Assembly: GCA_020073085.1 (NCBI GenBank)
Contig: JAIQFV010000005.1
Coordinates: 124,001-188,000, forward strand
Length of the DNA: 64,000 nt
Reading direction: 5' to 3'
Source: Terriglobia bacterium
GTDB lineage: Bacteria; Acidobacteriota; Terriglobia; JAIQFV01
Shown: positions 1 through 64,000 of the stretch, in pieces
Layout: each line of letters opens with the position of its first letter
Numbering within the stretch: the first letter of the stretch is position 1
Notes under the pieces: generated by a model
Told to the model about the DNA's origin: nothing
Databases searched by the model: none
Seen by the model: the letters and a program-made list of their open reading frames with translations, nothing else
Position numbers and translations under genes: made by a program

Positions 1-1
1 C

Positions 2-418
2 GCCCTTCATCCCGCCGGTGGGCTGGGACGAAAACTAATGCGGGTCGAGAACCTGATGCACAGCGGTGACGCCCTGCCGAAGGTCAAGGCCGACACTCGG
101 ATGAGTGAGGTAATCTATGAAATCTCGAAGAAGGGGCTGGGAATGACGAGTGTCGTCGATGGGGATGACCACCTGGTGGGGATCATCACGGACGGCGACC
201 TTCGTCGACTCCTGGAACGCGGCGACCAGATTCTTTCTAAGACGGCAGGTGAGGCCATGCATCCCCGCCCGCTCACCATTCATCGGCGGGAATTTGCCAC
301 CCATGCTCTGAATCTGATGGAACAACAGAAAATCACCTCGCTCATCATCGTCAATGAGACCCGGTGCGTTGAAGGCGTCCTTCATATCCACGATCTCTGG
401 CGGACAGAGATGTTTTGA
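2..418 (+). CDS. kdsD: Arabinose-5-phosphate isomerase, C-terminal part with CBS pair (partial)
   Basis: This is the 3' end of a gene that starts outside the window. The frame is open from base 2 and reads LHPAGGLGRKL before the internal Met at base 38, matching the end of the SIS sugar-isomerase domain of KdsD/KpsF, so base 38 is not the true start. Two CBS motifs follow, around the segments GMTSVVDGDDHLVGIITDGDL and ITSLIIVNETRCVEGVLHIHDL. KdsD converts ribulose-5-phosphate to arabinose-5-phosphate, the first step of KDO synthesis for LPS. The next gene is kdsC, later in the same pathway, which supports the call and implies a diderm envelope. The SIS catalytic residues lie outside the window and cannot be checked. 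Confidence 0.9.
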   Translation, partial: ALHPAGGLGRKLMRVENLMHSGDALPKVKADTRMSEVIYEISKKGLGMTSVVDGDDHLVGIITDGDLRRLLERGDQILSKTAGEAMHPRPLTIHRREFATHALNLMEQQKITSLIIVNETRCVEGVLHIHDLWRTEMF

Positions 419-532
419 ACCAGCGGGGGCCCCCCTCGGCCGAGGCTTCCGGCGCGTCCGCCCTCGTGCGGAGGACCCCTGTCCCTCGTGGGCCGTAGCG
501 TTGAATGATCTGTTCTTTCGAGCGACTTTCAA

Positions 533-1072
533 ATGTCAAGACTCCCCAAGAAGATTTTGACCCGCCTCAAGAAAATCAAGTTGCTGGTGTTCGATGTGGA
601 TGGCGTTTTAACTCCCGGAGACATCCTGGTTCATCCGGACGGGAGTGAGTCCAAGAGCTTTGACGTGCGGGATGGAATTGCGATCCGGTTTGCCCATCAG
701 GCCGGCTTGCAGCTGGGTTTGCTTTCTGGAAGATTCTCTGAAGCCGTGGCGCAGCGCGCGCAGGACCTGGGGGTTGAAATTTGCGTTCAGGGATCGGTAG
801 GGAAGAAGCCCGATTTCCTGGGAATCCTTGAGAAGCTCACTTTGACGCCCGAGGAAGCGGCTTACGTTGGAGACGACATTGTCGACCTTCCGGTCCTGCG
901 CCTCGCCGGTTTTGCTGCGACCGTCGCCGATGGTTGCCCCGAGGCCCGGGAAGTGGCGCATTACATCACCAGGGCTCATGGGGGACACGGGGCCGCGAGG
1001 GAAATCATCGAGCTTGTCCTGAAAGCGCAGGACCGCTGGAATGGAGTGGTTCAGCAATTCCTCGAGGATTAG
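533..1072 (+). CDS. kdsC: 3-deoxy-D-manno-octulosonate 8-phosphate phosphatase
   Basis: A 179-residue HAD-superfamily phosphatase of the usual KdsC length, without a cap domain. Motif I is FDVDGVLT (D21 and D23), the LLSGR segment is motif II, and GDDIVDLP (D114/D115) is the Mg-binding motif IV. It hydrolyses KDO-8-phosphate to KDO in LPS inner-core synthesis in the cytoplasm. It follows kdsD by 114 bases of GC-rich sequence in which I see no promoter, so the two are probably co-transcribed. No strong ribosome site precedes base 533, but the ATG fits the family N-terminus. The YrbI/KdsC subfamily assignment is confident. Confidence 0.92.
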   Translation: MSRLPKKILTRLKKIKLLVFDVDGVLTPGDILVHPDGSESKSFDVRDGIAIRFAHQAGLQLGLLSGRFSEAVAQRAQDLGVEICVQGSVGKKPDFLGILEKLTLTPEEAAYVGDDIVDLPVLRLAGFAATVADGCPEAREVAHYITRAHGGHGAAREIIELVLKAQDRWNGVVQQFLED

Positions 1073-1597
1073 AGCCGCTCTCGTGTGGCTTGGGACATGA
1101 ATCGAAAGGGCGGCAACGGATCCGTTCCGGCTGCTTGCCGCGAATTCGCCCACCGGAAACTGGCGAGGAAATGCGCTTCAGCGAGCACCCCCGGGAAGGC
1201 TCCGACGCATCGTGCTTCTCGCAATATAACCGTGGATTCAACTTGATTTTGACTCTGCAACGGTCTACACTTCTGCATGGTCAGACGACCTCCCTTAACC
1301 GACAATCCTTTCATTGATCGCCTGGCCCACATAAGCAAATAGGGCTTTCCCTCTCTCATAAAATTTTCTCCGGTCATTTGCGTTGGGAGTTCGCATTTTC
1401 CGCGCTGGATGCATTGCTCCGCCCGCGGGGAGCCGACCCGCTTGACGTGGGGCAAAGGTGTCCTTTTTTGTTGGGGAGGCATCCTTATTCCTAATCTATT
1501 TCGACGAAGCGTTGAATGTTGACACCGCAGTTCTTCCTTCCTCGCTGGCCGCATTGGGCAGGCAATAGAGGAATGATGAGAGAGGAGAGGTTTTCAT
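1073..1597 (+). other. Intergenic region before the TPR-kinase gene
   Basis: About 525 bases without a convincing gene. It holds one sigma-70-like promoter candidate (listed separately) and a GAGAGGAGAGG ribosome site just before the kinase start at 1598. ORFs here lack recognisable protein features. Confidence 0.5.
1243..1271 (+). promoter_or_regulatory. Candidate sigma-70 promoter
   Basis: TTGATT at 1243-1248 and TACACT at 1266-1271 are separated by 17 bases. It points toward the kinase gene, which would give a leader of roughly 320 nt. This is a motif match only. Confidence 0.35.
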
Positions 1598-4186
1598 ATG
1601 GTGGTCGAAACATTGGAGAACCCTTCGCTGCTCGGTCTCGAATTGGGTCACTACCGCATTGCCGAGAAGATCGGCCAGGGTGGGATGGGAGAGGTGTATC
1701 GTGCGCAGGACGAACACCTCAATCGCGAGGTGGCGATCAAAGTCCTCCCCCCCGGAACCTTGGTCGACGAGGCATCCCGCAAGAAATTTCGCAACGAGGC
1801 GCTGGCTCTCTCCCAGCTGAACCATCCCAACATCGCCACCATCCATGATTTTGATACGCAGCAGGGAGTGGACTATCTGGTGATGGAGTACATCCCGGGC
1901 ATGTCCCTCAGCGAGAAACTGGGGACGGGACCGCTGACCATCGAGGAAACCACGAGCCTCGGCCCACAACTGGCTGCGGGGATGATGGCGGCGCACGAAC
2001 ACGGAATTGTTCACCGTGATCTCAAGCCCGCCAACCTGCGGTTGACTCCGGACGGCCGATTGAAGATTCTGGACTTCGGACTGGCGAAACTGGTTCGCCC
2101 TTTCGGCACGGACATGACCACCGAAACGGTGGTGGGGGCGCGTGCCCCGGCAGGGACCCTGCCATACATGGCCCCCGAACAATTGCGCGCTGAACAGGTG
2201 GATGTTCGCACCGATATTTATGCCGCGGGCGCGGTGCTTTACGAGATGACGACCGGGAAATGGCCGTTTCGGGAAACTGTGAGCCCTCGACTTATTGACG
2301 CCATTCTGCACCAACCACCGGCTCCGCCTTCTACGGTCAATGGGATCAGTACCCCTGAATTGGACAGCGTCATCTTGAAGTGCCTCGAGAAGGATCCCGA
2401 CAAGCGCTATCAATCGGCGAGAGATTTGCTGCAAGACCTGCCCAAGCCAAAGACGGGTTGGCCGGCCCGTCGATCCATCGCTTCGCGCGTGGGGCGCCTT
2501 GCGGCATTCGCCGTCATGGTCGTGGTTTTTCTTCTGGCGGCCCCCTCGGGCAAACTGGTCATAGAAAGGTGGCTTGGCGGGCCCCCGGAGTCAAAGCGTG
2601 TGGCTGTCATTCCCTTCAGCTATAAGGGCGACAACGCCTCGCACCAGGCGATCAGTGACAGCTTGGCGGTGATACTCACCAATCAGCTCACCCAGATCGA
2701 AAGGCTTCGCAGTTCTATCGCCGTCATCCCCGAAAGCGAAATAAGGAGCAAGGGGGTGCGGAGTGCTGAGCAGGCGCGGAAGATTTTTGGAGCCACATTT
2801 GTGGTGACCGGAAATGCCCTGACCGAAGGAAATGACTTACGCCTTTTGCTTCAGCTGGTGGATACCCAGACCCTCAAACAACTCGATTCGAGGGATCTCC
2901 GGGGATTGGCAACTCTCGAACCCCAATGTCTGCGAAACCTGGATGAGATGCTGGGGACGAATCTGCGGACCCGGGATTTCGGTGTGCTGGCTGCGGGCGT
3001 GAGCAGGGTCCCCAGCGCATCGGCAAGCTACCTCGAGGCACGAGGCAACCTGCTTCATTACGACATGCCGGGAAGGGTGGATACCGCAATCCGGCTTTTT
3101 GAGGACGCCGTGCACAAGGACCCGCGCTATGCCCTGGCGTATGCGGGTCTGGGTGAGGCGTATTGGCGAAAATATGTGGCGACGAAAGACACGCGCTGGC
3201 TGGAGCCCGCGGAACGCAGTTGCAACCAGGCGCTGGAACTGGACAAAGGACTGGCGCCCGTCCACATCACTTGCGGGTTAATCAAGAAGGGCAGGGGAAA
3301 CTACGCCCAGGCCGTAGAGGATTTTCAGCGCGCGCTGCTGATCGACGATCGCAGCTATGACGCCCACCGTGAGCTGGCAAACGCATACGCGAATCTTAGC
3401 CAATTGGACTTGGCGGAGACAACGTACAAGAATGCCATCCAACTCCGACCGGACCTTTGGACCTGCTACAACGATCTGGGCGGCTTCTATCTTTCACATG
3501 GCCGCTACGAAGATGCTGCCGTTCAATATCAGAGGGTCATCGACAAGGCGCCCGATAGCATCTGGGGTTACAACAACCTGGGGGCATCCTATTTGTACAT
3601 GGATCGGCTGACCGAGGCGCGCACCATATTTGAGAAGGCCAATCAAATCGGACCGGATTACGGGGTCCGATCCAATCTGGGCACCCTCTATTTTACAGAA
3701 GGGCGCTTTGCCGAAGCCGCTCAGATGTATGAAAAAGCACTCGAGCTCGATAACACCAAGTATGCGCTATGGGGGAACCTGGCTTCCGCCTATTACTGGA
3801 CGCCCGGGCAGCAGCCCAAGGCGCGTGAACTTTACCGCAAGACCGCCGGGATGGCTGAGGAGGTCCTGAAAGTCAATTTGAAGAATGAGACGGTTCTATC
3901 CCGGCTGGCTGTGTACTACGCAATGCTGAACGATCGGGCCCGATCCCAGGCGGATCTCAAACGGGCCCTCACCCTGGCCCCAACCGACACCGATGTTCTC
4001 TACCGGGCCGCATTGGTGCACGAGCATCTGAGGGAACGGGACCAGGCTTTACAGTGGCTCGGGAAAGCGGTGGAACACGGATACTCAACGGCCAAAGTCC
4101 AACGCTCTCCCGAACTGAAGAATCTACGCGAGGATCCGCGGTATCCAGGGCTGGTGCGGAGCCCGCAGGGTAATAGTAAAAAGTAA
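1598..4186 (+). CDS. Membrane Ser/Thr protein kinase with C-terminal TPR repeats
   Basis: An 862-residue Hanks-type kinase. The kinase domain spans about residues 18-280, with glycine loop GQGGMG (26-31), ATP-binding K48, catalytic HRDLKPAN (139-146), DFG (159-161) and APE (192-194). All key residues are present, so it should be active. A single membrane segment (about 301-315) follows. Next is a TolB-like domain beginning VAVIPFSY, then eight or more TPR units to the C-terminus (about 460-860), presumably extracytoplasmic. This kinase-TM-TolB-TPR layout is common in Acidobacteriota and related phyla. It probably senses a partner protein through the TPRs and signals inward. The start is fixed by GAGAGGAGAGG nine bases upstream. 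The small gene at 4228 may be co-transcribed. Confidence 0.93.
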   Translation: MVVETLENPSLLGLELGHYRIAEKIGQGGMGEVYRAQDEHLNREVAIKVLPPGTLVDEASRKKFRNEALALSQLNHPNIATIHDFDTQQGVDYLVMEYIPGMSLSEKLGTGPLTIEETTSLGPQLAAGMMAAHEHGIVHRDLKPANLRLTPDGRLKILDFGLAKLVRPFGTDMTTETVVGARAPAGTLPYMAPEQLRAEQVDVRTDIYAAGAVLYEMTTGKWPFRETVSPRLIDAILHQPPAPPSTVNGISTPELDSVILKCLEKDPDKRYQSARDLLQDLPKPKTGWPARRSIASRVGRLAAFAVMVVVFLLAAPSGKLVIERWLGGPPESKRVAVIPFSYKGDNASHQAISDSLAVILTNQLTQIERLRSSIAVIPESEIRSKGVRSAEQARKIFGATFVVTGNALTEGNDLRLLLQLVDTQTLKQLDSRDLRGLATLEPQCLRNLDEMLGTNLRTRDFGVLAAGVSRVPSASASYLEARGNLLHYDMPGRVDTAIRLFEDAVHKDPRYALAYAGLGEAYWRKYVATKDTRWLEPAERSCNQALELDKGLAPVHITCGLIKKGRGNYAQAVEDFQRALLIDDRSYDAHRELANAYANLSQLDLAETTYKNAIQLRPDLWTCYNDLGGFYLSHGRYEDAAVQYQRVIDKAPDSIWGYNNLGASYLYMDRLTEARTIFEKANQIGPDYGVRSNLGTLYFTEGRFAEAAQMYEKALELDNTKYALWGNLASAYYWTPGQQPKARELYRKTAGMAEEVLKVNLKNETVLSRLAVYYAMLNDRARSQADLKRALTLAPTDTDVLYRAALVHEHLRERDQALQWLGKAVEHGYSTAKVQRSPELKNLREDPRYPGLVRSPQGNSKK

Positions 4187-4227
4187 AACATAATGATTGA
4201 GGATTAACCTTATAGGAGGAACAAGTC

Positions 4228-4662
4228 ATGACGAAAACCCTATCAACGCTTGAGGAAGGAACCATCCCAGAGGAAACCATGCTGAAGCATGAGCCTGTCC
4301 ATAAGGTGGTCATTTACGCCGACCACAATGGGTGCAAGGTACATCCCCCTCACCTGCTCGTTGAACCAAACGAAACAATCGTCGTCAAAGCCCTCAAAAC
4401 GGATATCCAAGTGTTTTTGCCCGAAGGTGGGCCGTTTGATTTTGATCCTGCATTAATTGGTGAAAGGGTGATTCGACTCCCTTGGGAGCCAAGAGGGGTG
4501 GTCGTCTCGATTAAGGCCGACAAGGAAGTCAAGTTCAAGGTGAAAGAGCACGCTCCGAATGGCCGATATCCCTACGCGGCCTACTTCCAGGGCGAAAACC
4601 TCAAAATGTTTGCAGTGGGGGGCTCCGATCCGGAGATCATCGTTCATGGCGCCGGTACTTAG
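4228..4662 (+). CDS. Small beta-rich protein of unknown function
   Basis: A 144-residue protein with a good ribosome site (AGGAGGAAC, about 6 bases before the ATG). I do not recognise the family. It has no signal peptide or membrane segment. The sequence alternates short hydrophobic strands with charged turns (for example HKVVIYAD, ETIVVKAL, GVVVSIKAD, EVKFKVKE), suggesting a compact beta sandwich. Cysteine is limited to one residue near position 36. It lies 42 bases after the Ser/Thr kinase on the same strand, so it could be a substrate or partner of that kinase, but this is only context. Confidence 0.7.
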   Translation: MTKTLSTLEEGTIPEETMLKHEPVHKVVIYADHNGCKVHPPHLLVEPNETIVVKALKTDIQVFLPEGGPFDFDPALIGERVIRLPWEPRGVVVSIKADKEVKFKVKEHAPNGRYPYAAYFQGENLKMFAVGGSDPEIIVHGAGT

Positions 4663-4764
4663 CAGCTACTGCGCCCGAGCGTTGACTCAGCAATTCAGCG
4701 GCAGGCATCAATGCAAGGTTGAATCTGATTGCTGGGTGTGAGACCCCGCTGTTCGGGTTATCGA

Positions 4765-4825
4765 GGGACAGTTTCCTGTTTCTCAAAGATCCAAACCAGA
4801 GGCAAGGAACTGTCCCTGAGAAATA
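4765..4825. repeat. REP-like dyad with GGGACAGTT core
   Basis: AGGGACAGTTTCCT is followed about 35 bases later by AAGGAACTGTCCCT, its near reverse complement. The GGGACAGT core recurs in the palindromes at 9763 and 10995. The left arm of the decayed TetR reading frame ends here. Confidence 0.6.
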
Positions 4826-4981
4826 GGTATCTTTGAGCTTCCTGGGCCCGCCGGGCGATCTGCTCCCCATGGAAGGCGCAAGAAAACCCCGCTCTCTGAA
4901 CAATTCCAGGGCGGCTTGGATGATCTTGTCCGAGGTGACTCGCCTCATCTGCTCCCACTTCGTTTCAGTCCGTGGTGACAT
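4790..4981 (-). pseudogene. TetR-family regulator remnant
   Basis: On the minus strand an ATG at 4981, preceded by GGGGAGA six bases away, opens a frame whose first 33 residues are a typical TetR N-terminus (SDKIIQAALELFRERGF). The frame then loses homology. After a shift of frame near base 4865 the expected next segment appears (GEQIARRA), where TetR proteins have the DNA-recognition helix. Homology ends near the dyad at 4765-4825 and no ligand-binding domain exists. I read it as a dead, 3'-truncated and frameshifted regulator gene. The intact start and ribosome site suggest recent loss. Confidence 0.6.
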
Positions 4982-5249
4982 CGAAGATCTCCCCAGACAC
5001 TCTATATTATTGAATGACCCGACAACCTAAGAACAAATGATTGTCGGTCCACCCTGGTCCGGAGGAAGGTTGACCTGTCCGTGGCGAGAGGGCGGCGCCT
5101 AGAGCAAGGCCGGGGTATTCCGAATTACCTCAGAGGCACATTTCAAAAATTCAAAGGGCCTGATATCCTCAGTTGGATTCCGCCTGTTCAGGGAGATTGA
5201 CTGAAGAAAAGGGAGGTTTCGCATCAAGTTAAGTTGCCCAGCGTCTGTA

Positions 5250-6071
5250 GTGAAATCTATTCTGGCGGTTCTACTGTTCATTCCGCAGGGTGTTGAGGCC
5301 GGGGCGCGTTGGCAAACCTTGGCTCCCGGACTGGAGTTAGGACTACTCCGGGCGACCAAGCCCAGTGCGGTCGGCGACTCCAGGATCACCATTCTGCGCA
5401 TTGATCCCAAACTCTGGGAACTGACCTTTGTGGGCCTCAGCCAGGGTGGGGAACGCGGGGGAATGACGGCGCGGGAATGGGGCCGGAAGCACAATCTCGC
5501 GGCGGCGATTAACGCGGGGATGTTTTTGGGGGATGAGAAGACCCACGCCGGATACCTCCGGTTCCGAGATCATGTGAACAATGAGAAAGTAAATGCTTAT
5601 CGCTCGGTGGCTGCATTTGACGCCAAGAGCGATGCCGTCCCTCCCTTTAGGATGTTTGATCTCGATGCCGCGGGCGTTACCATGCAGACCATCCTTCGGG
5701 ACTACTCCTCCGCCGTGCAGAACCTGCGGATGATCAAACGGCCGGGTCAGAATCGGTGGGCCGCCCAGGACCGGATGTGGAGTGAAGCCGCGCTGGGAGA
5801 GGACCGCGCGGGGAGGATTCTGTTCCTGTTCTCCAGGTCGCCATTCAGGATGCGGGATTTGATTCAAGAACTTCTCTCGTCCGATCTCGGCGTGGTATGC
5901 GCCCAACATCTTGAGGGAGGACCGGAGGCGCAACTTTACGTGGGCGTCGGGGGAGCAGACCTCCAGTGGTTCGGGAGTTATGAAACATCTTTTCAGGAAA
6001 ACGACAATAACCAGCGAGGATGGCCTGTGCCGAATGTGCTCGGAATTCGGCCGAGGCGTTTAACGAAATGA
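5250..6071 (+). CDS. Exported phosphodiester glycosidase-like (NAGPA) protein
   Basis: A 273-residue protein with the motifs of the phosphodiester glycosidase (NAGPA/DUF2233) family: AAAINAGMF in the first half and HLEGGPEAQLYV near the C-terminus. Family members cleave sugar phosphodiesters, and bacterial ones are often tied to exopolysaccharide. A hydrophobic N-terminus (SILAVLLFIPQGVEA) indicates export. The listed start is GTG at 5250, the only standard start before the signal peptide core, yet it has no ribosome site. A strong GGGAGG lies at 5211-5216, six bases before an in-frame ATC at 5223, which would add nine residues and complete a normal signal peptide. The true start may therefore be a non-standard or mutated codon. 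Family confidence is good; the substrate is unknown. Confidence 0.8.
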   Translation: MKSILAVLLFIPQGVEAGARWQTLAPGLELGLLRATKPSAVGDSRITILRIDPKLWELTFVGLSQGGERGGMTAREWGRKHNLAAAINAGMFLGDEKTHAGYLRFRDHVNNEKVNAYRSVAAFDAKSDAVPPFRMFDLDAAGVTMQTILRDYSSAVQNLRMIKRPGQNRWAAQDRMWSEAALGEDRAGRILFLFSRSPFRMRDLIQELLSSDLGVVCAQHLEGGPEAQLYVGVGGADLQWFGSYETSFQENDNNQRGWPVPNVLGIRPRRLTK

Positions 6072-6271
6072 CCGGCTGACCCGAATCGTATTTGCTGAAG
6101 CACCCCTCAAGCCGACCCCTTGACTTGGCCCTGGTCACACAAAAAGCTAGCCCCCTGGGGGGTGAAATATGGTTAAATTAAAGGGAGGCGGCGGAAATTC
6201 AGAGGCCTTTGTGAAGGGATTCAGACGACCACCGCAGTAGTGACACCGCAGGCCACTGAGGAGGGAGTCCT

Positions 6272-6628
6272 ATGTCAGAGATTCTGATCATCGATGACAA
6301 CCAGGCAGTTCGAGATGTTCTGGGAGAAGTGCTTCGCGGGGCCGGCTATGAGGTCTCAACGGCGGCCAATGGGGCAGAGGCCCTGACTCACATGCGAGCC
6401 AAGGGGGCCCCCGCTCTCATTCTGCTCGACCTGATGATGCCTGTGATGAACGGCTGGGAGTTTCGATCTGAACAGCTCAAGGACCCCTCGCTGCGCGCCG
6501 TGCCCACCATTATCCTCACCACCGTCGCCAATATTATGGCAGAGGCAAAGCTGCTTAAGGCGAACGGTTTCATTTCGAAGTCCACAGCCTACGGATCCAT
6601 TCTCGAATTGGTCCGCACCTATTGTTGA
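6272..6628 (+). CDS. Single-domain response regulator (CheY-like)
   Basis: A 118-residue stand-alone receiver domain. Phospho-acceptor D53 lies in LILLDLMMP, the acidic pair is D8/D9, the switch Thr is near 83, and the conserved Lys is K103 (FISKS). It has a clear ribosome site, GAGGAGGGAG, before the ATG. No kinase is adjacent. It converges with a PP2C-type phosphatase gene, so it could act in a partner-switching or phosphorelay circuit, but the sequence does not show which. There is no output domain, so it must act by protein contact. Confidence 0.9.
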   Translation: MSEILIIDDNQAVRDVLGEVLRGAGYEVSTAANGAEALTHMRAKGAPALILLDLMMPVMNGWEFRSEQLKDPSLRAVPTIILTTVANIMAEAKLLKANGFISKSTAYGSILELVRTYC

Positions 6629-6826
6629 GCCGGCTTGATTCGAAGGGAATCTGCATTGCTCGACGCCCTGTTCTTTCTTCGTGGCAGGACGAACCCCATC
6701 ACTGAATATTGGACCCTCTCCGATTTTCGTGCTTGGAGACGGGAATCATTCGAAAGACCTCTAATCCTTAGGAGGGAACCCACGATGACGCCGCTGTCGA
6801 GGAAGGCCAGATCCCCTGTTTGGGCG

Positions 6827-8029
6827 CTACTGGATGGCTACGACCACGAGGGTGGCGTCATCATGGAAGTTTTTCTGGCAGAACGCCGTGACTTCCTCCA
6901 TGATCTTTCGTTGCATGTGGAGCGCGGTCCCATCCTGGAGGCGGGCGGCCTGGACGAGCCGCTCTTCTCCAAACTCCTCGGCCTGGGGATTGGCGGCTTC
7001 CGTGATGCCATCGGTAAAGAGCAGCAATCGGTCGCCGGCGTCCAGCGGCATCTCAGAATCCTTATAACTCCAGTTTGGCAGCACACCAAGGACAGCCCCA
7101 TTCCCACTGAGCGACTCGACTCGTCCCGCTTCCTTCAGCAGAAGCGCTGGGGAGTGGCCGGCGTTTTCGTAGGTTACCGTTCGGCGGTCGACGTTCAACA
7201 CGGCATAGAAAAAGGTAATGAATTTGCCGGGCGCTACATTGCCGCAAAGAAATGCGTTCAACTTCGAGCACACCTCTGCTGGGGTCGCCTCAGCTGTGGC
7301 AAAGGCGCGGAAGGCGGCTTGAAGGTTGGCCATGAGGAGTGCGGCCGTGATCCCTTTTCCGGCGACATCGCCGATACAGATGCCGAGTCGTTGGCCGTCG
7401 AGTTGAATCACATCAAAGTAATCCCCACCGACCGTTCTTGCCGGCTGCCATGCCCCGGCTATCTGCACCCCCGGCAATTGCGGCAAAGTCTTAGGCAGCA
7501 GGTTTTGCTGAATCTCGCGGGCCCGGTCCATTTCCTGTTCCTGTTTCTGGAGGGCCACGCTGCCTCTTTCGACCGCCTGCTCCAGCGCCAGGTTCTTCTC
7601 CCGGAGCCGGCGTTGAATCTCGCTGCTCAAATAAGTAACCGTCCCCACGACCATGCAGACCACCAGGACCAGGGGAGTGGTCTCACGGAACAAAAGCCGG
7701 TAGGGCGGCCTGCTGGGTTCCAACCAGTGGTTGATGACGACGGTCGCGAGGGCGCTCGCCAGGCTGGCAGCCCCCATGATGGGCAAGAAGATCACCCAGT
7801 TCCACGGAAACGCGCGCCGCGCATAGATCTTCTCCGTGGTGATCATCAAAGGAGACAAGACATTGCCTACCGAGAGCGTGATGGCGAGCATCCGGCCCAA
7901 GGAGGCGTGGAGCTTCATTGCCGCGAACATGGCATAAACAACCACGGCGACGAAGACAAGAAGCTGTTGCACCTTCAGGAAGCGGTTGAACCGTGGTGTG
8001 GCAATCTTTTTCCAGGACGCAGTGGTCAT
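6827..8029 (-). CDS. Membrane PP2C-type (SpoIIE/RsbU-like) Ser/Thr phosphatase
   Basis: An approximately 400-residue protein on the minus strand. The N-terminal half has about four hydrophobic segments (including LLVFVAVVVYAMFAAM and LVLVVCMVVGTVTYL), then a short coiled linker and a SpoIIE phosphatase domain. Metal-binding and core motifs are intact: GGDYFDV, GDVAGKG, YENAGH, LFTDGITEA and DDATLVVV. Such enzymes dephosphorylate anti-sigma antagonists in partner switching. I chose ATG 8029 because GAGGAAA lies upstream at suitable spacing; an in-frame GTG at 8050 is the alternative. No anti-sigma or antagonist gene lies nearby, so its targets are elsewhere. Confidence 0.9.
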   Translation of the reverse strand: MTTASWKKIATPRFNRFLKVQQLLVFVAVVVYAMFAAMKLHASLGRMLAITLSVGNVLSPLMITTEKIYARRAFPWNWVIFLPIMGAASLASALATVVINHWLEPSRPPYRLLFRETTPLVLVVCMVVGTVTYLSSEIQRRLREKNLALEQAVERGSVALQKQEQEMDRAREIQQNLLPKTLPQLPGVQIAGAWQPARTVGGDYFDVIQLDGQRLGICIGDVAGKGITAALLMANLQAAFRAFATAEATPAEVCSKLNAFLCGNVAPGKFITFFYAVLNVDRRTVTYENAGHSPALLLKEAGRVESLSGNGAVLGVLPNWSYKDSEMPLDAGDRLLLFTDGITEAANPQAEEFGEERLVQAARLQDGTALHMQRKIMEEVTAFCQKNFHDDATLVVVAIQ

Positions 8030-8187
8030 CAAGATGTTTCCTCGAGACACGCGGACTAAAGGTTGAGCGCCGCCCTCTGTCGTTTGAGCACGAGTCGGTG
8101 GTGGAGTGCGGGGCCAAGGATATCAAAAGGGCGGGGCACCGACAATCGACAAAAGAAGCAATGGGGGGATGTCGATCGATAGTCGCC

Positions 8188-8230
8188 AAAAACGAAAAAC
8201 GGCTGACAGCACGCGCTGCCAGCCGTTCGT
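8188..8230 (-). terminator. Intrinsic terminator of the exported Gly/Arg-rich gene
   Basis: Read on the minus strand, ACGGCTG (from 8226) pairs with CAGCCGT (to 8199) around a GC-rich inner loop. It is followed by TTTTCGTTTTT. It lies just after the stop codon of the gene ending at 8257. Confidence 0.8.
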
Positions 8231-8256
8231 TTTACCAGCCAAAAGAGCCGTTTCAA

Positions 8257-8727
8257 TTATCGATGTCCGCGGCCTTCGAACCCGCGACTGGAACCACGGA
8301 AAGAGAAGGAGCCTCTGGAGGGGCTACCTCGAAACGCCCGCACGGAGTGTCCGCGATCGAACGCGGGGCCACCCCTGAATCCACGCACAAACGGTCCGCG
8401 TTCAAACCGCGTGCCACCTCGGAAGTCCCGAACAAAGGGGCCGTGTCCAAAACCGCCGATGAACCCGTTTCGAAAGCCCCGGTGGAACCCGCCGAACCAT
8501 GGCCCGGCGCCGATGAAGACGCCTCCCGCGAAGAACTCAGGTCCGTAGTAACCATAAGGCGCGCAAGGGTAAGGATAATACCCGTAGTAGCCGTACGGGC
8601 AGATGGGCGGAGGAGGAAGGTAACCGTAGCTCGGGCCGACGAAAACGCCCACGGAAACATGTCCCGCGTACCCCGCAGCAGGAATCATCAAAATACACAG
8701 GATGGCAAGATACTTGAAATACTTCAT
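8257..8727 (-). CDS. Exported Gly/Arg/Tyr-rich low-complexity protein
   Basis: A 156-residue protein with a clear signal peptide (YLAILCILMIPAAGYA). The mature part begins with a Tyr/Pro/Gly-rich stretch and two Cys residues. The second half consists of repeated FxRGxRGG-type units (FVRDFRGG, FVRGFRGG, VRAFRGS), very basic and rich in Gly, Phe and Arg. I do not recognise a catalytic family. Similar short exported proteins occur in Acidobacteriota and Proteobacteria with unknown roles. The ribosome site (GGGGGG, about 8 bases upstream) and the terminator at 8188-8230 make it a solid monocistronic gene. Binding to polyanions or the cell surface is plausible but inferred only from composition. 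Confidence 0.8.
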   Translation of the reverse strand: MKYFKYLAILCILMIPAAGYAGHVSVGVFVGPSYGYLPPPPICPYGYYGYYPYPCAPYGYYGPEFFAGGVFIGAGPWFGGFHRGFRNGFIGGFGHGPFVRDFRGGTRFERGPFVRGFRGGPAFDRGHSVRAFRGSPSRGSFSFRGSSRGFEGRGHR

Positions 8728-9146
8728 TTTTCTACCCCCCGTTCTGATCCGAGATATTTACCACAAACACAACCGGATCTCAACAACCTTCAGTGACCTC
8801 TCAGGTTGCCCTGAAGGGCGACCTGTTAATGGGATGATGAAAGAGAGCCAAGAGTTGCCGGGACAGCCTTTTTTGAACAGTCCGAACGAGAGTGAAGTAG
8901 GCGGAAACAATCAGACCTTTCAAATCCTATTTGAACAGCGCACAAGATCCTTGAGCTGTTCCTCATATCGACATGACCGATCTTCGCTCCGAAGAAATGC
9001 GTGGAACACGAGAGCTGTATGCGGACAGGACCGTCAGCTCCGTTAGGAGCGACCCATTTATATACTCCCAAACCCACCCATCCGATCCAGCTCCCTTGGG
9101 AGCGCCATTTGATGATCAAGACCCTTATCGGCACCTACCGCGAAAA
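8728..9146. other. Intergenic region without a visible gene
   Basis: About 420 bases upstream of the minus-strand exported protein. Short ORFs here have no recognisable features. The promoter of the 8727 gene should lie near 8745-8800, but I find only a weak minus-strand match (TTGAGA, 17 bases, TAAATA). Confidence 0.4.
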
Positions 9147-9206
9147 GGGGACAGACACCTCCTTCAAAGCAGTTTTCAAATTTCTATGAGAACAGGTGTC
9201 TGACCC
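9147..9206. repeat. REP-like dyad with GGGGACAGACACCT arms
   Basis: GGGGACAGACACCT at the left and AGGTGTCTGACCCC at the right are inverted repeats with one mismatch, enclosing about 32 bases. GGGGACAGACACC/GGTGTCTGACCCC dyads are widespread bacterial repetitive elements, in some genomes associated with Y1 (RAYT) transposases. None is in this window. The truncated gene that follows begins exactly at its right edge. Confidence 0.65.
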
Positions 9207-9599
9207 CATCAACTCGAGACCATTCAGGGAACTTACGCCTATCGATGCATGGGCAACACCGCACCTTTTCCAGACGCACCGCTGGTTCCGGCGGTTGGCC
9301 AGGGCATCGTCGTCAGCGATGCCAGGGGGGTGTTCAAAGGAGGAGGAACGCTCAGCCTGGGAGGAATGATCATTGAACAGAGTATTGTGGGAACCGCTCT
9401 GGTGAACCACGACGGCACAGGTTCAATTACATATGATGTCTCCATCGGCGGAGTTCATGCCTTTTACTGGGACATCAACTTTTTGATTCTCGACGGCGGT
9501 GATGAAATCTGGGGCATGCCCTACGACACAGGGAGCGCCCTGCTGTGCACTCTGAAACGGATGGGGGAAGCCAAGTCGGACAAGCATGACGACAAGTAG
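9204..9599 (+). pseudogene. 5'-truncated exported-domain gene of unknown function
   Basis: The frame is open from 9204 to the stop at 9599. The only ATG (9249) falls inside what looks like the conserved start of a beta-rich domain: the upstream codons read TIQGTYAYRCMG, continuous with the domain after the ATG. An in-frame stop at 9201 lies within the right arm of the dyad at 9147-9206. I infer that the original 5' end, with signal peptide, was lost at the dyad. The remaining 116-130 residues are rich in Gly and beta strands (FKGGGTLSLGGMIIEQSIVG), resembling small exported Acidobacteriota proteins of unknown role. A short intact gene starting at 9249 is the alternative; it has no ribosome site. 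Confidence 0.55.
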
Positions 9600-9653
9600 C
9601 GGGCTCGCCAGTCGCGCAGCATATTGGCCTGAGTCTTCAGTTTAGTGCGTGGG

Positions 9654-9703
9654 GCCGGGTCTCAGGTTCTCTTTTCAACACTTGTTGATTTTTGAGACCC
9701 GGC
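9654..9703. repeat. Perfect 11-bp dyad with long loop
   Basis: GCCGGGTCTCA (9654-9664) and TGAGACCCGGC (9693-9703) are perfect inverted repeats around 28 AT-rich bases. It lies 55 bases after the truncated gene. It could be an RNA hairpin or another REP-like element. It has no T-tract, so a terminator role is doubtful. Confidence 0.6.
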
Positions 9704-9762
9704 AGCACTGTTTTGTCGCACCACTGTTTCGTCGAGCAAATAGATCCCGATAGTCAAATTGG

Positions 9763-9788
9763 AGGGACTGTCCCTAGGGACAGTCCCT
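9763..9788. repeat. Perfect 26-bp palindrome, copy 1
   Basis: AGGGACTGTCCCT followed directly by its reverse complement AGGGACAGTCCCT, then TTTT. The identical palindrome occurs at 10995-11020, on the other side of the TPR gene. With the trailing T-run it could terminate transcription toward the right. Confidence 0.8.
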
Positions 9789-9963
9789 TTTACTGGTATA
9801 TCCGTTTGATCAGGGCGCCTGGGTTTTCTCAGGTGGCCTTCTTTTTTACTCTTTGTTGTCTAATTTCATTGTACAGTCGTTGCATGAAAAGCGTAATTCG
9901 CAAGTGAATTATCTCAAGACGCATTTGTTGTACAGCTCGTTAGCCGCTCAAAGGGGGCATAGG

Positions 9964-10908
9964 ATGAAAAGACTCATGACAGCATTATTGGCGTGCCTAC
10001 TTATTGTCTGCACAGGCATCCAGGCCCGAGCACAAGGTATCGAGTGGAAGACGCTCAACGACGAGGCCATGTCTCTGTACAGCCAGGGTCGCTATGATCG
10101 CGCTGTAGTAGTCGCAAAAAAAGCATTGGATGTAGCCGAAAAAGCGTTCGGCCCCGACCATCCCAATGTGGCCCAAAGCCTGAAGAACCTCGCATTGCTG
10201 TATGCAACCCAGGGCCAATATGCGCAGGCGGAGTCGTTGTACAAGCGGGCGCTGGCGATCCGGGAAAAGGCCCTCGGCCCGGATCATCCTGATGTGGCCC
10301 AAAGCCTAAACAACCTGGCGACGCTGTACGCGACCCAAGGCCATTACGCACAGGCGGAGCCGTTCTACAAGCGCTCGCTGGCGATCCGAGAAAAGGCCCT
10401 CGGCCCGAATCACCTTGACGTCGCATCGGAACTGAACAACCTAGCGGTGCTGTACTACCACCAAGGCCAATATACGCAGGCGGAGCCGTTGTACAAGCGG
10501 GCGCTGGCGATCCGAGAAAAGGCCCTCGGCCCGGACCATCCCGATGTGGCCGAGAGCCTGTACACCCTCGCGGTGTTGTACTACTACCAAGGCCAATATG
10601 CGCAAGCAGAGCCGCTCTATAAGCGCTCGCTGGCGATCCGAGAAAAGGCCTTCGGCCCGGATCATCCCGATGTGGCCGAGAACCTGGACAGCCTCGCGAC
10701 GCTGTACGCAACCCAACGCCAATACGCGCAGGCGGAGCCGCTCTACAAGCAGGCGTTGGCGATCCGAGAAAAGGCCTTCGGCCCGGATCATCCCGATGTG
10801 GCCATAAGCTTAGAAAATATTGCTGATGTCTACAGAAAGACTGGCCGGAATAAGGAAGCGGAGAAGCTCGAAAAACGGGCTGCAGCCATCAAGGTAATCA
10901 AACAGTGA
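9964..10908 (+). CDS. Exported TPR protein (kinesin-light-chain type repeats)
   Basis: The product starts at ATG 9964, preceded by AAGGGGG seven bases away, and begins with a signal peptide (RLMTALLACLLIVCTGIQARA). An upstream in-frame start at 9853 would bury this signal and has no ribosome site. The mature protein is one degenerate TPR plus six 42-residue TPR_10/TPR_12 units (AxGPDHPDVAxSLxxLAxLY type), the last one diverged. Units begin at bases 10144, 10270, 10396, 10522, 10648 and 10774. They are very similar at DNA level, so copy number is likely variable. Role: a periplasmic or exported protein-interaction scaffold; partners unknown. The gene sits alone between two identical palindromes, suggesting a self-contained transcription unit. 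Confidence 0.88.
   Translation: MKRLMTALLACLLIVCTGIQARAQGIEWKTLNDEAMSLYSQGRYDRAVVVAKKALDVAEKAFGPDHPNVAQSLKNLALLYATQGQYAQAESLYKRALAIREKALGPDHPDVAQSLNNLATLYATQGHYAQAEPFYKRSLAIREKALGPNHLDVASELNNLAVLYYHQGQYTQAEPLYKRALAIREKALGPDHPDVAESLYTLAVLYYYQGQYAQAEPLYKRSLAIREKAFGPDHPDVAENLDSLATLYATQRQYAQAEPLYKQALAIREKAFGPDHPDVAISLENIADVYRKTGRNKEAEKLEKRAAAIKVIKQ
10144..10899 (+). repeat. Six tandem 126-bp coding repeats
   Basis: In-frame 126-bp units encode the 42-residue TPRs. Units two to five share long identical stretches such as GCGATCCGAGAAAAGGCC, indicating recent homogenisation or slippage expansion. Confidence 0.85.
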
Positions 10909-10994
10909 AACGAGATGGCCAAATACCGGTTGCAGCAGACGACGCCGTGGGTCGCGGCTAAACCGAATTGTTGAACTGCTCACCCTGAACTAGG

Positions 10995-11020
10995 AGGGAC
11001 TGTCCCTAGGGACAGTCCCT
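10995..11020. repeat. Perfect 26-bp palindrome, copy 2
   Basis: Identical to the palindrome at 9763-9788, again preceded by GG and followed by a T-run (five T). It lies 87 bases after the TPR gene stop and is a good candidate for its terminator. Confidence 0.8.
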
Positions 11021-11122
11021 TTTTGGCAGGGGCGGTGACTGTGGTCGTGGCGGCGTTGTTTCGGACAAAGCAAGTCAGTGCCTTGTGAAACAATTCTCTT
11101 ATATTGACTTTAGCAGAGACTT

Positions 11123-11138
11123 TGTGATAACCATCACA
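11123..11138. promoter_or_regulatory. CRP/FNR-family type operator
   Basis: TGTGA-N6-TCACA, a perfect match to the CRP half-site arrangement. A TATTCT hexamer (11153-11158) lies downstream as a possible -10 element. The next genes to the right are at about 11.6 and 12.2 kb. Confidence 0.45.
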
Positions 11139-11740
11139 TGTTGTCAGACTTCTATTCTGGGGTTGGAGCCAGAGGGTAGCGGAGTCGCGGCACTAATATT
11201 TACTTTGAATTTTTCACTCCAAAATTTACCCCACCTAAAGATCCCAAAGGTTTGACCAAGAAAAGGCATCACGGCCCGTCCTTGAAGTTTGTAAGAGCAG
11301 GTGTTTCATGGGGGGGGCGTACCGGTGCAGTTCGAGCTTTCAAAGCATTTCTTCTGGTTCGTGCATTTGAAGGGATAGGACTGCCTCGTGAATCGCCATC
11401 TGGAAGAGCAAGAGCTGACGGACAAGTCTGTGTTTTGGTTCTGACCCACTCGTCCCCCGTGCCAGAGATCTATCGATTATCGTGAATTAGAATTTCGGCA
11501 TGTGAAAGCATTAAGGCTGTTTTTGCACCCTGTTCCTCGGTTCACCGGCCCCTAATTTAACCCTAAGTAAGGACATCAAGAATATGTTGCGATCCCCATT
11601 CCGTATTCTCATCTCTTCCATCGGATGGCCTTCCAACCAACAAACAAAGTATAGCGCCCTCTTCCGAGCGTCGCCTTCCCACGGAAATCGGTATCTACGC
11701 GAAGAAAGATAACACGTGGGTCGAGGTTCAGCCCGAGGTA

Positions 11741-12157
11741 GTGAACTGGAAGACGGGGGGAGTGCTCAAGATGGTCGCCACAGCAGGCATCGTCAAACCC
11801 GATGTGAACGGCCGCATCAACGGTCCGCGCAGCCGCAACCAGATCAAACCACCGCTGGATTTCCTCATCATTGCCCCGGAAGGTGTGGCGATTACCGAAT
11901 ACCAGTTCCTGCATCTGCGTGAGCAGAAGGACGCCCGGGAATTTCGGACGGTCACTGGAGGAGTGTTTCACGCCTCCGGTGGGGCGACGCGTGATTTGGT
12001 GGCGTTTGAAGGAAAAAAAATCGCTTCCCGAGTGTTCACGGTGACCTTTGCGGCCCTGGCTCCGGGAGAGTACGGTTTTCTCCCTCCAGGCTCTTTTACT
12101 CAATCGAACGCTTCAGCCCAGCTGGGGAAGATGTATACCTTTCACTTAGCAGAGTAG
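11741..12157 (+). CDS. Conserved exported-type protein of unknown function, 5' end uncertain
   Basis: The listed GTG at 11741 is only the first standard start in frame. Coding sequence clearly extends upstream (RRLPTEIGIYAKKDNTWVEV, then VVNWKTGG), and the frame stays open further left without any ATG, GTG or TTG. In the neighbouring frame an ATG at 11584 with an AAGGA about ten bases before it opens a short hydrophobic start that stops at 11712. A single-base indel between about 11630 and 11660 would join the two. The protein has conserved blocks (FRTVTGGVFHASGGATRD, APGEYGFLPPG) and resembles small Acidobacteriota proteins of unknown function. Either it is a frameshifted pseudogene or its start is unusual. 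The large exported protease-like gene begins 27 bases downstream. Confidence 0.6.
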   Translation: MNWKTGGVLKMVATAGIVKPDVNGRINGPRSRNQIKPPLDFLIIAPEGVAITEYQFLHLREQKDAREFRTVTGGVFHASGGATRDLVAFEGKKIASRVFTVTFAALAPGEYGFLPPGSFTQSNASAQLGKMYTFHLAE

Positions 12158-12184
12158 ATTTCTGCTCACAATGAAGGAGAGGCG

Positions 12185-15100
12185 ATGTTCCCTCTTTACA
12201 GATTGATCAGTATTGTTTCGATTGTTCTAAGCCTCCTAGTTATGGGGGGATTCAGCGAGTCGCTACTGGCGAATGATCATATTCACTCAATTTCAAGCCA
12301 CAGCGATTGGATTGAAGGTTTTACATTAATTATCATGGACCACAATGACGTGGCCGCAGCAAACCAGGCTCGTGATTATGTCATACGCCAAGGTGGGAGA
12401 ATCGCCATTCTCATTCCTCCGCATGCTATGTTGGGTTGGGTCCCTCCTGAAGTAGCGAATAAGCTGGTTGGTGAACATGGCATTGAATCCGTCTCCCGAA
12501 GTCCAGTAGCCTTATCCAACCTCAAACACAATGACGATCAGACTCTGGCCGCTGTTTCTTTTTTCAATTATGTCTCATCTGGTTCACTGATCCGCGAAAT
12601 GGTGCTTTCTAAAGAAATGAAAGGTGCGCCGTTAGTTGGAGATACGTTAGAACATCGTAAATTAAGTTACCGCAATTTTGAAGAAAATCTCCGGAAAACG
12701 GGATCAGTGTTATCTCCGGAAAAATTCCCGTTATTACAAGAAAACAGTGTGACGATGACGGGGAGTGTTTCTGTGACATTATTCTTTGTTGAAAGCAATG
12801 GGGCTCATGATGAGGACAAATATACTTGGTCTGATAGTGATGAGCAGAATGCCTACAATCGAGCTCTTGCTGGACTGGCATGGTGGTCAAGTAAAGCCTC
12901 GGCTTATGGGGCGAGTGTCAGCTTCACGCCGTCTATATACAATCATGCCAGCTCAGTGACGCAGCAAGGGTACGAACCCATTCTTCACCCGCATACTGAT
13001 GATTACCTGTGGATCAATGCAATAATGGCCAACTTAGGATTTACGGAGGGCGATAACGGCGACAGGGTCACGGCTTTCAATGCATCTAGGCGGTTGGCGT
13101 ATGGAACAGATTGGGCTTACTCCGTGTTTATAGCTTACAATCCGAGCGGTTTTTTTAGTAGTGCTCCGACTACGTTCGCTGACCCGACAGGTGATTGGTT
13201 TGCATACGCCTACCAAGGTGGCCCTTATGTTCAAATGCTGTTTAGAAACGATGGCTGGAGTGAGAATAACATCGGTCTCGTCCTGACACATGAAACCGGC
13301 CATATCTTTTGGGCCTGCGATGAATACTGCCAGCCAGGCCATGGCTGCTGCGGTTCCTGTGGTGCGTGCGCATCCTCAGGTCCAAGGCCGACTGTTAATA
13401 ACGGAAATTGCCAGGCATGCAACGCAAGTTGGGTTCCCTGCATGATGCACATCAACGAAGACGCGCTGTGTGAATTTACCGCTCTACAAATTGGGTGGAC
13501 AGGCATTGGCAGGGGAGCTCCCGATCCCGGGATTTTCATAGAGGCCGCCAATAGGGAGAACAATAAATTCTTTCAAAACGTTTTGTTTCCGCCCATTAAC
13601 AACGTTCATCGTTGGGATTGCTTAACCTGCGACCCTGGGAACGCGAACTGGGGGAAAGGTTTGATTCAGGATTTCAATGGCAAGGACGCGGGCGTTCACG
13701 ATGCTCTCATGGTTCCAGATAGTAGCGATTTCGTCGCAGTGATTTACGGCGGCATGTGGTCGAAGTTTATTCAGATGAACGGAATTAATTTTAATGGCAA
13801 CTTTATTCTTGGCTACCCAATTGCCGATCGTAACTGCTCAGACAAGGATGCTACCTGTTTTTCAGATTCCCAGCTAGCCTCCTATTATGGGACATCCTAT
13901 CACTATCAGAGATTCCAGGGGGGTGCGCTTGTTCTCCACAAATCTGGGCTCAATTTGGACAAGACGTATGAAGTTCATGGGGCAATTCGGTCAAAGTGGC
14001 AATCGTTAAGCGGTCCTGATGGAAGTCTTGGTCTCCCTGTCAGTGATGAGTACGCATGGCAGGGCAATAAAAGGAGGAGTGACTTCGAGGGGGGAACTAT
14101 ATGCTTTGACCCCGCAACAAATCAAACATTGGTAGGATGCGATTTGGATGCCAATGGTCCGAGTGCGAGCATTACTAGTCCCAGCAACGGACAGACGGTG
14201 ACCGTCAGCCCATTTACTGTTTATGGTACGGCCTCCGACGCTGGTCATGGGGACAATGGCATTTCGTCGGTGAGCGTGAATGGTTTTCGCGCCAGCAACG
14301 ATACCGCAAATGGCTCGGCAACGGCCAACTGGAGTCTTGCGGTCGCGCTGAATCAAGGATCAAACCCCATCACGGTCATCGCAAAAGACAACAGCAGCAA
14401 TCAGAATGCTACTTCCCTCTCTATCACAGTCAATTACCAGCCATCGTCAATGCCGGCGCCAACACTGGTTTCACCGGCCAACGGAGCGACCGGAGTCCCG
14501 GTGGCGACGACATTAAATTGGAACGCGGTCACCGGCAGCGCTGGCTACCAAGTATATTTGGGAACGACGAATCCGCCCCCTTTTCTCACTTTAACGACGA
14601 GTTCTCCTTTCACTCCAACATTGAACCCAACTACAACTTATTACTGGAAGATCGCGAGCCGCGACCCCAACAATGGCAATGCTGAGTCTCCTTCTCCGAT
14701 CTGGTACTTCACCACAGGGGCGCCGGTAACTTACACCATTTCCGGAGTGGTTACGCTTTCCGGCACGGGGCTGGGCGGCGTGACGGTTAATCTGAGTGGG
14801 ACGCAGAGCAACTCTGCCATTACAAATGGCTCGGGAGAGTATAGCTTCAGTGGACTTGGAGGCGGGGGCAACTATACGATCACTCCGTCACTCAGTGGGT
14901 ACAATTTTAATCCCTCGAGCCTTCCATTTAACAGCCTGGCCAGTAATCAGACAGCCAACTTCACCGCGACTCCCACATCTTGGGTGCTTCAACGCAGTGG
15001 AACCGAGAATATCTTGAGCGTTTACTTTGTCAACGCAAACGACGGATGGGCTGTTGGAGGGTCAGGAACCATTCTTCATACGTCGAATGGAGGTACGTCG

Positions 15101-18100
15101 TGGCAATCGCAAACCGGTCCGTCGTCAAATTACCACTATTATTCAGTTTATTTTGCAGATGCCAACAATGGCTGGGCAGCAGGAACTGCAGGTGGAGGAG
15201 TGATCATTCATACTAGCAATGGCGGAGCGACCTGGTCAGTGCAGTATGACGGCGGAGGCGACGGCAATACTCGTTTGTGGTGGGTCACTGGTGTAGATGC
15301 GAATCACCTTTGGGCCGCATCGAGCAGTGGGTTGCTGTTTTCAACAAGTAGCGGCACAAGCTGGCAACTTAAAGCAATGGACCCCCTATGGAAGGTAAGA
15401 TTCGTAAGCACAAATACGGGGTGGGCTACAAAAATAGGCGGAGCACTAATTCGTACAACCAATGGGGGAGATACCTGGGAAACGAGATACAGTCCCTCTG
15501 GGGGTGGGAATATCCTCGATCTGAGTGTTTCAGATGCCAATGTCTGGGCACTTGGGACACTCCCATATTTCAAGATTGCCCACTCTTCGGACTCCGGCTT
15601 GACCTGGAACTTACAGGATGCAGGTACGACGAATGTTATTCGCAGTGTGAACTTCATTGATGCATTCAATGGTTGGGCAGTCGGCGACGGGGGCACGATC
15701 CTTAGTACAAATAACGGCGGGGAGGCCTGGTCTGTTACCACTATTTCTGAGGTATACAACCTCTGGGATGTGGCCTGTAACCCTGGGGGCGCCTGGGTTG
15801 TCGGAAGGAATGGAACCATTCTTAAGTACACAGGTTCTATGCCAACGAATGCAGACTTCACCCTTTCAGCGAACCCGTCGTCAATTGACGTTAACCAAGG
15901 TGGGAGTGGGGCTAGTACGGTCACAGTCTCCTCCAAGGTCAAATTCAATAGCACAGTAAACCTAAGTTGTTTCAATCCGCCGGCAGGAGTGACGTGCGAC
16001 TTTAATTCCAGTCAGGTGATTCCTCCGCCCAATGGTTTTGTTGACAGCGTACTGACAGTCAGCGTTGCTTCCGGCACTTCCGCGGAAACTTATAACCTGC
16101 AGGTGCAAGGCACAAGCGGCGGCCTGACCCATACTGCCGACATTGCCCTAAAGGTGAATGTTCCAGCGCCCATTACGCACACGCTCACCGTAGCATCCTC
16201 CAATCCCAGCAGTGGAGTCTCGATCACCGTGTCTCCTAACGACAACAACAACCAGGGAAGCGGCTCAACCCCGTTCATACGGACATACAATAACAACACC
16301 AGCGTGACTTTGACCGCGCCCTTGACGGTTGGTGGAAACCACTTCCACTTATGGCAGCGCAATGGGGTGGACGATACCCCATTTGCCCAAACCAATATAA
16401 TAATGGACGCCGACTATACGATGACGGCCGTGTATTTGACACCAAGCCTGAATCCCCACTTCGTTCTCACTAGCGTGAATACTCCGATTCGCCAGCACGG
16501 ACAGACGGAAGTGGTGGGCGACGTTATCCTGACCTGCGATGTGGCGGGAACATTTCCAACCTCCTCAGGATTTACCGTAACTTACTCGCCGGTCTTTGGC
16601 ATTGTAAATTCTAACAGTGGCGTATTCACCTTCGCGAGTGGAGTGGCATCAAATGCTCGTGTGGCCCATGTCGAGAGTGAGCCTGCGACGACAGGGATTG
16701 CAATCGGCTCCGCCATTTGGACGCCGGGCTCAAACAACATCATCACGGTCAGCATCAGCGGAGTGGCTGCAGTTGGTGATGTCATTCGCATTTCGGCAAT
16801 TCGGGTAAATGCGGGCGAGTCCAATCTGGTCCCAGCTATGTTGGTCACTGGCACCGTCGCTGCGGTTCCTCCCGGGGCTTTTCTAGTCGACAGTAACACC
16901 ACCGCGAGCGTGGCTAATGTCCAGAATGAAGTTCAGGTGGCTGTGACTTCGACGGCGATTCAGGCATGCGGTACATCGTGTGGCACTGGGACGATCCGGG
17001 TGGCAGAGCGGTTCCCATCGGCCTTAACCACAGTTACCGAAGAAAATGATATCCTGCACAGGCCTAGCGCCCCCTTTACGAAAGCGGCATCGTCAGGAAG
17101 CACACTCCTCATTACCATCGCCAATGTCCCCCCGGGCGTAAGGGTGTCTTGGCCAGGGAATCTGACGGGCTCCGATTCTTTAACTTCGACCCTGATGGAT
17201 CCCGCTACCACGAGCTTTACCAATACGTCACTCACAGCCTTTGCCAGCGTCCCTATCACCTACGTCGTAACAGGGGACAGCCCGACGCTGGGCGAGTTTA
17301 TAGACATTCCGATAACGCTATGTCCTACGGTTTTTATTCCGGCACCGCCAATACTGGGAACTGGGACGGCTCAGGTTAAACTAGGCCCAAACGCGGGCAC
17401 TGGCTTCAGTGGGGAGCAACCCTCGTCGAAAATTGTTAGCTTCGTGCCCAATCCAGTGAATGTTCCCCCTGACTCGATTGGAGTCTTGCAGGCCTGCACA
17501 AACAATCCTGCCGTAATGACTAACCCTCAATCAGGCTCAACATTCACCAGCTCCAACCTCACCTTCACATGGAGCGAGGGCAGTGGCGCGACCGAGTACT
17601 ACTTGCAGGTGGGAACGACCCTGGGAGGGCAAGAGCTGTACAGTTTGAGCGAAGGGACCAACCTGTCGGCCACGGTGATGGCGCTGCCGACCGACGGCAG
17701 CACGGTGTACGTGCGGCTGTGGTCGAAGATTGGGGGGCTGTGGTCCTACAACGACTATACCTACATTTCCTGCACCGGCTGTACGGCGACCAAGGCGGTG
17801 ATGACGACGCCGGCGCTTGGGTCGACGCTGAGTTCTTCAATGACGACCTTTTGGTGGAGCGCGAGTCTAGGGAGCGAGTGTTATCTGCAGGTGGGCACGA
17901 CCGTGGGCGGGCAGGAGCTTTACAGCGCCGGGCAGGGAACGAATCTTTCGGTGCAAGTCCCCACGCTGCCGACCGACGGGAGCCCGGTGTACGCACGGCT
18001 GTGGACCAACATCGGCGGGGTGTGGTTGTACAACGATTATACCTACATGGCGTGCAGCGGCTGCACCGCCACCAAGGCGGTGATGACGAGTCCACTCTCA

Positions 18101-18916
18101 GGGTCGGCCCTGACCGCCTCGTCGGTGACCTTCACGTGGAGCGGGAGCCTCGCTTCGCAATCCTACCTACAGGTGGGGACAGTGCCGGGAGGGCAGCAGA
18201 TTTACAGTGCGGGGCAGGGGACTAACCTGTCGACCCAGGTGACGGGGCTGCCCATCGGCGGGGGCAACGTGTATGCGCGACTGTGGTCGGAGTTGGGGGG
18301 GATGTGGTGGTACAGCGACTACAGTTACTTGGCGTGCAGTGGGTGTACCCCGACGCAGGCAGCGATGACCACCCCCGCGCCGGAATCGACCTTAAGCTCC
18401 ACGATGGTGACCTTCACGTGGGGCACGAGCCTGGCGTCGGAGTGCTACCTGCAGGTGGGAACCACAGCGGGAGGGCAGGAAATTTATAGTGCCGGGGAGG
18501 GGACGAACCTGTCTTCACAGGTAATGGGCCTGCCGAATAACGGGGGTTCGGTATATGTGCGGCTGTGGTCGAAGATCGGCGGTGCCTGGCTGTTCAACGA
18601 CTACAACTACACGGCGTGCACAGGATGTACGGCGACGAAGGCCGTGATGGTGACGCCCGCCGCGGGATCGACGTTGAGTTCGCGGGCGGTGACGTTCACC
18701 TGGAGTGCGAGCTTGGCGGCGGGGTACTACTTGTTTGTGGGGACGTCGGCCGGCGGGCAGGAGATCTACAGCGCGGGGCAGGGGACGAACCTGTCGGTGG
18801 GAGTGATCGGTTTCCCGAATAACGGCAGCGCGGTGCATGTGCGGCTGTGGTCAAGGATCGGGGGAGCATGGCTGTTTAATGATTACACCTACACGGCCTG
18901 CACGGGATGCCAGTAG
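12185..18916 (+). CDS. Giant exported metzincin-like metalloprotease with LGFP, Ig, YCF48-like and C-terminal repeat modules
   Basis: A 2,243-residue protein with ribosome site GAAGGAGAGG and an N-terminal signal segment. Around residue 369 is HETGHIFWACDEY, a zinc-protease HExxH motif with Asp at the third-ligand position, followed by a Cys-rich loop and PCMMH, which could be the metzincin Met-turn. LGFP-like repeats follow (GAIRSKWQSLSGPDGSLGLP). Then come a bacterial Ig-like domain, an FN3-like domain, a carboxypeptidase-regulatory-like domain (YTISGVVTLSG) and YCF48/BNR-type propeller repeats (NDGWAVGGSGTILHTSNGG). More Ig and InlB-B-like modules precede five 94-95 residue C-terminal repeats ending in a CxGC pair. 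The last 1.4 kb is shared with the gene ending at 24150. Likely function: surface or secreted protease with many binding modules. The substrate is unknown. Confidence 0.85.
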   Translation: MFPLYRLISIVSIVLSLLVMGGFSESLLANDHIHSISSHSDWIEGFTLIIMDHNDVAAANQARDYVIRQGGRIAILIPPHAMLGWVPPEVANKLVGEHGIESVSRSPVALSNLKHNDDQTLAAVSFFNYVSSGSLIREMVLSKEMKGAPLVGDTLEHRKLSYRNFEENLRKTGSVLSPEKFPLLQENSVTMTGSVSVTLFFVESNGAHDEDKYTWSDSDEQNAYNRALAGLAWWSSKASAYGASVSFTPSIYNHASSVTQQGYEPILHPHTDDYLWINAIMANLGFTEGDNGDRVTAFNASRRLAYGTDWAYSVFIAYNPSGFFSSAPTTFADPTGDWFAYAYQGGPYVQMLFRNDGWSENNIGLVLTHETGHIFWACDEYCQPGHGCCGSCGACASSGPRPTVNNGNCQACNASWVPCMMHINEDALCEFTALQIGWTGIGRGAPDPGIFIEAANRENNKFFQNVLFPPINNVHRWDCLTCDPGNANWGKGLIQDFNGKDAGVHDALMVPDSSDFVAVIYGGMWSKFIQMNGINFNGNFILGYPIADRNCSDKDATCFSDSQLASYYGTSYHYQRFQGGALVLHKSGLNLDKTYEVHGAIRSKWQSLSGPDGSLGLPVSDEYAWQGNKRRSDFEGGTICFDPATNQTLVGCDLDANGPSASITSPSNGQTVTVSPFTVYGTASDAGHGDNGISSVSVNGFRASNDTANGSATANWSLAVALNQGSNPITVIAKDNSSNQNATSLSITVNYQPSSMPAPTLVSPANGATGVPVATTLNWNAVTGSAGYQVYLGTTNPPPFLTLTTSSPFTPTLNPTTTYYWKIASRDPNNGNAESPSPIWYFTTGAPVTYTISGVVTLSGTGLGGVTVNLSGTQSNSAITNGSGEYSFSGLGGGGNYTITPSLSGYNFNPSSLPFNSLASNQTANFTATPTSWVLQRSGTENILSVYFVNANDGWAVGGSGTILHTSNGGTSWQSQTGPSSNYHYYSVYFADANNGWAAGTAGGGVIIHTSNGGATWSVQYDGGGDGNTRLWWVTGVDANHLWAASSSGLLFSTSSGTSWQLKAMDPLWKVRFVSTNTGWATKIGGALIRTTNGGDTWETRYSPSGGGNILDLSVSDANVWALGTLPYFKIAHSSDSGLTWNLQDAGTTNVIRSVNFIDAFNGWAVGDGGTILSTNNGGEAWSVTTISEVYNLWDVACNPGGAWVVGRNGTILKYTGSMPTNADFTLSANPSSIDVNQGGSGASTVTVSSKVKFNSTVNLSCFNPPAGVTCDFNSSQVIPPPNGFVDSVLTVSVASGTSAETYNLQVQGTSGGLTHTADIALKVNVPAPITHTLTVASSNPSSGVSITVSPNDNNNQGSGSTPFIRTYNNNTSVTLTAPLTVGGNHFHLWQRNGVDDTPFAQTNIIMDADYTMTAVYLTPSLNPHFVLTSVNTPIRQHGQTEVVGDVILTCDVAGTFPTSSGFTVTYSPVFGIVNSNSGVFTFASGVASNARVAHVESEPATTGIAIGSAIWTPGSNNIITVSISGVAAVGDVIRISAIRVNAGESNLVPAMLVTGTVAAVPPGAFLVDSNTTASVANVQNEVQVAVTSTAIQACGTSCGTGTIRVAERFPSALTTVTEENDILHRPSAPFTKAASSGSTLLITIANVPPGVRVSWPGNLTGSDSLTSTLMDPATTSFTNTSLTAFASVPITYVVTGDSPTLGEFIDIPITLCPTVFIPAPPILGTGTAQVKLGPNAGTGFSGEQPSSKIVSFVPNPVNVPPDSIGVLQACTNNPAVMTNPQSGSTFTSSNLTFTWSEGSGATEYYLQVGTTLGGQELYSLSEGTNLSATVMALPTDGSTVYVRLWSKIGGLWSYNDYTYISCTGCTATKAVMTTPALGSTLSSSMTTFWWSASLGSECYLQVGTTVGGQELYSAGQGTNLSVQVPTLPTDGSPVYARLWTNIGGVWLYNDYTYMACSGCTATKAVMTSPLSGSALTASSVTFTWSGSLASQSYLQVGTVPGGQQIYSAGQGTNLSTQVTGLPIGGGNVYARLWSELGGMWWYSDYSYLACSGCTPTQAAMTTPAPESTLSSTMVTFTWGTSLASECYLQVGTTAGGQEIYSAGEGTNLSSQVMGLPNNGGSVYVRLWSKIGGAWLFNDYNYTACTGCTATKAVMVTPAAGSTLSSRAVTFTWSASLAAGYYLFVGTSAGGQEIYSAGQGTNLSVGVIGFPNNGSAVHVRLWSRIGGAWLFNDYTYTACTGCQ
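17510..18916 (+). repeat. C-terminal module array, copy 1 (five units of 282-285 bp)
   Basis: Units begin at 17510, 17795, 18077, 18359 and 18641. The whole block aligns without any gap to 22744-24150 (constant offset 5,234), with only scattered substitutions and long identical stretches, for example around 18320-18440. Confidence 0.9.
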
Positions 18917-19388
18917 AAACTTATCTGTTTGGTCTCGTCAGTCTGTTTCGTTGTTTGCTCGGTCGAGAACGATCAGCTGTCAGCCATTAGCGGGCTTTAG
19001 GAGGCTTCGGGAAATTAAAGGTTTGAAAGTTTAAAGTGAATTCCAGGCTCGGGCGAATGGTTGTTCCACTGTCAGGCATTGTTCGCCATACAAGGATCTT
19101 CGGACAACGCAGAACCCTTGGGTCTGGAGATCGTAACTTTCTCTTTCGGCAAATAGTTCTAGCCGCGTTCCGGGTCCAACGGTCCCTGACTTACCGATTA
19201 GAGACTATACCCGGCATCCCACTTTGATCAGTATCAACTGAGGTAAGACACAACCTTCTGGAGGTCAATCTTCTATTCATCGAAATCCCTCTGTTTTGCT
19301 ATTCAAGTAAACAATTGGAAGAGTAGTGAAATAAATCATCAATGAGCTCTCCATCGCCGACTTGGGTGAAAAAAAGAAGGAGGAGTCA
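18917..19388. other. Intergenic region
   Basis: About 470 bases between the giant protein and the next secreted protein. The first bases after the stop (TGTTTGGTCTCGTCAGTCTG) resemble the GTC-rich sequence after the second array at 24151. No gene or clear terminator is visible. Confidence 0.45.
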
Positions 19389-20069
19389 ATGAACAAAATC
19401 CGGCTAATGACATTAGGCCCAGTTATGTTTTTCGCGATCATCTTGAGCAGCCTGACGTTGGCAGCGAACGATCCGCCTAATGATGTTGTGAATGCTGCAG
19501 AATCAGGGATTAGGGATTTGATCAAGAGTGGAGTGTTTCACGACTTAGATCTATTGGGATTTCCTGGTCAGCATGAAATTGACGATGCAGCTCTGGGGGA
19601 AGGCTTTCAAATATTCACCGTGGGCACCGCTGTGCTCGTAGGAGATACCGCAACAAGTGATCTGTCAACAAACGCTTATCCTTTGGAGTTGTGGCAGTTT
19701 CTCGTCATGTCAAGGAGTGAAGCAAGATGCATACTGACAGTTGGTCGGGTCAAGGGCAAGTGGACGGCTGTTTCCATAGGAGCCACCGGACTTGCTATGA
19801 GACTCAGCGGAGCCATGAAGGCTTGGCCTAGATCACTGGGTTATCAATATCGATTTATTCGATTGTACCAAGCGAGCTCGGATTTTCTGGAGTTGAGCGG
19901 AACGGCGGCTGTTATTGGTTTCCTTCCCCTGGCTTCGGCCCGAGAGGCATTGAATTTGAAGAGTAGGGATTTCGACGTGCACGACATCCGTAGTTCATGG
20001 GACATTCTCAATGAAATTCGGCCCGTAGTGAAAGCCAATCTTCAAAAGGGCGAGGGCGAGAAGAGATAA
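19389..20069 (+). CDS. Exported protein of unknown function
   Basis: A 226-residue protein. ATG 19389 is chosen over 19362 because GAAGGAGGAG lies directly upstream and because it starts a clean signal peptide (IRLMTLGPVMFFAIILSSLTLAA). I do not recognise the mature domain. It contains a strand-rich middle (AVLVGDTATSD, CILTVGRVKGKWTAVSIG) and few Cys. It lies 56 bases before the papain-like protease gene on the same strand, with no terminator between, so the two probably form an operon. A role as chaperone, inhibitor or partner of that protease is possible but inferred from position only. Confidence 0.75.
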   Translation: MNKIRLMTLGPVMFFAIILSSLTLAANDPPNDVVNAAESGIRDLIKSGVFHDLDLLGFPGQHEIDDAALGEGFQIFTVGTAVLVGDTATSDLSTNAYPLELWQFLVMSRSEARCILTVGRVKGKWTAVSIGATGLAMRLSGAMKAWPRSLGYQYRFIRLYQASSDFLELSGTAAVIGFLPLASAREALNLKSRDFDVHDIRSSWDILNEIRPVVKANLQKGEGEKR

Positions 20070-20124
20070 ACCGGCCGAAGGATGCGACTCAGTGAATATT
20101 AATGTGTTCGTGGAGGCTAAAGAG

Positions 20125-23100
20125 ATGAAACCTGAAGCGTGGGCGTTTTCACGTATCGGCATCGTCATAGGAATTTTCCTTTTACTTGTGCTTATTGATT
20201 CTTGTTTTGGCCAAACCACTCTAACTCTAAATGTTTTGAGCAATACTCAGGAACATAGCGAATGGTGTTGGGCTGCATCGAGCAAGGCAGTCCTCGACTA
20301 TTACAGTCACCCCCAATCTCAATGTTCGATCGCAAACTGGGCATGGAATAGGAGCGATTGTTGTGGGAATGAGGAGTTCGTTTGGGATCATCCATGCAAC
20401 AAGCCGATTTACACATTTGGCACGCCTAGTGTTCAGGCCATTTTGTCGAACTGGGGTGTCAACAGTAGTGCATCAAGTAGCGCACTTTCACCCGATGCCA
20501 GTGTTGCTGAGATCAATGCCGGGAGACCCTTTGTAATTAGGTGGGCACTAAAGAGCTGCAACTTAGATTGCGGTCACTTTGTGGTAGGGATGGGCTGTGA
20601 TCTCGATCTGAGCAAGGCCCTTTGGATAAGCTACCAGGATCCCGCGCCAGGAATTGGATACCAGAAGCATTTATACTCTGCGGTTGTCGACGATGTCCAA
20701 CACACATGGACACACAGTCTCCAAATCACTGTCCCCGCTGGAGTTTTAGGGGACACCTATGAAAATCCATATATCATCCCTGCTGGACCCTTTCCTGTGG
20801 TCATGGGGGGGACAACAGCAGGTTTTAACAATGACCTGGCAAAAGCTCCAAGTTGCCTAAGTGGCATTGACACTTGTGGTCCCGATGTTTTCTTCAGCTT
20901 TACGGCTCCCGCTTCGGGTGACTACATTGTCTGGATCCAAGGCAATGACTGGTCATGGCCCGCCCATACATGGGTGTCTGCCGCACTTGGAGCATGCGGC
21001 TGTGCGTCGCCTCAGTCGAGTGCCCAAGGCCCAGGGGTCAATTACTATCCGATCTCAGCGATTGCCGGTACAAATTACAGAATCGTCCTTGGCGGCCAGG
21101 GGGTCCAGGAAACTGGACACTGCAGCGCGGGGACATACACGCTAGAAGTGGGTCCTTGCTCTGATCTTCACACGCCAGGCGGTCTTGCAGCCTCGGCTAT
21201 CAGTTCTACGTCAGCAAAGATGAATTGGGATGTGGCTCGACAACCCCCAGGAACTAATACGGCATTAAAGAGATACCTCCCTGGAGATACTGAGGGAGCG
21301 ATAGTATTTTCCGGTCCCGACGGGGGAGACTTCCTCGATACGGGTCTTACCCCGGGGACGACTTACTCGTATCGAGTCGCTGCTGCCCATTCATACTGCG
21401 TTCCTTTTCCGCCGCTATCAAACCCCGTTTATGTGACACTCCCCTCTTCGTACATACTTACCGTGGCTAAGGCAGGCACGGGAACTGGAGCAGTGACGAG
21501 CAATCCTCATGGGATTGATTGTGGTGCGGGATGTTCCAGTGAATTTGGTTCAGGTACTCAGGTGATCCTATCCGCACAACCAGTGGCTGGTTCCAACTTT
21601 GTAGGATGGAGCGGCGAAGGCTGCAGCGGCACGGAGTCATGTGTCGTGACGATGTCACAAGCGCGCACCGTGACTGCGACGTTCGACTTGGTTCAGCCGA
21701 ACCCGACGTTGACTGTGACCAAAAGTGGGCTGGGTATAGGCACGGTGACCAGCAATCCATCAGGAGTCAGTTGTGGATCGACCTGTTCAGCTTCGTTCCC
21801 CAATGGAACGCAAGTCAGGCTAACTCCGACCCCTCAATTTGGTTCGACTTTTGGTGGATGGAGCGGGGGTGGATGTTCAGGTACCGGACAATGTGTGGTC
21901 GGGATGAGCACTGACCAGAGCGTCCAGGTCATCTTTAATCTAATTCCCCAACCGCAGACCGGCAAGATCGTTTACATCAAAGGTGGAAATGTATGGATCA
22001 TGAACACTGATGGCACCTCGCAGACACAATTGACAAGCGGAGGTGGCGCGACGATTCCCCGGCTTGCGAACGGGGTAGTTGTGTTCCAAGAAGGGGGCCA
22101 ACTTCGTAAGACTGATGCTGCCGGAACCAGTCCGAGTCCTATTCTAAATACAGTGGGTGTCCTGGAGTACGACCTCGATCCCGCAGGTCAAAGAATAGTC
22201 ATGACCTATAATGGCATGGCCGGCTCCAATTACAGAAACTTCATCCTGTACACGATGAACTTGGATGGCTCAGGAAAAGTAGCCATCAACACGACAAGCA
22301 ACATGCATCAGTTCTGCCTTTACTGGGGCCGTGATGGATATATTTATCTGGACCAGACGATTGTTGGCGACCCTTACAAGCAAAAGGTCTTTCGTATTCC
22401 TGAGGGAGGAGTAGACAATCCGACCTTGCTGGTCAACTACTTTAGCCAGTACGCCGCTGAGGGTGGACTTTCTGGTAAGGTGGCATTTCTCTATAATCAA
22501 CCCGCGCCCAAACTGGGGATGATAAATAGCGATGGATCAGGGCAGATTGATGTGGCGAACTCCCCAGCCGGTATTTTGGGTAGGATTGCCTACGATTATG
22601 ATCAGGAGACCATCTATTTCCGCTATAACAACCAGATTTGGAGAATCAATCCCGATGGGACTGGTTTGCGGATGCTAGTTTCGAGTTTGGCTGGTACGGA
22701 TTACGATCTCGATTACGGCACGGTTGCGAAGTCATCCGGCATAGCCGCCATGACAATTCCTCCGCCGGGATCGACGCTCACCTCCTCGACGGTGACCTTC
22801 GCATGGAGCGCGGGGTCAGGGGTCTCCGAGTACTACTTGCAGGTGGGCACCACGCCGGGAGGACAGGAGCGATACAGTGTGAGCGAAGGCCTGAACCTGT
22901 CGGCCACGGTGATGGGGCTGCCGACCGACGGCAGCACGGTGTACGTGCGGCTGTGGTCGAAGATTGGGGGGCTGTGGTCCTACAATGACTACACCTATGT
23001 GTCCTGCACGGGCTGCACCACCACCAAAGCGGAGATGACGACGCCCACGCCGGAAGCGACCTTGTCCTCCTCCATGACGACCTTCTGGTGGAACGCGAGT

Positions 23101-24150
23101 TTGGGGAGCGAGTGTTATCTGCAGGTGGGGACGACCATGGGCGGGCAGGAGATCTACAGTGCAGGGCAGGGGACGAATCTTTCGGTGCAAGTGCCAGCCC
23201 TGCCTACCGACGGGAGCCTGGTGTACGCGCGGCTGTGGACCAACATCGGAGGGGTGTGGTTGTACAACGATTACACTTACACGGCGTGCAGCGGCTGCAC
23301 CGCGACCAAGGCGGTGATGACGAGCCCAGCGACAGGATCGACTCTGAACTCGTCGTCGGTGACCTTCACGTGGAGCAACAGTCTGGCCTCGCAGTACTAC
23401 CTGCAGGTGGGGACAGTGCCGGGCGGGCAGCAGATTTACAGTGCGGGACAAGGGACTAACCTGTCGACCCAGGTGACGGGGCTGCCCATCGGCGGGGACA
23501 ACGTGTATGTGCGACTATGGTCGGAGTTGGGGGGGATGTGGTGGTACAGCGACTACAGTTACTTGGCGTGCAGTGGGTGTACCCCGACGCAGGCAGCGAT
23601 GACCACCCCCGCGCCGGGATCGACCTTAAGCTCCACGATGGTGACCTTCACGTGGGGCACGAGCCTGGCGTCGGAGTGCTACCTGCAGGTGGGAACCACA
23701 GCGGGAGGGCAGGAAATTTACAGTGCGGGGGAGGGAACGAACCTGTCTTCACAGGTGATGGATCTGCCAAATAACGGGGGTGCCGTGTATGTGCGGTTGT
23801 GGTCGAAGATCGGAGGAGCGTGGCTGTTCAACGACTACACTTACACGGCGTGCACGGGATGTACAGCCACGAAGGCCGCGATGGTGACGCCTGCCTCGGG
23901 GTCAACGTTGAGTTCGCGGGCGGTGACCTTCACATGGAGCGCGGGGCTGTCGGTGGAGTACTACTTGTTTGTGGGGACGTCGGCCGGCGGGCAGGAGATT
24001 TACAGCGCGGGGCAAGGGACGAACCTGTCGGTGGAATTGAGCGGGATACCGAATAACGGCAGCACAGTGCGTGTGCGGCTGTGGTCAAGGATCGGGGGAG
24101 CATGGCTGTTTAATGATTACACCTACACGGCCTGCACGGGATGTCAGTAA
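20125..24150 (+). CDS. Large exported papain-like cysteine protease with propeller and C-terminal repeat modules
   Basis: About 1,341 residues from ATG 20125, which has GGAGG nine bases upstream; GTG 20092 is the alternative. A signal peptide is followed by a papain-like (C39/AvrRpt2-type) domain. Candidate catalytic residues are C48 in EWCWAASSKA, H151 in DCGHFVVGMG and D172 in YQDPAPG. Next come a PPC-like domain, an FN3 domain and two InlB-B/Cys-paired repeats (VGWSGEGCSGTESCVV; GGWSGGGCSGTGQCVV). A TolB-like beta propeller (GKIVYIKGGNVWIMNTDG) precedes five 94-residue repeats nearly identical to those of the gene ending at 18916. It is probably a secreted or surface cysteine protease; all three catalytic residues are visible. 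The shared C-terminus suggests that both proteases use the same anchoring or export route. Confidence 0.85.
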   Translation: MKPEAWAFSRIGIVIGIFLLLVLIDSCFGQTTLTLNVLSNTQEHSEWCWAASSKAVLDYYSHPQSQCSIANWAWNRSDCCGNEEFVWDHPCNKPIYTFGTPSVQAILSNWGVNSSASSSALSPDASVAEINAGRPFVIRWALKSCNLDCGHFVVGMGCDLDLSKALWISYQDPAPGIGYQKHLYSAVVDDVQHTWTHSLQITVPAGVLGDTYENPYIIPAGPFPVVMGGTTAGFNNDLAKAPSCLSGIDTCGPDVFFSFTAPASGDYIVWIQGNDWSWPAHTWVSAALGACGCASPQSSAQGPGVNYYPISAIAGTNYRIVLGGQGVQETGHCSAGTYTLEVGPCSDLHTPGGLAASAISSTSAKMNWDVARQPPGTNTALKRYLPGDTEGAIVFSGPDGGDFLDTGLTPGTTYSYRVAAAHSYCVPFPPLSNPVYVTLPSSYILTVAKAGTGTGAVTSNPHGIDCGAGCSSEFGSGTQVILSAQPVAGSNFVGWSGEGCSGTESCVVTMSQARTVTATFDLVQPNPTLTVTKSGLGIGTVTSNPSGVSCGSTCSASFPNGTQVRLTPTPQFGSTFGGWSGGGCSGTGQCVVGMSTDQSVQVIFNLIPQPQTGKIVYIKGGNVWIMNTDGTSQTQLTSGGGATIPRLANGVVVFQEGGQLRKTDAAGTSPSPILNTVGVLEYDLDPAGQRIVMTYNGMAGSNYRNFILYTMNLDGSGKVAINTTSNMHQFCLYWGRDGYIYLDQTIVGDPYKQKVFRIPEGGVDNPTLLVNYFSQYAAEGGLSGKVAFLYNQPAPKLGMINSDGSGQIDVANSPAGILGRIAYDYDQETIYFRYNNQIWRINPDGTGLRMLVSSLAGTDYDLDYGTVAKSSGIAAMTIPPPGSTLTSSTVTFAWSAGSGVSEYYLQVGTTPGGQERYSVSEGLNLSATVMGLPTDGSTVYVRLWSKIGGLWSYNDYTYVSCTGCTTTKAEMTTPTPEATLSSSMTTFWWNASLGSECYLQVGTTMGGQEIYSAGQGTNLSVQVPALPTDGSLVYARLWTNIGGVWLYNDYTYTACSGCTATKAVMTSPATGSTLNSSSVTFTWSNSLASQYYLQVGTVPGGQQIYSAGQGTNLSTQVTGLPIGGDNVYVRLWSELGGMWWYSDYSYLACSGCTPTQAAMTTPAPGSTLSSTMVTFTWGTSLASECYLQVGTTAGGQEIYSAGEGTNLSSQVMDLPNNGGAVYVRLWSKIGGAWLFNDYTYTACTGCTATKAAMVTPASGSTLSSRAVTFTWSAGLSVEYYLFVGTSAGGQEIYSAGQGTNLSVELSGIPNNGSTVRVRLWSRIGGAWLFNDYTYTACTGCQ
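22744..24150 (+). repeat. C-terminal module array, copy 2 (five units of 282-285 bp)
   Basis: Gap-free partner of 17510-18916. Both end in the same codons (CTGCQ then stop). Stretches near 23503-23690 match copy 1 almost base for base, which suggests gene conversion. Confidence 0.9.
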
Positions 24151-24485
24151 AGGACAGTCTGTCCGGTCAATTCGGTCTGTTCAGTCTTTTCGGTCACTTC
24201 GGCCAAAGGTCCGCGATGCTGGCGAACCGAACACTTCGTGCATTTTGTGCGGAGGGGTCTGTCTGGCTTCTTTAGTGTTGGAAACGGGTCAAGCACTGAC
24301 ATTTACTTTAGCTAGCCACCGCAGATAGTGGCTTGTCATCGTAGTATGAGTATTCCGGTAGCGCCCCCCCCCGCGGAATGGACTTGCAGCTAATGCTCGA
24401 TCATCATACGGGAGATATCTGGGCCGGTCTCCCGATGAATTCGATTCCCGTGTTGATGAAACATTTGGGAGAGCTAAGGAGTAGC
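24151..24485. other. Intergenic region with GTC-rich short repeats
   Basis: The first 60 bases are a run of degenerate short repeats (GGTCAATTCGGTCTGTTCAG, CTTTTCGGTCACTTCGG). No terminator or gene was recognised in the rest. An AAGGAG lies just before the lipoprotein start. Confidence 0.45.
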
Positions 24486-24992
24486 ATGATCGTGCTGCGC
24501 ACAATGCCGGTGACGTTACTTTTAATGATGGTCCTCTGTTCATGCTCGGACGCACCCAAACCGTCCGAGCCAATGACTCCACCTGCCGCCCACCTCGTCA
24601 CCTCAGAGGGGACACCTGTCTCAGGTGCCCCCGAACCAGAGGTGGTGCAGTTAGAGAAGATCGAGACAACTGGCACAGAAAAGCGCGTAACCGTAGGAAA
24701 CGTAGCCGGAGAGTATGTTTTGGTTTGTAATGAGGATGCCAACAATGAGGAACATGGCATACGTAGTTGTCTCTCGCCGCGTCCGCAACAAGACTATTTG
24801 CTATTTCGAGCAAACACAAGATGGCTCATCAATGGCGCGAAAGAGCCTGTGAATCTCAAATTCATGCAAGATTGGTCGGTGGCATACAACCGCGGGGAAA
24901 ACATCGGACTTTTGCCTGCAAAAAAGTCTGATGCCGAACAATTTGGCGTCTACTGGCTAATGTCGTGGACGGGGAAAAACCCTGCTCATTGA
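24486..24992 (+). CDS. Small predicted lipoprotein of unknown function
   Basis: A 168-residue protein from ATG 24486, with TAAGGAG four bases upstream. An in-frame ATG at 24378 is less likely because it places the signal peptide internally. The N-terminus (VTLLLMMVLCSCSDAPKPSEP) is a lipoprotein signal with a plausible lipobox Cys, followed by a Pro/Ser-rich linker. The mature domain is short, with one Cys pair and strand-rich segments (VTVGNVAGEYVLVCNEDAN). I do not recognise it. It overlaps the Rep-like remnant by 28 bases, which suggests that the downstream sequence was joined here secondarily. Confidence 0.65.
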   Translation: MIVLRTMPVTLLLMMVLCSCSDAPKPSEPMTPPAAHLVTSEGTPVSGAPEPEVVQLEKIETTGTEKRVTVGNVAGEYVLVCNEDANNEEHGIRSCLSPRPQQDYLLFRANTRWLINGAKEPVNLKFMQDWSVAYNRGENIGLLPAKKSDAEQFGVYWLMSWTGKNPAH

Positions 24993-25552
24993 GGGACGAC
25001 ATCCCGGCACCCCGCCACGATCAAGCTCTTCATGGACCTTCCCCTCAGCAGTCCATCGAAGAAACCTTCTCAAAACAGATTCTCCTCCTCTGGCAATCGG
25101 CTTGTGTAAGTGCGGGATTCCCCAGGCCGAATGAGCATGGTGTGGATCTTCGCAATGGAGAGCTTGCGGCTGGTTACGCCAGCAAGTGGGGGTTAGAATG
25201 TGTATTGACTAAGTCACACATCAAGAAGGGAAAGGAAGAACACAGAAGCCCGTGGGACTTGCTGAGGGACTTCGCCGAGACGGGGGATTCTGACTTTGCC
25301 GACTGGTTCAAGGCGTACGCATCAGCTTTCAAGGGAAAGCATCAGCTCTGTTGGAGTAAAGGGCTTCCCGAGGAGCTGGGGATGGGGAAAGAGAAAAGCG
25401 ATCAAGAACTTGTGGACGAGTTAAGGGAAGAAGCGGTTCTGTTGGGTACGCTGAGCCCTTCGGAATGGGCATTGTACTCAAGGCAGAGGCGCGGGCAGAC
25501 GTTCTTAAGGCTGCTGAGGTCTCTGGATGGGCAGGAGTGCAGGAACTTCTAA
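24965..25552 (+). pseudogene. C-terminal remnant of a plasmid-type replication protein (Rep)
   Basis: The 195-residue frame contains the conserved C-terminal half of the family annotated as 'protein rep': HGVDLRNGELAAGYASKWGLE, LTKSHIKKGK, SPWDLLRDFAETGD, AFKGKHQLCWSKGL and the acidic tail SDQELVDELREEAVLLGTL. These proteins initiate replication of small plasmids. The N-terminal catalytic half (HUH-type motifs) is absent, and the first 40 residues look unrelated. The GTG at 24965 overlaps the lipoprotein gene and has no ribosome site. I read this as a truncated, non-functional fragment marking past integration of a plasmid-like replicon. The family call is from memory of its signature; a profile search would settle it. 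Confidence 0.65.
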
Positions 25553-25687
25553 TACGGCTTCAAAGGATTCGGGCAGATGTTGTGGAGTCGGTGGGAGATA
25601 GACACCAAACATGAGGAGAAGGATGAGCGAGACTAATGCCAGATTTAAGTAGTGGGCCAAGAACAGGTGGATTTATAATGGCTGTCT

Positions 25688-26545
25688 ATGTCAAAAGAAA
25701 CACTGGGGATTTTTCTTGCAATAATAGGTCTTGCAGTCGCATTTGTTCTATATTTGATTGACAAGTCTGGAAAGAGCACCCCGGTTATCACGGTTATTCT
25801 ATTGCTGATTACCGCAGGACTTTTCATTTGGGCTATATTGATATTGCCCTGGGTATGGACGCCGCAGTCCAGCGTGCTAAGAATTTGGAGAGTATCAGCG
25901 GTATCGTGTGTTGTGCTTCTATTGGTGGTTCGTTTCGCAATATGGATCTGGCCCCCCAGAGCGCACCCCATCTTGGATACTGAGGAACGGTCATCAAATG
26001 AGCACCAGAAACCAAGTGAGCCTGTCACTGCTTTCTCCCCAAAGGATGAGCGGCAGCTTCCTAAATCCCTCCAGATAGATGTGAAATTGCGGTTTGTGTA
26101 CCCGAAAGAGCCAGCTTTAGTGATCACAAATCCGTGTGGCGCGGCTGCCAAAAATATAAAATGGACAGTCGCGCTATGGAACATGGATCTGCCCGACCGA
26201 AACGATCCATTGCCGATCCCAGTCTCCATATTTGATTGGATAAAACCGCACGAAGAAGGAGGCCCACAAAACCTCTTTAGTAGCCCTCTTGTAGCCCCAC
26301 TATTGAAACCGGGCAATCGGTTGTTTGGGTCAGCGTCAGTAGATTGCCCCGAATGCGTTAGGGGGAGGACGTATGTTGTCTATATCGTTCTGGGCAGCGG
26401 AGGTTGGTTCTCAGAAATGGAGACCGAAAAATCAGGCGACATTCTTATCCCCAAGAATTTTTTGAAGGAGTCAAGAGAAGAATATTTCAAATCACTCGAA
26501 GCCGCAGTCCCGGTGGCCTCGCGGCTCCCCATTGCTGAGAAATGA
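25688..26545 (+). CDS. Membrane protein of unknown function
   Basis: A 285-residue protein. Three hydrophobic helices lie in the first 90 residues (LGIFLAIIGLAVAFVLYLI, VITVILLLITAGLFIWAILI, VSCVVLLLVVRFAIWIW). A soluble region of about 190 residues follows, with an Ig-like or beta-rich character (IDVKLRFVYPKEPALVITNP, ECVRGRTYVVYIVLG). No catalytic motif was recognised. Codon use and lower GC differ from the core genes, consistent with accessory DNA. There is no strong ribosome site before 25688. It sits between the Rep remnant and another unknown gene, and probably forms part of the same acquired segment. Confidence 0.65.
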   Translation: MSKETLGIFLAIIGLAVAFVLYLIDKSGKSTPVITVILLLITAGLFIWAILILPWVWTPQSSVLRIWRVSAVSCVVLLLVVRFAIWIWPPRAHPILDTEERSSNEHQKPSEPVTAFSPKDERQLPKSLQIDVKLRFVYPKEPALVITNPCGAAAKNIKWTVALWNMDLPDRNDPLPIPVSIFDWIKPHEEGGPQNLFSSPLVAPLLKPGNRLFGSASVDCPECVRGRTYVVYIVLGSGGWFSEMETEKSGDILIPKNFLKESREEYFKSLEAAVPVASRLPIAEK

Positions 26546-26861
26546 TGACATTTTTCGAATCTTTTCCTGATTTCAATTCATAATTATTCAGGAGAAGGAA
26601 TTTTGAAGCTGCGACTCGAAGCAAAGACAGATGTCAAAATGAAAGGCCTGGACGTGGGACATTTTTTAGCCTCCCCCTCGAAATGAAAATTGAAAAGATC
26701 TCGCCCCAAGCTTATACTCTAAATTGATGGGCCAGCTGGCCTTCTTGTTTGAGTGTCGAGTTTAACTGGGTTGATTAGGCCGCCGTGATTGTGGGGTCTT
26801 CTTGTAAGCCTAGGCCTAGTACGATTAATCCTATGGTAGGTGCCCTGGGTTTGGAGGCATG
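26546..26861. other. Intergenic region with a strong promoter
   Basis: About 315 AT-rich bases. It contains a sigma-70-like promoter (26690-26718) and, just after it, the 12-bp palindrome GGCCAGCTGGCC (26731-26742). No gene was seen. Confidence 0.5.
26690..26718 (+). promoter_or_regulatory. Sigma-70-type promoter
   Basis: TTGAAA (26690-26695), 17-base spacer, TATACT (26713-26718): each hexamer matches consensus at five of six positions. It drives the gene at 26862 with a leader of about 135 nt, which includes the GGCCAGCTGGCC palindrome. Confidence 0.6.
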
Positions 26862-28259
26862 ATGGAACTGGACTTACCCCCTGTAGCGGTTCTCGCTGCC
26901 AGTGAGAAGCTCTGGGTCGCAGAGTCGGTAGCTGACCTCAAATCCCACTTGGAGCGGTCTGGGCTAAAGAAGGAACTCCTGCGTCAAGCCGGCTGGACAC
27001 TGGACAGCTATAATTACGTGTCCCCCGCCGCGTCTGGCTTTGTCACATCGCCTGCTGGTTCTCTGAATCCATTCTCACCGGCCTTCAAGTGTTCAAACCT
27101 CGAATGTCGGCTGCGATCCGCTGACGATTTCGTCAAGACTGTGGCGCTGTATGTCGATCACTTGGTGGTGCCCGATCCACTAACGGGCGCGTTCGCCCAA
27201 GACGAAGTTGACTACGACAACTTGTTCTCGTTATTGGCGGTATATCGATACGTCCTACCACTAATACGCGAAGGCCTACTTAGCTTTGCTCGCCCTGTGA
27301 GGCACTACTGCAAAGAGTGCGCTGAACGTGTTGATGGGAAGGCGGGCGTGGCCGCTGAGCGCATCCTCGCAGAAACCACGGCCGACCTGAGGATTGAATT
27401 CTGGACGCCGGAGATCCTAGCGGTTCGCTGCCCCGCACTGTTCGCAGACCCCCAGCACCCTTTGACATGGGCGTTTCCTTTGTCCAAGGAGGATGCGGCG
27501 CGATTCGCAGCCCAATCAGGCGGCCTTAGTAGGCAACGTCTCCTCGAATTCGTTATGCCCCTGCTCGCGCGGAGGTTGAAGTCCGTAGCTTTGACCGCCT
27601 TGTTAGAAATGTCCACAGCACAGGACGTCCACGCAACAGTCTTAGCCAGTGCACGTGCTGAGTTGCTTTGTTTTGCCGAAACGGACGGTGTGCGACCGTC
27701 CATGGTCGGGCTCGAACAATGGGAGGACCTCCGATCTATCGACCTGCCTTGGATTCATGAATTGACTCCAGCTGAGTGCTTGGTGCTCCGAAGGGAGGCC
27801 AAGACGGCGTTGCCGAGGCTGAGGGCACTGTTGGCCGCGGCGTTCGACAAGGACAATGGCGCACCACGAAACATCGAAACAGTCCTGACTGATTTGAGGG
27901 CTCAGGTGGCAGAAGTCGAAGCTGAGATCCGAACGGTGGAAAAGCTGGGTGAAGGACGCTACAAGGTGGCGGTCGAGGGTCTAGGGCTTGCGTTCGTGCT
28001 GTATGGGCTCTCAACAGGTATTCCGGCTATTGCAGGTGCTGGGTTGGCCGGCCTCATGGCGGCGTTGGCTCACACCCAGAAGGGCGAGCGCGAGACCGTC
28101 AGTAAAAAGCTCAAGATTGAATCAGCCCCGGCGTTCGCGCTCGTCACGGCGAAGCAAATCCTCGGAAGACGTTTGGCCGGCGAGGCGCCTAACCAGCGCC
28201 TGAAGCCGACGCCCACGAAGTCTAGGCGGACGCAGCCGCGCATTAGACGTGGACGTTAG
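26862..28259 (+). CDS. Unknown soluble protein with C-terminal hydrophobic segment and attC-like tail
   Basis: About 465 residues. I prefer the second of two adjacent ATGs (26862) because GGAGG is four bases before it but only one base before the first. No family was recognised. A CxxC-type pair lies in the middle (HYCKECAERVDG). Predicted helices dominate, with a short coiled stretch (TDLRAQVAEVEAEIRTVEKLG) and then a Gly/Ala-rich hydrophobic segment (LAFVLYGLSTGIPAIAGAGLAGLMAAL). The last 25 residues (starting PNQRLKPTPTK) are encoded by a sequence resembling an integron attC site, and the stop codon lies inside its right core. Such tails occur on many unrelated environmental proteins, so the tail is probably not functional protein. 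Confidence 0.7.
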   Translation: MELDLPPVAVLAASEKLWVAESVADLKSHLERSGLKKELLRQAGWTLDSYNYVSPAASGFVTSPAGSLNPFSPAFKCSNLECRLRSADDFVKTVALYVDHLVVPDPLTGAFAQDEVDYDNLFSLLAVYRYVLPLIREGLLSFARPVRHYCKECAERVDGKAGVAAERILAETTADLRIEFWTPEILAVRCPALFADPQHPLTWAFPLSKEDAARFAAQSGGLSRQRLLEFVMPLLARRLKSVALTALLEMSTAQDVHATVLASARAELLCFAETDGVRPSMVGLEQWEDLRSIDLPWIHELTPAECLVLRREAKTALPRLRALLAAAFDKDNGAPRNIETVLTDLRAQVAEVEAEIRTVEKLGEGRYKVAVEGLGLAFVLYGLSTGIPAIAGAGLAGLMAALAHTQKGERETVSKKLKIESAPAFALVTAKQILGRRLAGEAPNQRLKPTPTKSRRTQPRIRRGR

Positions 28260-28261
28260 GT
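28187..28261. other. attC-like sequence at the gene's 3' end
   Basis: GCCTAAC (28187-28193) matches the attC R'' core RYYYAAC, and GTTAGGT (28255-28261) matches the R' core GTTRRRY. They are 75 bp apart end to end, within the attC size range. The inner L boxes pair poorly, so it may be a decayed or unrelated element. No integrase gene is in the window. Confidence 0.35.
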
Positions 28262-28458
28262 CGGATTCGTGGAGCTTGGAAAGATTGAGCACTTGCAAAC
28301 ACCAAGAAATTCGGTATATTGATGAGCATGAAGATGTGCAACAGACTGGTTATTGCCGATGCCAAACGGGTGCTTCTCTTGGTCAATTCTGTTGTACATT
28401 CGTTGCTTGTCAATGACGCATAATTGCTAACTAATTCTGAATAAACAGAGTATCGAGA

Positions 28459-28530
<72 letters not shown>

Positions 28531-28572
28531 CTGGATACTCTCAGAAAAAGATTTCAACCATCCCCCGCTTTT

Positions 28573-28611
28573 AAATTCCAAATTCCAAAATCCAAATTCC
28601 AAACAAAACCC
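28573..28611. repeat. Left 39-bp inverted repeat of the four-helix-bundle element
   Basis: Built from 6-8 base units of the AAATTCC/AAAATCC type. It is the exact reverse complement of 29049-29087. The unit pattern continues inward to about 28630 with less perfect pairing. Confidence 0.9.
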
Positions 28612-28666
28612 AAATTCCAAAATCCAAACAGAAGCTAACCCCCAAAGAATCGCGGGAGACTCACCA

Positions 28667-29023
28667 ATGGAGAACAATAAACCCAAGGATCTTCAGGAAA
28701 GGACATTTCTGTTCGCTAAAAACGTCAGAGATTTCGTGAAGCTTCTGCCTCGGACGGTGTGCAATCTTGAGGACGTACGGCAATTAATCCGAAGCTCGGG
28801 TTCCGTCGCTGCGAATTTCGTTGAGGCGAATGAGTCTCTGAGTAAGAAGGATTTCTTGATGCGGATTAAAATATGCCGGAAGGAGGCCAAGGAAAGCCAT
28901 CTCTGGCTCCGTTTGCTTGAGGTGGAATCCACAGGAAATTGCGAAAAGGGAAGGGAATTGCTCCTGGGAGAAGCAAGAGAACTTGTTCTGATCCTTTCTT
29001 CCATCATCTCCAAGAACAGTTAG
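28667..29023 (+). CDS. Four-helix-bundle protein (S23/IVS-encoded, bAvd-like)
   Basis: A 118-residue all-helical protein of the four-helix-bundle family. Members include proteins encoded in 23S rRNA intervening sequences and the Avd accessory protein of diversity-generating retroelements. Family signatures are LIRSSGSVAANFVEA and FLMRIKICRKEAKESHLWLRLLE. I chose ATG 28667 since the upstream extension runs through the repeat and the tRNA; GGGAG lies about nine bases before it. Family members bind nucleic acid or partner proteins through a basic pore. Here the gene is enclosed by perfect 39-bp inverted repeats, with no reverse transcriptase nearby. That favours an IVS-like mobile unit over a retroelement component. 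Confidence 0.88.
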   Translation: MENNKPKDLQERTFLFAKNVRDFVKLLPRTVCNLEDVRQLIRSSGSVAANFVEANESLSKKDFLMRIKICRKEAKESHLWLRLLEVESTGNCEKGRELLLGEARELVLILSSIISKNS

Positions 29024-29048
29024 GACGGGCTATTGGAATTTGGATTTT

Positions 29049-29087
29049 GGGTTTTGTTTGGAATTTGGATTTTGGAATTTGGAATTT
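29049..29087. repeat. Right 39-bp inverted repeat of the four-helix-bundle element
   Basis: Exact reverse complement of 28573-28611, starting 26 bases after the gene's stop codon. Transcribed as RNA, the two arms would pair and present the gene as a single large hairpin loop of about 440 nt. Confidence 0.9.
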
Positions 29088-29139
29088 CGTCTCGCTTGGG
29101 GCACAATAGCGCAAATTCCTATCCATCGAGGAGGACAGC

Positions 29140-30675
29140 TTGGCATACGAGGACCTGCGAGGGTTCGTTGAAGCATTGGAAAAAGCCGGCGAGTTGAAGC
29201 GCATTACGGCTGAGGTGAACTGCGAGCTGGAGATCACCGAAATCACCGACCGCATCTCTAAGGCCGGCGGCCCGGCTTTGCTGTTCGAGAACGTGAAAGG
29301 TTATTCCGTCCCGGTGTTGATCAATGCGCTCGGATCAGAAGGCCGCATCCTGCTCGGCCTTGAGGCGAAATCGTATGCAGAGATTACCGAACGCATTGAA
29401 GCCTTTCTCGACTTCAAATCCCCCGAGGGCCTCATCGATAAGATCAAGCTCGTCCCCCAGTTGATGGAAATGGGATCTTTCTTTCCCAAAAGCGTCGGCA
29501 GCGGATCCTCGAAAGAGGTCATTCTGAAATCGGATTTCGATCTCAACCGCTTTCCCATTCTGAAGTGCTGGCCGATGGACGCGGGACGCTTCATCACCTT
29601 TCCCCTGGTCTTTACCCACGACCCGGAGACGGGCCGGCGCAATTGCGGGGTCTACCGCATGCAGGTCTTCGATGGACAGACCACCGGCATGCACTGGCAG
29701 ATCCACAAGCACGGGGCGGAGCATTTTCGCCATGCCCAGCGTGCCGCCGGGACGGGCCCGCAACAGGACAAGAAGGAAACAGCGGATGTTGCCGGAGGCA
29801 AGTCACGACCTTCAAGCCGGCGCCTGGAAGTGGCGGTCGCCATCGGCAGTGATCCCGCAACGATGCTGGCCGGGGTCCTCCCGCTTCCCGAAGGGGTCGA
29901 CGAGATGCTGATCTCGGGTTTTCTCCGGAAGAAGCCGGTCACCCTGGTCCGAGCGGAAACGGTGAACGTGGAGGTCCCCGCCAATGCGGAGATCATTCTG
30001 GAAGGGTACGTGGACCTCAATGAGTTGCGGAAGGAAGGACCATTTGGTGACCATACCGGCTACTACTCGCTGGACGATCTTTATCCCGTCTTTCATTTGA
30101 CCTGCATCACGCACCGCCGCAATCCCATTTACGCCACCACGATTGTCGGTCGCCCCCCCATGGAAGACTGCCACATGGGTTACGCGATCGAGCGCATCTT
30201 CCTGCCGCTGATGCGAAAGCAGTTTCCGGAAATCATCGATTACCACATGCCGTTTGAGGGGATTTTCCATAACCTGATGATTGTTTCCATTCGAAAATCC
30301 TATCCGGGTCACGCCCGGAAGGTGATGAACGGGATCTGGTCGTTGCCGCAGGCCATGTTTACCAAATGCATCGTGGTGGTCGATGAGGACGTAGCGGTGC
30401 GCGATCCCCGGGAGGTCGTGTGGAAGGCGCTGAATCACATCGACCCGGAGCGGGACATTCAATTTATGCTGGGTCCGGTGGACTCTCTGGACCATTCCTC
30501 GCGACTTCCCAACTTCGGCTCCAAGATGGGCATCGATGCCACCACCAAGTGGCCTGGTGAAGGGTTCACCCGCCCCTGGCCGGGGGAGATCAAGATGGAT
30601 GAGGAAACCATCCGGCGCGTGGACGAGATGGTTCCCCTGCTGGGTCTCTCCGCGTGGCTCAAAAAGAAAGGCTGA
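29140..30675 (+). CDS. UbiD-family (de)carboxylase
   Basis: A 511-residue protein of the UbiD family, which uses prenylated FMN to (de)carboxylate aromatic or alpha,beta-unsaturated acids; relatives act in ubiquinone and menaquinone synthesis. The family block from NCGVYRMQVFDG through TTGMHWQIHKHG is present, as are LPEGVDEMLISGF, ILEGYVDLNELRKEGPFGDHTGYY and the C-terminal GIDATTKWPGEGF. Start is TTG 29140, supported by GAGGAGG about seven bases upstream. A Lys/Gly-rich insertion (around residues 205-225) is longer than in Escherichia coli UbiD. No UbiX partner is adjacent. A quinone-biosynthesis role is the default; an aromatic-acid role cannot be excluded. Confidence 0.88.
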   Translation: MAYEDLRGFVEALEKAGELKRITAEVNCELEITEITDRISKAGGPALLFENVKGYSVPVLINALGSEGRILLGLEAKSYAEITERIEAFLDFKSPEGLIDKIKLVPQLMEMGSFFPKSVGSGSSKEVILKSDFDLNRFPILKCWPMDAGRFITFPLVFTHDPETGRRNCGVYRMQVFDGQTTGMHWQIHKHGAEHFRHAQRAAGTGPQQDKKETADVAGGKSRPSSRRLEVAVAIGSDPATMLAGVLPLPEGVDEMLISGFLRKKPVTLVRAETVNVEVPANAEIILEGYVDLNELRKEGPFGDHTGYYSLDDLYPVFHLTCITHRRNPIYATTIVGRPPMEDCHMGYAIERIFLPLMRKQFPEIIDYHMPFEGIFHNLMIVSIRKSYPGHARKVMNGIWSLPQAMFTKCIVVVDEDVAVRDPREVVWKALNHIDPERDIQFMLGPVDSLDHSSRLPNFGSKMGIDATTKWPGEGFTRPWPGEIKMDEETIRRVDEMVPLLGLSAWLKKKG

Positions 30676-30891
30676 GGACGATTCCCGTCCGCCGGGGAGC
30701 GCCCCGCGGGGGTCAGATTTCGGGAGCCTAAGAGGCGAAGGAAAGTTTTAATTGAATTCGCCTGAAAGGTTCTGTGTTATGATGCGCGCCATGAGTGGCG
30801 TCATGGCAGGGGGCACGCACTCCGCTCGAGGGTTGCACGGTCTTGAGAGCCTGCCGTGGAAGTTCTCGCGCGCGAATTTCACTCGCTCACT

Positions 30892-30935
30892 TGTGACTGC
30901 CGTCACAGGATTCCCAAAGAAAATCAAGGTATTCT
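30892..30935 (+). promoter_or_regulatory. CRP/FNR-type operator with downstream -10 element
   Basis: TGTGA-CTGCCG-TCACA at 30892-30907 is a perfect CRP-type palindrome. TATTCT at 30930-30935 would place the site centre about 43 bases before the transcription start, the position used by class II activation. Genes downstream are the HTH protein and the pil operon. Confidence 0.5.
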
Positions 30936-31087
30936 AATAGTGGTGATTGCAGGGAAGCCCACAGCGTGTTGTACGAAATTTCCAAAAAAGGGGTAAATTA
31001 ACCTAAATAACAGGCGCAATCCCCGAAGAAAGAACTTGACTCGAACAAACGGGATGTAATAGAACCCGAGGCGCTGAGACCCGTCGA

Positions 31088-31115
31088 CCTTGAATCCATC
31101 ATTCAAGGGTTTTTT
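31088..31115 (+). terminator. Intrinsic terminator in the leader of the HTH gene
   Basis: CCTTGAAT and ATTCAAGG form a perfect 8-bp stem around CCATC, followed by GTTTTTT. It lies just upstream of the HTH start at 31135 and would act as a terminator or attenuator for transcripts from the preceding promoter. Confidence 0.75.
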
Positions 31116-31134
31116 ACTAGCCAGGACAAACGCC

Positions 31135-31335
31135 ATGAACATCCCGAAAGAAGTGATGAATATCCGCGAGGCCTCTCAATACCTGGGCATTTCACCTGAC
31201 ACACTGTACAAGTACGTGTCCTCAGCACGCATCCCGGCTTTCAAGCTCGGCAATCGCTGGCGCTTTAAGAAGACCATCCTCGATTCGTGGATGGAGCGAA
31301 AGAGTACCTTCCCCATCCGGTCGCGAAGCCGTTAA
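31135..31335 (+). CDS. Small helix-turn-helix DNA-binding protein (excisionase/MerR-like fold)
   Basis: A 66-residue protein from ATG 31135. A TTG at 31090 lies within the terminator stem and is unlikely. The sequence MNIREASQYLGISPDTLYKYV followed by RIPAFKLGNRWRFKK is the winged-helix signature of the excisionase (helix_turn_helix_17) family. It binds DNA. In many genomes such proteins precede pilM or other surface operons without any phage context, and no integrase is seen here. The pilM gene starts 55 bases later on the same strand, so it may be the first gene of that operon or its regulator. Confidence 0.85.
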   Translation: MNIPKEVMNIREASQYLGISPDTLYKYVSSARIPAFKLGNRWRFKKTILDSWMERKSTFPIRSRSR

Positions 31336-31390
31336 TGGGCGGGGGGATTTAGATTGAAGGGTTGCTTCTCAATCAGGGCGGACAAAAATC

Positions 31391-32437
31391 ATGTTTGGAC
31401 TGAGAGAAAAATCGGTTGTGGGGCTCGACATCGGCTCGAGCACGGTCAAGGTGTGCGAACTGAAGAAAAAGGGCCGCAGCATGGCGGTGGTGGCCGGGGG
31501 ATTTGAACCCCTGCCCGCCGACACGGTGGTGGACGGTGCCATCATGGACGCCAACTCCGTGGCCGAAGCCGTGAACCGGCTCTATCAACGGCTGGGAATC
31601 AAAAACCAGCGGGTGGCGACGGCGGTGTCGGGGCATTCCGTGATCTGCAAGAAGATCACGGTGCCTCAGATGACCGAAGAGGATTTGGCCGAGTCGATTC
31701 ACTGGGAGGCCGAGCAGCACATCCCCTTCGACATTTCCGACGTCAACCTCGACTACCAGGTCCTGAAGAGCTCCAGTGCCACGGCCCTGGATGTCCTGCT
31801 GGTGGCGGTCAAACGCGACAAGATCTGGAATCATACCCAGGCACTGATCCAGGCCGGGAAGAGCCCCGCCATCGTCGACTTTGATGCCTTCGCGCTTCAG
31901 AACGCCTATGAGGTCAATTACGAGCCGGCCCCGACGCTGTGTGTCGGCCTCCTCAACATCGGCGCCAGTGTGATGAACATCAACATCGTGAAGAACGGGG
32001 AGTCGCTGTTTACCCGGGACGTTTCCATCGGCGGAAACCAGTATACGGATGTGTTTCAGAAGGAGATGAACCTGGGCTTCGAGGAGGCAGAGAAGGTGAA
32101 GCGCGCCAAAGGGCCTGCCCCCGTCGACGAGAAGACCCGCCACACCCTGATTCAGTCGGTCTCGGAAGTCATGTTGCTCGAGATTCACAAGACGTTTGAC
32201 TTTTTCCGGGCCTCCCCCACGGGCGAACCCATTCAGCGAGTGTATGTGTCGGGGGGCACGGCGCGCATTGAAGGCTTGATTGAATATCTCCGGGAGAAAT
32301 TGGGAATCCCGGTGGAAGAACTGGACCCGTTTCGCAAGATTAGCCTCGACGAATCCAAAGTGGATGCGGCTAAATTGCGGGACATCTCACCGGCCATGGC
32401 CGTAGTCGTTGGCCTGGCCTTACGCAGCTTCGACTAA
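31391..32437 (+). CDS. pilM: Type IV pilus assembly protein PilM
   Basis: A 348-residue actin-like ATPase. VVGLDIGSSTVKVCEL is the phosphate-1 motif. YVSGGTARIEGL near the C-terminus is the adenosine motif. The first protein of the classical pilMNOPQ order, it sits at the inner face of the membrane and binds the PilN N-terminus. All five genes follow on the same strand with short gaps or overlaps, so this is the start of the operon. The length is typical for the family (about 350). PilN follows after five bases. Confidence 0.95.
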   Translation: MFGLREKSVVGLDIGSSTVKVCELKKKGRSMAVVAGGFEPLPADTVVDGAIMDANSVAEAVNRLYQRLGIKNQRVATAVSGHSVICKKITVPQMTEEDLAESIHWEAEQHIPFDISDVNLDYQVLKSSSATALDVLLVAVKRDKIWNHTQALIQAGKSPAIVDFDAFALQNAYEVNYEPAPTLCVGLLNIGASVMNINIVKNGESLFTRDVSIGGNQYTDVFQKEMNLGFEEAEKVKRAKGPAPVDEKTRHTLIQSVSEVMLLEIHKTFDFFRASPTGEPIQRVYVSGGTARIEGLIEYLREKLGIPVEELDPFRKISLDESKVDAAKLRDISPAMAVVVGLALRSFD

Positions 32438-32442
32438 AACTT

Positions 32443-33033
32443 ATGATACGCATCAATCTGCTCGGTGAACGCAAAAAACCGCTTGTTACTTTAAAGACGC
32501 CGTCCGGACCTCCCAAGTCGTCCTTCCTGATCCTGATGCTCCTCCTGGTCTTCGTCGCGGCGGCTGCCTACCTCTATCAGCGCTATTCGATGTTGAACCG
32601 TGAACTGACCACCGTTCAGGGTCAGGTCAACGACGCCAAGGCGCAGAAAGAGAAGAAGCAGAAACTGCTGAAGGAGATCGAAGGGTTTGAGAACAGGAAG
32701 AAGATCCTGGAGGCCCGGATCGCGGTCATTGACGAACTGAAGAAGAACCAGCTGGGGCCGATCCAGTGGCTCAATGCGCTCAGCGAGGCGGTCGATCAGA
32801 GCCAAACCGTGTGGCTGATCTCGGTCGGGCAGACGGAAGATCACATGACCATTGACGGGCTCTCGACCTCCCTCAACGGGGTGGCGAATTTTGTGGCGAC
32901 CTTGAAACGATCGAGCGCTTTTTCCAACGTCTCCATCAACGAAACCACGCAGACCAACGTTTCGGGGATGGAGGGATACTCTTTTTCTGTCACTCTGGAC
33001 ACGAAAGTAAGAAATCTGGCAGCTAAATCGTAA
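32443..33033 (+). CDS. pilN: Type IV pilus inner-membrane protein PilN
   Basis: A 196-residue protein that starts MIRINLLGERKKPL, the conserved cytoplasmic motif that docks on PilM. A single membrane segment (FLILMLLLVFVAAAAYLYQ, about residues 27-46) follows, then a coiled coil (about 50-90) and a ferredoxin-like periplasmic domain. It belongs to the alignment subcomplex linking PilM to PilO and PilP. Translational spacing of five bases after pilM suggests coupled expression. Confidence 0.93.
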   Translation: MIRINLLGERKKPLVTLKTPSGPPKSSFLILMLLLVFVAAAAYLYQRYSMLNRELTTVQGQVNDAKAQKEKKQKLLKEIEGFENRKKILEARIAVIDELKKNQLGPIQWLNALSEAVDQSQTVWLISVGQTEDHMTIDGLSTSLNGVANFVATLKRSSAFSNVSINETTQTNVSGMEGYSFSVTLDTKVRNLAAKS

Positions 33034-33057
33034 ATCGAAGAAGAAGGTTTTCCCACC

Positions 33058-33708
33058 ATGGCCTTCGAAAAATTCACCAACATACCCTGGTATTTACAAC
33101 TCCTGATCCTTGCCGTCGTCGCCGGCCTTCTGGTGGTTGGCGTCGAGGCGGTCTATTTTCGGGACATGTCCACGAAAATCGATGATCAAAAAAGTCAGCT
33201 CGACAGCCTGAAGAAGGATCTGGAGAAGCTGGCGGGGGTCGAAAAGCGCCACAGTGATTTCAAGGCGACGAATGCTCGCCTGGAACAACAGCTGGCGGGG
33301 TTGCGTACGGTCCTTCCCAATGACCGTGACACCGATGTCCTGATCAAGCAATTCCAGGAGATTGCGTCGCGGAGCAACGTTCGATTGTTGCATTTGCTGG
33401 CCAAACCGGTGACCAAGCGTGAGACCTCCTCTCCTCAGGAGGCCCCGGCCAAGAAGGGCGAAGCCCCGCAACCCCGGCTCTACAATGAGATTTCCTTTAC
33501 GCTGGAGCTGTCGGGCAGCTATGCCGGCATGGGCATGTTCTTCGACCGCATCGGGCATTTGCCGAGGATCGTGAATGTCAGCGATCTCGCGATCGCCACC
33601 GCGACCAATCCCGGGAAGGTCCACTTGAAGACGGCGCCTGCGAAGGGGACGACGGACACCATTGTGGCCTCATGCACCGCCACCGCTTACTTTACCTCGG
33701 AAGAGTAG
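33058..33708 (+). CDS. pilO: Type IV pilus inner-membrane protein PilO
   Basis: A 216-residue protein with an N-terminal membrane helix (LQLLILAVVAGLLVVGVEAVYF), a coiled coil (about 40-85; SQLDSLKKDLEKLAGVEK) and a ferredoxin-like domain. The conserved block is LPNDRDTDVLIKQFQEIASRSNV. It pairs with PilN in the periplasm. A Pro/Lys/Ala-rich insertion (about 122-140) interrupts the domain. ATG 33058 lies inside CCACCATGG, with GAAGAAGG upstream. Confidence 0.92.
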   Translation: MAFEKFTNIPWYLQLLILAVVAGLLVVGVEAVYFRDMSTKIDDQKSQLDSLKKDLEKLAGVEKRHSDFKATNARLEQQLAGLRTVLPNDRDTDVLIKQFQEIASRSNVRLLHLLAKPVTKRETSSPQEAPAKKGEAPQPRLYNEISFTLELSGSYAGMGMFFDRIGHLPRIVNVSDLAIATATNPGKVHLKTAPAKGTTDTIVASCTATAYFTSEE

Positions 33709-33743
33709 AAGGCTCCGGGGAGCGAATCCTGGATTTGTGATTT

Positions 33744-34283
33744 ATGAGAAAAATAAAAACATTGGGCATCCAGTTGGGGCGTCTCGCGTTCATCCTCGTG
33801 ATTCTCGCGTTCCCCGCTTTCGGGGCACAAAAATCCGTGACTGGACGCGAAGACGCGAAGAACAAGGCGGCCGCTTCAAAGAAGACGGCGTTTCCGTTGC
33901 CCTCCGTGGCGCAGGCCATTTCCTCTGCGGAGGACAAGGGGGAGATGCGGGTGCCCGCGCGAGATCCATTCCGGGCTTTGGTGGTCCGCCCGAGTGACGA
34001 GCCGCTGTTTCCGGTGGTTCCGGGCAAGCGGGGGATTCGTGTCAGGCAGTTACAGCTCAAGGGAATTGTGAAGGCAGAAGGACATTATCTTGCAGTGATG
34101 GATACGCGGCAATCCACGGGGACCTTGTTGTTCCGCGAGAATGACGAGGTGTCTGACGGCCGCGTGGTGTCGATTACCGAGGACACCGTATCTTTTCAGG
34201 AGCGTTCCGTCGATCCGTTAGGCAAACCCGTGTGGCGGGATGTTATTAAGAAAATCTCGGGTTCGGGAGGAGTGAATCCATGA
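33744..34283 (+). CDS. pilP: Type IV pilus assembly protein PilP (pilot-type periplasmic protein)
   Basis: A 179-residue protein with an N-terminal signal/anchor (LAFILVILAFPAFGAQ), a disordered linker, RDPFRALVV and a small beta domain (LQLKGIVKAEGHYLAVMD). Position and length fit PilP, which connects PilN/PilO to the secretin. No lipobox Cys is seen, unlike Pseudomonas PilP, so it may be membrane-anchored instead. It overlaps pilQ by four bases (ATGA). Confidence 0.85.
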   Translation: MRKIKTLGIQLGRLAFILVILAFPAFGAQKSVTGREDAKNKAAASKKTAFPLPSVAQAISSAEDKGEMRVPARDPFRALVVRPSDEPLFPVVPGKRGIRVRQLQLKGIVKAEGHYLAVMDTRQSTGTLLFRENDEVSDGRVVSITEDTVSFQERSVDPLGKPVWRDVIKKISGSGGVNP

Positions 34284-36655
34284 GGGCGCAGCACGGTCAT
34301 ACAAAATTCTTCATTACTTTGCTGGTGGGGTTCGTGATTGGCTTCATTCTGATGACGATGCCGGCCTGGTCCGGAGAGGTCAGTACACGCCCACCTTCCG
34401 TCACACCATCGAATTCCGCCCGGCCCCTCGTCGTGCAAGGCGTGAACGTTCGCCCCGAGGGCGGAAAACTCATTATCGACGTGCAGACCAACGGCACGCC
34501 TACCTACAAGAGCTTTGAGTTGGAGAACCCGCAGCGGGTCGTCGTGGATGTGGCGAATGCGGTCCTGGAAACGGAACAACATCATTTCCCTGTTGACCAG
34601 GCCAACATTCGATCCGTCCGACTGGCCCAATTCTCCAGCACCGCTCCGCAGACGGTTCGCGCGGTCATCACCTTTAAGAGCAAGGTGCCGTACGTCTTTT
34701 CGCGCGACGGCAATGCGATCCGGATGGTCGTGGACAAGGGCGACAAAGCCACGGAACCCGCGCCCAAGTCGACCTCTCCGGTCACGGTGGCGAAGGCCGA
34801 GAAGCCTTCAACCCCGCCGCCTGGAGCCCGCGCGGAGAAGTCCTCAACAAAGCCGGAGCGCAAGTCGGGGCCGATTGCCTCCACTGGAACTCCGGGTGCG
34901 GTGAAGACTGAGTCAGGCCCTCTGGTTGCCTCGTTGAAGCCCTCGGAGGTGGCGCTCCCCAAGGCCTCGGCTCCTGCAAAAGTGATAGACCCGCCCGCGG
35001 CAAGCAAGGCACCGGTGGAGAAGCAGAAGACTGGCGACAAACCAGCCACCGGGGCGAGTAATCCGGCCGCTACCAAGCGGACGGATGCTGTGGAAACCAC
35101 GCCGGCAAGGGAGTATGTTCAGGCGGTGCCGACGAACGAACCGAGCAAGAAGACTGTTGAGACTCCGACCGGCAACCCCGCTCCAGCGACTGCGTTGGTC
35201 AAGACTCCCAGCGACAATGTGCCCGTGAGCGTGGCCGCTGTACAACCACCGTCGCCCGTCCAGCCCCCTCAGAAGATGGCGGCCCCCCAACAGGCTCCCG
35301 TACCCCTACGGCCGGCACCTCAAGCCGCCTCGACGGGTCCCATTGGCAGCGCCCCCAACGCCAGTGACATCATCTCGCTCGACCTTCGCGACGTGGACAT
35401 TCGCGATTTCTTCCGGTTAATCCACGAGGTGAGCGGTTTGAACGTCATCCTTGACCCCAGTGTGCGTGGGACGCTGACGATTGCCCTGAAAGACGTCCCC
35501 TGGGAACAGGCGCTGAAGATTGTCCTCCTGAATAACCAGCTGACCTCCAAGCTGGAAGGGAATGTTCTCCGCATTGTGACCATCAAGGGGGCTGAGGAAG
35601 AGAATGTCGCTGAACGCAAAATGAAAGAATCACAAGTGGCGATGCAGCAGGTCCAGGTGGAGCCCAAGAGGATATATACCCGGACTCCAAACTACATGAA
35701 GGCAGAGGATCTGAAAAAGGTGTTCGAGCAGTTGTTGGGGAAAGGGACCGATCTCGTTTACACCGACAAAGACACCAACACGGTTCTTGTGCGGACAACC
35801 CAAACGCGGATGGATGATCTCGATGCCGTCATGGGGAAAATGGATATCAAGAAACAACAGGTGGAAATCGAGGCCCGCGTTGTGACGGCCAACCGCAGTT
35901 TCCTGCGCGACCTGGGAGTCCAACTGGGGCTCCAGGCGTTCTCCATCGGCGCTAATGGATTACCTAGGAATATCTTTACAGGTGCACCCGTCACGAGGCT
36001 TGATAGTCCCAATGTCCGGCAGCCGCGGCCGCCGATTTCTACCTCGCCCCCTGCGACCACGCTGGGCCAGCCGGTCATCGGGCCGCTTCCCTTTAATATC
36101 AACCTTGGGGCCGCAGCGCCCACCAGTTCCCTAGGTTACGTTTTTAACGGGGCGAATGCTTTGATCGATTCCTTCATCACAGCGTCTGAATCCAAAGGTC
36201 TCGCGAAGCTTCTGTCGAAACCGAGGATCATCACCCGGAACCACGAAGAGGGTGAGGTGAAGCAGGGCACGAAGATCCCGATCCAGACGGTCGTCAATAA
36301 CACCGTCAGCACCATCTACACGGATGCCGTGCTCGATCTGACCGTGACGCCGCATATTACGGAAGAGGGAACCATCTTCCTGGACGTCAAAGTGACCCGC
36401 GACACCCCGGACTTCAACCAGTCCGTTGGCGGCATTCCCACGATTCAAACCCAATTCCTCCAGACCAAGGTTCTTCTCACGGATGGAGGGACGGTCGTGG
36501 TAGGAGGGGTGCTGGTGGACGACAATGAATACAGTATTCGGCAAGTCCCGGGCCTGGGGAATCTTCCCATCATCGGGAATGCCTTCAGGAACAAGTCGGT
36601 GACCCAATCCACCCAGGAATTGCTCTTCTTCCTGACTCCAAAGATCGTTCAATAG
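34280..36655 (+). CDS. pilQ: Type IV pilus secretin PilQ
   Basis: A 791-residue outer-membrane secretin. After a signal peptide comes one AMIN peptidoglycan-binding domain (about residues 50-155). A very long Pro/Ala/Lys/Thr-rich linker follows (about 155-360). Next are an STN domain (ISLDLRDVDIRDFFRLIHEVSG), an NolW/N1 domain (YMKAEDLKKVFEQLLGKG) and the secretin core, whose C-terminus includes LLTDGGTVVVGGVLVDDN and VPGLGNLPIIGNAFRN. It forms the outer-membrane pore for the pilus. The roughly 200-residue linker is unusually long and may span a thick periplasm. Confidence 0.94.
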   Translation: MRAQHGHTKFFITLLVGFVIGFILMTMPAWSGEVSTRPPSVTPSNSARPLVVQGVNVRPEGGKLIIDVQTNGTPTYKSFELENPQRVVVDVANAVLETEQHHFPVDQANIRSVRLAQFSSTAPQTVRAVITFKSKVPYVFSRDGNAIRMVVDKGDKATEPAPKSTSPVTVAKAEKPSTPPPGARAEKSSTKPERKSGPIASTGTPGAVKTESGPLVASLKPSEVALPKASAPAKVIDPPAASKAPVEKQKTGDKPATGASNPAATKRTDAVETTPAREYVQAVPTNEPSKKTVETPTGNPAPATALVKTPSDNVPVSVAAVQPPSPVQPPQKMAAPQQAPVPLRPAPQAASTGPIGSAPNASDIISLDLRDVDIRDFFRLIHEVSGLNVILDPSVRGTLTIALKDVPWEQALKIVLLNNQLTSKLEGNVLRIVTIKGAEEENVAERKMKESQVAMQQVQVEPKRIYTRTPNYMKAEDLKKVFEQLLGKGTDLVYTDKDTNTVLVRTTQTRMDDLDAVMGKMDIKKQQVEIEARVVTANRSFLRDLGVQLGLQAFSIGANGLPRNIFTGAPVTRLDSPNVRQPRPPISTSPPATTLGQPVIGPLPFNINLGAAAPTSSLGYVFNGANALIDSFITASESKGLAKLLSKPRIITRNHEEGEVKQGTKIPIQTVVNNTVSTIYTDAVLDLTVTPHITEEGTIFLDVKVTRDTPDFNQSVGGIPTIQTQFLQTKVLLTDGGTVVVGGVLVDDNEYSIRQVPGLGNLPIIGNAFRNKSVTQSTQELLFFLTPKIVQ

Positions 36656-36666
36656 TCTGTCGCTGG

Positions 36667-36690
36667 GGAGGGCGGGTGAATCCGCCCTCC
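36667..36690 (+). terminator. Strong hairpin after pilQ
   Basis: GGAGGGCGG (36667-36675) and CCGCCCTCC (36682-36690) form a perfect 9-bp stem with a 6-base loop. Only TT follows, so it may stabilise the mRNA end or attenuate rather than fully terminate. Confidence 0.5.
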
Positions 36691-36789
36691 TTGGCGGATT
36701 CAATCCAGCGCTTCCCGTGATTCGGTTCGAGAGCCTCAGAGCTGAGGCTGTTGATGATTGGGTTTTGACGCCCAAAGGTTTGATTTTCA

Positions 36790-37152
36790 ATGTTGAACCA
36801 GACGCTTGAGGCCATCATTCAAAAGGTCGAGGGAACGGTCGCGGTGATGGTTGTCGGGCTGGACGGCTTCATCATCGAGCAACAGACCGGTCCCGACGTT
36901 GATCTCTCCCTGGAAGCCGTGGCCGCTGAGATTGCCACCTTGCTTCGACAGGCCCAATCCTCGTCGGCCGATATGAATGTCGGTGGGTTGGAAGAGATGG
37001 ACCTGAGAACTGAGCGTTACTACATCCTCGTCCAAGAAATCACCAACGACTATTTCCTGTGCCTCGTCCAGGGATTGGATGGAATCTTCGGCCGGGCCCG
37101 GTTTGAGCTCCGAAAAGCGCGATCCCTGCTGGCAAGCGAGTTTGTCATATAG
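36790..37152 (+). CDS. Roadblock/LC7-domain (MglB-like) protein
   Basis: A 120-residue protein that is entirely one roadblock/LC7 domain (begins LEAIIQKVEGTVAVMVVGLDG; later VAAEIATLLRQAQ and YFLCLVQGLDGIFGRARFELR). Such proteins regulate small Ras-like GTPases; MglB controls MglA and thereby the pole at which type IV pili act. It follows pilQ by 134 bases on the same strand, which suggests a link to pilus polarity. No MglA-like GTPase is within the window, so the partner must be elsewhere. Confidence 0.85.
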   Translation: MLNQTLEAIIQKVEGTVAVMVVGLDGFIIEQQTGPDVDLSLEAVAAEIATLLRQAQSSSADMNVGGLEEMDLRTERYYILVQEITNDYFLCLVQGLDGIFGRARFELRKARSLLASEFVI

Positions 37153-37671
37153 GCGATTGAAATTGCGCTCGAACCGATTGGTGGGTCAGAAGAATGAACC
37201 TCTCTGACACCGCCGCTTCCATTGCCTCTCCAGGGCTTCATTGCTCCACAACCTGATATTCCCCACATCTCACACTTTGAACTGCGAAGAAGCTTTTGGG
37301 GCGATTCCGCGCTCAAATTCCGGACGTCCGGGGAGATTGGGAGGGAAACGCGCAATCCGCTCACAGATGGTTCCGTCCGGAGTCCCATTCCTCGATCCCA
37401 TCTTGACCCAGCCGGTTTGAGGGAATGACGCATACGTGTTGATCAAGAGCGGGGAAGTAGAAACAAATTCGATCTTCACCCCAACCGGTTGCTAATGGTA
37501 GAATCATTCGAAACCCGAGAAGGATATTCCGACAGTTTGCCAGAGGGGATCGGAACTTAACCTCCCGATCAGAGCAGTCGAGTCAGACCTTGGCGTTCTT
37601 TCAATGTTCATGGCTTCAAGGAGTGCAGGGAAAGAGCCGATCGCAGCCTGTGTTCTTGGAGCACATCCACT
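37153..37671. other. Intergenic region before the M24 peptidase
   Basis: About 520 bases with no convincing gene. A weak promoter candidate is TTCACC (37475-37480), an 18-base spacer and the extended -10 TGGTAGAAT ending at 37504, pointing to the peptidase gene. Confidence 0.4.
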
Positions 37672-38748
37672 ATGAAACGGTCCAATCCCATCCGACAGCT
37701 CCAAAGGAATCTCGAGGAACTGAAGCTCGACGCCATCCTCATTACTCATCTTCCCAATATCTTTTATCTGACCGGGTTCACCGGATCCTCCGCAGCCCTG
37801 CTCGTTTTCAGGCATTCGGCGGTGTTTCTCACCGATGGCCGGTATACCGCACAGGCCACGCGGGAGGTCAAGGGCATCCGAATCGGATGGTCGCGGAATG
37901 GACTGATGCCGGAGGCGGCTTCGGTCGTGACAAAACACGGAGCTCGCCGGGTTGCCTTTGAGTCGCGCCACATCACTCATGACATGTACCGTTGGTTGAA
38001 GCGGGCGCTGCGCTCCCGCAGCCAACTGGCCCCCTGCATTGACTGGGTGGAGGAACTCCGTGCAGTGAAGACTTCGGAGGAGGTGGCGAAGATCCGCGCT
38101 TCGCTGCGCACCGTGATGACTGCGTTTGAGGAAACCCTGCCGATGGTGCGCCCCGGGATAAGGGAAAGAGAATTAAGCGCCGAGCTGGAGTATCGCATGA
38201 AACGGCATGGGGCTCAGAAGGTTTCGTTTGATCTGATTGTGGCTTCGGGCCCGCGCTCCGCTTTGCCCCACGGCATTGCTTCCGAGCGAAGGGTCCGTAG
38301 AAATGAGTTTCTGGTTTTTGACCTCGGTGCTATACTGCGCGGATATTCGAGTGACTTCACACGTACAGTCTACGTGGGACGACCGTCGGCAAGGGCTCGT
38401 GAGATTTACAAAACCGTCGCGGAAAGCCAGGAATGTGCCATTGCAGGAATCGGGGCAGGCGTTCCTGCCGCCCAGATTGATCATCTCGCAAGAAACGTCA
38501 TCGAGCGAAAGGGTTACGGAAAGAATTTCGTCCACAGCACAGGCCATGGGATTGGCGTGGAAGTCCATGAAGCTCCATTGATCGGCGCCCGCAGCACGGC
38601 GGTCCTCCGGGCCGGGCAGGTCATTACCGTTGAACCCGGCATTTACATCCCTCACTTTGGCGGTGTGCGCATTGAAGATATGGTGGTGGTGGGAGACCGG
38701 GGCTGCCGCAATATGACAGAAACGACCAAAGACCTCATCACTCTTTAA
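37672..38748 (+). CDS. M24-family aminopeptidase P / Xaa-Pro dipeptidase
   Basis: A 358-residue metallopeptidase with an N-terminal creatinase-like domain and a pita-bread catalytic domain. The metal ligands are all visible: two Asp in FDLGAILRGYSSDFTRTV, His in HSTGHGIGVEVHEAP, Glu in VEPGIYIP and Glu in RIEDMVVV. It removes N-terminal residues before proline or splits Xaa-Pro dipeptides in the cytoplasm. It precedes accB by 25 bases, the same peptidase-accB-accC order seen in many bacteria, so co-transcription is likely. The exact specificity (PepP or PepQ) is not decided by the sequence. Confidence 0.9.
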   Translation: MKRSNPIRQLQRNLEELKLDAILITHLPNIFYLTGFTGSSAALLVFRHSAVFLTDGRYTAQATREVKGIRIGWSRNGLMPEAASVVTKHGARRVAFESRHITHDMYRWLKRALRSRSQLAPCIDWVEELRAVKTSEEVAKIRASLRTVMTAFEETLPMVRPGIRERELSAELEYRMKRHGAQKVSFDLIVASGPRSALPHGIASERRVRRNEFLVFDLGAILRGYSSDFTRTVYVGRPSARAREIYKTVAESQECAIAGIGAGVPAAQIDHLARNVIERKGYGKNFVHSTGHGIGVEVHEAPLIGARSTAVLRAGQVITVEPGIYIPHFGGVRIEDMVVVGDRGCRNMTETTKDLITL

Positions 38749-38773
38749 TCCAGCAATCAGGTTAATCTCTCCG

Positions 38774-39301
38774 ATGAAGAAGACAGTGGTCAAACCGAAT
38801 GAAGTAGCGGCGATGGATCTGGATGAAATCCGGCGGCTCATTGATTTGGGCGAGAAGAAGGGGCTCTCGGAATTTGAGGTTGAAAAGTCCGGGGTCCGGG
38901 TGCGCATTAAGTACAACCGCGGGGCCGAGTACATTCAAGTGTCGCCGGCCGGTGCTGCGGCAAATCCGGGTATCCCGGCCGAAGGCTTCGCCCCGGCAAC
39001 AGAGAACTCCGTCTCCGCCGCGCCTCAGCTGGCTGTCCCCGAGGAAGCGGAAGACAAAGAGCGTTTTGTGGTCAAATCCCCGATCGTGGGGACCTTTTAT
39101 GCGTCCCCGGATCCCAACTCGCCTCCTTTTGTGAAGGTGGGAGACCGCGTGAAGGCCGGACAGGTGTTGTGCATCGTGGAAGCGATGAAACTAATGAACG
39201 AAATTGAGTCGGAGGTCTCAGGGGAGCTGATCAAGGTGTATGTCGAGAATTCCCAGCCCGTTGAGTATGGCGAGCCTCTTTATGCGATCCGGGTCAGTTG
39301 A
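38774..39301 (+). CDS. accB: Biotin carboxyl carrier protein of acetyl-CoA carboxylase
   Basis: A 175-residue protein. The N-terminal helix (MDLDEIRRLIDLGEKKGLSE) is typical of AccB, then a Pro/Ala-rich linker and a biotinyl domain with EAMKLMN, where K139 carries biotin. It shuttles carboxylate in the first step of fatty-acid synthesis. The ATG at 38774 gives 13 extra residues before the usual MDLDEI start at 38813; neither has a strong ribosome site, so the shorter form is possible. accC follows after about 100 bases. Confidence 0.93.
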   Translation: MKKTVVKPNEVAAMDLDEIRRLIDLGEKKGLSEFEVEKSGVRVRIKYNRGAEYIQVSPAGAAANPGIPAEGFAPATENSVSAAPQLAVPEEAEDKERFVVKSPIVGTFYASPDPNSPPFVKVGDRVKAGQVLCIVEAMKLMNEIESEVSGELIKVYVENSQPVEYGEPLYAIRVS

Positions 39302-39403
39302 TGGGAGGCCGGGAGTCCGGCCATGACCCGCGGGCTGTCTCCCCGGGCATGAGCCACCCAATTGGTCCACAACCTTGATTGAGTCCCCACCCTTTCAGTC
39401 ACT

Positions 39404-40762
39404 ATGTTCAAGAAAATTCTAATCGCCAATCGTGGCGAAATCGCATTGCGTGTTATCTGTGCCTGCAAGGAATTGGGGATTAATACGGTTGCCGTCTATT
39501 CGGAAGCTGACCGCAACTCCCTGCATGTGCGATTTGCCGATGAGGCGGTATGCATCGGCCCTGCCCGCAGCAGCGAGAGCTACCTGAACATTCCCAGTAT
39601 CATCAGCGCGGCGGAGATCACCAATGTCGACGCCATTCATCCCGGATACGGGTATCTCTCGGAGAGCGCCTATTTCGCCGAGGTCTGTCAGTCCTGCCAT
39701 CTGACCTTCATTGGTCCCACTCCTCCGGTGATCCGGTTGATGGGCGACAAGGCGAAGGCCCGGGCTGCGATGCGAGAGGTCGGCCTTCCGATACTTCCTG
39801 GAAGCGAAGGAATTCTTGAAGACGAAGCGGAAGCCGAAGCGGTCGCCATGAAGATTGGCTTCCCGGTGATCATCAAGGCGTCCGCGGGCGGAGGGGGGCG
39901 CGGCATGCGTGTCGTGCGCAACCTCGAAGAATTGCGGACATCGTTTCGAACCGCCCAGTTGGAGGCGACCCACGCATTCGGAATCGAGGATGTCTACATT
40001 GAGAAATACATCGAGCGTCCCCGCCATATCGAATTTCAGGTGCTCGCCGATTCTCACGGCCGGGTCGTCCATCTGGGCGAGAGGGAGTGTACGATCCAGC
40101 GGCGGCATCAGAAGGTCCTGGAAGAATCTCCGTCACCGGCGGTGGACTGCGCGCTGCGTTCCTCCATGGGAAGCCGGGTCGTGAAGGCGCTGGAAGCCGT
40201 CGGGTATCTCAACGCCGGGACGATGGAATTTCTCATGGACGAGGACCGGAATTTCTACTTCATGGAAATGAATACGCGCATCCAGGTGGAACATCCGGTC
40301 ACCGAGTTCGTGACGGGATTGGACCTGGTGAGGAAACAGATTCTGATCGCGGCCGGCGAAGGGATTGACACGATCTGTTCGGAAATGAAGCTGCGGGGGC
40401 ACGCCATCGAATGCCGGATTAATGCCGAGGATCCCGATACGTTTCAGCCCTGCTCCGGCCAAATCACGGCGTGGCATCCCCCCAGCGGCACCGGCGTCCG
40501 CGTGGACACGGCCATGTACGCCGAGTCCGAAGTCACCCCCTATTATGATTCGTTGATCGCCAAGGTCATTGTTCACGCGCGAAACCGGGAAGAGGCGATC
40601 CGCCGGATGAATCGGGCCTTGGATATGTTCATCGTGGAAGGCATCCGGACCAACCTCCCGTTGCACCAGCGGATCATCAACGATCCCGATTTTGTAGCGG
40701 GGAATTTTGACACCCGGTTTCTGGAACGTTATGCCGGAAGAGCCTCTCGTAAGGTAGCCTAG
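39404..40762 (+). CDS. accC: Biotin carboxylase of acetyl-CoA carboxylase
   Basis: A 452-residue ATP-grasp enzyme that begins [19 protein letters not shown], the invariant biotin-carboxylase start. The glycine loop [12 protein letters not shown], the metal/ATP block [21 protein letters not shown] and the catalytic EHPVTE segment are intact. It carboxylates the biotin on AccB using bicarbonate and ATP. Its length matches AccC (about 450), which excludes a long-chain pyruvate or propionyl carboxylase. accA and accD are not in the window. Confidence 0.95.
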
Positions 40763-40767
40763 CCGGG

Positions 40768-41388
40768 ATGCGACTGGAAAAGCTTTACGCGATTCTCGAC
40801 CCTTCGGTTCGAAGTGAACTCTCCGTGCCCACGATTGCAGCGCGGCTCTTGAAGGGCGGCGCCCGGTGGATTCAATACCGCAACAAGTTCGCGGCCGGCC
40901 GCGAGATGCTGGCGGATGTGGCAACGCTCGTCCGGGCGGCCCGGGCGGTGAAGGCACGGATCGTGGTCAATGACCGGGCCGATGTGGCATGGCTGGCGCG
41001 TGCTCATGGGGTGCATGTGGGCCAATCCGATTTAAACGTCCGGCAGGTGCGCCAAATCCTGGGTCCCCGGAAAATGGTCGGAATTTCGACGCATGACCTG
41101 GATCAAGCCCTTGCGGCTGCCAACACGAGCGCCACTTACATTGCCCTGGGGCCCATTTTTCCCACGACCACAAAAAAGAATCCCGATCCAACCGTCGGCC
41201 TTGAGGGCCTGCGCGAAATCCGCAAGTACCTCGCGGCCCCGATCGTGGCGATCGGCGGCATTACCGCCGACAACGCGGCGGATGTGATCGCGGCCGGAGC
41301 GGATTCGGTGGCAGTGATCAGCGATTTGCTTCGCGCCGAGGACATTTCGGAACGAACGCGGCTTTTCTTGAAGGTTTTGGGAAAGTGA
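40768..41388 (+). CDS. thiE: Thiamine-phosphate synthase
   Basis: A 206-residue TIM-barrel protein of typical ThiE length. Motifs include RWIQYRNKF, RIVVNDRADVAWLARAHGVHVGQSD near the diphosphate site, GISTHD, YIALGPIFPTTTK and IVAIGGITADNA. It joins HMP-pyrophosphate with thiazole phosphate to make thiamine phosphate. It starts five bases after accC, so it is probably translationally coupled, although the pathway is unrelated. No other thi gene is nearby. Confidence 0.92.
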   Translation: MRLEKLYAILDPSVRSELSVPTIAARLLKGGARWIQYRNKFAAGREMLADVATLVRAARAVKARIVVNDRADVAWLARAHGVHVGQSDLNVRQVRQILGPRKMVGISTHDLDQALAAANTSATYIALGPIFPTTTKKNPDPTVGLEGLREIRKYLAAPIVAIGGITADNAADVIAAGADSVAVISDLLRAEDISERTRLFLKVLGK

Positions 41389-41526
41389 TGGGAAAGAATT
41401 CTCAGTTGTCAGATGTGAGTGCTCTCAGTACCCAGGAAGCAATTGAAAAGGGCTTTTTTCCTTCACCCCGAGATCGAAGCAAGAAGGGGGATTGAGGGCC
41501 GCCCCCGTCAAGTCGTCACCGCAGTT

Positions 41527-41597
41527 CACTGACCACTGACCACTGACAACTGACCACTGAGAACTGACCACTGAGAACTGACCACTGAGAACTGACA
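41527..41597. repeat. Low-complexity ACTGACCACTGA tandem repeats
   Basis: About 70 bases made of degenerate 7- and 14-base units (ACTGACC, ACTGACA, ACTGAGA). They end just before the permease ribosome site. Such repeats are dispersed in many Acidobacteriota and Planctomycetota genomes. There are no spacers, so this is not CRISPR. Confidence 0.8.
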
Positions 41598-41617
41598 ACT
41601 CTTTCCAGGAGTATCTG

Positions 41618-43033
41618 ATGTCCACCGAGCCTTCCACTGCTCGCCCTGAGCTTGTCAAAGGGCTGGGACTGTTCTCGTCGACCACCTTGGTGATGGGGTC
41701 GATGATCGGGTCCGGGATTTTCATCGTCTCCGCTGATATGGCGTCTCAGATCAAATCCCCCGGGCTCCTATTGCTGGCTTGGGTGGTGACGGGGATCGTG
41801 ACGATTATCGGGGCCCTCTCCTACGGTGAGTTGGCAGCGGCCATGCCACGAGCCGGAGGGCAGTACGTCTACCTGCGCGAAGCGTTTGGTCCCATGTGGG
41901 GGTATCTGTACGGCTGGACGATGTTCTTTGTGATCCAGACCGGCACCATTGCAGCGGTGGCGGTGGCGTTTGGAAAATTTCTCAGCGCCTTTTTTCCCGG
42001 CGTCTCTCTGGATCCGCGATGGCACCTCTTCACGCTCCACCACTGGTCCGTGGGAGTCAGCACGGGACAAATCGCGGCCATTGCGGCACTGCTCTTCCTG
42101 GGTTTGACCAACTGCCTTGGGATTCGATGGGGGGCTGCCATACAAAATGTGACGACGGTGTGCAAGACGGCCGGTCTGATGGGATTGATTCTCCTGGCTA
42201 TTTTGTACTCCCGGGGCGATTGGTCACACCTCTCTCCGCTGAAACCTTCCGGTGTGGATCCCTGGTCGATTGGATATCTCTTCATTTTCGGAGGAGCGCT
42301 GGTGGGATCGCTTTTTTCCGCGGATGCGTGGAACAACGTCACCTTTACGGCCAGCGAGGTCAAGAATCCGAAACGCAATCTGCCCCTTTCTCTGGCGCTC
42401 GGAACGATGATTGTCATTGGACTTTACCTTCTGGCGAATTTTGGGTACCTGCATGTCATGTCCCTGAATGAGATCATGGCCTTTAACGAGTCCAAACGGC
42501 CCCAAACTCTGACGCTGGGAGTCCAAGTCGCCAATATTGTGGGAGGAGCACTCTGGGGGAAGCTGCTTCTGGCAGCCATCCTGATCTCGGTCTTTGGCAC
42601 GATGAATGGCATGTCGCTCGCCGGGGCCCGAATCTATTACGCCATGGCTCGAGATGGGGTCTTCTTCAGCCGGCTGGGGAGGATCCATCCCCGCTACCAT
42701 ACGCCGGCATTCGCCCTGCTGGTTCAGGCCATTTACGCTTCCGCCCTGACGCTCTCGGGAAAGTACAACGAGCTGTTGGATCTCGTCATGTTTGCCGTCA
42801 TGATTTTTTATGTCATGACGGTTGCGGGCCTCTTCGTGTTGAGGCGGAAGCAACCCGGACTTGAAAGACCCTATCACGCCATTGGATTTCCACTTTTGCC
42901 AGGGCTTTATATTGTTCTTGCGGCCCTGATCAGCATCGCCATCTTGCATGAAAAGCCTTATGCACTGCCCGGATTATTGATCACCCTTTCGGGGATCCCA
43001 TTCTATTTTTTGTGGAAGAGAACTCGAACCTGA
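41618..43033 (+). CDS. APC-superfamily amino-acid permease
   Basis: A 471-residue integral membrane protein with about 12 helices. The first helix has the substrate-binding signature GSMIGSGIFIVSADMA, and a conserved segment GLTNCLGIRWGAAIQNVTT lies in the middle. This is the LAT/AAT-like branch of the APC family, probably importing amino acids by proton symport or exchange. The start has CCAGGAGTATC upstream. A second permease of a different branch follows after 230 bases with its own promoter. The substrate cannot be read from sequence. Confidence 0.9.
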   Translation: MSTEPSTARPELVKGLGLFSSTTLVMGSMIGSGIFIVSADMASQIKSPGLLLLAWVVTGIVTIIGALSYGELAAAMPRAGGQYVYLREAFGPMWGYLYGWTMFFVIQTGTIAAVAVAFGKFLSAFFPGVSLDPRWHLFTLHHWSVGVSTGQIAAIAALLFLGLTNCLGIRWGAAIQNVTTVCKTAGLMGLILLAILYSRGDWSHLSPLKPSGVDPWSIGYLFIFGGALVGSLFSADAWNNVTFTASEVKNPKRNLPLSLALGTMIVIGLYLLANFGYLHVMSLNEIMAFNESKRPQTLTLGVQVANIVGGALWGKLLLAAILISVFGTMNGMSLAGARIYYAMARDGVFFSRLGRIHPRYHTPAFALLVQAIYASALTLSGKYNELLDLVMFAVMIFYVMTVAGLFVLRRKQPGLERPYHAIGFPLLPGLYIVLAALISIAILHEKPYALPGLLITLSGIPFYFLWKRTRT

Positions 43034-43116
43034 GCGCCCCTGTAACGTTTCTTTGCTTTGCCTGCTTGTCTCAAGACTTGACAGAATCCTTGGCCCGATT
43101 GGGGTTCCTATTTCCC

Positions 43117-43144
43117 TTGACATCTCCCTGATGCCGCATAGAAT
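43117..43144 (+). promoter_or_regulatory. Sigma-70 promoter of the second permease
   Basis: TTGACA (43117-43122, exact consensus), a 16-base spacer and TAGAAT (43139-43144, five of six). The leader to the start at 43267 is about 115 nt. Confidence 0.65.
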
Positions 43145-43266
43145 GGCTGCAACTTCGGAGGCGCACCAAGCGTCTTTTGGAACAACCCCGCCGGGGGATG
43201 AGATGAAATTCGTTGTCTTCGGCCAGGCCCACGAGAAGCACCCAAAAATACCTAGAGGAGAAGTGC

Positions 43267-44856
43267 ATGGGTAACCCACTGTTTGCCAAAAAGCCAATGC
43301 GGATGTTGACGGAGGAGGCTCATGAGTCGGGCGAGCATACCCTGAAGCGCACCTTGGGACCGGTCTCGCTCACGGCCCTGGGAATTGGCGCTATTATCGG
43401 GGCAGGAATCTTTGTGTTGTCCGGCCTCGGAACGCAGTATGCGGGACCGGGTTTGATGCTCTCCTTCGTGCTTTCGGGGCTCGGCTGTGCTTTTGCGGGG
43501 CTGTGTTACGCCGAGTTTGCTGCCATGATCCCGCTTGCGGGGAGCGCATACACCTATGCGTATGCGACGCTGGGCGAGTTGTTTGCCTGGATCATTGGTT
43601 GGGATCTGACTCTCGAATATGCCATGGGGGCCAGCACCGTCTCTTCGGGCTGGTCCAACTACTTCATTAAATTCATGCATGTCTTCAAGGTGGATATCCC
43701 CTTGTGGCTTGCCTATGATCATTGGACCGCGCTGCATACTGCCGAAAAGGCGGTGGCCCGCGAGATGGCCAAAGTGGCTGATCCTTCCCTGGTCGAAGGA
43801 TCGCGGGCCTTTGTCGACAAAGTCGATTCCATTGTGGCGGCGAAATCCCCCGAACTTCTTCAGCGGGCCCACGACATGATCAACGCCCCGCATATCTTTG
43901 GAGTCGACTTTGGATTCAACTTGGTGGCTTTCTGTATCGCCCTGCTCATTACCGTCATCCTGGTCATTGGGATTAAGGAGAGCGCCCGGTTCAATGCCAC
44001 GATTGTGGCCATCAAGGTGAGCGTCGTTCTGTTTGTAATTGTGGTCGGCTTCAAATACGTCAACACCACGAACTGGGGTCACGACTGGACCACCTTCGCC
44101 CCCATGGGTTTCGCTGGGATTTCCGCTGGGGCGGCCTACATCTTTTTTGCTTACATAGGATTCGATGCCGTCTCAACCACCGCTCAGGAGGCTAACAACC
44201 CGCAACGCGACCTGCCCATCGGAATTATTACGTCCCTGCTGGTTTGTACGGTGCTGTATATCCTCGTGGCGGGCGTGCTGACCGGAATGGTCCCCTGGAA
44301 AGAGGTCAATGTCGAGGCGCCGATCGCTCAAGCCTTCCTGGATAACGGTTTGACGAAGTCCTCGTTTCTGATCACGGCCGGGGCGCTGGCGGGATTGACC
44401 AGCGTCATGCTGGTTATGTTGCTCGGTCAGACCCGCGTGCTGTATGCCATGGCCAAGGACGGACTGCTTCCCCCCAAGTTTTTCGCCGCCATTCACCCTA
44501 AATATAGAACTCCTTACAAGAACACGATTCTGGTGGGGTTCCTTGCGGCCATCGTCGGGAGTCTCACTCCCATTGAAGACATCGGAAAAATGGTGAATAT
44601 CGGGACCTTGCTCGCGTTTGTCATTGTGTCGACAGCCGTTCTGGTGCTTCGAAAGACCAACCCCGGTCAGCCCCGTCCCTTCCGGACACCCCTGGTTCCT
44701 TTGGTGCCAATCCTGGGGATCCTCTTCAACGGGTACATGATGTATTACCTGGGATGGGTCAACTGGCTGCGCCTCATTGTATGGCTCTTGATCGGCTTGG
44801 TCATCTACTTCACCTACAGCCGAAAACACAGTCGGGTCAGCAGTCTGAAGGATTAG
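43267..44856 (+). CDS. APC-superfamily cationic amino-acid transporter (CAT-like)
   Basis: A 529-residue membrane protein from ATG 43267, chosen for the GAGGAGAAG six bases upstream; ATG 43213 lacks a site. The N-terminal cytoplasmic stretch ends in HTLKRTLGPVSLTALGIGAI, then GAGIFVLSG in helix 1, as in the CAT (YfnA-like) family. A polar loop of about 75 residues between helices 4 and 5 (around residues 155-230) is longer than in typical YfnA and contains mostly charged residues. Twelve or more helices are evident. Likely substrates are basic or branched amino acids. Its own promoter and a downstream terminator make it monocistronic. Confidence 0.9.
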   Translation: MGNPLFAKKPMRMLTEEAHESGEHTLKRTLGPVSLTALGIGAIIGAGIFVLSGLGTQYAGPGLMLSFVLSGLGCAFAGLCYAEFAAMIPLAGSAYTYAYATLGELFAWIIGWDLTLEYAMGASTVSSGWSNYFIKFMHVFKVDIPLWLAYDHWTALHTAEKAVAREMAKVADPSLVEGSRAFVDKVDSIVAAKSPELLQRAHDMINAPHIFGVDFGFNLVAFCIALLITVILVIGIKESARFNATIVAIKVSVVLFVIVVGFKYVNTTNWGHDWTTFAPMGFAGISAGAAYIFFAYIGFDAVSTTAQEANNPQRDLPIGIITSLLVCTVLYILVAGVLTGMVPWKEVNVEAPIAQAFLDNGLTKSSFLITAGALAGLTSVMLVMLLGQTRVLYAMAKDGLLPPKFFAAIHPKYRTPYKNTILVGFLAAIVGSLTPIEDIGKMVNIGTLLAFVIVSTAVLVLRKTNPGQPRPFRTPLVPLVPILGILFNGYMMYYLGWVNWLRLIVWLLIGLVIYFTYSRKHSRVSSLKD

Positions 44857-44985
44857 GAACGCCGGTTGGCGAATCGAAGGCTATGTACTCTCTTCGCGGT
44901 CTGGTGGTTGACCTCTTGAGGAAAGGGTTTTCGAACACGGATGCGTCCACGCCCCGAGAGTTGTGAATTTCGAGCACAAGAGAGA

Positions 44986-45015
44986 AGCCAGCCGACGGGC
45001 TGGCTGTTATCTTTG
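44986..45015 (+). terminator. Intrinsic terminator after the CAT-like permease
   Basis: AGCCAGCC and GGCTGGCT form a perfect 8-bp stem around GACG, followed by GTTATCTTT. The T-run is interrupted but the stem is strong. The rest of the 318-base gap to the next gene shows no other feature. Confidence 0.65.
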
Positions 45016-45174
45016 AGTCGCCGTTAGAAGACGGAGCCATCCTCCCCCGGTCACTTAATGGACATGGGTTTCCCTCTTGGTTTTGAGGCAGTGATGGAAT
45101 AGCCTGCCCCTGAGGATTTTGCATCGTTTTGCATACCCGTGAGTTAAAATAGGCGGGATCTTGGTAGACCTACG

Positions 45175-47358
45175 ATGCACGCTTTGCTCACGGACGCCCT
45201 AGGGGGATCAAAGCGTCATTTCTTGTCGAGAGCCATGAGACCTATTTCCGAACTTCTCAGACAGATGAGACCGGTTTCCCGGTTCGCAAAGTTCTCGACG
45301 GGGGTGATCGGTGTTTATCTCCTGCTTCGGGTCGTCGGACTCTTCCTGAAACCTCCCCAATTCATGATGTCGGCTGCCAACCTGGCCCTGTTCATAGTCG
45401 TTGTCCGTTACCTCTTCAAATTGATGCGATGGGCGAGCCGGAGGCTCCTGTGGCGGTTGCGCCGCCGCCTGGTCGTCACTTACCTTTTGGTCGGGGTGGT
45501 GCCGGTCATTCTCCTGTTTTCCATCATGGTGATCGTGGTCTATGTCTTCTTTGGCCAGCTGAGCAGCTACTATGAATTGAATGAAATCGACCGTCTGACC
45601 GGCAAGCTGGAAACGGCGAACCGGGCCATCTCGGGAACTTTGCTCGACTCCCTGGCGAGCAGTGGTTCTGACACGACCTCCTGGGGCAAGCAGCTCTCTC
45701 CATTGCTGTCCGATCTCGGCGCCAATTTTTCACGCGTCTTGATTGATGTGGAGGGTGGGACGAGGCACATGGCGCTCGAACTGGCGGGGGGAAAACTGGC
45801 TGAACGTCAGGACGAGGTGGTCAAACCCTCCTGGCTGACCGGCAACACGGCTGGTCTTTTCGAGGATCAGTCCCGGCTGTATTTCACTTCACTGGTTGCC
45901 GGAGGGACCTCTCAGGCACCAGGTTATGTTCTGCTGCGCGCTCCGCTCGATACGGTGATATTGAAACGGTTTTCCGAACGTTTTCAGATTTCCATCAGCA
46001 TTATGGCGTTGGTCCCCGCCAGCGAGAGGCGGGGGAATAATTCCTTAAAGTTCTCCTTCGGAGACAAGGTGTACGCACAACGGGAAATCCGTCAGGTGGA
46101 CCCGGGTGTGGCCTCAGAATACACTCGTCGACAGGCGTGGTACGATTTTGGGACCCACTCTCTCTTCTTCCCTCCAACCGTGCGAGTTTGGAAGACCGGG
46201 AATTCCTTGGAATTGATACCTTGGATGCACCTCCTGGAGTCGACCTGGGTGCGGTTGGCGCGGCCATTTTTCACTCAGGATTTTGCGGGAGGAGAGAACA
46301 TCATTCTGGTGTTGCTGGTCGGTGCCTCGGTGTTCTTCCTCATTATTGAGTTCGTGGCACTTCTATCTTCGCTCCTGATGACACGGACGATTACCGGCGC
46401 CGTTTACAATCTTGACCTTGGTGCCAAGCACATCATGCGGGGGGATTTTTCTCACCGGATCCAGGTCAGGTCACGGGATCAACTCAGTTCACTGGGCGAG
46501 ACGTTCAATTCCATGACGGCTTCCATTGAACGACTGTTGAAGGAACAGGCCGAGAAGCAACGGCTCGAGAGTGAATTGGCCATCGCCCTAGAAGTTCAAA
46601 AGCAGCTTTTCCCGCGCGAGTCGCCCCGACTGAAGACCCTGGAAGTGGTTGGGGCGTGCCATCCGGCCCGGATCGTCAGCGGAGACTACTATGACTATAT
46701 CTTAATTCCGCCGGCGTCGGTCGGACTGGCACTGGGTGATGTCAGCGGGAAAGGGGTCTCAGCCGCCCTCCTGATGGCTTCACTACAAGCCGCCTTGCGA
46801 AGCCATTCGAGTTTCTTGGGGAATCGTTCCCTGGCCTTGGCGAGCAGCGGAGCGGCGCCCTCTACCAAGGGCGCTGCGATGCCTGGTGTGTCGGACTCTG
46901 TCGCCGAAATCGTGTCGTCGCTTAACCAGCAGTTGTATCAGAACTCCCCGAGTGAAAAATATGTGACGTTTTTCTACGGGGTCTATGATGAATGGCGGCG
47001 GCAACTCACCTATACCAACGCCGGTCATCTTCCCCCGCTGGTCTTCAACCGCGAGGGGGTTCGCCGTCTGGAGGCGGGAGGGACTGTGTTGGGATTGATC
47101 GACGAAGCCAAATATCAGCAGGGGGAAGTAAAATTTTCTCCCAAGGATGTTTTGGTAGCGTATACTGATGGGATTACTGAGGCGGAGAATTCCTTCGAGG
47201 AGCAATTTGGAGAACACCGGCTCATTCAAGTCGTTGAAAGATCAATCGAGAAAGCTCCCGTTGAGATTCTCGATGCCATTTTGGAGGCCGTTGGGGACTG
47301 GGTGGGGTCAGGCGAGCCTCAGGATGACATGACTTTGATCGTGGCAAAGGCGCTTTGA
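45175..47358 (+). CDS. Membrane sensor PP2C-type (RsbU-like) phosphatase with HAMP domain
   Basis: A 727-residue protein. Two or three hydrophobic segments precede a large extracytoplasmic sensor region (about residues 130-360). Then comes a membrane helix (IILVLLVGASVFFLIIEFVAL), a HAMP domain (ending FNSMTASIERLL), a coiled coil and a SpoIIE phosphatase domain. Phosphatase motifs are GDYYDYI, GDVSGKG, YTNAGH, AYTDGITEA and QDDMTLIV. It probably turns an external cue into dephosphorylation of an anti-sigma antagonist. The start is uncertain (45175, or 45238 at MRPISELL); neither has a clear ribosome site. A diguanylate cyclase gene follows 78 bases later, so the two may be co-regulated. Confidence 0.9.
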   Translation: MHALLTDALGGSKRHFLSRAMRPISELLRQMRPVSRFAKFSTGVIGVYLLLRVVGLFLKPPQFMMSAANLALFIVVVRYLFKLMRWASRRLLWRLRRRLVVTYLLVGVVPVILLFSIMVIVVYVFFGQLSSYYELNEIDRLTGKLETANRAISGTLLDSLASSGSDTTSWGKQLSPLLSDLGANFSRVLIDVEGGTRHMALELAGGKLAERQDEVVKPSWLTGNTAGLFEDQSRLYFTSLVAGGTSQAPGYVLLRAPLDTVILKRFSERFQISISIMALVPASERRGNNSLKFSFGDKVYAQREIRQVDPGVASEYTRRQAWYDFGTHSLFFPPTVRVWKTGNSLELIPWMHLLESTWVRLARPFFTQDFAGGENIILVLLVGASVFFLIIEFVALLSSLLMTRTITGAVYNLDLGAKHIMRGDFSHRIQVRSRDQLSSLGETFNSMTASIERLLKEQAEKQRLESELAIALEVQKQLFPRESPRLKTLEVVGACHPARIVSGDYYDYILIPPASVGLALGDVSGKGVSAALLMASLQAALRSHSSFLGNRSLALASSGAAPSTKGAAMPGVSDSVAEIVSSLNQQLYQNSPSEKYVTFFYGVYDEWRRQLTYTNAGHLPPLVFNREGVRRLEAGGTVLGLIDEAKYQQGEVKFSPKDVLVAYTDGITEAENSFEEQFGEHRLIQVVERSIEKAPVEILDAILEAVGDWVGSGEPQDDMTLIVAKAL

Positions 47359-47436
47359 AGAGAGACGTCGTCACAATGATGTAAACATTGACGGTTATGT
47401 TAGGGTTGGCGTCTAATATACTGTTCGAGTGAAACT

Positions 47437-48027
47437 ATGGCCAAAGAAGCAAATCCATCCGAAGATTACGCCCGGGAGATTGCTGAGCGTGAAAATCAGA
47501 TTGATCAACTGCTCAAGATCATCCGTGAAATGGCGCTCAAAGATGCCCTGACCGGTGTCTTCAACCACGCCAACTTCCACGAACGCCTCCAGAGCGAGAT
47601 CTCCCGCGCCCAGCGGTTCTCTTCCCAAGTGTCTCTCGTCTTGATCGACATCGATGACTTTCGTGCGTTCAATGAACAGCACGGGCACATTGTCGGTGAC
47701 CAGGCGCTGGTAGTCCTGGGTCAGATTATCCGAACCTATTTGCGGCGCTATGACGTTCCGGCCCGATACGGGGGAGAGGAATTTGCCGTAATCCTCCCGG
47801 ATACCTCCACCGAGGACGCCCTCAAGGTGGCCGAACGGATTCGCACCAACGTCATGGAGCGCGACATTGCCGCCGGACACACCACCACCCACTTTACGGT
47901 GAGCCTTGGGATTGCCAATTTTCCTGTCCAGGCCGACAGTGGGCTGGTGTTGGTCGCATGCGCCGAAGCCGCCTTGCAACGCGCCAAGGAACTCGGAAAG
48001 AATCGAGCCGAGATTTTCATTCCCTAA
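47437..48027 (+). CDS. Diguanylate cyclase (GGDEF domain) with short coiled-coil N-terminus
   Basis: A 196-residue protein with a short N-terminal coiled coil (about 10-35; REIAERENQIDQLLKIIREM) and one GGDEF domain. The active site is GGEEF (112-116), so it should make c-di-GMP from two GTP. An RxxD inhibitory site (R103-D106) lies exactly five residues before it, so product feedback is expected. No sensor domain is attached; activation probably occurs through dimerisation. The pil locus and secreted adhesin-like proteins in the window are plausible c-di-GMP targets. Confidence 0.93.
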   Translation: MAKEANPSEDYAREIAERENQIDQLLKIIREMALKDALTGVFNHANFHERLQSEISRAQRFSSQVSLVLIDIDDFRAFNEQHGHIVGDQALVVLGQIIRTYLRRYDVPARYGGEEFAVILPDTSTEDALKVAERIRTNVMERDIAAGHTTTHFTVSLGIANFPVQADSGLVLVACAEAALQRAKELGKNRAEIFIP

Positions 48028-48104
48028 TTTCCCCGAAGTCGTTTACACTACCTCGCGCCCCGCTACTCGAGGGGAGCTTATTTTTCAGGATATCCGCATT
48101 GCCC

Positions 48105-48998
48105 ATGAGAATTGATCTGGCCGGCGTTTTCCCGCCGCTTACGACACCATTCGACCGTTCGGGTCGTCTTGATCTGGGGGCTTTTCGAAGTAATCTCAGG
48201 GCCTACCGCGCTTACTCGTTGCGGGGCTACCTGGTCCTCGGTTCGAGCGGGGAGGCCGGCAGCGTCGATTTCGACGAACGAATCAAGCTCATCGAAACAG
48301 CCCGTAAGGAGATTCCTGAGGGCAAAGTGCTGCTCGTGGGTACAGGCGCGCCGTCCTTGAAGGAAACCTTGAAGCTCACGCAGGTCGCCGCTTCCAATGG
48401 GGCTGACGCGGCGCTGGTGCTTCCCCCTTTCTATTACAAGCCGGCTATGACCACCGCGGTCATGGTGCAATATTATTCGGAGCTGGCTCGAGCCGCAAAG
48501 ATCCCTCTCATGATTTATTCCATCCCCCAGTTTACGGGCATCCAGCTGGAGGTGCGCGCAGTGACCGAGTTGTCGAGGAAGTCGAACATCATTGGACTCA
48601 AAGAAAGCTCGGGCAACCTGGCCTACCTGGCGGAGATCATCGAATCCACGCCCAAGCGATTTCAGAATGTGACGGGTTCGGCGTTGACGTTTTTGCCCTC
48701 TCTTTTGGCGGGCGCCGTGGGCGGGATTCTGGCAGTCGCCAATGTGGCGCCCGGTGAGTGCGTGGAGATTTTTGAGGATTTCAAGGCAGGACGGATGACC
48801 CTGGCCGCCAGGAAACAGCGGGCCCTCTTGAGACTCGCCCGCGCTTTAACCGTGCGCTTCGGAATTGCCGGCCTGAAGGCGGGGGTCAGCGCGGCAGGAT
48901 TCCAGGGGGGTTGTCCCCGATCACCTCTCCGGGCTCTCTCCCGTCCGGATTACAAGGCAGTTTCTGAGCTCTACCAGGAGATGAGGGCGAATTGGTGA
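48105..48998 (+). CDS. Dihydrodipicolinate synthase-family (DapA/NAL superfamily) aldolase
   Basis: A 297-residue TIM-barrel lyase. I chose ATG 48105, where the family N-terminus (DLAGVFPPLTTPF) begins, over 47958, which overlaps the cyclase gene. The Schiff-base lysine is K166 in GLKESSG and the catalytic Tyr is Y138 in MIYSIPQFTG. LGSSGEAGSV replaces the usual GTTGE loop. The PPLTTPF start and the SSGEA loop are closer to 4-hydroxy-2-oxoglutarate aldolase-type members than to true DapA. It overlaps the bshC start by about seven bases, so the two are co-translated, though no metabolic link with bacillithiol is known to me. Confidence 0.88.
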   Translation: MRIDLAGVFPPLTTPFDRSGRLDLGAFRSNLRAYRAYSLRGYLVLGSSGEAGSVDFDERIKLIETARKEIPEGKVLLVGTGAPSLKETLKLTQVAASNGADAALVLPPFYYKPAMTTAVMVQYYSELARAAKIPLMIYSIPQFTGIQLEVRAVTELSRKSNIIGLKESSGNLAYLAEIIESTPKRFQNVTGSALTFLPSLLAGAVGGILAVANVAPGECVEIFEDFKAGRMTLAARKQRALLRLARALTVRFGIAGLKAGVSAAGFQGGCPRSPLRALSRPDYKAVSELYQEMRANW

Positions 48999-50665
48999 AG
49001 CCCGATCACAAAATCCCATTTCGCTTGATTCCCAAGACTCCTCCCTTATTCGTCGATTACCTCGAACAAGGCCCTGCCTCCAGGAGGTTCTTTCCCGGCC
49101 ATTTCCGCGATTCCGGTTCCTTTCATCGGGTTTCCGCGGCATTGCGCTTTGACGATTCTCATCGGAAGTCGCTCGTCCAGACACTGATCCGGCAGAATGA
49201 ACGTTGGGGGATGAGCGAAAGAACGCGCCAGAACCTGGAGGCCCTCTCCAGGCCCGGATGCTTTGCGGTTGTCACGGGCCAGCAGGTCGGGCTCCTGACC
49301 GGCCCATGCTTTAATATGTACAAGGCATTGACGACCATCCGGCTCGCCCAGCATTTGGCGGGGCAGGGAATACCCAGCGTTCCCGTCTTCTGGATGGAGA
49401 CGACAGATCATGATCTTGAAGAAGTGGATCATGTGGTCCTTCTCGATGGCACATCCCAATCTGTGAGTGACCTCAAGCTGACCTTTGGCCCTCAGACTGA
49501 GGGGCGGCCCGTCGGGAAACTCGTCCTTGGACCAGGCCTCTCCGAGTTTCGGAACGCGCTGCGAGCTCAATTCCCGGCCAATTCAGGGTTCGTGGATCTG
49601 GTCATGAACCTGGTGGATCAGTGCTATCATGAAGGGAAGACCCTCAGCGAAGCCTTTGCTTGCATGATGGCACAGCTGGTCGGAGAATACGGCCTGATAC
49701 TGTTCGATCCGATGGATGAAGCCCTGTCAGGACTCTCGCGGCCAATTTTCGAATGGGCATTGCAGCATGGCAATGCCCTTCAAGAACACATGGCGCAGCG
49801 GACCCGAGAGATCACCGAGTACGGCTTTGAGCCTCAAATCAAGCTTGATCCGCAGTCGACCTTCGTTTTTCATACGGAAGGGGGGGCGCGCCGGCTGTTG
49901 CTGCAGAACGGCGATCAGGTGTGGCCGAAAGGGAATGATCACCGAATGACCATTGAGCAGGCGCGTGCGCTTGTCGGAACGGAACCGGAGAAATTCACCG
50001 CGTCCGTGGCTCTCCGACCTCTGCTTCAGGATCACCTGCTTCCCACCATCGCTTATGTGGGAGGTCCTTCGGAGACGTCCTACTGGGCTCAACTGGGCGG
50101 GTTCTATCAGGTCTGGGGACGGCCGATGCCCGTCCTGGTTCCACGTGCCAGTTTTACCGTGTCGACGGAGAAGTCTCAAAGATTATTGGCCAAGTATGGA
50201 CTGGAGTTCTCATCGGTGTTCCTGGGAGTTGAGAAGCTGACGGCTGAAGTCTTCGAGCGATCGGTGTCCTCCGAAGTCTCACAGCACTTTGAGTCCTTGC
50301 TGACGGGCGTGACCGAGGGGCTTTCCCGGTTGAAGCCGGCGCTTGAAGGGACAGAGGCTACACTCGCCGGCGCGCTGGAGACCGCACACCAGAAAATCGA
50401 ATACCAGATCAACAATCTGAAGGCAAAATACCTGCGCGCGGAAGAACGGCGGAATGAAAAAATAGTACAACACATTGTCGCGCTGGAGAATCTGTTGTGG
50501 CCGCGGAAGAATTTGCAGGAGCGCGAACTGAATGTCTGCTACTTCCTGGCGCGTTATGGGCGGGAGTTTCTGAAGATGATTTTCGAGGCGACCGAGCCGC
50601 TGCCTGACTCGCACGTGCTGCTTCAAATGGACTCCGCCGGCTCCCGTGGGGGCAGGGAGGATTGA
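48992..50665 (+). CDS. bshC: Bacillithiol biosynthesis cysteine-adding enzyme BshC
   Basis: A 557-residue protein with family motifs CFAVVTGQQVGLLTGPCFNMYK and PVFWMETTDHDLEEVDHVVLL in the N-terminal nucleotidyl-transferase-like fold. A coiled-coil segment near the C-terminus (about 450-500) is typical of BshC. It adds cysteine to glucosaminyl-malate, the last step of bacillithiol synthesis. bshB1 and bshA lie 1.1 kb downstream, beyond one opposite-strand gene, so the full pathway is in this window. The start overlaps the preceding stop; TTG 48992 or GTG 48995 are both possible. Length agrees with Bacillus BshC (about 540). Confidence 0.92.
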   Translation: MVKPDHKIPFRLIPKTPPLFVDYLEQGPASRRFFPGHFRDSGSFHRVSAALRFDDSHRKSLVQTLIRQNERWGMSERTRQNLEALSRPGCFAVVTGQQVGLLTGPCFNMYKALTTIRLAQHLAGQGIPSVPVFWMETTDHDLEEVDHVVLLDGTSQSVSDLKLTFGPQTEGRPVGKLVLGPGLSEFRNALRAQFPANSGFVDLVMNLVDQCYHEGKTLSEAFACMMAQLVGEYGLILFDPMDEALSGLSRPIFEWALQHGNALQEHMAQRTREITEYGFEPQIKLDPQSTFVFHTEGGARRLLLQNGDQVWPKGNDHRMTIEQARALVGTEPEKFTASVALRPLLQDHLLPTIAYVGGPSETSYWAQLGGFYQVWGRPMPVLVPRASFTVSTEKSQRLLAKYGLEFSSVFLGVEKLTAEVFERSVSSEVSQHFESLLTGVTEGLSRLKPALEGTEATLAGALETAHQKIEYQINNLKAKYLRAEERRNEKIVQHIVALENLLWPRKNLQERELNVCYFLARYGREFLKMIFEATEPLPDSHVLLQMDSAGSRGGRED

Positions 50666-50907
50666 TCGCCGATCAAAAGAATTTTGCGGGCAAGGGCAGG
50701 GAAAATTTATCATTAGCAGGCCAGGAATACCGGAAGTTAAAGACCTTCAATCGGAACAAAACCTGATGCTCCCGCCGCGGCGGGCTATCCATTGATGACC
50801 GATCTCCCGGCTTCCTAATAAAATCTGGGCTTGGTTCCGGCTCGTCCGGATTAGGCGAGAGTGCTGGACTGAGGTGCCAAGGCTGCGGAGGCGAAGGGCG
50901 TCCGTCT

Positions 50908-51627
50908 TCATTTGAGGGCCGCTATCCGCCGCCGCCCGTTCTTGGCGAACTCCAGGAAATACTGAGAGGGGAGCATCTCATGACGGTGCACCAAACGGAA
51001 TCCGGTTTGTTCCGCCAATTTGATGACCCGCTCTTCGGACAATCGTTCGTCCCGGGGTGGACCGGGAGGACCGTTCTTCCCGGCACTCCAGTCGATGATG
51101 GTGAGGCGACCACGATCTTTCAAGGCCATGATCACGTTGGCCAACATGGTCTCCTTATCTTTTACGACGCTGAAGGTGTTCAGGAGGAAGGCGAGATCCA
51201 GAGATTGGGGAGGGAGTTTCAAGTCCGATTCAGTGCAGAGCACAGGTTTGATGTTCTTGATGGGATAAAACCCGATCTTTTCACTCAGCAGCCGGATGGC
51301 CTCCTCGCTGATGTCGACGGCGAACACGTGCCCTTGGGGACCCACCGCCTGCGAGAGCCAGCCGGTGAAGTACCCGGCGCCCGCGCCGATGTCGGCGACC
51401 GTATCTCCGGGTTTAAGGTCCAACGCTTCGATGATCTCGACGGGTTTCTGCCATTCATCTCGAGGCGTGTGCTCCGGAAAAATCTGACCTGCCCGCGGAG
51501 GGACCCCGGTCTGTCCCGTGGTCACGAGGCCGAATGTCAGCCAGATGACCAACAGAAGGACCGCTCTCGCGTCCACGCTGGGTAAAACGGAATTGCGGAG
51601 AATTTCACGATTTTGATGGCTTGTCAT
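50908..51627 (-). CDS. Exported SAM-dependent methyltransferase-like protein
   Basis: A 239-residue protein from ATG 51627, which has AGAGGAG eight bases upstream; the longer frame from 51840 overlaps bshB1 and is unlikely. The N-terminus carries a hydrophobic stretch (AVLLLVIWLTFGLVTTGQTG) resembling a signal peptide or anchor. The class I methyltransferase core follows: GDTVADIGAGAGYFTGWLSQAVG (SAM motif I), FAVDISEEA and LLNTFSVVKD. A SAM enzyme outside the cytoplasm would be odd, so it may be an inner-membrane protein facing inward. It lies between bshC and bshB1 on the opposite strand. The substrate is unknown. Confidence 0.82.
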   Translation of the reverse strand: MTSHQNREILRNSVLPSVDARAVLLLVIWLTFGLVTTGQTGVPPRAGQIFPEHTPRDEWQKPVEIIEALDLKPGDTVADIGAGAGYFTGWLSQAVGPQGHVFAVDISEEAIRLLSEKIGFYPIKNIKPVLCTESDLKLPPQSLDLAFLLNTFSVVKDKETMLANVIMALKDRGRLTIIDWSAGKNGPPGPPRDERLSEERVIKLAEQTGFRLVHRHEMLPSQYFLEFAKNGRRRIAALK

Positions 51628-51806
51628 CACGCACGCTCCTCTGAGGTCTGTCCTTTTGCGTGGTTGGCTCTCGCAGCTCGAACCCGCTCCTCCAATACAA
51701 AGGACGTAAAGAAGCGTTCCCGCGCCACTCGGTTTTTTGATGATTTTTAACTCAAGTTGCATAATTTTACAAACGAAATCACGCGCTGATCCTATGATGA
51801 GGCCCG

Positions 51807-52553
51807 GTGAACATGACACTGAATCTTGATCTTCTCGCATTTGGAGCTCATCCCGATGATGTTGAACTAGTGGCCGGCGGGACGCTGTTGAAGATGGCCC
51901 AGAGCGGGTACAAGACGGGCATTGTCGACATGACTCGGGGGGAACGAGGAACCCGCGGTTCCCCGGAGATTCGTGCTCGGGAGGCCCTGGCGTCGGCGAG
52001 AATCCTCAAGTTGAGCGTGCGTGAGAATCTCTCGATGGAGGATGCTCACGTGACGGTGGGCACGGGTTCCCGGCTCAAGGTCATCGACGCGTTGCGGAGA
52101 TTCCGGCCCCGGATTGTGATCACGCACTACTGGGAGGACCCCCATCCCGATCATCGCGCCACCAGCGAGATCGTGACGGATGCCTGCTTCTTAGCCGGAT
52201 TGATGAAAATCGATACCGGGCAACCGCGATTCCGGCCCCAAAAGATCTTGTATTTCATGCTGCCGGATCATGTCCTGCCCACCGTGGTGGTGGATGTCAC
52301 AGACCAATTTGAAGCACGCATGCGCGCGTGCCGGGCCTACCGTTCTCAGATCTACAATCCGCAGTCCAAGGAACTGGAAACGCGCCTTTCGACCCCCGAC
52401 TTCCTCGACCGCCTCGAAGCGGACCATCGCTACTACGGGAACCTGATTCAGACAAAGTACGGAGAGGCCTTCTATTCCAAGGAAGTTCTGCGGATCGATG
52501 ATCCAGTCGCGTTTTTTAAAGGCCCGGTCCAGAAGAAAGGCAGGCGGAGATGA
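51807..52553 (+). CDS. bshB1: Bacillithiol biosynthesis deacetylase BshB1
   Basis: A 248-residue LmbE/PIG-L-family zinc deacetylase. The first zinc motif is AHPDDVEL (His15, Asp17, Asp18) and the second is HPDHRATSE. TRGERGTRGS is the family's substrate loop. It removes acetyl from GlcNAc-malate. It starts at GTG 51807 or ATG 51813 and overlaps bshA by four bases, which shows tight coupling. The BshB1 subgroup is favoured over other LmbE proteins because bshA and bshC are neighbours. Confidence 0.93.
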   Translation: MNMTLNLDLLAFGAHPDDVELVAGGTLLKMAQSGYKTGIVDMTRGERGTRGSPEIRAREALASARILKLSVRENLSMEDAHVTVGTGSRLKVIDALRRFRPRIVITHYWEDPHPDHRATSEIVTDACFLAGLMKIDTGQPRFRPQKILYFMLPDHVLPTVVVDVTDQFEARMRACRAYRSQIYNPQSKELETRLSTPDFLDRLEADHRYYGNLIQTKYGEAFYSKEVLRIDDPVAFFKGPVQKKGRRR

Positions 52554-53677
52554 AAATTGGAATTACCTGTTATCCCACCTATGGCGGCAGCGGGGTGGTG
52601 GCCACCGAACTGGGAAAAGAGCTGGCGTATCGGGGCCATGAGGTTCATTTTGTGAGTTACGCGCTGCCGTTTCGCCTGAATCTGTCCAGCCCCCGGATCT
52701 TCTTTCATGAAGTGGAAGTTTCCGCCTATCCCCTGTTTGAGTACCGCCCGTATACCCTGGCGCTGGCCAGCCAGATGCTTCAAGTGACCTTGGACGAGAA
52801 TCTCGACTTGCTGCACGTGCACTACGCGATTCCTCACAGCGTCAGTGCTTACCTGGCGAAGCAGATGATCGCCCCCCGGAAGTTGCCCGTAATTACGACG
52901 CTGCACGGGACTGATATTTCACTGGTGGGAGTCGACCGCTCCTATCTGGCCATTACCCGATTCTCCATAGAACAGAGCGACGGGGTCACCTCGATTTCGG
53001 AGCACTTGCGGGAACGGACCTACAAGGAATTTGGCGTCGAACATTCCATCGAGATGATTCCAAATTTTGTGAATTGTTCCGAGTTTACAAAGAAATGTGC
53101 GTGCGAGCTGCGGAGAAGGTTTGCTCCGGATGATGAAAAGTTGCTCATCCACATCTCCAACTTTCGGCCGGTCAAGCGGATCACGGATGTCGTGGAAATC
53201 TTCGACCGGGTTCAGAAGGAGATCCCGGCGCATCTGCTCATGGTGGGGGATGGGCCCGAGCGGGCGGAAGCGGAATACCTGGCGGGAATGAAGAAATTGC
53301 GCGACCGGGTCCACTTTGTGGGCAAGCAGGAGGCCATCAACGAATACATGGGTCTCGCCGATCTATTGTTATTGCCGAGCGACAACGAAAGTTTTGGGCT
53401 GGTGGCCCTGGAGGCCATGGCGTGCGAGGTCCCGGTGATTGCGTCCAAGGTGGGAGGCCTGCTGGAGGTTGTCCGGGACGGTGTCGACGGGTTTCTCATC
53501 CCGCCGCGGGAGATTGATATGATGGCCCGTCGCGCCATTGAAATCCTCTCTGATCCCGCCTTGGCGGAGCGCCTTGGCAAGCAGGGGCGGGAGCGCGCTG
53601 AAGGCAATTTTTGCACGAGCATAGTGATCCCGCGATATGTGTCATTTTATGAGCGGGTCATCGCGGAGGTTAAATAG
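52550..53677 (+). CDS. bshA: Bacillithiol biosynthesis glycosyltransferase BshA
   Basis: A 375-residue GT4 glycosyltransferase. The opening KIGITCYPTYGGSGVVATEL is diagnostic of BshA, as is HEVHFVSYALPFRL. The C-terminal UDP-sugar block contains PSDNESFGLVALEAMACEVPVI with the EX7E motif. It transfers GlcNAc from UDP-GlcNAc to L-malate, the first committed step of bacillithiol synthesis. Its start ATGA overlaps the bshB1 stop. Length matches characterised BshA proteins (about 377). Confidence 0.95.
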   Translation: MKIGITCYPTYGGSGVVATELGKELAYRGHEVHFVSYALPFRLNLSSPRIFFHEVEVSAYPLFEYRPYTLALASQMLQVTLDENLDLLHVHYAIPHSVSAYLAKQMIAPRKLPVITTLHGTDISLVGVDRSYLAITRFSIEQSDGVTSISEHLRERTYKEFGVEHSIEMIPNFVNCSEFTKKCACELRRRFAPDDEKLLIHISNFRPVKRITDVVEIFDRVQKEIPAHLLMVGDGPERAEAEYLAGMKKLRDRVHFVGKQEAINEYMGLADLLLLPSDNESFGLVALEAMACEVPVIASKVGGLLEVVRDGVDGFLIPPREIDMMARRAIEILSDPALAERLGKQGRERAEGNFCTSIVIPRYVSFYERVIAEVK

Positions 53678-53725
53678 GAAGCTCGAACGGAGCCGCGTTC
53701 ATTCCTGTCCCCTTCACGGAAAGCG

Positions 53726-53747
53726 GGGGCCAGGTGGCTCCCCCTTC
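53726..53747 (+). terminator. Possible terminator after bshA
   Basis: GGGGGCCA-GG-TGGCTCCCCC forms an 8-bp stem with one G-T pair, followed by TTCACTCC. The T-run is weak, so this is tentative. Confidence 0.35.
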
Positions 53748-53872
53748 ACTCCTCCTCCTACCCGCGGGCGCCATGGAATTTCCTCTTTGCTAGACGCAGA
53801 TTCATGAATCGTGGGTCCTTGCTGTGATTCGTCAGGGCAATGTCCGGCCCCTTTTTGATTGGATTTTCCATC

Positions 53873-54355
53873 ATGCCGTATCTGGTCGATGGGTATAATT
53901 TATCACGAAGATCAGGGCAGTTTAAGCAGCCGTCTTCTCGGGAGACTGACGCTGTAGTGCGGTATCTCAACCGTTTTGCCAGGCTGAAACGGACCAAGGT
54001 GACTGTGGTGTTCGACGGGTTTCCTCACGACGGGGATCGATCTCACGCCCTCTCTTCCACCTTTGATGCCATCAAGATTATTTACGCCGGGGCGGATTCA
54101 GATGCTGACGGAAGGATTCGAAAGCTGGTCGCTTCTCTAAAGAACCGGGCGGGCTGGATCGTAGTCTCAAGTGATCGCGCGGTGTATGGATACGCCCGCG
54201 CCAGCGGCGTGCGGGCCATGCGCTCTGAGGAGTTTCTTCAATCAGCCAACGCGCTCTTGTCTCAGCAGGGCAAAGATGAGGTGGAATCCACGGGCGGGGA
54301 AGTGGAATACTGGCTGAAGATTTTTGGAGAACCCAAGAAAGGGACCTCTTCGTAG
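53873..54355 (+). CDS. YacP-like NYN-domain protein (putative RNA nuclease)
   Basis: About 160 residues. The family start MPYLVDGYNLSR supports 53873 over an in-frame ATG 33 bases earlier. Conserved Asp residues are seen in VDGYN, VVFDGFP and SSDRAV, forming the acidic active site of the NYN/PIN-like fold. YacP (Rae1) cleaves mRNA in ribosomes in Bacillus. The protein here lacks nothing obvious but is more diverged in the C-terminal third. It converges with the alkyltransferase-like gene, nine bases between stops. Confidence 0.8.
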   Translation: MPYLVDGYNLSRRSGQFKQPSSRETDAVVRYLNRFARLKRTKVTVVFDGFPHDGDRSHALSSTFDAIKIIYAGADSDADGRIRKLVASLKNRAGWIVVSSDRAVYGYARASGVRAMRSEEFLQSANALLSQQGKDEVESTGGEVEYWLKIFGEPKKGTSS

Positions 54356-54363
54356 GCATCCGC

Positions 54364-54705
54364 TTAACGGGACGAGCGGGGGGAGACTTTGCGGAGCCCT
54401 CGCTCCCATTGGGAACGGCTCATCACGATGCGGTTCCCGCGGAATTCGACTCCTTCCTGTTGTAATAATCTCTTCTGGATTTGAAAGTATTGAACCGCCT
54501 TGCTGATCACCAGGCGGCCGCCGGCACCCACGACACGATGCCACGGAACCGGTCGAGCCGATGATGAAGCGCTCATGGCCCATCCCACCATGCGTGCTGC
54601 ATGAGGCTTTCCGGCCAGGCGCGCTACCTGCCCATAGGTGGCTACCTTTCCGCGCGGTATAAGGCGAACCACCCGATACACCTTCTCAAAGAAGCTCTCC
54701 ATCAA
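54364..54705 (-). CDS. Alkyltransferase-like DNA-repair protein (ATL)
   Basis: A 113-residue protein of the MGMT fold: the C-terminal DNA-binding domain only, with HTH segment KVATYGQVARLAG. The alkyl-acceptor motif PCHRV is replaced by PWHRV (W55), the hallmark of ATL proteins, which bind O6-alkylguanine without removing it and hand it to nucleotide excision repair. It starts at the first or second of two adjacent Met codons. trmL lies upstream on the same strand at 55195-54746, so the two may be co-transcribed. Confidence 0.88.
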   Translation of the reverse strand: MMESFFEKVYRVVRLIPRGKVATYGQVARLAGKPHAARMVGWAMSASSSARPVPWHRVVGAGGRLVISKAVQYFQIQKRLLQQEGVEFRGNRIVMSRSQWERGLRKVSPRSSR

Positions 54706-54745
54706 TCTCCTCTGTGCGAGTCCCGGGGCTGTCCGCCGCTCACCG

Positions 54746-55195
54746 TTAAAATCCTTTTACCTGACGCAGGGCCTCGTAAAGAATAATCGCCACGGCATTG
54801 GACAAGTTCAGACTTCGAGTGTCGTTCCACATGGGGATAGTGAGTCCCATCTGCGGGTGCGAGAAGATAAAGGGTTCCGGCAAGCCGTGTGTTTCGTTTC
54901 CAAAAATCAGGTAGTCACCTTCTTGAAAGCGAGCCTGCGTATAAAAGGTCGTGGCCTTGGTGCTGGCAAACCAGCACCGATCCGCTTGATGGTCTTTCCA
55001 GAACGACTCAAACGAATCATGGAATACAGGGCGCACCTTGTCCCAGTAGTCCAAGCCGGCGCGCCTCAAATAGTAATTGGTGGTCTCAAAGCCCAGGGGT
55101 TTGACCAGATGAAGTTCACTCTGCGTGATGGCGCACAAACGGGCGATGTTTCCGGTGTTCTGGGGAATCTGCGGCTCAACGAGGACGATGTGCAC
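54746..55195 (-). CDS. trmL: tRNA (cytidine/uridine-2'-O-)-methyltransferase TrmL
   Basis: A 149-residue SPOUT (trefoil-knot) enzyme that starts MHIVLVEPQIPQNTGNIARL, with knot motifs FGNETHGLPEPF and RSLNLSNAVAIILYEAL in the C-terminal third. It methylates the 2'-OH of nucleotide 34 in tRNA-Leu isoacceptors. Length and all three SPOUT motifs are normal. It is transcribed leftward with the ATL gene after a 40-base gap. Confidence 0.93.
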   Translation of the reverse strand: MHIVLVEPQIPQNTGNIARLCAITQSELHLVKPLGFETTNYYLRRAGLDYWDKVRPVFHDSFESFWKDHQADRCWFASTKATTFYTQARFQEGDYLIFGNETHGLPEPFIFSHPQMGLTIPMWNDTRSLNLSNAVAIILYEALRQVKGF

Positions 55196-55893
55196 CCATA
55201 GATTCTATGGGAAGGATTCAAGCGATTCAAGAACCCGAAACAATTTTGTAACAATTCGACGTTAGTTTCGTCCCTTGTTGTGTATTGATACAACCGGGTT
55301 GTGATTCGAACATTTCAGACAGCCAGCGCTCAGGATGAAACACATTCTGGAGTTCGAACGATTTCAGGTTGGATACGACCATTGATCGTGAGCTTGGGTT
55401 GCCATACCAACAAGAATTAGGGCAAGACGAAAATTCATCTCCATTGAGGTGGCTTTGAATTCCGTTATTTTTTTCCGTCTTACGTAAGGAAGAGTTTTGA
55501 AGAATGGTGACTCAGAATGGATAAAGTGTTGTCAAGTGATTTTTTCTGCCCCTCACAGAGGCTCGAGGCGATGTTCCAAAACATTACAAATAGGGCTTGC
55601 TCTGAGGGAAGGAACGAAAGTATACTATTTCACAAGCTGGGCGGGAGGCTCTGCTCGGTGGCAACTCTCTCTCCGTTTGCCGGGCTTTATGGTGCGGAAT
55701 TCAACAGAGAGAACCCAATCCATGCCAAGTGAAGGATATAGGTCAGACAACGTTTCAAGGGAGTACACGCTGAAGCTGGTGTGAAATCGCTTCATCGACC
55801 TCCGACGAACTCGCTCTCAGATCCGTTGTATACTTCGGCCTAAATCCGAAAACTGCAATTCGATAAAAAGAGGGTTCCACATGGAGGGTAGCC
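55196..55893. other. Intergenic region upstream of the sensor-kinase locus
   Basis: About 700 bases without a convincing gene; two overlapping short ORFs at 55.5-55.8 kb show no recognisable protein features. It contains one promoter candidate (listed). I looked for a sigma-54 promoter here and found none with correct spacing. Confidence 0.5.
55597..55626 (+). promoter_or_regulatory. Candidate sigma-70 promoter of the sensor-kinase locus
   Basis: TTGCTC (55597-55602), an 18-base spacer and TATACT (55621-55626). It would leave a leader of about 260 nt before the kinase at 55894. Confidence 0.35.
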
Positions 55894-58755
55894 ATGAAGA
55901 AACAGACCCTTAACCTCAAGCTTATCCTCACGTTCACGGTTCTGACCATCATCCTCACGTGGCTGGTTATTCTCACTTGGGAGCAATGGCTCCGTCTACC
56001 CTTTTACACCTGGGTTGAAGCTCACTATACCGGCACAGATCGGCAATATCGAATTGAGCAGCGCACCGAGCATTTCTTCATCTCCACCGCTGTCGATGTC
56101 ATCGTGGTTACCCTGTTGCTCCGCCTCGTCAACCGCCAGCAACGCAAATTGCAGGCCAGTGAGGTCCGGTACCGGACCTTGTTTGAGCATGCCAATGATG
56201 GCATCGGGGTAGTGACTGCGACCGATCACCGGCTCGTGGAAGTCAACAACCGGTTTGGTGAGATCCTGGGATATCAGCCTCAGGCACTTCTTGGCAAAGA
56301 CATTCGGGGTCTGGTGCGGGGAAACGGGGACCGGGCGGCCTCCGATGCGTTTATTGCGCTGTTGGACCGGATCGATTCGGGCGAGGGCGAGCTCACCATG
56401 CAGAAAGCGGGGGGGGAGACCCTGCCGGTCATGGTGTCGTTTAGCAAGCCGTCGATGGAAGAAGAGAAGCTCGTGGTTCTCATCATCCGCGACCTCTCCG
56501 AGCGCAAGCGGGCGGAGGCGAAGTTCTCCGGACTGCTCGAATCCTCTCCGGACGGGATCGTGATTTCCCGAAATGACGGAAAGATTGTTCTTATCAACGC
56601 TCAAACGGAGAAGATGTTCGGCTATCGCAAAGACGAGTTGTTCGACCAGCCTGTGGAGATCCTCATGCCGGAGCAATTCCGTTACCCGCATATGGAACAC
56701 CGGGCAGGTTACCTCTCGGCGCCCCGTATCCGCCCCATGGGTTCGGGGCTGATTCTTTCCGCCCGACGGAAGGACGGGAGCGAGTTTCCGGTCGAGATTA
56801 ACCTCACGCCCATGTTCACCGAAGATGGGCTCCTCGTCATCAGCGACATCCAGGATATCACCGAGACCAAGCGGGCGAAGGAAGCGCTGAGCAAACTCTC
56901 CAGTGCCGTGGAGCAGACCGCCGATACCGTCGCCATTACCAATAAGGAAGGGGTCATCGAGTACATCAACCCGGCCTTTGAGAAGTTGACCGGCTACACC
57001 ATGCCGGAGGTGGTGGGCAAGACGTTCCGGATCCTCAAGTCGGGGAAGCATGAGCAGGAGTTTTATCGGAATCTTTGGGTGACGATCCTCTCGGGTCAGC
57101 CCTTCCGTGGTGTTTTGATCAATCAGAAAAGGAACGGGGAACTTTATTACGAAGAAAAGACGATCACGCCGTTGAAAGATGGCAAGGGGAATACGACGCA
57201 CTTTGTTTCCACCGGGAAAGACATTACGGAGCGGAAGCAGGCCGAAGAATCGCTGCGGGATTCAGAGAAGCGCTACCGTTTGATGTTCAAGAGCAATCCG
57301 CTTCCCATGTGGGTCTACGACCTGGAGACCTTTGCCTTCCTGGACGTGAACGAAGCAGCGGTCCGTCACTACGGATATTCGCGCGATGAATTCCTCAACA
57401 TGACCATCAAGGACATCCTCCCGTCCAATGGGGCTCCGGTGGTCCTGGACGGGGGTTCCGCCCTCCGCGAGGGACGTGAAATCGCGCCCGTCTGGCGTCA
57501 CCGAAAGAACGAGGGAACCGTCATCTACGTGGAAATCAGCTCGCACACGCTGACCTTCGCGGGCAGGCCGGCGGAGATTGTACTCGCCAACGATGTGACC
57601 GAGCGAATGAAGGCGGAAGAGGCCGTGCGGGAGAGTGAAGAGCGCTATCGCATGCTGTTCACCAGTGCCAACGATGGAGTGTTTGTCAATACGCTGACCC
57701 CGGACGGCCGGATGGACCGGTTCATCGAGGTCAACGATGTCGCCTGCCAGAGCCTCGGGTACACGAGAGAGGAACTTCTGAAACGGACGCCAACCGACAT
57801 CTATCCGGATGAGTTCCGCGGAGTCGTCCAATCCTTAATGCAGAGAATCCTGTCGGAGAAACACCTCCTTTTCGAGAGTGTGCAGGTGGCTGCGGGGGGC
57901 AGGAGATTCCCCGTTGAAATCAATCTCCATTTGTTTGACTATCGCGGGCAACCCCTCATTCTGTCGATCGTGCGCGATATCACGGAGCGGAAGCAGCTCG
58001 AGGCGGAAAAAGAAGAAATGCAGCGCCAACTGTTCCAGTCCTCCAAATTAGCTTCCATCGGAGAACTCTCGGCCGGGGTAGCGCATGAGATCGGGAATCC
58101 GCTGAATTCCATCATCAACTTCGGCCAGTTGCTCAAGGATGCCGGCCTGGCGAGGAGCGAAATTGAGCGGCAGGTCATCGATGGGGTCATTGATGAGGGG
58201 GGGCGCATCGCCAAGATTGTCCGGGACCTGCTGGCCTTCGCACGGCGCGATTCACAGGAGGTGGCCCGGGTCAATATCTCTGAGACCATTAAGAACTCCA
58301 TGTCGTTGTTCGGCCGCCAATTGGATACGGATGGAATTTCCGTGGAAATCGATGTGGGGGAAGATATCCCGCCGGTCATGGCGAGCGGGTCTTTGCTCCG
58401 CCAGGTCATTGTCAACATGATCACCAATGCCCGCCATGCCTTAAGGGCGAAATCTACCGATAACAAGGTGTTTCGCATCACCGCTCAGGCGTTGGAGCGG
58501 GGAGACGGCACGGTCGTTCGCATCGAGTTCTTCGACAACGGAGTCGGAATCCCCCGGCAGAACCTCGACAAGGTGTTCGATCCGTTCTTCACCACGCGGC
58601 GCGACAGCGGGGGGACCGGACTGGGGTTGAGCCTGAGTTTCGGCATTATCCGCACCTATGGCGGGACGATCACCGTGGAGAGCGAAGAAGGGGCTTTTAC
58701 GCGGTTCAGGGTCGAGCTTCCTGCTGCCACATCGAGGGAGGAGGAATATGCCTAG
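55894..58755 (+). CDS. Membrane sensor histidine kinase with five PAS domains
   Basis: A 953-residue kinase. Two membrane segments (about 8-28 and 65-82) bracket a short periplasmic part. Five PAS domains follow, starting near residues 88, 208, 332, 455 and 578. The HisKA domain has H731 in GVAHEIGNPLNS, and the HATPase domain ends in FDNGVGIPRQN and GGTGLGLSLSFG. It autophosphorylates on H731. The gene has GGAGGG five bases before the ATG and overlaps the next gene by eight bases. With a hybrid kinase and an NtrC-type regulator following, this is the input of one signalling operon. The signals for the PAS domains are unknown. Confidence 0.93.
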   Translation: MKKQTLNLKLILTFTVLTIILTWLVILTWEQWLRLPFYTWVEAHYTGTDRQYRIEQRTEHFFISTAVDVIVVTLLLRLVNRQQRKLQASEVRYRTLFEHANDGIGVVTATDHRLVEVNNRFGEILGYQPQALLGKDIRGLVRGNGDRAASDAFIALLDRIDSGEGELTMQKAGGETLPVMVSFSKPSMEEEKLVVLIIRDLSERKRAEAKFSGLLESSPDGIVISRNDGKIVLINAQTEKMFGYRKDELFDQPVEILMPEQFRYPHMEHRAGYLSAPRIRPMGSGLILSARRKDGSEFPVEINLTPMFTEDGLLVISDIQDITETKRAKEALSKLSSAVEQTADTVAITNKEGVIEYINPAFEKLTGYTMPEVVGKTFRILKSGKHEQEFYRNLWVTILSGQPFRGVLINQKRNGELYYEEKTITPLKDGKGNTTHFVSTGKDITERKQAEESLRDSEKRYRLMFKSNPLPMWVYDLETFAFLDVNEAAVRHYGYSRDEFLNMTIKDILPSNGAPVVLDGGSALREGREIAPVWRHRKNEGTVIYVEISSHTLTFAGRPAEIVLANDVTERMKAEEAVRESEERYRMLFTSANDGVFVNTLTPDGRMDRFIEVNDVACQSLGYTREELLKRTPTDIYPDEFRGVVQSLMQRILSEKHLLFESVQVAAGGRRFPVEINLHLFDYRGQPLILSIVRDITERKQLEAEKEEMQRQLFQSSKLASIGELSAGVAHEIGNPLNSIINFGQLLKDAGLARSEIERQVIDGVIDEGGRIAKIVRDLLAFARRDSQEVARVNISETIKNSMSLFGRQLDTDGISVEIDVGEDIPPVMASGSLLRQVIVNMITNARHALRAKSTDNKVFRITAQALERGDGTVVRIEFFDNGVGIPRQNLDKVFDPFFTTRRDSGGTGLGLSLSFGIIRTYGGTITVESEEGAFTRFRVELPAATSREEEYA

Positions 58756-60289
58756 AGTCTTGTTGGTGGACGATGAGCCCAACGTGCGTTGGACGATGGC
58801 GGAATTCCTGACCCGGGCAGGCTATGAGGTCCTCACGGCCTCGGACTTTGACAGCGCCGTGGCCCATTTGGAAGCGGCCGCCTCACTCGATGTGGCGGTC
58901 TTTGACATCATCCTGCCGCGCAAGAGCGGGATTGAGTTGCTGAAAGAGGCTCACCGTCGGGATCCGGATCTGCCCGTCATCATGATCACCGCAGATCCTG
59001 ACTTATCGCGGGTTCCCGAGATCGTCCGCGAGGGCGCCTACGATTTCATGGCCAAGCCGGTGGTGAAAAACGCGCTCATCAATGCGGTTTCCCGGGCGTT
59101 CGAAAAAAAGCGGCTGACGGACGAAAAGCGCCGGCTCGAGGAAGAGATCCGGCGGCATGCCGAACATCTCGAGGGCCTGGTCGCCGATCGCACGCGCGAG
59201 CTCGCGGAGGCCCACAATTTCCTGAACACGGTGCTCGAAAGCTCCACTGAATACGCCATTATTGCCATCGATACCGACGACCGCTTTACTCTTTTCAACC
59301 GGGGAGCGGAGCTCATGTTCGGGTATCTTGCCGAGCAGGCCTTGGGGAAAGAGGTCAGGGAGATCGTGGCGGACGCGAAGTTCGGGCCGGAGGACAAGCC
59401 CTTGCTGAAGTGCGGGGAGGAGGCCGTCGCCACGGGACGCCACGTGGTGGAGATCCGGTTGGCCCGGGCCGACGGCAGTTGCTTTGTCGCCTCCGTGGCC
59501 ATGACACCTCTTCGGAAAGCCGACGGGCCTCTGCTCGGATATTTGGGCATCATCAAGGATCTGACCGTGGAACGGGAAAAGGAAGAGGAACTGCGGCGAA
59601 TGCAGGCCCGGCTGGCCCACAACGAGAAGATTGCCGCCCTTGGCCGGGTGGCAGCCCAGGTCGCACACGAAGTCAAGAATCCTCTCGCCGGCCTGAAACT
59701 CTATTCCCTCCACCTGAAGAACAAGGTGGCCGGACAACTGGGTCCGGCCGAAATGGAATTGGTGGAGAAGATCGTCCTCAGTATTGACCACCTCTCGGAT
59801 ACGGTGGAAAAGGTCCTGGACTTTGCCCGACCGGTCAAACTGGTGCGCCAACCGGTCGATCTCAATGGCGTCGTCAACGAAGCCTTCCACATGCTTGAGT
59901 CCCAGATGGTCGCCAACAAGATTGAGAAGGATCTGAGCCTCGCCGGCCCCGATGCGGGCGGTATGCTGGATGAGACTTCGATCCGTTCCGCCGTGGTGAA
60001 TCTCATGGTCAACGCCATTCAAGCGATGCCGGACGGCGGCCGACTCCATGTGACGACGACGCGATCGAATAGACAACTGACTTTGACCATTTCGGATACG
60101 GGATGCGGGATGAGTGAAGAGCAAGCGAAGAACGTCTTTGAACCCTTCTATACGACCAAGAACAAAGGGCTCGGTCTGGGGATGCCGTACGCCAGGAAGG
60201 TGATCGAAGAACACGGGGGGACCATCCAGCTCAAGAGCCGGCTGGGAGAGGGTACTCAAACGGAGATTACATTGCCAGTCGAGGAGTAA
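58748..60289 (+). CDS. REC-PAS-histidine kinase
   Basis: A 513-residue protein with reversed hybrid order. A receiver domain is at the N-terminus (phospho-acceptor D53 in VFDIILPRKSG), then a coiled coil, one PAS domain (about 155-280), a HisKA domain (H307 in QVAHEVKNPLAG) and a HATPase domain (DTGCGMSEEQ, LGLGMPYARK). It has no membrane segment. It can thus receive phosphate from the upstream kinase and pass its own signal on to a response regulator. ATG 58748 has GAGGAGG upstream and overlaps the previous stop. The sigma-54 regulator follows after seven bases. Confidence 0.93.
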   Translation: MPRVLLVDDEPNVRWTMAEFLTRAGYEVLTASDFDSAVAHLEAAASLDVAVFDIILPRKSGIELLKEAHRRDPDLPVIMITADPDLSRVPEIVREGAYDFMAKPVVKNALINAVSRAFEKKRLTDEKRRLEEEIRRHAEHLEGLVADRTRELAEAHNFLNTVLESSTEYAIIAIDTDDRFTLFNRGAELMFGYLAEQALGKEVREIVADAKFGPEDKPLLKCGEEAVATGRHVVEIRLARADGSCFVASVAMTPLRKADGPLLGYLGIIKDLTVEREKEEELRRMQARLAHNEKIAALGRVAAQVAHEVKNPLAGLKLYSLHLKNKVAGQLGPAEMELVEKIVLSIDHLSDTVEKVLDFARPVKLVRQPVDLNGVVNEAFHMLESQMVANKIEKDLSLAGPDAGGMLDETSIRSAVVNLMVNAIQAMPDGGRLHVTTTRSNRQLTLTISDTGCGMSEEQAKNVFEPFYTTKNKGLGLGMPYARKVIEEHGGTIQLKSRLGEGTQTEITLPVEE

Positions 60290-60296
60290 TATACCC

Positions 60297-61670
60297 ATGC
60301 GAGCCAATGAGAGGATTCTCGTCGTAGACGACGAAAGCAGTATCAGCGGGGCGATGAAGGTGATTTTGGGGGAGCGCGGATACGAGGTCAAAACGGCGGA
60401 AAGCGTCGGCCAGGCCACGACCATCCTTAACGGCCGCCCATTCGACCTGGTGTTCACCGATCTCAAGCTCCCGGATGCCTCCGGGATTGACCTGCTCGGA
60501 CAGATTAAGAGCGATACTCCGGACACGGAAGTCATCCTGATGACGGCCCATGGCTCTCTCGACGTCACCATCGAAGCGATCAAGAAGGGGGCCTATTACT
60601 ACATTGAGAAGCCCTTCGTCCCCGACCAGGTGGTCATGCTGGCTCAGCGGGCCCTGGAGGCCGCCGCCTTTCGTCGCGAGAATCAAACTCTCAAACGGGT
60701 GCTGACAAGCGAGGACGAGGCCTTTGGGATCATCGGACGCAGTCCCAAGATGCGCCAGATTTATGACACCATCCGCGCCACCGCGGCGGCGGATGCTTCG
60801 GTGCTGATCGAAGGAGAAAGCGGGACAGGAAAGGAACTCATCGCCCGGGCCTTTCATCTTCAGGGAACCCGCGCCGACCGGCCCTTTGTGTGCATTAACT
60901 GCGCCGCCATCCCGCGTGACCTGATCGAGTCGGAATTGTTCGGCTACAAAAAGGGAGCTTTCACCGGCGCGGACCGCGATAAACGGGGATTGATGGAAAC
61001 CGCCTCCGGCGGGACGCTGCTGCTGGACGAGATTGCCGAAATGCCGGTGCACCTTCAGACCAAACTGCTTCGGGTCTTGCAGCAACGAAAACTCCGCCGC
61101 GTCGGGGATGAACAGGAAGTGGATGTGGATTTCAAGTTGATTTCTGCCACCAACCGCGACACCCTGCAAGCCATCCAACAGGGGGAGTTGAGGGAAGATC
61201 TCTATTACCGCATCAGCACGATCAAGATTAAGGTCCCTCCCCTGCGAGAACGGCTCGATGACCTGGTCCTTCTCGCTGAGCGTTTCCTGGAACGATACAG
61301 CAAGAAGTATAACAAACATATCGTGGGGATCGCACAGCCGACCTTTGCGCTGCTGGCACGATATCCTTGGCCCGGCAATGTCCGGGAACTGGAGAGTGTC
61401 GTGGAGCATTCCGTCCTCTTTTGCCAGGGTGAACACCTTGAGCCGCAAAACCTGCCCGAACACATCCAGGCCGCCCGGAGCAGTCGCTTCCGATGCGACG
61501 TGCTTCCTTATATGACCCTGGAAGAGATCGAGCGAGACGTGATTGAACAAACACTCGAACGAACGGGAGGTAATGTAAAGAAGACCGCTGAAATATTGAA
61601 CCTCCATCGCCCCACCCTGTATCGCAAGCTGCGAAGCTATGGGATTAAAGGAAAACGCGCTGTTTCATAA
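60297..61670 (+). CDS. NtrC-family sigma-54-dependent response regulator
   Basis: A 457-residue protein with a receiver domain (D55 in VFTDLKLPD) and an AAA+ domain with Walker A GESGTGKE (173-180). The sigma-54 contact loop GAFTGA (220-225) and Walker B LLLDEIAEM are intact. The C-terminal Fis-type HTH is GGNVKKTAEILNLHRPTLYRKLRSYGI (split here for description: recognition helix RPTLYRKL). All residues needed to activate RpoN polymerase are present. It is the output of the two upstream kinases. Two sigma-54 promoters with upstream dyads lie just downstream (61819 and 62756) and are its most obvious targets. Confidence 0.95.
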   Translation: MRANERILVVDDESSISGAMKVILGERGYEVKTAESVGQATTILNGRPFDLVFTDLKLPDASGIDLLGQIKSDTPDTEVILMTAHGSLDVTIEAIKKGAYYYIEKPFVPDQVVMLAQRALEAAAFRRENQTLKRVLTSEDEAFGIIGRSPKMRQIYDTIRATAAADASVLIEGESGTGKELIARAFHLQGTRADRPFVCINCAAIPRDLIESELFGYKKGAFTGADRDKRGLMETASGGTLLLDEIAEMPVHLQTKLLRVLQQRKLRRVGDEQEVDVDFKLISATNRDTLQAIQQGELREDLYYRISTIKIKVPPLRERLDDLVLLAERFLERYSKKYNKHIVGIAQPTFALLARYPWPGNVRELESVVEHSVLFCQGEHLEPQNLPEHIQAARSSRFRCDVLPYMTLEEIERDVIEQTLERTGGNVKKTAEILNLHRPTLYRKLRSYGIKGKRAVS

Positions 61671-61699
61671 TAGAACACAATGTTGTGTGTGTTTCATAA
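61661..61699. promoter_or_regulatory. Candidate enhancer site for the NtrC-type regulator (site 1)
   Basis: Two direct copies of TGTTTCATAA (61661-61670, overlapping the regulator's stop codon, and 61690-61699) flank the palindrome ACACAA-TG-TTGTGT (61675-61688). It lies 120-160 bp upstream of the sigma-54 promoter at 61819. Confidence 0.5.
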
Positions 61700-62174
61700 A
61701 AAAACAGCTTGTGATCCCATATTCATTTTCTTTCTATCCTTTTAGCGAACCCTAAGGTCGTCCCTCGATAAATATTGTTGCGCCGATTCCAGCCAACCCA
61801 GTGTGCAGAAACAATTGCTTGGCGGGTTCTTTGCTTCAATTCACCTTACCAATCCAGTATTTCCACTATTTGCATGCAACTTATTGCATTAGTGGTGCAT
61901 GAGTTGCTGGTACTACTGCCTTGTTGAAGGACCTTGTACTCGCCGCCGAGTCCTCCGGGAATCCCCCCGCAATGCCAGGGGGAGGGTACAACCTCGGGCC
62001 GGAGTTTATACTCTGAGACAAGTGTCCGGTTCCAGAGTACATGTGGAGTCGATTGCGCAAGTGATCTGGGTTTGGTCGCGGTGTCGTGCTATTCCCGGCC
62101 GTAGACTTGCCTCTTTCGCCACGCAGTATTCGGTTCAGACGTTGCCCAAAGGTAAGATGAAGATGGAGTAGCCC
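61671..62174. other. Regulatory and leader region of the CheY-like gene
   Basis: About 500 bases: enhancer-type site 1, the sigma-54 promoter at 61819 and a leader of roughly 330 nt. The leader contains a dyad GCAACT/AGTTGC (about 61876-61907) and GC-rich hairpin-forming sequence, but no known riboswitch was recognised. Confidence 0.5.
61819..61836 (+). promoter_or_regulatory. Sigma-54 promoter 1
   Basis: TTGGCGGGTTCTTTGCTT: the invariant GG and GC are exactly 10 bases apart, and 11 of 14 defined positions match the RpoN consensus. It lies just downstream of the sigma-54 activator gene and points to the CheY-like gene at 62175. Confidence 0.65.
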
Positions 62175-62546
62175 GTGGCAGAGAAAATCAAAATCCTCAT
62201 CATCGATGATGAGCCAAGCGTTGTGGACGCTGTCAAACTGATCTTGAATGACAACGGCTATGACGCGGTGGGCGCCATGACCGGCCGCGATGGGATTGAA
62301 GAAGGTCAGCGGGCACGATTTGATTTGACGATCACCGATCTCCGTCTTCCGGATATGTCTGGCTTTGATGTCCTCCGCTGGATCCGTGGGAAGGATCCGC
62401 AAAACCGCGTCATCATCATTACCTCCCATAGCACCCCTGAGGTTCTGACCAAGGCAAGAAACGGGGGCGCGGTCGATGTCCTTCCCAAACCATTCTCTCC
62501 GAATCAACTCATCCAACTGGTCAACCACGCCTTGGCCATTCGTTGA
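62175..62546 (+). CDS. Single-domain response regulator (CheY-like)
   Basis: A 123-residue stand-alone receiver. Phospho-acceptor D55 in TITDLRLPD, acidic pair D11/D12, switch T83 and conserved K105 in LPKPFSP are present. It starts with GTG, with GGAG about seven bases upstream. It sits behind sigma-54 promoter 1, so its amount is probably set by the NtrC-type regulator. It may then compete for or relay phosphate from the kinases at 55.9-60.3 kb, giving feedback. The feedback role is inference from position. Confidence 0.9.
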   Translation: MAEKIKILIIDDEPSVVDAVKLILNDNGYDAVGAMTGRDGIEEGQRARFDLTITDLRLPDMSGFDVLRWIRGKDPQNRVIIITSHSTPEVLTKARNGGAVDVLPKPFSPNQLIQLVNHALAIR

Positions 62547-62616
62547 GCCCACGTCGTTGATTCTGAGCGCCTCCCATAGCATTTAATCCTCCCCAATTCC
62601 ACATCGAAGTTTAATA

Positions 62617-62652
62617 TTTCAAAATCGATACATAGTATCAATTTGAAACACA
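62617..62652. promoter_or_regulatory. Candidate enhancer site for the NtrC-type regulator (site 2)
   Basis: TTTCAAAATCGATAC (62617-62631) and GTATCAATTTGAAA (62635-62648) form a long dyad with a one-base gap. The TGAAACACA at 62644-62652 is the reverse complement of TGTGTTTCA at site 1 (61688-61696). It lies about 105-140 bp upstream of sigma-54 promoter 2. Confidence 0.55.
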
Positions 62653-62755
62653 ATATCGTAAAAGTGATTCATTACTCATATGTGTTCTCGTCCAAATCGA
62701 AGTGTTATTTGTTTGTAAGTTATTGTATTTAATATGATTGTATTAATAGCTTACG

Positions 62756-62772
62756 TTGGCATCACATTTGCT
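62756..62772 (+). promoter_or_regulatory. Sigma-54 promoter 2
   Basis: TTGGCATCACATTTGCT: GG and GC have the required 10-base spacing, and 12 of 14 defined positions match the RpoN consensus. It is the better of the two sigma-54 promoters and points to the exported protein at 63092. Confidence 0.7.
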
Positions 62773-63091
62773 CTTAGGTTTGTTCGTGTGGATGGAACTG
62801 TGTTCTTCTATGCAGGCAATTTCGGTGAATCTGGACTCATTTGAGGGATCGATGATTCTTGATAGACGAAACTTCAGAGGATGCTGTTGGTTATTTCATG
62901 GAGATGAGTCAAATCCGCGCACGCTCCGTCTTGCAGTTTCCAAGTCTGCTGGAAATTACAGCGAGCGCGAAAGCAGGACTACTTCAAGCAAGGGGGGTGC
63001 GTGGAAAGACGCGAGACCTGGAATTTTTTAACTAGAACAAAAACAACAATAACCAATGACGCTCTGTAGTATCGGCGCCAAGGAGAAAAAC

Positions 63092-64000
63092 ATGAACAAA
63101 AGAAAGATAACCGCTTCAGAAAACCTAACCAGCCGCAAAGGGCAGTGGGCGTCATTTGCCGTGGCGTTCCTGCTTCTTGCTGTGTTGGCGTGGACCGGGA
63201 CCATCGTGGCCCAGGGTCCGATTTCACCGACACAGTTCGACGTGACCGGCTTCCTCCAGGAAGCGACGTTGACGACCCCCGGTGATGCGCACTCGGGTGG
63301 CCAGCTGAAAGTCAATGGCCACGTGATTACCGTACCGCGGGAAACGATTGTGGTCCTTCCTGCCAACCAGCTCACGTGGCAGGAGCTCTTTGCTCAGTCG
63401 CCAGCCCCTTACACGAACGTATCGACGGGCTTGGCGATGGCCGACGTTCCAACGCCTCTCACCCAGTATGAAGTCGAGGCGGTGGGCAACCGCGTGGGTG
63501 ACACCTACATTGCCGGGCTCATCTACATCTCCCAGCAGACCCTGAACTCAGGGGCGGGGTTCATCAATTTCATCGACTATACCTTGGGTGAAATGCGCGT
63601 GGGTGGAGTCATCAACGACGCGAACTGCGCACAGGGTGGTACTGCCGCATCGAACCCCCTCTGCTCCGGCGCACGGGTACGACTCAACGACCCGACGGGA
63701 AAGTTCGGTCGGGCAAATACCCCGGATCAACGCTTCACGCTTGACCCCGATAACCCCACGGTTATGAGCGGGACCGGCTACCCTGCCTGCTTGCCGCGCA
63801 CCGATCCAGCCGGGGCGGCACCCGATGCTCTGTGCCCCGAGGGCCAGCGCCCGAAGGATCTGACGGGTGCTTATGTTGGCAAGTTCTTCACGAATGCTCC
63901 AGTAGCTGCCCCCGGAGTGACGCCGATGCCGGATCCAAACATCCAGGCGCCCTTCGAAGTGGGTGACTACATCACCTTCGCGGGAACGCTCGTTACCGAC
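63092..64000 (+). CDS. Exported protein of unknown function (partial, runs off the window)
   Basis: The frame is open from ATG 63092 to the last base (303 codons), so the 3' end is missing. AAGGAG lies about seven bases upstream. The N-terminus carries a long signal peptide (WASFAVAFLLLAVLAWTGTIVAQG) after a basic stretch of about 20 residues. The mature part is Gly/Pro/Thr-rich and beta-like (FDVTGFLQEATLTTPGDAHS, ETIVVLPANQLTWQELF, GVINDANCAQGG), with Cys residues spaced as in exported proteins. I do not recognise a family. It is under sigma-54 promoter 2, so it is probably the main output of the two-component locus. A C-terminal sorting signal could lie beyond the window. Confidence 0.8.
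   Translation, partial: MNKRKITASENLTSRKGQWASFAVAFLLLAVLAWTGTIVAQGPISPTQFDVTGFLQEATLTTPGDAHSGGQLKVNGHVITVPRETIVVLPANQLTWQELFAQSPAPYTNVSTGLAMADVPTPLTQYEVEAVGNRVGDTYIAGLIYISQQTLNSGAGFINFIDYTLGEMRVGGVINDANCAQGGTAASNPLCSGARVRLNDPTGKFGRANTPDQRFTLDPDNPTVMSGTGYPACLPRTDPAGAAPDALCPEGQRPKDLTGAYVGKFFTNAPVAAPGVTPMPDPNIQAPFEVGDYITFAGTLVTD

Follow-up and report, generated by a model that had tools for sequence, protein, structure and literature searches.

Two unrelated proteases encoded in the 64,000-nucleotide stretch of Terriglobia DNA analysed here (the window) end in the same array of five predicted Fn3-like domains, and we consider it probable that this C-terminal cassette has been duplicated as a block, joined to varied N-terminal parts of exported proteins, subjected to exchange of tracts between its copies and, more tentatively, used as a delivery or retention tail. 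Under this explanation the cassette would duplicate as a unit, in some copies with its 3' flank, and the copies would become joined to different N-terminal parts of exported proteins; the two protease cores would have entered from other acidobacteria and become attached to a resident tail, after which the array copies would swap short tracts by gene conversion. The tail itself, pictured as a rod of five Fn3-like domains in each of which a CxGC pair follows the last strand, would be a common delivery or retention module for varied exoproteins across or at the outer surface, and the proteases would presumably be degradative soil exoproteases. The locus would thus provide a clear natural bacterial example of a resident multi-domain tail, ordered by position, into which enzyme cores of probably recent acquisition have been plugged and whose copies are kept locally alike by conversion.

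Repeat finding, alignment and predicted fold place the two arrays at 17498..18910 (array 1) and 22732..24144 (array 2); these arrays, the two genes, their catalytic cores, the conversion patches and the 3' tail all lie on the plus strand. The original prediction had set a gap-free shared block of 1.4 kb at 17510-18916 and 22744-24150, and these blocks indeed align with 88.2% identity over 1407 nt, at a constant offset of 5,234 and with no gaps; their coordinates hold to within a few residues, the array starts having moved to 17498 and 22732. Outside the arrays, identity drops to about chance (22% over 300 nt on the 5' side and 27% over 300 nt on the 3' side), in keeping with the claim that the upstream parts are unrelated. 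Each array contains five copies spaced by exactly 282 nt, the first of 95 residues and the others of 94, as had been proposed: 17498-17782, 17783-18064, 18065-18346, 18347-18628 and 18629-18910 in array 1, and 22732-23016, 23017-23298, 23299-23580, 23581-23862 and 23863-24144 in array 2. A CxGC pair closes every one of them (10/10), again as predicted. Unit ends were placed by this pattern, yet no unit within an array was missed, since successive ends are always 94 residues apart. The second protein terminates in CTGCQ.

The first gene (12185..18916, from its open reading frame and Pfam matches) encodes an exported metallopeptidase of 2243 aa, in which a signal peptide, a prodomain and the catalytic core are followed by LGFP, Ig-like and Ycf48-like propeller modules and then the array. 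LGFP, Glucodextran_B and PSII_BNR exceed the Pfam cut-off, CarboxypepD_reg falls below it, and no Pfam family covers the core. Prodomain and core (residues 30-446, 12272..13522) were delimited by alignment, AlphaFold2 and VIA-align. The motif HExxHxxxAxDEY (13289-13327) is invariant in a 19-row alignment of the core (A3), in which H, E, H, D, E, Y and the Met of a CxM Met-turn do not vary (H340, E341, H344, D350 and M392 among them). The core was modelled by AlphaFold2 with a pLDDT of 84 and has VIA-align Z scores of 9.8-11.7 to fragilysin, snake-venom metalloproteases, ADAM and ADAMTS, the best being fragilysin 8h3y (Z 11.7, rmsd 3.8 over 211 residues). Foldseek alone gave no match to the core at E<0.001, and the fold was recovered only by the second look with VIA-align; the N-terminal part has a weak Foldseek likeness to a subtilisin-type propeptide (E 0.05). 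The core is therefore predicted, from its model, to adopt a metzincin fold, with a putative role in zinc-dependent proteolysis. The third zinc ligand is likely to be Asp (D350), six residues past the second His and in place of the classical His. Snapalysin also uses Asp as third ligand, in HExxHxxxAxD.

The second gene (20092..24150, likewise from its open reading frame and Pfam) encodes an exported papain-like cysteine protease of 1352 aa, built of a C39/C70 core, an fn3-like module, two InlB B-type repeats, TolB-like repeats recognised by eye, and the array. Both Peptidase_C39_2 (PF13529, 29.4 bits against a cut-off of 24) and Peptidase_C70 (PF12385, 27.3 bits against 19) exceed their thresholds, and Flg_new_2 also matched. 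The catalytic core was placed at 20206..20760 from the Pfam matches and from homologues in seven other genomes. By eye, a candidate triad consists of a nucleophilic Cys in EHSEWCW (at ~20266), a His in CGHFVVG, and QDP, and similar residues occur in the homologues. The catalytic types that had been assigned to the two proteins, HExxH metzincin-like and papain-like cysteine, thus agree with the predicted fold and the C39/C70 matches, and Sec-type N-termini, judged by eye, agree with the view of two unrelated, apparently exported proteases.

What the shared unit resembles was apparent only at the level of predicted structure. Comparison of the unit with Pfam, NCBIfam and PDB sequences found no family; across 23 units Pfam fn3 (PF00041) did not match at E up to 1, and ORF_2_N and Big_7 alone appeared, weakly and below cut-off. 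An AlphaFold2 model of two units, built from a 63-row alignment, reached a pLDDT of 95.3 and has seven strands per unit. Its best Foldseek E value was 2e-6, the top 50 being mostly Fn3 proteins, and VIA-align gave Z up to 9.9 over 170 residues at an rmsd of 9.1, a value that reflects alignment of two domains, and Z 9.3 with rmsd 2.7 over 84 for a single domain against 8cka; 3pdd, the Fn3-like modules of CbhA, was among the structural matches of the unit model. The array is thus predicted to be a tandem of Fn3-like beta-sandwiches, and we call the unit Fn3-like rather than Pfam fn3 because PF00041 does not match it. In the model, CxGC directly follows the last strand and falls at the junction between domains, where its two cysteines probably form an oxidised disulfide and thereby stiffen or cap the linker. 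Units 2 and 4 each have one additional Cys at a fixed place, and some residues are invariant in a position-specific manner across paralogues and species, for example seven in unit 2 and five in unit 3.

The original prediction treated the arrays as a pair, yet a search through all 5.79 Mb of the genome (68 contigs, 98.7% complete) for other proteins with the same C-terminus found four more, making six in all. Two of them end tandem propeller proteins of the delta-60 type (DUF5122) on contig C3, d60a and d60b; a fragmentary array at the left end of C3 is followed by ~115 further residues, so that there the array is not strictly terminal; and a four-unit array belongs to a short protein at C5:190429-191676, just past the right end of the window. 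In the other genome of the genus, arrays occur on an FG-GAP and Big_3_5 protein, on an FG-GAP/He_PIG protein, on two He_PIG proteins truncated by contig ends, and on an apparent orthologue of the short protein with similar surroundings. The array-bearing proteins of the genus include beta-propeller, FG-GAP, Ig-repeat and other types. At E<=1e-6, arrays were matched in 7 of 396 sampled genomes of the phylum, the present one included. Diverged units lacking CxGC were also seen in further Acidobacteriota, in a Dehalococcoidia and a Rokubacteria MAG, and in a Geobacter MAG, where the protein that bears them resembles, by eye, a multicopper oxidase. Only members of the genus showed CxGC pairs and a fixed order of five units. 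Viral contigs yielded no relative and plasmids no match, so that nothing points to carriage by a phage or plasmid; a prophage, or an island driven by an integrase, was dropped as an explanation, as none of the block ORFs tested belonged to an integrase family.

How these copies arose is indicated by a tree of 47 units, in which units of equivalent position (1 with 1, 2 with 2) cluster together, whichever protein or species they come from. Starred clades support units 1, 2, 4 and 5; unit 3 forms a group with support of 87/73, which a starred clade unites with the second unit of the short protein. Unit 3 of the metallopeptidase, for instance, is nearer to unit 3 of propeller or sister-species proteins than to its own neighbours. 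This grouping across proteins and species shows that the five-unit block is what gets copied and that it moves as a single cassette. It also upholds the earlier proposal of block duplication or domain capture, although what occurred was not a two-gene event, the family comprising at least six arrays in this genome. In some copies, homology extends past the stop codon: the papain-like gene (pap) and d60a share a 3' tail of 64 bp, at 24151..24214 in the window, which contains a degenerate 9-bp repeat (GTCTRTTCR) and is homologous to the post-stop sequence of another array gene, on contig C3; by BLAST, L007 5031-6487 matches window 22758-24214. A shared terminator was rejected as the common 3' feature, since a consensus scan gave no more than shuffled sequences and the 9-bp repeat is what is shared. 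An Rfam scan of the window found a tRNA and nothing else.

The original prediction also invoked ongoing gene conversion and called for a comparison of synonymous and non-synonymous change in each unit. Between the arrays of the window, dS for units 1 to 5 is 0.54, 0.52, 0.24, 0.22 and 0.23, with an overall dN/dS of 0.22; for the arrays compared, dN/dS is 0.14-0.26 with no indels in the units, and the four-unit array of the short protein has a dS of 0.58 between species. We applied a permutation test at third codon positions to the ten pairs among five full arrays, with a p floor of 0.0005 and no correction. Two pairs had tracts of excess identity, each at an uncorrected p of 0.0005: the arrays of the window, at array nt 789-984 in units 3-4 (18286..18481 in array 1 and 23520..23715 in array 2), including a run of 39 polymorphic third positions without a difference, and d60a with d60b, at array nt 408-573 in unit 2. 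None of the other pairs was significant at third positions. Local gene conversion between paralogous arrays is supported as the best reading of these tracts. The exchange appears to be local because units 1-2 have a dS of 0.52-0.54 and units 3-5 of only 0.22-0.24; array-wide concerted evolution was rejected, as units group by position and not by array. The claim of conversion thus survives in the form of two significant patches, whereas an array-wide process does not, and 'ongoing' cannot be demonstrated.

Two rival explanations were weighed, one of the identity patches and one of the shared arrays as such. Uneven selective constraint along one old duplication could leave some stretches more alike than others, and a dN/dS of about 0.2 does indicate strong constraint on the protein, but the patches are significant at third codon positions, sit differently in each pair (units 3-4 for the window arrays, unit 2 for d60a and d60b) and have no counterpart at the same place in other pairs, making this very unlikely. 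That the shared arrays are an assembly artefact, one having been copied from the other by mis-joining or by consensus blending, is in our estimation less credible still. Arrays do trouble assembly, since contig ends fall in or near them elsewhere (the left end of C3, and the sister contigs), this is a draft genome of multiple contigs, and a patch at 98-99% identity might reflect the blending of near-identical reads. Yet the two arrays differ at ~166 of 1407 positions (~12%), with a dN/dS of 0.22 and longest exact runs of 102, 100 and 72 nt, a degree of difference that argues against such an artefact, and in the sister genome, which was assembled independently, the cassette is attached to other proteins and the grouping by position recurs.

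Cores and tails seem to have separate histories. The metallopeptidase core has matches in 29 other genomes among the 396 sampled, all of the same phylum and none labelled as the same class, with up to 63% identity over part of the core; in the eight homologues read through, likeness extends to about residue 440, beyond which each protein carries a different tail that looks, by eye, PKD-, He_PIG-, calcium-repeat- or propeller-like. The papain-like core has relatives in seven other genomes of the same sample; three of these proteins were read through, and they have a different build and no array. Both cores are present in other acidobacterial families. Neither core was found in the same-genus genome, a draft assembly with contig breaks at the locus. 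There, the left neighbours are syntenic up to window 11534, followed by another metallopeptidase, weakly M6-like and without an array, and the shared gene order is taken up again at window 28447, 12 bp ahead of a tRNA-Gly; the two sides lie on different contigs, between which sequence may be missing. GC3 is 0.53 and 0.51 in the two N-terminal parts and 0.81 in both arrays, against 0.66-0.74 in ordinary neighbours; by codon likelihood the arrays look native, and the protease cores have negative values. Low GC3 in the cores and high GC3 in the arrays agree with a chimera. From the phyletic pattern, the differing tails elsewhere and the atypical codon usage, we suggest that the protease cores probably came from other acidobacteria and were joined to a resident tail. 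The GC3 of the arrays exceeds that of ordinary genes rather than being merely native, for which GC-biased conversion is a possible reason.

That the arrays serve a shared task is suggested by their position-specific invariant residues, by purifying selection and by their reuse on unrelated exported proteins, with export or surface retention as the leading reading. We tentatively regard a common delivery or retention tail as the most likely job and the type II secretion system (T2SS) as a candidate route, as the genus encodes GspG, which exceeds its family cut-off in both genomes. In the pectate lyases Pel3/PelI, the Fn3 domain and its loops carry T2SS secretion determinants (PMC7949064), which constitutes a precedent for this route and not evidence of it. 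A less likely role is that of a passive stalk, long and rigid, that keeps catalytic or sensor heads at a distance from the cell or from one another and has no specific partner. The predicted tandem Fn3 fold would suit such a role, as Fn3 arrays can be plain spacers, and so would the variable length of the arrays (four or five units in the genus, 1-8 in distant relatives) and the lack of CxGC in relatives outside it. However, the invariant residues are specific to position across paralogues and species, and the units are free of indels at dS >0.5, beyond the apparent need of a plain spacer. Moreover, 11 complete proteins of the wider superfamily have their C-terminus no more than one residue from the last unit, and a few carry internal copies; the habit of C-terminal placement therefore reaches beyond the genus. 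Similarly doubtful is the possibility that the array binds an extracellular target, such as a polysaccharide, the matrix or a surface partner, and gathers varied proteins at one place. Position-specific conservation would fit this role, and many bacterial Fn3 tails are found on enzymes acting on insoluble substrates, but no carbohydrate-binding family was matched. An improbable extension of the delivery reading is that the array is a C-terminal module for sorting or attachment, dedicated to that task and not described before, which envelope machinery (the T2SS being a candidate) recognises as a whole, with CxGC forming redox-controlled links between domains or molecules and newly acquired exoenzymes being deployed by fusion to it.

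The shuffling of Fn3 modules among bacterial exoenzymes has long been known, and Fn3 in carbohydrate-active enzymes is documented (PMC7949064). The present cassette shares with the modules of chitinases, cellulases (CbhA) and the pectate lyases Pel3/PelI a predicted Fn3 fold and attachment to unrelated secreted catalytic domains; it differs in the absence of a PF00041 match, in its strict 94-residue period, its fixed five-position order and the CxGC closing every unit, and in its presence on non-enzymes as well. Our literature searches found no description of this repeat. What is new is a five-position cassette, copied block-wise, with CxGC at each junction and with non-enzymes among its carriers, as are local conversion among cassettes and their fusion to foreign-looking cores. 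Conserved C-terminal delivery domains are otherwise exemplified by the T9SS CTD and PEP-CTERM, which likewise place one C-terminal module on unrelated exported proteins; unlike those short single domains, the array spans ~470 residues in five domains and matches no such family, and its sorting role is putative. If the tail is indeed a delivery or attachment module, it would give access to the exoproteome of this soil lineage and supply a sequence tag by which its substrates could be found.

The protease cores also depart from their known counterparts. The metzincin-like core represents a family that has no Pfam entry; it shares with fragilysin, ADAM and snake-venom metalloproteases the predicted fold, HExxH, the Met-turn and a prodomain, and differs from them in the likely Asp ligand and in the lack of a Pfam match. 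The papain-like core resembles AvrRpt2-like C70 and C39-like papain-fold peptidases in that both Pfam models match it over cut-off, but here InlB-type, TolB-like and Fn3-like modules have been added to it.

The array genes that precede the AmrS-like and glmS genes occupy an equivalent site in the two species, on contig C3 of the genome that contains the window (locus L007, 3-11117) and in a same-genus sister genome (locus L023, 3-2075). The N-terminal parts of these genes differ between the two loci, as do the array types, with five units in one species versus four in the other. In L007, ~115 further residues follow the array at 3-1424, which is thus not strictly terminal; of 48 units, only the last one of this array lacks CxGC. 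Tails built of distantly related units occur in other genomes (L036, 2716-6273; L080, 4030-4596); one is the tail of a Geobacter protein resembling a multicopper oxidase, and another is the tail of a peptidase-like protein from another acidobacterium.

In the window, a block of ~17 kb (11535-28446) extends from the syntenic left neighbours to tRNA-Gly(CCC), and it lacks a counterpart in both flanking sister contigs. GC3 is low in parts of this block, and several of its ORFs have no Pfam match. The metzincin-like core of the first protease (12272-13522; motif HExxHxxxAxDEY) belongs to a family found across the phylum (homologue loci L093-L111), which no Pfam model covers and whose members carry very diverse C-terminal tails.

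A 9-bp tandem repeat, (GTCTRTTCR)n, lies at 24175-24192 and recurs on contigs C1, C3, C5 and C8 of the genome that contains the window; genome-wide, the pattern gave 66 overlapping matches, compared with 0 for the reversed control. The repeat is often located 4-25 bp downstream of a stop codon, and copies are frequently paired in inverted orientation, an arrangement that could form long hairpins.

Follow-up and report, generated by a model that had tools for sequence, protein, structure and literature searches.

An S23p/IVP-family gene between inverted five-unit heptamer arrays outside rRNA: a candidate ring protein with its own repeats

Introduction

Genes described as "four helix bundle" are widespread in bacteria and have no known role. 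Heptamer repeats are likewise over-represented, with no explanation, in many bacterial genomes (PMC4692102). The window analyzed here, a 64,000-nucleotide stretch of a Terriglobia genome, carries a small gene of the family found in 23S rRNA intervening sequences (IVSs), enclosed in long inverted repeats behind a tRNA-Gly gene. What kind of unit is this, does it move, and what do its arms and its protein do for each other? A sequence-only reading of this DNA had proposed a free-standing mobile element with an RNA structure, whose protein might bind its own hairpin.

Results

The unit and its arms

The unit and its two neighbors consist of the following features.

28459-28531, plus strand: tRNA-Gly(ccc) gene (ARAGORN, Rfam RF00005), a conserved neighbor outside the unit
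28573-28607, plus strand: outer block of the 5′ arm, five heptamers AAATTCC AAATTCC AAAATCC AAATTCC AAACAAA (sequence; five-unit count in the repeat family)
28608-28627, plus strand: inner part of the 5′ arm, ACCCAAATTCCAAAATCCAA, in a register that differs from the outer block (sequence, inverted repeat)
28667-29023, plus strand: S23p/IVP four-helix-bundle family gene, 118 amino acids plus stop (PF05635, TIGR02436; predicted fold; dN/dS)
29033-29052, minus strand: inner part of the 3′ arm (inverted repeat)
29053-29087, minus strand: outer block of the 3′ arm, five heptamers on the minus strand (inverted repeat; five-unit count)
29140-30675, plus strand: UbiD-family decarboxylase gene (PF01977, TIGR03701), a conserved neighbor outside the unit and our yardstick for selection

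The sequence-only reading had described exact 39-bp arms outside rRNA, and both points hold. The segments 28573-28611 and 29049-29087 are perfect reverse complements, and an Rfam search of the window returned only tRNA. The inverted repeat is in fact longer, pairing 28573-28627 with 29033-29087 at 53 of 55 positions (2 mismatches) across a spacing of 405 nt. Its score was 50, and a score of at least 13 flanked only 4 of 300 random boxes from the same genome. The search for further arm copies proposed with that reading yielded many, since allowing up to two mismatches gave 203 occurrences of the arm motif in the genome, compared with none for the motif read backwards. Given these two comparisons, the arms are not a product of chance. 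Three features went beyond the earlier description: the arm is a tandem array of 7-bp units with exactly five in its outer block, some 200 relatives of it are scattered through the genome, and most sampled family genes are enclosed in the same way. We also considered the tRNA-Gly gene as an attachment site and rejected it, as no duplicated tRNA end was seen and the 5′ arm begins 41 nt beyond the tRNA.

The protein

The family assignment was borne out by matches to TIGR02436 (E = 1e-15, 57.9 bits, cut-off 24) and to PF05635, the sole Pfam match (E = 1.3e-10, 41.8 bits, cut-off 33.8). No recognized catalytic motif was found in the protein. The predicted monomer model is a four-helix bundle (pLDDT 92), for which the best Foldseek match was 2rld (TM 0.76-0.82), followed by 2gsc and then, among others, Avd; the matches to Avd (4dwl) and to a ribonucleoprotein of a diversity-generating retroelement (DGR; 8ub7) had a TM of about 0.6-0.7. 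Both solved family structures, 2gsc and 2rld, contain five chains, and the Xanthomonas family protein is described as a toroidal homopentamer (quoted in PMC4990558). S23p/IVP genes occur across bacteria and in at least one archaeal assembly. The window protein is a divergent member whose arms are anchored on AA, and the AG rule and residue code described below rest on other members.

Inheritance of the unit and turnover of its relatives

The block of tRNA-Gly, arm, gene, arm and UbiD gene is also present in the other genome of the genus (G001) and in a genome of the same family (G002), and no empty site for the unit was found in these two genomes, which share its flanks. The dN/dS of the gene (0.076) is close to that of the neighboring UbiD gene (0.079). 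The conserved block and the low dN/dS together indicate that the unit is old and maintained; it is vertically inherited, with purifying selection on its gene, and conservation in G001 and G002 rules out a recent arrival. Three further gene-bearing units of the source genome are also present in G001. Between orthologues, array copy number differs by multiples of 7 (L008).

Other units of the class have turned over. In genus g69, the unit of G184 is absent from G149 and G223, which have short junctions instead, and at the matching site G216 carries two heptamers of that word without a gene. On cyanobacterial plasmids, the gap between nrdB and nrdA holds a unit in Nostoc edaphicum but none in Calothrix, and the cas6-cas4 gap holds two different units in Anabaena sp. 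90 and Pseudanabaena galeata, with relatives that have none. The junctions at the empty sites in g69 and on the cyanobacterial plasmids were too diverged to define a target-site duplication. Mobility, as first proposed, is not supported for the window's unit, which is no newcomer, whereas other units of its class do show empty sites. A conserved, inherited position with neither empty sites nor other copies had been named as the outcome that would speak against a mobile element; the position is indeed conserved, but other copies exist and other units have empty sites.

Several neighboring observations are recorded here. On a Dolichospermum plasmid (L275:1010-1265), the position of the Anabaena sp. 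90 cas6-cas4 gap holds a different inverted-repeat element, GTAGGTTGGGTT ... AACCCAACCTAC, with a flank identity of 98.7%. CRISPR operons on cyanobacterial plasmids host units of the S23p class at L272, L277 and L384: twice between cas6 and cas4 of type I-D, with different proteins and words, and once between cas10 and cmr3 of type III-B. The Calothrix plasmids AP018208 and AP018209 carry identical units, which were discarded as evidence of movement because they lie within a longer shared segment. Phage carriage was also discarded, as 50,697 phage records gave one weak match, which had no arms.

The same architecture around most family genes

The window's unit is one case of a general architecture around S23p/IVP family genes. 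The source genome has 13 matches to the family. Eight other full-length genes (L001-L008) all lie in inverted repeats, each with a different short tandem unit, which measures 7 bp in seven of them and 9 bp in the eighth; the full-length gene L009 is not enclosed. For a wider sample, we drew 185 family genes from three sources: the same class and phylum, 80 named genomes spanning many phyla, and plasmids. Inverted repeats with a score of at least 13 enclosed 157 of the 185, against the 4 of 300 random boxes of the source genome, a sample in which canonical members are favored because loci from named genomes were collected by a NIAEG-motif pattern; clear arms were not seen at 28. The arm period was 7 in 127 of the enclosed genes, 8 in 17 and 9 in 5. 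Period 7 also dominates strict tandem arrays in 1.26 Mb of the source genome (46 arrays), where, apart from 7, only two periods between 4 and 15 gave any: 9, with 8 arrays, and 14, twice seven, with 22.

When the heptamers of the upstream arms were aligned in phase, they gave the consensus YAG (A 79%, G 93%) with four variable positions after it; the alignment score was 278, whereas column-shuffled heptamers did not exceed 192. A median of 38 nt separates the end of the upstream arm from the start codon.

Two variants were noted in passing. Period-9 repeats, GGTCTGTTC, surround the family gene L006 and also occur as gene-free inverted pairs (G000:C1:12045-12376, G000:C1:38638-39019 and G000:C5:202439-203020, in the source genome). 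Three genes of a more distant family clade in G002, with the motif TSIGANYREA (L344, L345 and L346), lie inside inverted repeats, two of period 8 and one with arms longer than 100 bp.

Five units per arm

We counted AG runs at exact spacing in the flanks of 182 family genes, which are not independent of one another, and made no use of the arm scores. At spacing 7, runs of 3, 4, 5, 6 and 7 units numbered 15, 13, 42, 12 and 6 upstream and 17, 19, 41, 19 and 7 downstream. The peak at five was absent at spacings 5, 6, 9 and 10 and small at spacing 8, and in 2000 random windows of the source genome only 3 runs reached five. The window's own repeat family uses the anchor AAA, not AG. The outer block of its 41 arms, a count slightly inflated because a few arms were included twice, has five units in 30, four in 6 and three in 5, and never more than five in the source genome. 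Tandem repeats normally drift in number; the fixed count therefore suggests a ligand with five sites.

Each protein has its own word

Protein identity correlated with word similarity (Mantel r = 0.24, with 0 of 2000 permutations as high; r = 0.19 for pairs below 55% identity), and nearest-neighbor proteins from different phyla shared words above all 1000 permutations, although common descent inflates such figures. The word GTGTCAG is shared by Acidobacteriota and Chloroflexota, and GATNNAG by Betaproteobacteria and Bacteroidota. The tightest link between an alignment column and the word connects the residue right after NIAEG, at the end of helix 2 in the predicted structure, with the base right after AG (z = 12): Q goes with T in 28 of 32 cases, H with G in 18 of 20, C with C in 9 of 12 and Y with G in 7 of 11. 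Among pairs at 40-45% identity, the base was shared at a frequency of 0.58 if the residue was shared and 0.27 otherwise. The rule called 10 of 13 held-out loci correctly, some of them from G001 and G002, with relatives in the source genome that had served for training; a cleaner test is given by the six cyanobacterial loci, of which five were called correctly. Because of the inflation by descent, we treat a residue-base code between protein and word as a strong lead, drawn from sequence comparison.

Dispersed arrays without a gene

In the source genome, many arrays pair as inverted repeats without a gene, with similar arms and unrelated loops. At sites common to this genome and G001, such hairpins keep their arms, and their loops are unalignable. 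After most gene loci had been masked in the same 1.26 Mb, words belonging to proteins of the genome itself formed a median of 11.5 clusters, compared with a median of 0 for 107 words from foreign genomes (p = 5e-6). Counts of the window's motif were 203, 150 and 80 in the three genomes with the gene beside tRNA-Gly, whereas none of 38 others in the class exceeded 21. A preference of the arrays for a gene arrangement, such as convergent genes, was not significant (p = 0.13).

Other repeats of the source genome came to light in the course of this survey. At G000:C2:431483-432118 and G000:C27:45175-45420, a 3′ arm with its flank is repeated head to tail several times with a period of about 91-98 bp; the former has one 5′ arm, and none was seen in the latter. 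G000:C11:34831-34957 (L157:14831-14957) is a 127-bp repeat with the short palindrome GGGGCGCATAGCTATGCGCCCC, whose matching site in G001 spans only 18 nt; G001 contains dozens of copies at other places, and the repeat appears to be a miniature mobile element of an unrelated kind.

RNA folding, arm pairing and reverse transcriptases

The transcript of the window's unit would, by computation, form a long stem (z = -5.5). Mismatches between arms carried no sign of selection for a stem in the sense RNA, as G.U pairs (162) were not in excess over A.C (187), the two being about equal. The order of the units agrees between the arms beyond chance (p = 7e-5), strongly so in the window, and it follows that pairing or arm-to-arm copying also plays a part.

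Reverse transcriptase matches (RVT_1) were absent from G002, which has 10 family matches and 80 motif hits, and from G027, which has 17 family matches; none of the five in the source genome lies on the window's contig. No template or variable repeats were found beside the unit. Dependence on a reverse transcriptase is unlikely, as the genome content does not require it.

Discussion

Overall, from the count of five, the match between protein and word and the cognate dispersed copies, we infer a ring protein acting on its own repeats in a REPIN-like system. The unit would encode a ring-shaped S23p/IVP homopentamer between two inverted copies of its own putative site. Each array would present five anchors 7 nt apart, one per subunit, usually AG and, in the window's family, AA, and the bases between the anchors would form the word specific to each protein lineage. 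One ring would presumably occupy five units, and binding in trans might let arrays be copied at a low rate. The inverted pairs that are scattered in the genome without a gene would then persist with the gene as REPINs do with RAYTs. We regard this explanation as fairly probable. That the product of the window's gene may bind its own arms, as the sequence-only reading guessed, is the best-supported reading. Several points count against the explanation: the divergence of the window's protein, the 28 genes without clear arms, the arms of period 8 or 9, the share of common descent in the correlation of protein and word, the lack of a definable target-site duplication, and the agreement in unit order between the arms, which exceeds what two independent binding arrays need. 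With regard to the ligand, RNA is suggested by the Avd relative and by the IVS, but not by the mismatches between arms.

We hold a wider version more tentatively, at somewhat below an even chance. S23p/IVP genes may form a separate genome-resident class of repeats, in which a pentamer reads five heptamers by a residue-to-base code, maintains and occasionally multiplies its cognate inverted arrays and causes much of the heptamer excess of bacteria. The 23S IVSs would then be the few members that landed in rRNA.

A host-domesticated regulator is the alternative that survives best, and we consider it possible though rather unlikely. The protein would control a regulon by binding heptamer arrays, including its own leader, in a TRAP-like manner, and the arrays would spread by slippage or recombination. 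Vertical inheritance and purifying selection of the window's unit agree with such a role, as do the arms kept around unalignable loops at shared gene-free sites and the position of the upstream arm shortly before the start codon. However, in genus g69 and on cyanobacterial plasmids, sites that otherwise match differ in whether they hold a whole unit bounded by arms, and the placement of arrays relative to gene orientation is that of chance.

Another alternative is a free-standing relative of the 23S IVS, a selfish RNA hairpin whose long stem is cut by RNase III, with heptamers that only build the stem and a protein that is incidental or decaying. The family, the similar length and the complementary ends are those of an IVS, heptamers and RNase III cleavage are both known for the one in Coxiella (PMC4990558), and both the predicted stem of the window's transcript and the agreement in unit order would fit. 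Nevertheless, a stem selected in the sense RNA should show an excess of G.U over A.C, and it needs neither exactly five units nor a protein-specific word; moreover, the protein is under purifying selection. We judge this alternative unlikely.

An Avd-like protein that works with a reverse transcriptase in trans to copy hairpins would account for the fold matches to 4dwl and 8ub7, but G002 and G027, which have many family matches, gave no match to such an enzyme, and the five matches of the source genome all lie off the window's contig, which makes this a distinctly improbable reading. Simple slippage, with heptamers as the commonest slippage unit lying around these genes by chance or weak selection, would fit the shifts by multiples of 7 at L008 and the heptamers common in many bacteria (PMC4692102), yet it is contradicted by the inverted pairing around one gene family, the fixed five, the protein-specific words and the own-genome word enrichment, and we give it hardly any credence.

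If the proposed ring protein with its own arrays is right, it would provide an origin for 23S rRNA intervening sequences and a REPIN-like system that lacks a recognized transposase. The architecture around the family genes may also account for many 7-letter repeats that so far lack an explanation. A countable rule (five units, one pentamer) and a readable code (one residue, one base) make the link between gene and heptamers directly testable.

Comparison with known systems

TRAP, the trp RNA-binding attenuation protein, is a ring of 11 subunits that reads regularly spaced (G/U)AG repeats, one per subunit. The logic proposed here, one AG anchor per ring subunit, is the same, and the count of five and the AG fit it, with binding as the inferred part. 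In contrast, TRAP has an unrelated fold, 11 subunits and a shorter spacing, and it has neither inverted arrays nor a dispersed family. Avd, the pentameric nucleic-acid-binding partner in diversity-generating retroelements, shares the fold of the window protein (4dwl, 8ub7), whereas the window's unit has no reverse transcriptase and no template or variable repeats. Insertion sequences and MITEs combine terminal inverted repeats with insertion at sites that are empty in relatives; other units of the class show both, but no empty site was found for the window's unit in the two genomes that share its flanks.

Reports on Xanthomonas, Nostoc and Beggiatoaceae describe intergenic 7-nt repeats, which in Xanthomonas often form convergent inverted pairs. 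The available sections of these reports (PMC4692102, PMC4679880) draw no link to S23p; Xanthomonas has the family protein 2gsc. Our literature search, which ran mostly outside subscription journals and preprints, turned up no account of arms flanking S23p genes elsewhere than in rRNA, and none of a five-unit count, of words specific to a protein or of dispersed arrays cognate to one. On heptamer arms around S23p genes, it found only the note on Coxiella burnetii (PMC4990558).

The IVS of C. burnetii has a 28-bp stem, an S23p gene and the heptamers GACAGAT just before that gene (PMC4990558). These heptamers tie a known IVS to the class of the window's unit and uphold the connection to 23S rRNA intervening sequences that had been suspected from the protein family. 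The two kinds share a gene of the same family, complementary ends (a 55-bp repeat here) and a similar length. They differ in that the window's unit is not in rRNA, its arms are five-unit arrays with protein-specific words, and it has hundreds of gene-free relatives. Additionally, the window's gene is under purifying selection, whereas that of Coxiella is reported to be decaying (PMC4990558). Similar to REPIN-RAYT systems (PMC3116915, PMC8049555), a vertically inherited gene is flanked by its own repeats, and dispersed gene-free inverted pairs track the gene across genomes. However, the RAYT is a tyrosine HUH transposase, and the window protein is an S23p four-helix bundle; several S23p-type systems also coexist per genome, each with its own word. 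The window's unit belongs with the S23p/IVS kind, yet it sits outside the rRNA in which an IVS lies and carries a protein other than the enzyme that defines REPIN-RAYT systems.
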